DNA of 10,000 nucleotides from contig NZ_JAIWOF010000175.1 of assembly GCF_020217025.1 (NCBI RefSeq), positions 1-10,000 on the forward strand, written 5' to 3'. The notes beneath the pieces were generated by a model. It searched no databases. It was not told the DNA's origin and saw nothing but the letters and a program-made list of their open reading frames with translations. A program made the position numbers and the translations under genes. The stretch comes from Flavobacterium sp. Its GTDB lineage: Bacteria; Bacteroidota; Bacteroidia; Flavobacteriales; Flavobacteriaceae. Position 1 is the first letter of the stretch. The number at the start of each line of letters is the position of its first letter. Shown here piece by piece: positions 1 through 10,000 of this stretch.

Positions 1-527
1 CCGATTTATTAAGTCAAGCCGAACACGGAAAAGACAGCCAAGTGATTTTGGTTACCATCAATAAAAACATTTTAAACGATGTTGAAGAAGAAATTTATAA
101 ACAATTGAAAGATCTTCCAAGACAAGAAATTGCGCAAGTGGCTATTAATGATTCCAAATTAATCTTTGTTGAAACCGAAAAAACCGCTTTATCGTTAATT
201 AATGAATATGGTCCTGAACATTTTATTGTATGTTCTAAAAACGAAGACTATTTCGTTGACGGAATTCAAAATGCGGGTTCGATTTTTATTGGAAATTATA
301 CTCCAGAAAGCGTTGGCGATTATGCTTCAGGAACTAATCACACTTTACCAACAAACGGCTATTCCAAAAGTTATAGCGGTGTAAATCTAGATAGTTTCTT
401 AAAAGCGATGACCTTTCAAAAAATATCAAACGAAGGAATTCAAAATATCGGAAAAGCAATAGAAATCATGGCAGAAGCCGAAGGTTTACAAGCACACAAA
501 AATGCTGTTTCATTAAGATTAAAATAA
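1..527 (+). CDS. hisD: Histidinol dehydrogenase, C-terminal part (5' end outside window)
   Basis: HisD oxidises L-histidinol to L-histidine in two NAD-dependent steps and is a cytoplasmic zinc enzyme. The open frame is already running at base 3 and reads DLLSQAEHGKDSQVILVT, a typical HisD stretch, so the GTG at 42 is an internal codon and not the start. Visible family hallmarks are the YGPEHF segment with the catalytic Glu-His pair, AGSIFIGNYTPESVGDYASG with the zinc-ligand Asp in GDYASG, NHTLPTNG, and the late EGLQAH histidine, which is the other expected zinc ligand. About 174 residues are present of a family length near 430. It stops 5 bases before hisC, which indicates co-transcription. 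Identity is secure; only the N-terminal part cannot be assessed. Confidence 0.96.
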   Translation, partial: DLLSQAEHGKDSQVILVTINKNILNDVEEEIYKQLKDLPRQEIAQVAINDSKLIFVETEKTALSLINEYGPEHFIVCSKNEDYFVDGIQNAGSIFIGNYTPESVGDYASGTNHTLPTNGYSKSYSGVNLDSFLKAMTFQKISNEGIQNIGKAIEIMAEAEGLQAHKNAVSLRLK

Positions 528-532
528 GAGTT

Positions 533-1594
533 ATGAATTTAGAAAATATAATTAGAGAAAACGTTAAAAAACTGAGTCCATATTCCTCAGCACGCGATGA
601 ATTTGAACAGTTCACAAAACCAATGATCTATTTGGATGCCAATGAAAATCCGTTCTCGAATGGTATGAATCGTTATCCAGATCCGCAACAGAAAGAATTG
701 AAAGCAATAATTGCAGATAGAAATAATGTACCTAAAGACAACATTATCTTAGGTAACGGAAGTGATGAAGTCTTAGATTTGATTTTCAGAGCCTTTTGTG
801 AACCAAATCGCGATAATATCATCACACTACCACCAACGTATGGAATGTATGGGGTTTTAGCGAATATCAATGCCATCGAAAATCGTGAAGTATTGCTAAA
901 TGAGGAATTTCAACCGAATGTAGAAGCGATTCTAAATGCTGTGGATAACAATACAAAAATCATTTTTTTGTGTTCGCCAAACAATCCTACAGGAAATTCT
1001 TTTACAGATTCATCGGTAATTAAAATTCTGAATCAATTCAAAGGTTTAGTAGTAATTGATGAAGCGTATATCGATTTTTCAAAAGATGAAAGTTGGTTAA
1101 GTGTTTTAAAAGATTTTCCTAATTTGATTATCACCCAAACCTTATCAAAAGCGTATGCGATGGCGGGATTGCGAATCGGAATTTTGTATGCTTCAAGAGA
1201 AATTATTGCGGTTTTGAATAAAATTAAGCCACCTTACAACATTAATGGTTTGTCGCAAGAAACTGCTGTCAAAAAATTGTTGCAAAGTACCATGCCAACG
1301 CAAGTTAGAAAAATACTAATCGAACGAAATAAACTCATCGAAGCACTTTCAAAATGCGAATTTGTCGAGAAAATATATCCTTCGGACGCCAATTTTATCT
1401 TAATTAAAGTGGATGATGCGAACTTTAGATACCAACAATTTATCGAAAATGGAGTAGTGGTTCGCAATAGAAGCAATCAACCTTTATGCGAAAATTGCTT
1501 GCGAATTAGTATTGGAACCAAAGAAGAAACCGAACAAATTATGGAATTATTAAAAACCTTCAACAATGTCGAAAAGAGTATTATTTATCGATAG
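533..1594 (+). CDS. hisC: Histidinol-phosphate aminotransferase
   Basis: HisC is a PLP enzyme that transfers the amino group of glutamate to imidazole acetol phosphate, giving histidinol phosphate. The 353 residues match the usual length of about 350. Fold-type I aminotransferase landmarks are in order: LDANENP (34-40) near the N terminus, SPNNPTG (148-154) with the PLP-contacting Asn, VIDEAYIDF (174-182) with Asp176 for the pyridine nitrogen and Tyr179, [14 protein letters not shown] (203-216) with Lys206 as the expected Schiff-base lysine and Arg214 for phosphate, and LRISIGT (323-329) with Arg324 for the substrate carboxylate or phosphate. The ATG lies 5 bases after the hisD stop. The last 29 bases overlap the start of hisB in another frame, which suggests translational coupling. 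No key residue is missing. Confidence 0.97.
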
Positions 1595-2705
1595 AGATGG
1601 AACTTTGGTTTTAGAACCAGAAAATTACCAATTAGACAGTTTAACCAAACTAGAATTCTATCCAAAAGTATTTCAATTCTTGAGTAAAATTGCCAAAGAA
1701 TTGGACTTCGAATTGGCAATGGTTACTAATCAAGATGGTTTAGGGACCGAAAGTTTTCCGGAAGAAACGTTTTGGCCAACCCAAAATTTCATCCTGAAAG
1801 CATTTGAAAATGAAGGTATAACATTTGACGAAATTTTTATCGATAAAAGTTTTCAAGAAGACAATGCACCAACCAGAAAACCTAGAACAGGAATGTTAAC
1901 CAAGTATTTGAACAATTCGGAATATGATTTGGAGAATTCTTATGTAATTGGCGATAGAATTACCGATGTGGAATTGGCTAAAAACTTAGGTTCTAAAGCA
2001 ATTTTTATCAAAAACGAAGAGAATTTGGGCGGAAACGAAATTGCAACTTCATTGGAAGAACTCCAAAATGTAATTACTTTACAAACAACCGATTGGCAAA
2101 AGATCTACGAGTTTTTGAAATTGGAGGAAAGAACAGCTTCTATCAAAAGAACCACAAATGAAACCGATATCGCTATCACTTTAAATTTAGATGGAACAGG
2201 AAAAAGCAAAATCAACACCGGAATTTCCTTTTTTGATCACATGTTGGACCAAATTGCGCGTCACGGACAAATGGATTTGGATATTCAAGTGAAAGGCGAT
2301 TTGGAAGTTGATGAACACCATACAATTGAAGATACAGCAATTGCATTGGGCGAAGTTTTTGCAAAAGTGCTAGGTAACAAATTAGGCATCGAACGTTACG
2401 GTTTTTGTTTGCCAATGGACGATTGTTTAGCGCAAGTAGCGATTGACTTTGGAGGAAGAAATTGGTTGGTTTGGGAAGCAGAATTCAAACGTGAAATGAT
2501 TGGTCAAATGCCAACCGAAATGTTTTTTCACTTCTTCAAATCGTTCACAGATGGTGCAAAAGCGAATCTAAATATCAAAGCTGAAGGCACAAACGAACAC
2601 CACAAAATTGAAGCCATTTTCAAAGCCTTCGCAAAAGCTATAAAAGTTGCTGTAAAACGCGATACAGAAAAAATGATTTTACCTTCAACAAAAGGAATGT
2701 TATAA
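1566..2705 (+). CDS. hisB: Bifunctional histidinol-phosphatase / imidazoleglycerol-phosphate dehydratase
   Basis: This is a two-domain HisB of 379 residues. The N-terminal HAD-type phosphatase (about 1-165) removes phosphate from histidinol phosphate. It shows DRDGT (9-13) with nucleophile Asp9 and acid/base Asp11, the motif II threonine in MVTNQ (Thr54), Lys105 in RKPRTGM, and GDRITD (129-134). The C-terminal IGP dehydratase (about 188-379) has FFDHML (222-227), DEHHTIED (249-256) and EHHKIEA (344-350), whose histidines and glutamates bind the two Mn ions. The order matches the E. coli fusion. Unlike E. coli HisB, the loop before RKP (about 91-104) has no cysteines, so the structural zinc site of the phosphatase domain appears to be absent. 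The start at 1566 puts DRDGT at the usual distance from the N terminus. The stop shares one base with the hisH start (TAATG). Confidence 0.97.
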
Positions 2706-3286
2706 TGAAAATAGCTATAATTGATTACGGAGCTGGAAATGTTCAAAGTGTTTTATTCGCTTTGGAACGACTTGGCTTTGAAGGAATTGTCACTAATGAT
2801 TGGAATACTATTAAGACAGCTGATAAAGTAATTTTTCCTGGTGTAGGTGAGGCGAGTAGTGCTATGAAAATGTTGGTTGATAGTGGATTAGATGTGTTGA
2901 TTCCAACCTTAAAACAACCAGTTTTGGGAATTTGTTTAGGAATGCAATTGATGTGTAAACATTCAGAAGAAGGCAATACCAACGGATTAGGAATTTTTGA
3001 TGTGAATGTGGTGAAGTTTTCATACGAAGTGAAAGTCCCACAAATGGGTTGGAATACCATTTATAATTTAAAATCGTCATTATTCTCAGGAATTAAAGAA
3101 GATGAATTCATGTATTTGGTACATAGTTATTATGCACCATTATCTGAAAATACGATTGCTTCAACGAATTACGAACATGAATATAGTACCGCATTACAAC
3201 GTGATAACTTCTTCGGAGTACAATTTCACCCTGAGAAAAGTGGCGTGTTTGGAGAACAAATTTTGAAAAACTTTTTAAACCTTTAA
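2705..3286 (+). CDS. hisH: Imidazole glycerol phosphate synthase, glutaminase subunit
   Basis: HisH hydrolyses glutamine and passes the ammonia to HisF through a channel; together they make IGP and AICAR. The 193 residues form a class I glutamine amidotransferase. DYGAGN (7-12) opens the domain, FPGVGEA (44-50) forms the oxyanion strand region, GICLGMQ (75-81) carries the nucleophile Cys77, PQMGWN (112-117) is the HisF-interface segment, and QFHPEKS (173-179) supplies His175 and Glu177 to complete the triad. The ATG overlaps the hisB stop by one base, a strong sign of coupled translation. Its partner hisF lies two genes downstream with hisA between, a common his order. Nothing is missing. Confidence 0.97.
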   Translation: MKIAIIDYGAGNVQSVLFALERLGFEGIVTNDWNTIKTADKVIFPGVGEASSAMKMLVDSGLDVLIPTLKQPVLGICLGMQLMCKHSEEGNTNGLGIFDVNVVKFSYEVKVPQMGWNTIYNLKSSLFSGIKEDEFMYLVHSYYAPLSENTIASTNYEHEYSTALQRDNFFGVQFHPEKSGVFGEQILKNFLNL

Positions 3287-3297
3287 TTTTTAAAATA

Positions 3298-3362
3298 GGA
3301 ACACAGATTTAAGAAATGAGAAAAATTTTAATAATTTCTTCAATTTTAACAATCTGCGTTCC
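3298..3362. repeat. Intergenic palindrome between hisH and hisA
   Basis: The 91-base gap contains nested inverted repeats. The outer arms are GGAACACAGATT (3298-3309) and AATCTGCGTTCC (3351-3362), pairing 11 of 12. The inner arms are AAGAAAT (3311-3317) and ATTTCTT (3334-3340). In RNA this would be a long, interrupted hairpin just before the hisA start. No T-run follows, so a terminator role is unlikely. Similar short palindromes are often scattered between genes in flavobacteria; a copy-number search of the genome would confirm a dispersed element. Confidence 0.6.
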
Positions 3363-3381
3363 AAAAAAATATGCAAAATGA
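3316..3381 (+). CDS. Possible 21-codon ORF coupled to hisA (doubtful)
   Basis: An ATG at 3316 opens 21 codons starting [15 protein letters not shown] and ending in a TGA that overlaps the hisA ATG as ATGA. The hydrophobic N terminus resembles a signal sequence. It lies entirely over the palindrome at 3298-3362 apart from its 3' end, so it may be an accident of AT-rich repeat sequence. The ATGA overlap is the only feature that argues for translation, as a coupling ORF for hisA. I consider it unlikely to make a functional peptide. Confidence 0.15.
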
Positions 3382-4103
3382 GAATAATCCCAGCCATAGA
3401 TATCATCGAAGGAAAATGCGTCCGACTTTCCAAAGGCGATTACGATACGAAGAAAATATACAATGAAAATCCGCTTGAAGTTGCAAAATCCTTTGAAGCA
3501 CATGGAATTCAGTATTTGCATTTGGTTGATTTAGACGGAGCCAAATCAAGCCGAATTGTGAACTACAAAGTTTTGGAACAAATTGCTTCAAAAACGAGTC
3601 TAAAAATCGATTTTGGTGGCGGTTTAAAATCTTATGCCGATTTGAAAATTGCTTTTGAAAGTGGCGCCAATCAAATCACAGGTGGAAGCATAGCTATCAA
3701 ACAGCCAGAAGTTTTCAAGAATTGGATTCTACAATATGGAGCTGATAAAATTATTTTGGGTGCTGATGCAATGAACGAAAAAGTAGCGATTTCAGGTTGG
3801 TTGGAAGAATCAAATGAAGAAATAATTCCGTTTATTCAAAATTATCAGAAAGAAGGTATTCAATACGTTATTTGCACCGATATTTCAAAAGACGGCATGC
3901 TAGAAGGACCAAGTTTTGAATTATATCAAAGAATTTTGGAACAAACCAAACATGTAAAACTAATCGCTTCAGGAGGAATTTCAACTTTCGATGAATTACC
4001 CAAGTTAGCCGAATTAGGTTGCGAAGGAACCATCATTGGAAAAGCCATTTACGAAGGTAGAATAACTTTAAAACAATTAGAAAATTATATTATTAATAAG
4101 TAA
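3378..4103 (+). CDS. hisA: ProFAR isomerase (phosphoribosylformimino-5-aminoimidazole carboxamide ribotide isomerase)
   Basis: HisA converts ProFAR to PRFAR by an Amadori rearrangement, supplying the substrate of HisH/HisF. The 241 residues are a complete (beta/alpha)8 barrel. IPAIDI (4-9) carries the first catalytic aspartate, Asp8. HLVDLDGA (48-55) follows. DFGGG (78-82) is a phosphate loop, LGADA (127-131) carries the second catalytic aspartate Asp130, [12 protein letters not shown] (167-178) is the substrate loop, and ASGGIS (197-202) with IIGKAIYEG (219-227) form the second phosphate site. The half-barrel duplication typical of HisA/HisF is evident. The ATG at 3378 places IPAIDI at residues 4-9, the expected spot. 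The upstream gap holds a palindrome and no clear promoter, so it is probably transcribed from upstream. Confidence 0.96.
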
Positions 4104-4105
4104 AA

Positions 4106-4160
4106 AGCGATAAGTAAATACTAAAAAGTTTGTAAAGCTAATCACTTTTCACCTATCACT
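4106..4160. repeat. Degenerate palindrome and 9-base direct repeat between hisA and hisF
   Basis: Most of the 69-base gap is repetitive. Arms AGCGATAAGTAAATA (4106-4120) and TTTTCACCTATCACT (4146-4160) are complementary at 11 of 15 positions. The right side also holds two copies of CTAATCACT (4138-4146 and 4159-4167), 21 bases apart, plus CTATCACT (4153-4160). It looks like a decayed member of the TAATCAC-type palindromes scattered in flavobacterial intergenic DNA. A regulatory role is possible but nothing in the sequence shows one. Confidence 0.4.
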
Positions 4161-4172
4161 AATCACTAAATC

Positions 4173-4928
4173 ATGCTTACAAAAAGAATCATTCCCTGCT
4201 TAGATATCAAAAACGGACGAACCGTTAAAGGTGTCAACTTTGTGGATTTAAAAGATGCTGGAGATCCTGTGGAATTAGCAAAGAAATACGCTGAAACCGG
4301 TGCAGATGAACTTGTTTTTCTAGACATTTCCGCTACAGAAGAACGTCGCGCGACATTAATCGATTTGGTTAGAAAAGTGGCAGCTGCAATTAATATTCCG
4401 TTTACTGTTGGAGGTGGTATTTCTTCTGTTGCGGATGTGGATGTTTTGCTTCGCAATGGCGCGGATAAGATTTCTATTAATTCTTCCGCCGTTAAAAATC
4501 CTGATTTAATCAATGAAATTACAGCAAAATATGGAAGTCAGTGTGTTGTTGTGGCTATCGATGCCAAACAAATTGATGGTGATTGGATAGTTCATTTAGT
4601 TGGCGGAAAAGTTCCTACGAAATTGAATTTATTCGATTGGGCAAAAGAAGTCGAGCAACGCGGTGCTGGTGAAATTTTGTTCACATCCATGAATAACGAT
4701 GGAACTAAAAATGGTTTTGCCAATCAAGCGTTAGCCAAGTTATCCGAAATCGTAAATATTCCCATAATCGCTTCTGGTGGTGCGGGAACTATGGAACATT
4801 TTGCAGAAACATTTATCAATGGAAATGCAGATGCCGCTTTAGCTGCCAGTGTTTTTCACTATCACGAAATCGAAATTCCTGAATTAAAACAGTTTTTAAT
4901 AAATCAAAATATCTTAGTAAGATTATAA
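4173..4928 (+). CDS. hisF: Imidazole glycerol phosphate synthase, cyclase subunit
   Basis: HisF takes PRFAR and ammonia delivered by HisH to form imidazole glycerol phosphate, with AICAR returning to purine synthesis. It has 251 residues, the normal length, and a (beta/alpha)8 barrel. Visible landmarks are [16 protein letters not shown] (5-20) with catalytic Asp11, FLDISAT (49-55), TVGGGI (78-83), VVVAIDAK (125-132) with catalytic Asp130, [14 protein letters not shown] (169-182), and IIASGGAG (198-205). In the loop at 173-176 many relatives have MDRDG where this protein has MNNDG; Asp176 is kept, so activity is not in doubt. The ATG follows a palindromic gap of 69 bases. It is separated from its partner hisH by hisA. 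Confidence 0.96.
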
Positions 4929-4932
4929 AATT

Positions 4933-5062
4933 AAACACATAGACACATAGGTTGATAGTTTTTCTTTTTAGAAGATTATAGCATTACATTTTACACATAG
5001 CTATGAGAGCTATATAAAGTTAACGCCTTACAATTTATTAAAAACTATGTGACTATGTGTTT
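4933..5062. repeat. MITE-like 130-base element with 18-base terminal inverted repeats
   Basis: The hisF-hisIE gap is almost filled by an element whose ends are AAACACATAGACACATAG (4933-4950) and CTATGTGACTATGTGTTT (5045-5062), complementary at 17 of 18 positions. An additional internal pair is ATAGTTTTT (4955-4963) and AAAAACTAT (5040-5048). A small hairpin lies in the middle (ATAGCT 4997-5002, AGCTAT 5008-5013). It has no coding capacity. No target-site duplication is obvious beyond AT-rich flanks. The structure fits a non-autonomous mobile or REP-like element fixed inside the operon. As it is transcribed it would fold into a long hairpin, and so could affect mRNA stability or hisIE translation. 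Confidence 0.7.
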
Positions 5063-5078
5063 CAAAAAAACAACAATC

Positions 5079-5678
5079 ATGAAAGTAAACTTCAATAAAA
5101 CCCCAGACAACCTTATCCCAACTATCATTCAAGACAACGAAACGAAAAATGTTTTAATGTTGGGCTACATGAACCAAGAAGCTTTAGATCAAACGTTGGC
5201 AACTAAAAAAGTGACCTTCTTCAGTCGTACAAAAAACCGATTGTGGACAAAAGGCGAGGAGAGTGGCAACTTCTTAGAACTGATTTCTATTAAAGAAGAT
5301 TGCGATAACGATACACTTTTAGTGAAAGTAAAACCTGTTGGTCCAACTTGCCACACAGGTTTAGATACATGTTGGCAAGAAACTAATAATCAGGAATTTG
5401 GGTTTTTATCAAAATTAGAAAACACCATTGCAAAACGTAAAGAAAATGCTGATGCAGAAAAGAGTTATGTGGCTTCCTTATTTGCAAAAGGAATTAATAA
5501 AATAGCCCAAAAAGTAGGTGAAGAAGCGGTTGAAGTAGTCATTGAAGCCAAAGACAACAACGACGATTTGTTCTTATCCGAAAGTGCTGATTTATTGTTT
5601 CACTATTTTATTTTATTGCAAGCGAAAGGTTTTCAATTAAAAGATGTGGTGGAAGTTTTGAAGGGAAGGGAGAAGTAA
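5079..5678 (+). CDS. hisIE: Bifunctional phosphoribosyl-AMP cyclohydrolase / phosphoribosyl-ATP pyrophosphatase
   Basis: This fused enzyme performs steps 2 and 3 of histidine synthesis: HisE hydrolyses PR-ATP to PR-AMP, and HisI opens the adenine ring. Counting from the ATG at 5079 gives 199 residues. The HisI domain (about 1-108) has MLGYMN (27-32), FSRTKNRLWTKGE (48-60), DCDND (74-78) with Mg-binding aspartates and zinc ligand Cys75, and PTCHTGLDTCW (89-99) with zinc ligands Cys91 and Cys98. The HisE domain (about 109-199) has KVGEEAVEVVIEA (145-157) and ESADLLFHY (168-176) with the metal-binding acidic residues. An in-frame GTG at 5049 would add 10 residues, but they are encoded by the terminal repeat of the 130-base element, so ATG 5079 is the better start. 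It is the last his gene here. Confidence 0.96.
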   Translation: MKVNFNKTPDNLIPTIIQDNETKNVLMLGYMNQEALDQTLATKKVTFFSRTKNRLWTKGEESGNFLELISIKEDCDNDTLLVKVKPVGPTCHTGLDTCWQETNNQEFGFLSKLENTIAKRKENADAEKSYVASLFAKGINKIAQKVGEEAVEVVIEAKDNNDDLFLSESADLLFHYFILLQAKGFQLKDVVEVLKGREK

Positions 5679-5700
5679 TTTATTAGTTTCTTCTCTTCCC
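5670..5700. terminator. Possible shared terminator hairpin between convergent genes
   Basis: GAGAAG (5670-5675) can pair with CTTCTC (5690-5695) across a 14-base AT-rich loop, with two further G-T pairs and the nearby GGGAAG/CTTCCC able to extend the stem imperfectly. It overlaps the last codons of hisIE and of the convergent membrane-protein gene, only 4 bases apart. It could serve both strands, but there is no strong T-run on either side, so the call is tentative. Confidence 0.3.
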
Positions 5701-6258
5701 ATTCTCTTGTTCAAATTGTTTGGCTTTATATTCTTGAATTTCCTTTTGAATATTTTCATCTTGAGGATTTTCTTGTTGTTTTAAATAAAGTTCTCGCAAT
5801 TCAGGTTCATTAGCATAATAGTGATTAATTAAAACACTATTGGGTAAAAGTAAACAAATCATTGCTAAAACAAATATGACAACAGTTCTTGTAAATAAGT
5901 TTTTGTGATAATTTTTTAAATCTTCATCTGATTTTTTTAATAATGAAAAACCTGCTAATAGTAAAACTGCTGCTGACATACAACCAACAAGCAACATTAC
6001 TTGTGAACCTGGCCAAAACATCAGTTTAAATTCAATACCAATTATAGCTATAGACAACAACCATCCAAATAATATTGAAATACCAATTTTTTGATTTTTA
6101 AAATTTTTGTCACTAAAAAAATAAAATCCAAAAGGGAAATAACACAAAGCTAAAAATGTTAACGATAAAACCATTAAAACTCCAGCTCCAGGCCAATGCA
6201 TTAGCTTGAAAATTAGCGAAATAATAAATACGATTGATAATGCTTTTTCTGTTTTCAT
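5683..6258 (-). CDS. Membrane protein with duplicated HWPG(A/S) motif, function unknown
   Basis: I do not recognise a named gene. The 191 residues contain about five hydrophobic helices (roughly 4-20, 25-48, 58-76, 86-107 and 123-143), then a charged, Gln/Glu-rich tail (150-191) probably in the cytoplasm. A motif at the end of helix 1, FKLMHWPGA (17-25), recurs 60 residues later at the end of helix 3 as FKLMFWPGS (77-85). This indicates an internal duplication of a two-helix unit plus a fifth helix. The same F-K-x-x-HWPGA signature is found in many Bacteroidetes membrane proteins, including GldL-type gliding/type IX secretion proteins, but this one lacks the GldL layout and is not called as GldL. 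It lies 5 bases downstream of the 231-residue membrane gene and is probably co-transcribed with it. Confidence 0.8.
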   Translation of the reverse strand: MKTEKALSIVFIISLIFKLMHWPGAGVLMVLSLTFLALCYFPFGFYFFSDKNFKNQKIGISILFGWLLSIAIIGIEFKLMFWPGSQVMLLVGCMSAAVLLLAGFSLLKKSDEDLKNYHKNLFTRTVVIFVLAMICLLLPNSVLINHYYANEPELRELYLKQQENPQDENIQKEIQEYKAKQFEQENGKRRN

Positions 6259-6263
6259 GGATA

Positions 6264-6959
6264 TTATTTTTTTAGATTATTTTTAATTATTTGGACAATC
6301 TCTTGATGATTTGCATTATATTCATTTAGTCTTACAGTAAAGTGACCTCTTGTTAGGGTAAAAACCATTAAATCAAATTGAGTGGATTTACCCGGTATAA
6401 TATAAATCCCAAATCTATAAATTTCATTCCAAAAGATTTTATTTTCTTTTATTGTTATTCCTTCATTATCAATTTCAATCTTTTTAATTACTTTTTTTGG
6501 AAAAAAAATAATGTAAAGAACAATTACAATAAGGATTATCATTGAAATTTTTAAATTAAAATCATCGCTAAAGCTTTTAACTAGATTATAAATAAGAGCA
6601 ATAAATAAAATACTAATTAAGAAATAATGATCATTAAAATTTGATTTATAAATTTTACCATCTTGATAATTTATCATGCAATTATCAAACTTTTCAGATT
6701 CTTTAAAATATGGATTTCCAATAAAATCATTAAATTCTTCACTTAACTTACTAGTATATTCATATTCAATATTAAAATCAATTTGTTTTTGAAGTTTTTC
6801 TTTTTGATTAATATCAATTATAAAATCACTACAGGTTTCTTTAAAATCTGCTATTTCATTAGATAAATTACAAATCAAGCCTTTGTTTATATCAAAACTT
6901 TTATTTTTGCAAACTAAACAATATGATAGATGAAAATTTCTATAATATCCTGATTTCAT
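6264..6959 (-). CDS. Membrane protein with N-terminal four-Cys knuckle and C-terminal PH-like region, function unknown
   Basis: The 231 residues fall into three parts. Residues 14-43 hold four cysteines in a regular pattern (Cys14, Cys17, Cys30, Cys43: C-x2-C-x12-C-x12-C) within CLVCKNKSFDINKGLIC and a following ADFKETC, which resembles a short zinc-binding knuckle seen at the N terminus of many Bacteroidetes proteins. Two adjacent membrane helices follow at about 112-129 and 137-153. The remainder (about 157-231, KKIEIDNEGITIKENKIFWNEI and onward) is strand-rich and looks like a bacterial PH-like domain. Both soluble parts would face the cytoplasm. No signal peptide is present. The DNA is visibly more AT-rich than the his genes: bases 6541-6600 have 12 G+C of 60, while 4321-4380 in hisF have 26 of 60. 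Function cannot be assigned. Confidence 0.78.
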   Translation of the reverse strand: MKSGYYRNFHLSYCLVCKNKSFDINKGLICNLSNEIADFKETCSDFIIDINQKEKLQKQIDFNIEYEYTSKLSEEFNDFIGNPYFKESEKFDNCMINYQDGKIYKSNFNDHYFLISILFIALIYNLVKSFSDDFNLKISMIILIVIVLYIIFFPKKVIKKIEIDNEGITIKENKIFWNEIYRFGIYIIPGKSTQFDLMVFTLTRGHFTVRLNEYNANHQEIVQIIKNNLKK

Positions 6960-6982
6960 ATTTAAATTGAGTGTAAATTCTC

Positions 6983-7061
6983 ACAAATATATCCAAATTT
7001 CCCCAAAAATTCTTCCCTAAAATAAAAATTCAAGATGAAATTTCACGTGAAAAAAAATTAA
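6983..7061. repeat. Left copy of a flanking direct repeat, with a vestigial thioesterase start
   Basis: This intergenic stretch resembles 9387-9467. From ACAAATATA to AAGATG (6983-7037 against 9387-9443) about 45 of 57 aligned columns agree, with one 2-base gap. The match continues weakly into eight codons from ATG 7035 that read M-K-F-H-V-K-K-N then stop at 7059-7061; the real thioesterase gene starts M-R-F-H-T-R-K-W. It therefore looks like a decayed duplicate of the thioesterase upstream region and start. AT-rich promoter DNA can look alike by chance, so homology is inferred, not proven. A 12-base palindrome TTTCACGTGAAA (7041-7052) lies within it. Confidence 0.45.
6984..6991 (-). promoter_or_regulatory. 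Bacteroidetes -7 box for the 231-residue membrane protein gene
   Basis: On the minus strand this reads TATATTTG, matching the Bacteroidetes primary sigma -7 consensus TAnnTTTG. It ends 24 bases before the ATG at 6959, giving a short leader of about 20 bases. No convincing -33 TTTG at 17-23 bases upstream was found, so the match is partial. Confidence 0.45.
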
Positions 7062-7080
7062 AACCAAAAAAATAAAACAT

Positions 7081-8577
7081 TTAATCTAATGCTTCAATTT
7101 GCTTTAAGTGTTGTTCTACTTGGTATTTATTAAAATTATCCCAAGTAGGTGGACTAGTTGTTTTTTGCCCCCACATAGCATCTATACAAGTGTTGTTTTC
7201 CTTGTATTTGTCATGTAATATGGCTAGAATTTTAAAGAAAAATTCATCGAGTTGTTCGATTGCATTCAGCTCTGTTTGTAAATTATTACTTTCATCTGTG
7301 GTATCAAAAAGTTGTAACACCTCTAAAACAGCTTGCTTTTCTTCTTCATTAATTTTGGTTTCAAAACCATGTTTCAAGGATTTAAAAACTAAATTATTCC
7401 AAACCACACTATCGTGTCCCCAAGTAACATTTGGAAGATGCAATGAGTGCTCGCAAATCAAAACAATTGCTAATAATACGTCGTTTAAATAACTAGATGG
7501 GAATTCGTCAAAACTTCTAAATTCAAATCCACTTTGATACATCTTTTCCAGATTAAAATCAAGACCAATATCTTCTAATAAGGCATAATCTAGCGTAGAT
7601 TCTATTTGATCGCGCCACCAAATATTTTCTTCTTTAGTAAATTTCAAAAGTTTTCTAAACTCATCAACTTTATAAGTTAGAATTTTACCTTTCGCCATCA
7701 CTTTGTTAAATGTACCAACTCCAGTGTATCGCGACATCGCATTTCTCATTGAACCACCTGCGAATTTTTCATTCAAATGATATTTTTTGCTAATTACTGC
7801 CATTATATCAGGACTGCCTAATGTAGTAATAAAAAAAGGTTCAAACCATTGTAGCAAATAGATAGCGTTGCTGTGAATTGCTTCAAAACTTGGATAATCT
7901 ATAATTCTACTATTTTGGGTAAGCGTTGGCAATGTAAGATGAAAATGATAGGTTCCGTTATTAAACAGCACAAGATTTTCTTGGTTCGACATAAACCTAT
8001 TGATTCCCATGTTGTATTTAGGAAAATTTAATTTTTCAGCAAGAACACCTGATTCATTAATTTTATCAATGAATAATTGTTTTGTTGCTTTAAGTTCCTC
8101 ACACGAATCCGTGATGGTTCTATTTTCAAAATATTTTGTTACAAATTCAATCGAATCGCCATCAAAATTCACAGCTCCCATGGGATTGTTTTTTTGAGTC
8201 AACATGCTTTGAATGTTATACGGCTGGCTTTCTAAAAAAACTTCAACTATTGATTTTCCTTGATATTCAGGATTATCAACTAAAGGTTTTGTATTAGGTA
8301 ATGTTTTATGTTGAAAGTTAAGATCTAATTTATCAAGAGAATGACTGTTCATCATTCTGCTTACTTTGTAATTTTTATTTTTATCAAAAGCTGTTTCTAA
8401 AAGAGTGGATAAAGTTCCTTCTTTGTAACAGGTTCTGTAATCAATACTGTAGCGTTCGCAACCCATTTTTTCTTGAATAAATGATCCTGAAACTATGCTC
8501 GATTCTTCAAATTGCATATAAGTTTCATTTTCTAATCCTATTCCCCAGTAATACGTTTTTTTCTGATTTAATTTCAT
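7081..8577 (-). CDS. Putative carboxylate-amine ligase (GCS/glutamine synthetase-like superfamily)
   Basis: The motifs in this 498-residue protein, in their order, match ATP-dependent carboxylate-amine ligases of the glutamate-cysteine ligase/amidoligase superfamily, which join a carboxyl and an amine through an acyl phosphate. WGIGLENETY (11-20) fits the first strand with metal-binding Glu16 and Glu18 (family form GxExE). FDGDSIEFVT (138-147) fits the next acidic strand with Glu144. GTYHFHLTLPT (208-218) gives the paired His211/His213 strand. LLQWFEPFFITTLGSPD (241-257) matches the conserved helix LxxxEPxxxxxxGSP. SMRNAMSRYTGVGT (276-289) is basic and probably contacts phosphate. FEFRSFDEF (351-359) supplies Arg354 and Asp357. 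There is no signal peptide or membrane segment, so it should act in the cytoplasm. It lies 38 bases downstream of a putative cysteine peptidase gene and is probably in its operon. The substrates are unknown and I cannot name a gene. True glutathione synthesis is possible but less likely, given the peptidase partner and divergence. Confidence 0.7.
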   Translation of the reverse strand: MKLNQKKTYYWGIGLENETYMQFEESSIVSGSFIQEKMGCERYSIDYRTCYKEGTLSTLLETAFDKNKNYKVSRMMNSHSLDKLDLNFQHKTLPNTKPLVDNPEYQGKSIVEVFLESQPYNIQSMLTQKNNPMGAVNFDGDSIEFVTKYFENRTITDSCEELKATKQLFIDKINESGVLAEKLNFPKYNMGINRFMSNQENLVLFNNGTYHFHLTLPTLTQNSRIIDYPSFEAIHSNAIYLLQWFEPFFITTLGSPDIMAVISKKYHLNEKFAGGSMRNAMSRYTGVGTFNKVMAKGKILTYKVDEFRKLLKFTKEENIWWRDQIESTLDYALLEDIGLDFNLEKMYQSGFEFRSFDEFPSSYLNDVLLAIVLICEHSLHLPNVTWGHDSVVWNNLVFKSLKHGFETKINEEEKQAVLEVLQLFDTTDESNNLQTELNAIEQLDEFFFKILAILHDKYKENNTCIDAMWGQKTTSPPTWDNFNKYQVEQHLKQIEALD

Positions 8578-8615
8578 TTATTTAAAATGGCTTGGTAACG
8601 TAATTAATATTAATT

Positions 8616-9353
8616 TTATTCATGATAATAGAAAACATGTGACGAATAACGTTCATGGTTCCACCAATCTTTTCTTGCTTTTGAAAAGTAGTTGTAATTT
8701 AATTTTCCGGCTTGTGATTGCAACGGATAAACGACTTTGCCATTTTCTCGATAAGCTTTTCTTTTGCCGGTTTCTGGAACAATTGGTACAATATGTCCAG
8801 AAAGACCAACAATTTTTCGCTTGGCACAAATGATTCCAACACCTCCTTCTGTATTCACTTTTTCTTGAATTTCATCAAGATTTGTCATTTTTTTCCATCC
8901 AAAACTTGGACCCCATTTTTGAAACCAATCATGAATGGCACTAGAGTAGATAGGGAGCACCGTTTCATTAAAAACAGGAACTACATCTTCTCCGTTTTGC
9001 AACTTTGCAATGGATTCATCTGTCCACCAAACGGTTGGCAAATAAACTTGAGAAAAATAACAAAAATCAAAGGAATACACATTACAATAAGTGTCTTCAA
9101 CAGTTCGTTGATACCTCTCACTCTTAGAGACATCTAATTTATCAATAAGTTTTCGAATACTTTCGCGTTTGGTAGTTGCATCCGTTAAGTCCCTTAAAGG
9201 GATACTTGAATCACTCATTGGATGAAATTTTGCTAAAGCAGTATCTAATCGTGAATCGGGATGTACTAATAAAATAGCACCTTTTATAAGTTCATCAGAT
9301 TTAGCATCTTTGACAAACGTTAGTGTGTTGGTTTCTATACTTTTTTTATCCAT
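8616..9353 (-). CDS. Putative cytoplasmic papain/NlpC-P60-fold cysteine peptidase
   Basis: The 245-residue protein has a charged helical N-terminal region (about 1-85) and a C-terminal region that looks like a papain-type amidase. The likely nucleophile is Cys90 in DTYCNVYSFDFC (87-98), at the start of a helix followed by YLPTVWW (104-110). A Trp-rich stretch follows (WFQKWGPSFGW, 143-153). Then GGVGIICAKRK (170-180) and GLSGHIVPIVPETG (183-196) form the strand pair with the expected catalytic His187. PLQSQAGKLNY (210-220) resembles the late QAG motif of related hydrolases and may give a polar third residue. No signal peptide or lipobox is seen, which is unusual for a cell-wall hydrolase and suggests a cytoplasmic peptide or isopeptide substrate. 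It is the first gene of a two-gene unit with the putative amide ligase. The fold is inferred from motifs only. Confidence 0.62.
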   Translation of the reverse strand: MDKKSIETNTLTFVKDAKSDELIKGAILLVHPDSRLDTALAKFHPMSDSSIPLRDLTDATTKRESIRKLIDKLDVSKSERYQRTVEDTYCNVYSFDFCYFSQVYLPTVWWTDESIAKLQNGEDVVPVFNETVLPIYSSAIHDWFQKWGPSFGWKKMTNLDEIQEKVNTEGGVGIICAKRKIVGLSGHIVPIVPETGKRKAYRENGKVVYPLQSQAGKLNYNYFSKARKDWWNHERYSSHVFYYHE

Positions 9354-9387
9354 TTTACCAATATTTCAGTCAATAGCTAAATGTGAA

Positions 9388-9395
9388 CAAATATA
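9388..9395 (-). promoter_or_regulatory. Bacteroidetes -7 box for the peptidase-ligase operon
   Basis: On the minus strand this reads TATATTTG, the same octamer as the box at 6984-6991, and ends 34 bases before the ATG at 9353. It fits TAnnTTTG. A -33 element is not clear. It lies inside the right copy of the flanking repeat and faces away from the thioesterase gene. Confidence 0.45.
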
Positions 9396-9417
9396 CCTAA
9401 CTTTTACTAAAAATTCC

Positions 9418-9425
9418 TATCTTTA
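9418..9425 (+). promoter_or_regulatory. Weak -7 box for the thioesterase gene
   Basis: TATCTTTA matches TAnnTTTG at all but the last position and lies 15 bases before the ATG at 9441. The resulting leader would be very short (under about 12 bases). No -33 element stands out. Tentative. Confidence 0.25.
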
Positions 9426-9440
9426 AAATAAAAATTGAAG

Positions 9441-9830
9441 ATGCGATTTCATACCAGAAAATGGGTAAAACCCGAAGATTTAAATGCCAACGGAACACTA
9501 TTCGGAGGTAAATTATTGGCTTGGATAGATGAAGAAGCTGCTTTGTATTCCATCGTACAATTGGAAAATCCTAAAGTAGTTACCAAGTTTATGAGTGAAA
9601 TTAATTTCATGAGTGCCGCCAAACAAGGCGATATTGTGGAAATTGGTTTAGATGTGGCGCATTTCGGAAAATCATCGTTAGTATTAAAATGCGAAGTTCG
9701 TAACATGATGACACGCGAAAAAATCATTACGATTGATAATATCACGATGGTAAACTTAGGCGAAGACGGAAAACCAAAACCACACGGTAAAACCCAAATC
9801 GAATTTATTGAAGACCGATTGAAAAAATAA
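9441..9830 (+). CDS. Acyl-CoA thioesterase, hot-dog fold (YciA/BFIT-like)
   Basis: Hot-dog thioesterases hydrolyse acyl-CoA to free acid and CoA in the cytoplasm, usually as hexamers. The 129 residues show the family pattern: LNANGTLFGGKLLAWIDEEAA (14-34) with the Asn and the conserved Asp30 at the start of the central helix, VVTKFMSEINF (46-56), GDIVEI (63-68) for the strand after the helix, and HFGKSSLVLKCEV (74-86). The C-terminal GKPKPHGKT (110-118) is also common in bacterial relatives. A TTG six bases upstream would add two residues, but ATG 9441 is preferred. The gene stands alone between the divergent peptidase operon and a palindrome. Acyl-chain preference cannot be read from the sequence. 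Confidence 0.88.
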   Translation: MRFHTRKWVKPEDLNANGTLFGGKLLAWIDEEAALYSIVQLENPKVVTKFMSEINFMSAAKQGDIVEIGLDVAHFGKSSLVLKCEVRNMMTREKIITIDNITMVNLGEDGKPKPHGKTQIEFIEDRLKK

Positions 9831-9841
9831 TTATCTTGTGT

Positions 9842-9910
9842 TGTCAAGCTGAACTCGTTTCAGCTTCTAAATCAATCATTAAAAGATTCTGAAACAAGTT
9901 CAGAATGACA
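9842..9910. repeat. Intergenic palindromic repeat, possible terminator for the thioesterase gene
   Basis: Two 27-base arms (9842-9868 and 9884-9910) are complementary at 22 of 27 positions around a 15-base loop. The core of each arm is CTGAACTCGTTTCAG and CTGAAACAAGTTCAG. This TGTCA-flanked CTGAACT-GTTTCAG palindrome is a familiar dispersed intergenic element in flavobacteria (from memory, not a search). It begins 11 bases after the thioesterase stop and could end its transcription, although no T-run follows. Confidence 0.7.
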
Positions 9911-9926
9911 AAATTGCTATTTAACT

Positions 9927-10000
9927 ATGATAAATAAATCAACTTTAGAATTTCTAACAAAACTTAAAGAAAACAACGACCGCGATTGGTTTGCGGCAAA
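9927..10000 (+). CDS. DUF2461-type protein, N-terminal fragment (runs off the window)
   Basis: The frame starts at ATG 9927 and is open to the window end: MINKSTLEFLTKLKENNDRD then WFAA. The pattern FLxxLxxNNxRxWF is the usual beginning of DUF2461 (TIGR02453) proteins of about 220 residues, whose function is unknown. Only 24 codons are visible, so the family call rests on this opening motif. It lies 16 bases after the palindrome and 96 bases after the thioesterase stop. Confidence 0.7.
   Translation, partial: MINKSTLEFLTKLKENNDRDWFAA

Follow-up and report, generated by a model that had tools for sequence, protein, structure and literature searches.

Two neighboring genes of a Flavobacterium species, here called B and A, constitute a self-contained two-gene cassette and are retained together. 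Structure modeling and motif comparison showed that protein A has the predicted fold of ATP-dependent carboxylate-amine ligases together with their catalytic strand motifs, and sequence comparison showed that protein B probably belongs to a papain-like family whose other members occur in phages and as part of wall-lytic fusion proteins. The window, which is the whole stretch of 10,000 nucleotides that we analyzed, involves the following features:

7081..8577, minus strand: A, predicted carboxylate-amine ligase with glutamine-synthetase fold, 498 aa, stop codon included (open reading frame, fold, motifs)
8616..9353, minus strand: B, predicted papain-like, lysin-type hydrolase, 245 aa, stop codon included (open reading frame, motif series, relatives)
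8578..8615, minus strand: gap between B and A, 38 bases (ORF coordinates)
8524..8538, minus strand: A residues 14-18, GLENE, GhExE motif of strand 1 (predicted strand 9-19)
8146..8163, minus strand: A residues 139-144, DGDSIE, acidic residues before and in a putative core strand (alignments, model)
7939..7947, minus strand: A residues 211-213, HFH, [HD]x[NH] motif of strand 4 (predicted strand 208-221)
7507..7524, minus strand: A residues 352-357, EFRSFD, Ex[RK]x2D motif of strand 6 (predicted strand 351-356)
9084..9086, minus strand: B Cys90, presumed nucleophile (conserved in relatives)
8793..8795, minus strand: B His187, presumed general base (conserved in relatives)

Genomic organization and conservation of the pair

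An ORF check of the window placed B upstream of A on the same strand, and the ORF sizes, the 38-base gap, the shared direction and the B-first order of the original prediction were all recovered. On the plus strand, the pair is preceded by the end of a hisD-type gene and by hisC, hisB, hisH, hisA, hisF and hisIE-type genes (all identified by eye). The pair is followed at 9435-9830 by a 4HBT thioesterase gene (Pfam). The content of the stretch between A and the his genes varies among close relatives. In the window, it carries a 231-aa ORF (6264-6959, minus strand) in a stretch of about 22% G+C, which hits Pfam E1_UFD below the cut-off of this family (E 7.7e-4). A gene for a 191-aa membrane-type protein (5683-6258, minus strand; GldL_N above the Pfam cut-off, E 8.3e-10) adjoins the his genes, and there is no gliding-motility operon around it in the window.

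When 100 related genomes were searched, A and B were found in the same 13, and the pair was present in 13 of the 61 Flavobacterium-type genomes. A scan for A with one genome per species found 151 relatives, of which 80 were kept. B adjoins A in 79 of these 80 loci (one of them cut by the contig end), and in the sole locus without B (L052) the upstream sequence ends after 246 bases. Inclusion of three loci of the sister group brought the set to 83, with A present in all 83 and B in 81, and both misses (L052, L090) are located at contig ends. The commonest other neighbor family, considering ORFs of at least 80 aa, was seen in 19 of the 83 loci. The genome sets behind the two counts of 13 in 100, the species-wise A scan and the scan that gave L012-type A matches overlap, and these counts are not independent. 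Taken together, they bear out a conserved link between the two genes. The original prediction was to fall if the homologues never co-occurred or if structure predictions spoke against a glutamine-synthetase-like fold of A or a papain-like fold of B; none of these outcomes was obtained, the papain-like fold of B being a weak match from a poor model.

The contexts of the 83 loci were many and chromosomal-looking, and a passenger prophage was rejected on account of this variety. B precedes A on one strand in the subgroup of the window, and the genes face each other in a second bacterial subgroup (L012). In one single-contig genome (G035), a distance of about 334 kb separates A (2.73 Mb) from B (3.07 Mb), and both genes are free of internal stops. 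The rows closest to the A protein of the window in our A tree were those of Flavobacterium sasangense and F. tibetense. Laboratory strains with the pair include F. saccharophilum DSM 1811 (L033) and F. pectinovorum DSM 6368 (L071). Comparison with the relative L016 gave dN/dS pairs of 0.049/0.60 for A and 0.034/0.51 for B, which indicates purifying selection on both genes. One locus titled Glaciecola amylolytica (L020, CP034120.1) carries the pair at 80% identity; its neighbor families are common to the Fluviicola-type loci L019 and L024, and the title may not fit the organism. Two L012-type A matches (L099, L100) contain one TAA inside the matched stretch, which may be only the gene end.

In most of the Flavobacterium loci examined, the B-A gap measures about 430-620 bases and is both non-coding and conserved (L028:5572-6003 and 23 other loci). 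It involves a promoter-like site, TTG..TANNTTTG, and a leader of about 300 bases ahead of the A start TATAAATG. The window lacks this leader, its gap comprising 38 bases only. No Rfam family scored above its gathering score in the window and four loci. A strongly structured RNA was rejected as explanation of the gap, since RNAalifold yielded only a weak fold for 24 loci (-2.65 kcal/mol), with a kept double change in 4 of 15 pairs.

Fold, motifs and relatives of the two proteins

The motifs GLENE, FDGDSIEFVT, HFH, EPFF..GSP, SRY and FEFR are present in A in the order that had been claimed. The series GhExE - DGDxxE - [HD]x[NH] - ExRxx[DE] was kept in all 120 listed close relatives of A (668 found) and in 119 of the 120 relatives listed for the L012 side (679 found). 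GLENE of A conforms to GhExE, which was thus seen within the full series in 239 of the 240 listed relatives. Asp139, Asp141 and Glu144 were invariant in alignments of 10 and 24 sequences; Glu144 is located in the predicted strand 143-146, and the core strand of each residue is a tentative assignment. The [HD]x[NH] position reads HxH in 120/120 listed window-side relatives and HxN in 119/120 listed L012-side relatives. The Ex[RK]x2D motif is also found in A, and its final Asp is kept in 120 of the 120 listed window-side and 115 of the 120 listed L012-side relatives. Arg278 and Arg283 were invariant and are candidates for the strand-5/loop arginine, both lying inside a low-confidence stretch of the model (255-349).

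The predicted structure of A matches the glutamine-synthetase-type fold, with PafA and Dop among the fold matches; the model is of middling confidence (pLDDT 61.5). The structure predictions of A and B were each calculated from alignments of 10 sequences. Fold match and strand motifs agree with each other, and this sustains the earlier placement of A in the glutamine-synthetase-like ligase superfamily. Since the fold also includes the hydrolase Dop, it does not prove ligase activity of A. In the GCS2 family (PF04107), no Pfam match over the cut-off was obtained for A or 24 relatives, and a PF04107 search of the host genome (G000) misses A. Comparison by hhalign of an A profile (91, then 127 sequences) with 25 GCS2 proteins, 8 of 33 GCS2 loci having been left out because the motif filter found no ORF, gave nothing significant. 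Searches of A and B against Pfam, NCBIfam, PADLOC, PHROGs and PDB returned only weak rows (E at least 0.082). Profiles of A relatives reached a best E of 0.16 in PDB; another profile hit an interferon row at E 0.0013, which covers only the helical profile positions 359-451 and was taken as chance. A was not found in phage records and plasmids.

B carries a conserved Cys before a His with papain-like spacing (Cys90, His187). The surrounding series CN..GHI..PE..QSQAG was kept in 120 of the 120 listed B relatives (633 found), and both residues were invariant in an alignment of 13 B-type sequences, phage ones among them. The best fold match of B was the T6SS amidase Tae1, which is a weak match obtained with a poor model (pLDDT 49.9). 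The proposal that B is a papain-like hydrolase is therefore supported by the Cys-His series and the fold match, and it is weaker than the case for A since the model is poor. No export signal was visible by eye. B did not reach any Pfam or NCBIfam family of the NlpC/P60-CHAP-Tae1 group; L012-type B matched Peptidase_C39_2 at E 0.12, below the cut-off of this family, and B-relative profiles gave a best E of 0.16 in PDB.

L012-type B has an N-terminal SH3_3 domain above the Pfam cut-off, and the B family also occurs in wall-lytic GH19 and SH3 fusion proteins. Two phage records matched B (25.6% identity, E 4e-5), and B-type domains were found on 17 IMG/VR contigs (L167-L183); in L174 the domain is close to a holin gene, and in L183 a tail sheath gene comes after it. 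B and these IMG/VR domains matched no PHROGs family, so that the phage domain looks like an unlisted lysin-type family. There is no phage lysis module around B of the window, which is flanked by chromosomal genes, with A adjoining.

Discordant trees and CaaX-bearing relatives of A

In the B tree (38 rows), both bacterial pair-subgroups formed one clade (100/100), apart from the phage and fused forms; L109 was left out (no ORF with the pattern), as were L173, L175 and L182 (no ORF found). In the A tree (63 rows), the subgroup of the window was one clade and the L012 subgroup fell inside a second assemblage. The rows of this tree were hand-picked, long branches are present (L166 the longest) and the root is unplaced. 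Forcing the two bacterial A subgroups together cost 32.1 log-likelihood units (AU p 0.00023); this grouping was picked since both subgroups pair with B, but after the A tree had been viewed. The plain reading of these trees is that one bacterial subgroup would have exchanged its A with the second assemblage and kept its B. Such an exchange would further support the idea that B needs an A.

CaaX boxes serve for prenylation, which is a eukaryotic process. Among 120 listed proteins of the second assemblage (P0241-P0360), the bacterial L012 subgroup included, 76 carry a CaaX box with Cys at -4 (for instance CCIIS, CCVIS, CNII), vs about 3 of 120 expected from the local cysteine content. None of the 120 listed window-side A relatives has such a box. 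Because of the eukaryotic nature of prenylation, the CaaX-bearing relatives probably act in a eukaryotic cytoplasm. The UniRef name of one member (P0295) is 'viral metagenome', which is a catch-all taxon, and IMG/VR scans for A returned a single locus (L166). In the 9,998 of 25,598 bases of L166 that were examined, a Pif1-UDG fusion and a ribonucleotide reductase small chain adjoin the A protein (L166:2568-5303). This protein starts with MGC, a possible myristoylation site, and its C-terminal part matched AlaDh_PNT_N (E 1.8e-13) and, in PDB, the L-lysine-forming saccharopine dehydrogenase (3ugk, E 1.8e-27). B was not found beside A at L166, the sole readable locus with a virus-like A relative. 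One IMG/VR contig, one 'viral metagenome' protein and the CaaX boxes thus point to viruses, and part of the CaaX group is likely to originate from giant viruses; another part could be eukaryotic.

Possible function of the pair and related systems

Our leading explanation, which we put forward tentatively, is that A and B work against each other, as ligase and amidase, on a single gamma-glutamyl-type amide. A would activate a carboxylate with ATP, most likely a gamma-glutamyl one, and join it to an amine, and B would hydrolyze the same kind of amide. Together, the two enzymes would make and break a soluble compound of gamma-glutamyl or muropeptide-like nature. Enzymes of the Tae1/NlpC type, the nearest fold relatives of B, cut the gamma-D-Glu-DAP amide of peptidoglycan. 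Known members of the fold of A make gamma-glutamyl amides (PMC2588565). These activities, together with the lysine-forming fusion, which is one protein, suggest a gamma-glutamyl amide with a lysine-like amine. By analogy with the two halves of glutathionylspermidine synthetase/amidase (GspSA), A and B may act in opposite directions on one bond. Against this model stand the confidence values of the two structure predictions (61.5 for A, 49.9 for B), the blank profile comparison of A with GCS2, the virus-like A relative at L166 without B and a fold that is shared with the hydrolase Dop.

The kinship of B to peptidoglycan-lytic proteins can be read in other ways. B might be a peptidoglycan-lytic effector or bacteriocin-like lysin directed against competitors, with A protecting the producer or arming B by modification of wall precursors or of B itself. 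The occurrence of the B family in phage lysis and tail regions, its GH19/SH3 fusions and the T6SS amidase as best fold match speak for this scenario, as does the T6SSiii protein TssC (PF17541), which was detected in 6 of 20 genomes with the pair and in none of 20 without it, the two sets being unmatched. TssC was not found, however, in the other 14 pair-bearing genomes, including the single-contig genomes G035 and G044, and a T6SSiii effector was therefore rejected as general explanation; the host genome (92.75% complete) did not yield TssC either. PF05943 gave nothing in the 40 genomes and seems to be the wrong family for them. Moreover, no export signal is visible by eye, and A is large, has intact motifs and can be encoded about 334 kb away from B. 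To our knowledge, immunity proteins are unlike such an enzyme, and we consider the effector scenario unlikely. Alternatively, the pair might remodel precursors of the own cell wall or recycled muropeptides. A would then couple an amine or amino acid to the glutamyl carboxylate of a precursor, and B would shorten the stem peptide within the cytoplasm; the peptidoglycan-type kinship of B, the SH3_3 domain of L012-type B and the lack of an export signal visible by eye would fit this reading. However, no wall-synthesis gene recurs beside the pair in the 83 loci, and its presence in only 13 of 61 Flavobacterium-type genomes argues against core wall metabolism, so that this reading also appears improbable.

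Two further scenarios concern the reaction of A. A might be a Dop-like hydrolase or a binding protein, with B as sole maker or breaker of the bond. The depupylase Dop is among the fold matches, and PafA and Dop are described as sharing a mechanism and differing in reaction (PMC7947786). A keeps the canonical ligase motif Ex[RK]x2D, vs [QH]x4D in the PafA family (PMC2588565), which leaves this scenario a slim chance. The original prediction had considered a tagging pathway, with A attaching a small tag to proteins and B maturing or detaching this tag. PafA and Dop as fold matches would agree with such a pathway, but the loci spoke against it. A and B occur in 83 and 81 of 83 loci and no third gene of at least 80 aa beyond 19, and this distribution speaks against a dedicated tag gene in the neighborhood. 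Among the small ORFs (28-79 aa, up to 2 kb away), none recurred in more than 35 of the 83 loci; their commonest groups lie in the gap leader that the window lacks, and on both strands, as conserved DNA would yield. A tag gene in the gap was rejected, since ten loci revealed no conserved reading frame. The strand-6 motif of A, which is not that of PafA, and the nearest kin of B, which are phage and cell-wall lytic proteins, further disfavor tagging. A tag gene might be located elsewhere in the genome, beyond the loci, but we hold the tagging pathway as a whole for very improbable.

Among known systems, A shares its fold and strand motifs with the superfamily of GCS2/YbdK, GCS1, GS, PafA and Dop (PMC2588565). 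It differs by being out of reach of the GCS2 Pfam model and profile comparison, by large insertions and by its new partner. Ligases of this fold have been reported as uncharacterized proteins fused to a papain-fold domain (e.g., Rv2566) or neighbored by a glutamine-amidotransferase-like thiol peptidase, likewise with a thiol-peptidase-type partner and no Pup-like gene, and our pair thus extends a known theme (PMC2588565). According to the descriptions, these partners are a fused transglutaminase-like papain domain or an amidotransferase-like peptidase, which sets them apart from B, a papain-like protein of lysin type with a gene of its own. The group that described the thiol-peptidase-linked ligases reportedly predicted more such pairs in an amidoligase survey of 2009. 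Pupylation differs in the strand-6 motif of PafA ([QH]x4D vs ExRx2D in A) and in that no Pup-like gene recurs near the pair in 83 loci. With Tae1/Tse1, the NlpC/P60-CHAP amidases and phage endolysins B has the Cys-His order and a weak fold match in common, but it reaches no Pfam or PHROGs family, is chromosomal in the window and is tied to A. The best working analogy for the opposed ligase and amidase is GspSA, in which an ATP-grasp ligase half and a papain-like amidase half oppose each other in one protein. In contrast, A has a glutamine-synthetase fold and is encoded by a separate gene, and B has no match to CHAP, of which GspSA is named as a member (PMC10318531).

A published account of the B-A pair or of CaaX-bearing A relatives was not found in titles and abstract starts of the open-licence PMC literature. 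Three findings go beyond what a single window had offered: the kinship of B to lysins, the conflict between the two trees and the sister group of A with its CaaX boxes. A joint reading of these data, possible but doubtful, is that A represents an undescribed ligase family common to Bacteroidota and giant-virus-like genomes, whose members on the virus/eukaryote side would be lipid-anchored (CaaX, one MGC). The soluble bacterial and the membrane-anchored viral ligases would share a gamma-glutamyl/lysine-type chemistry, and Flavobacterium A would be strictly paired with a domesticated phage-type lysin domain, a pairing that outlived a ligase swap with the virus-like pool. If true, this would be a new make-and-break amide system crossing the border between bacteria and eukaryotic viruses.

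Ligases of this fold underlie glutathione, glutamine and pupylation, and a new ligase family whose hydrolase partner is strictly retained points to a novel amide compound. Should the relatives with CaaX boxes be viral, giant viruses would have an enzyme in common with widespread freshwater bacteria and would direct it to host membranes, and lysin domains of phages would be tied to cytoplasmic metabolism.
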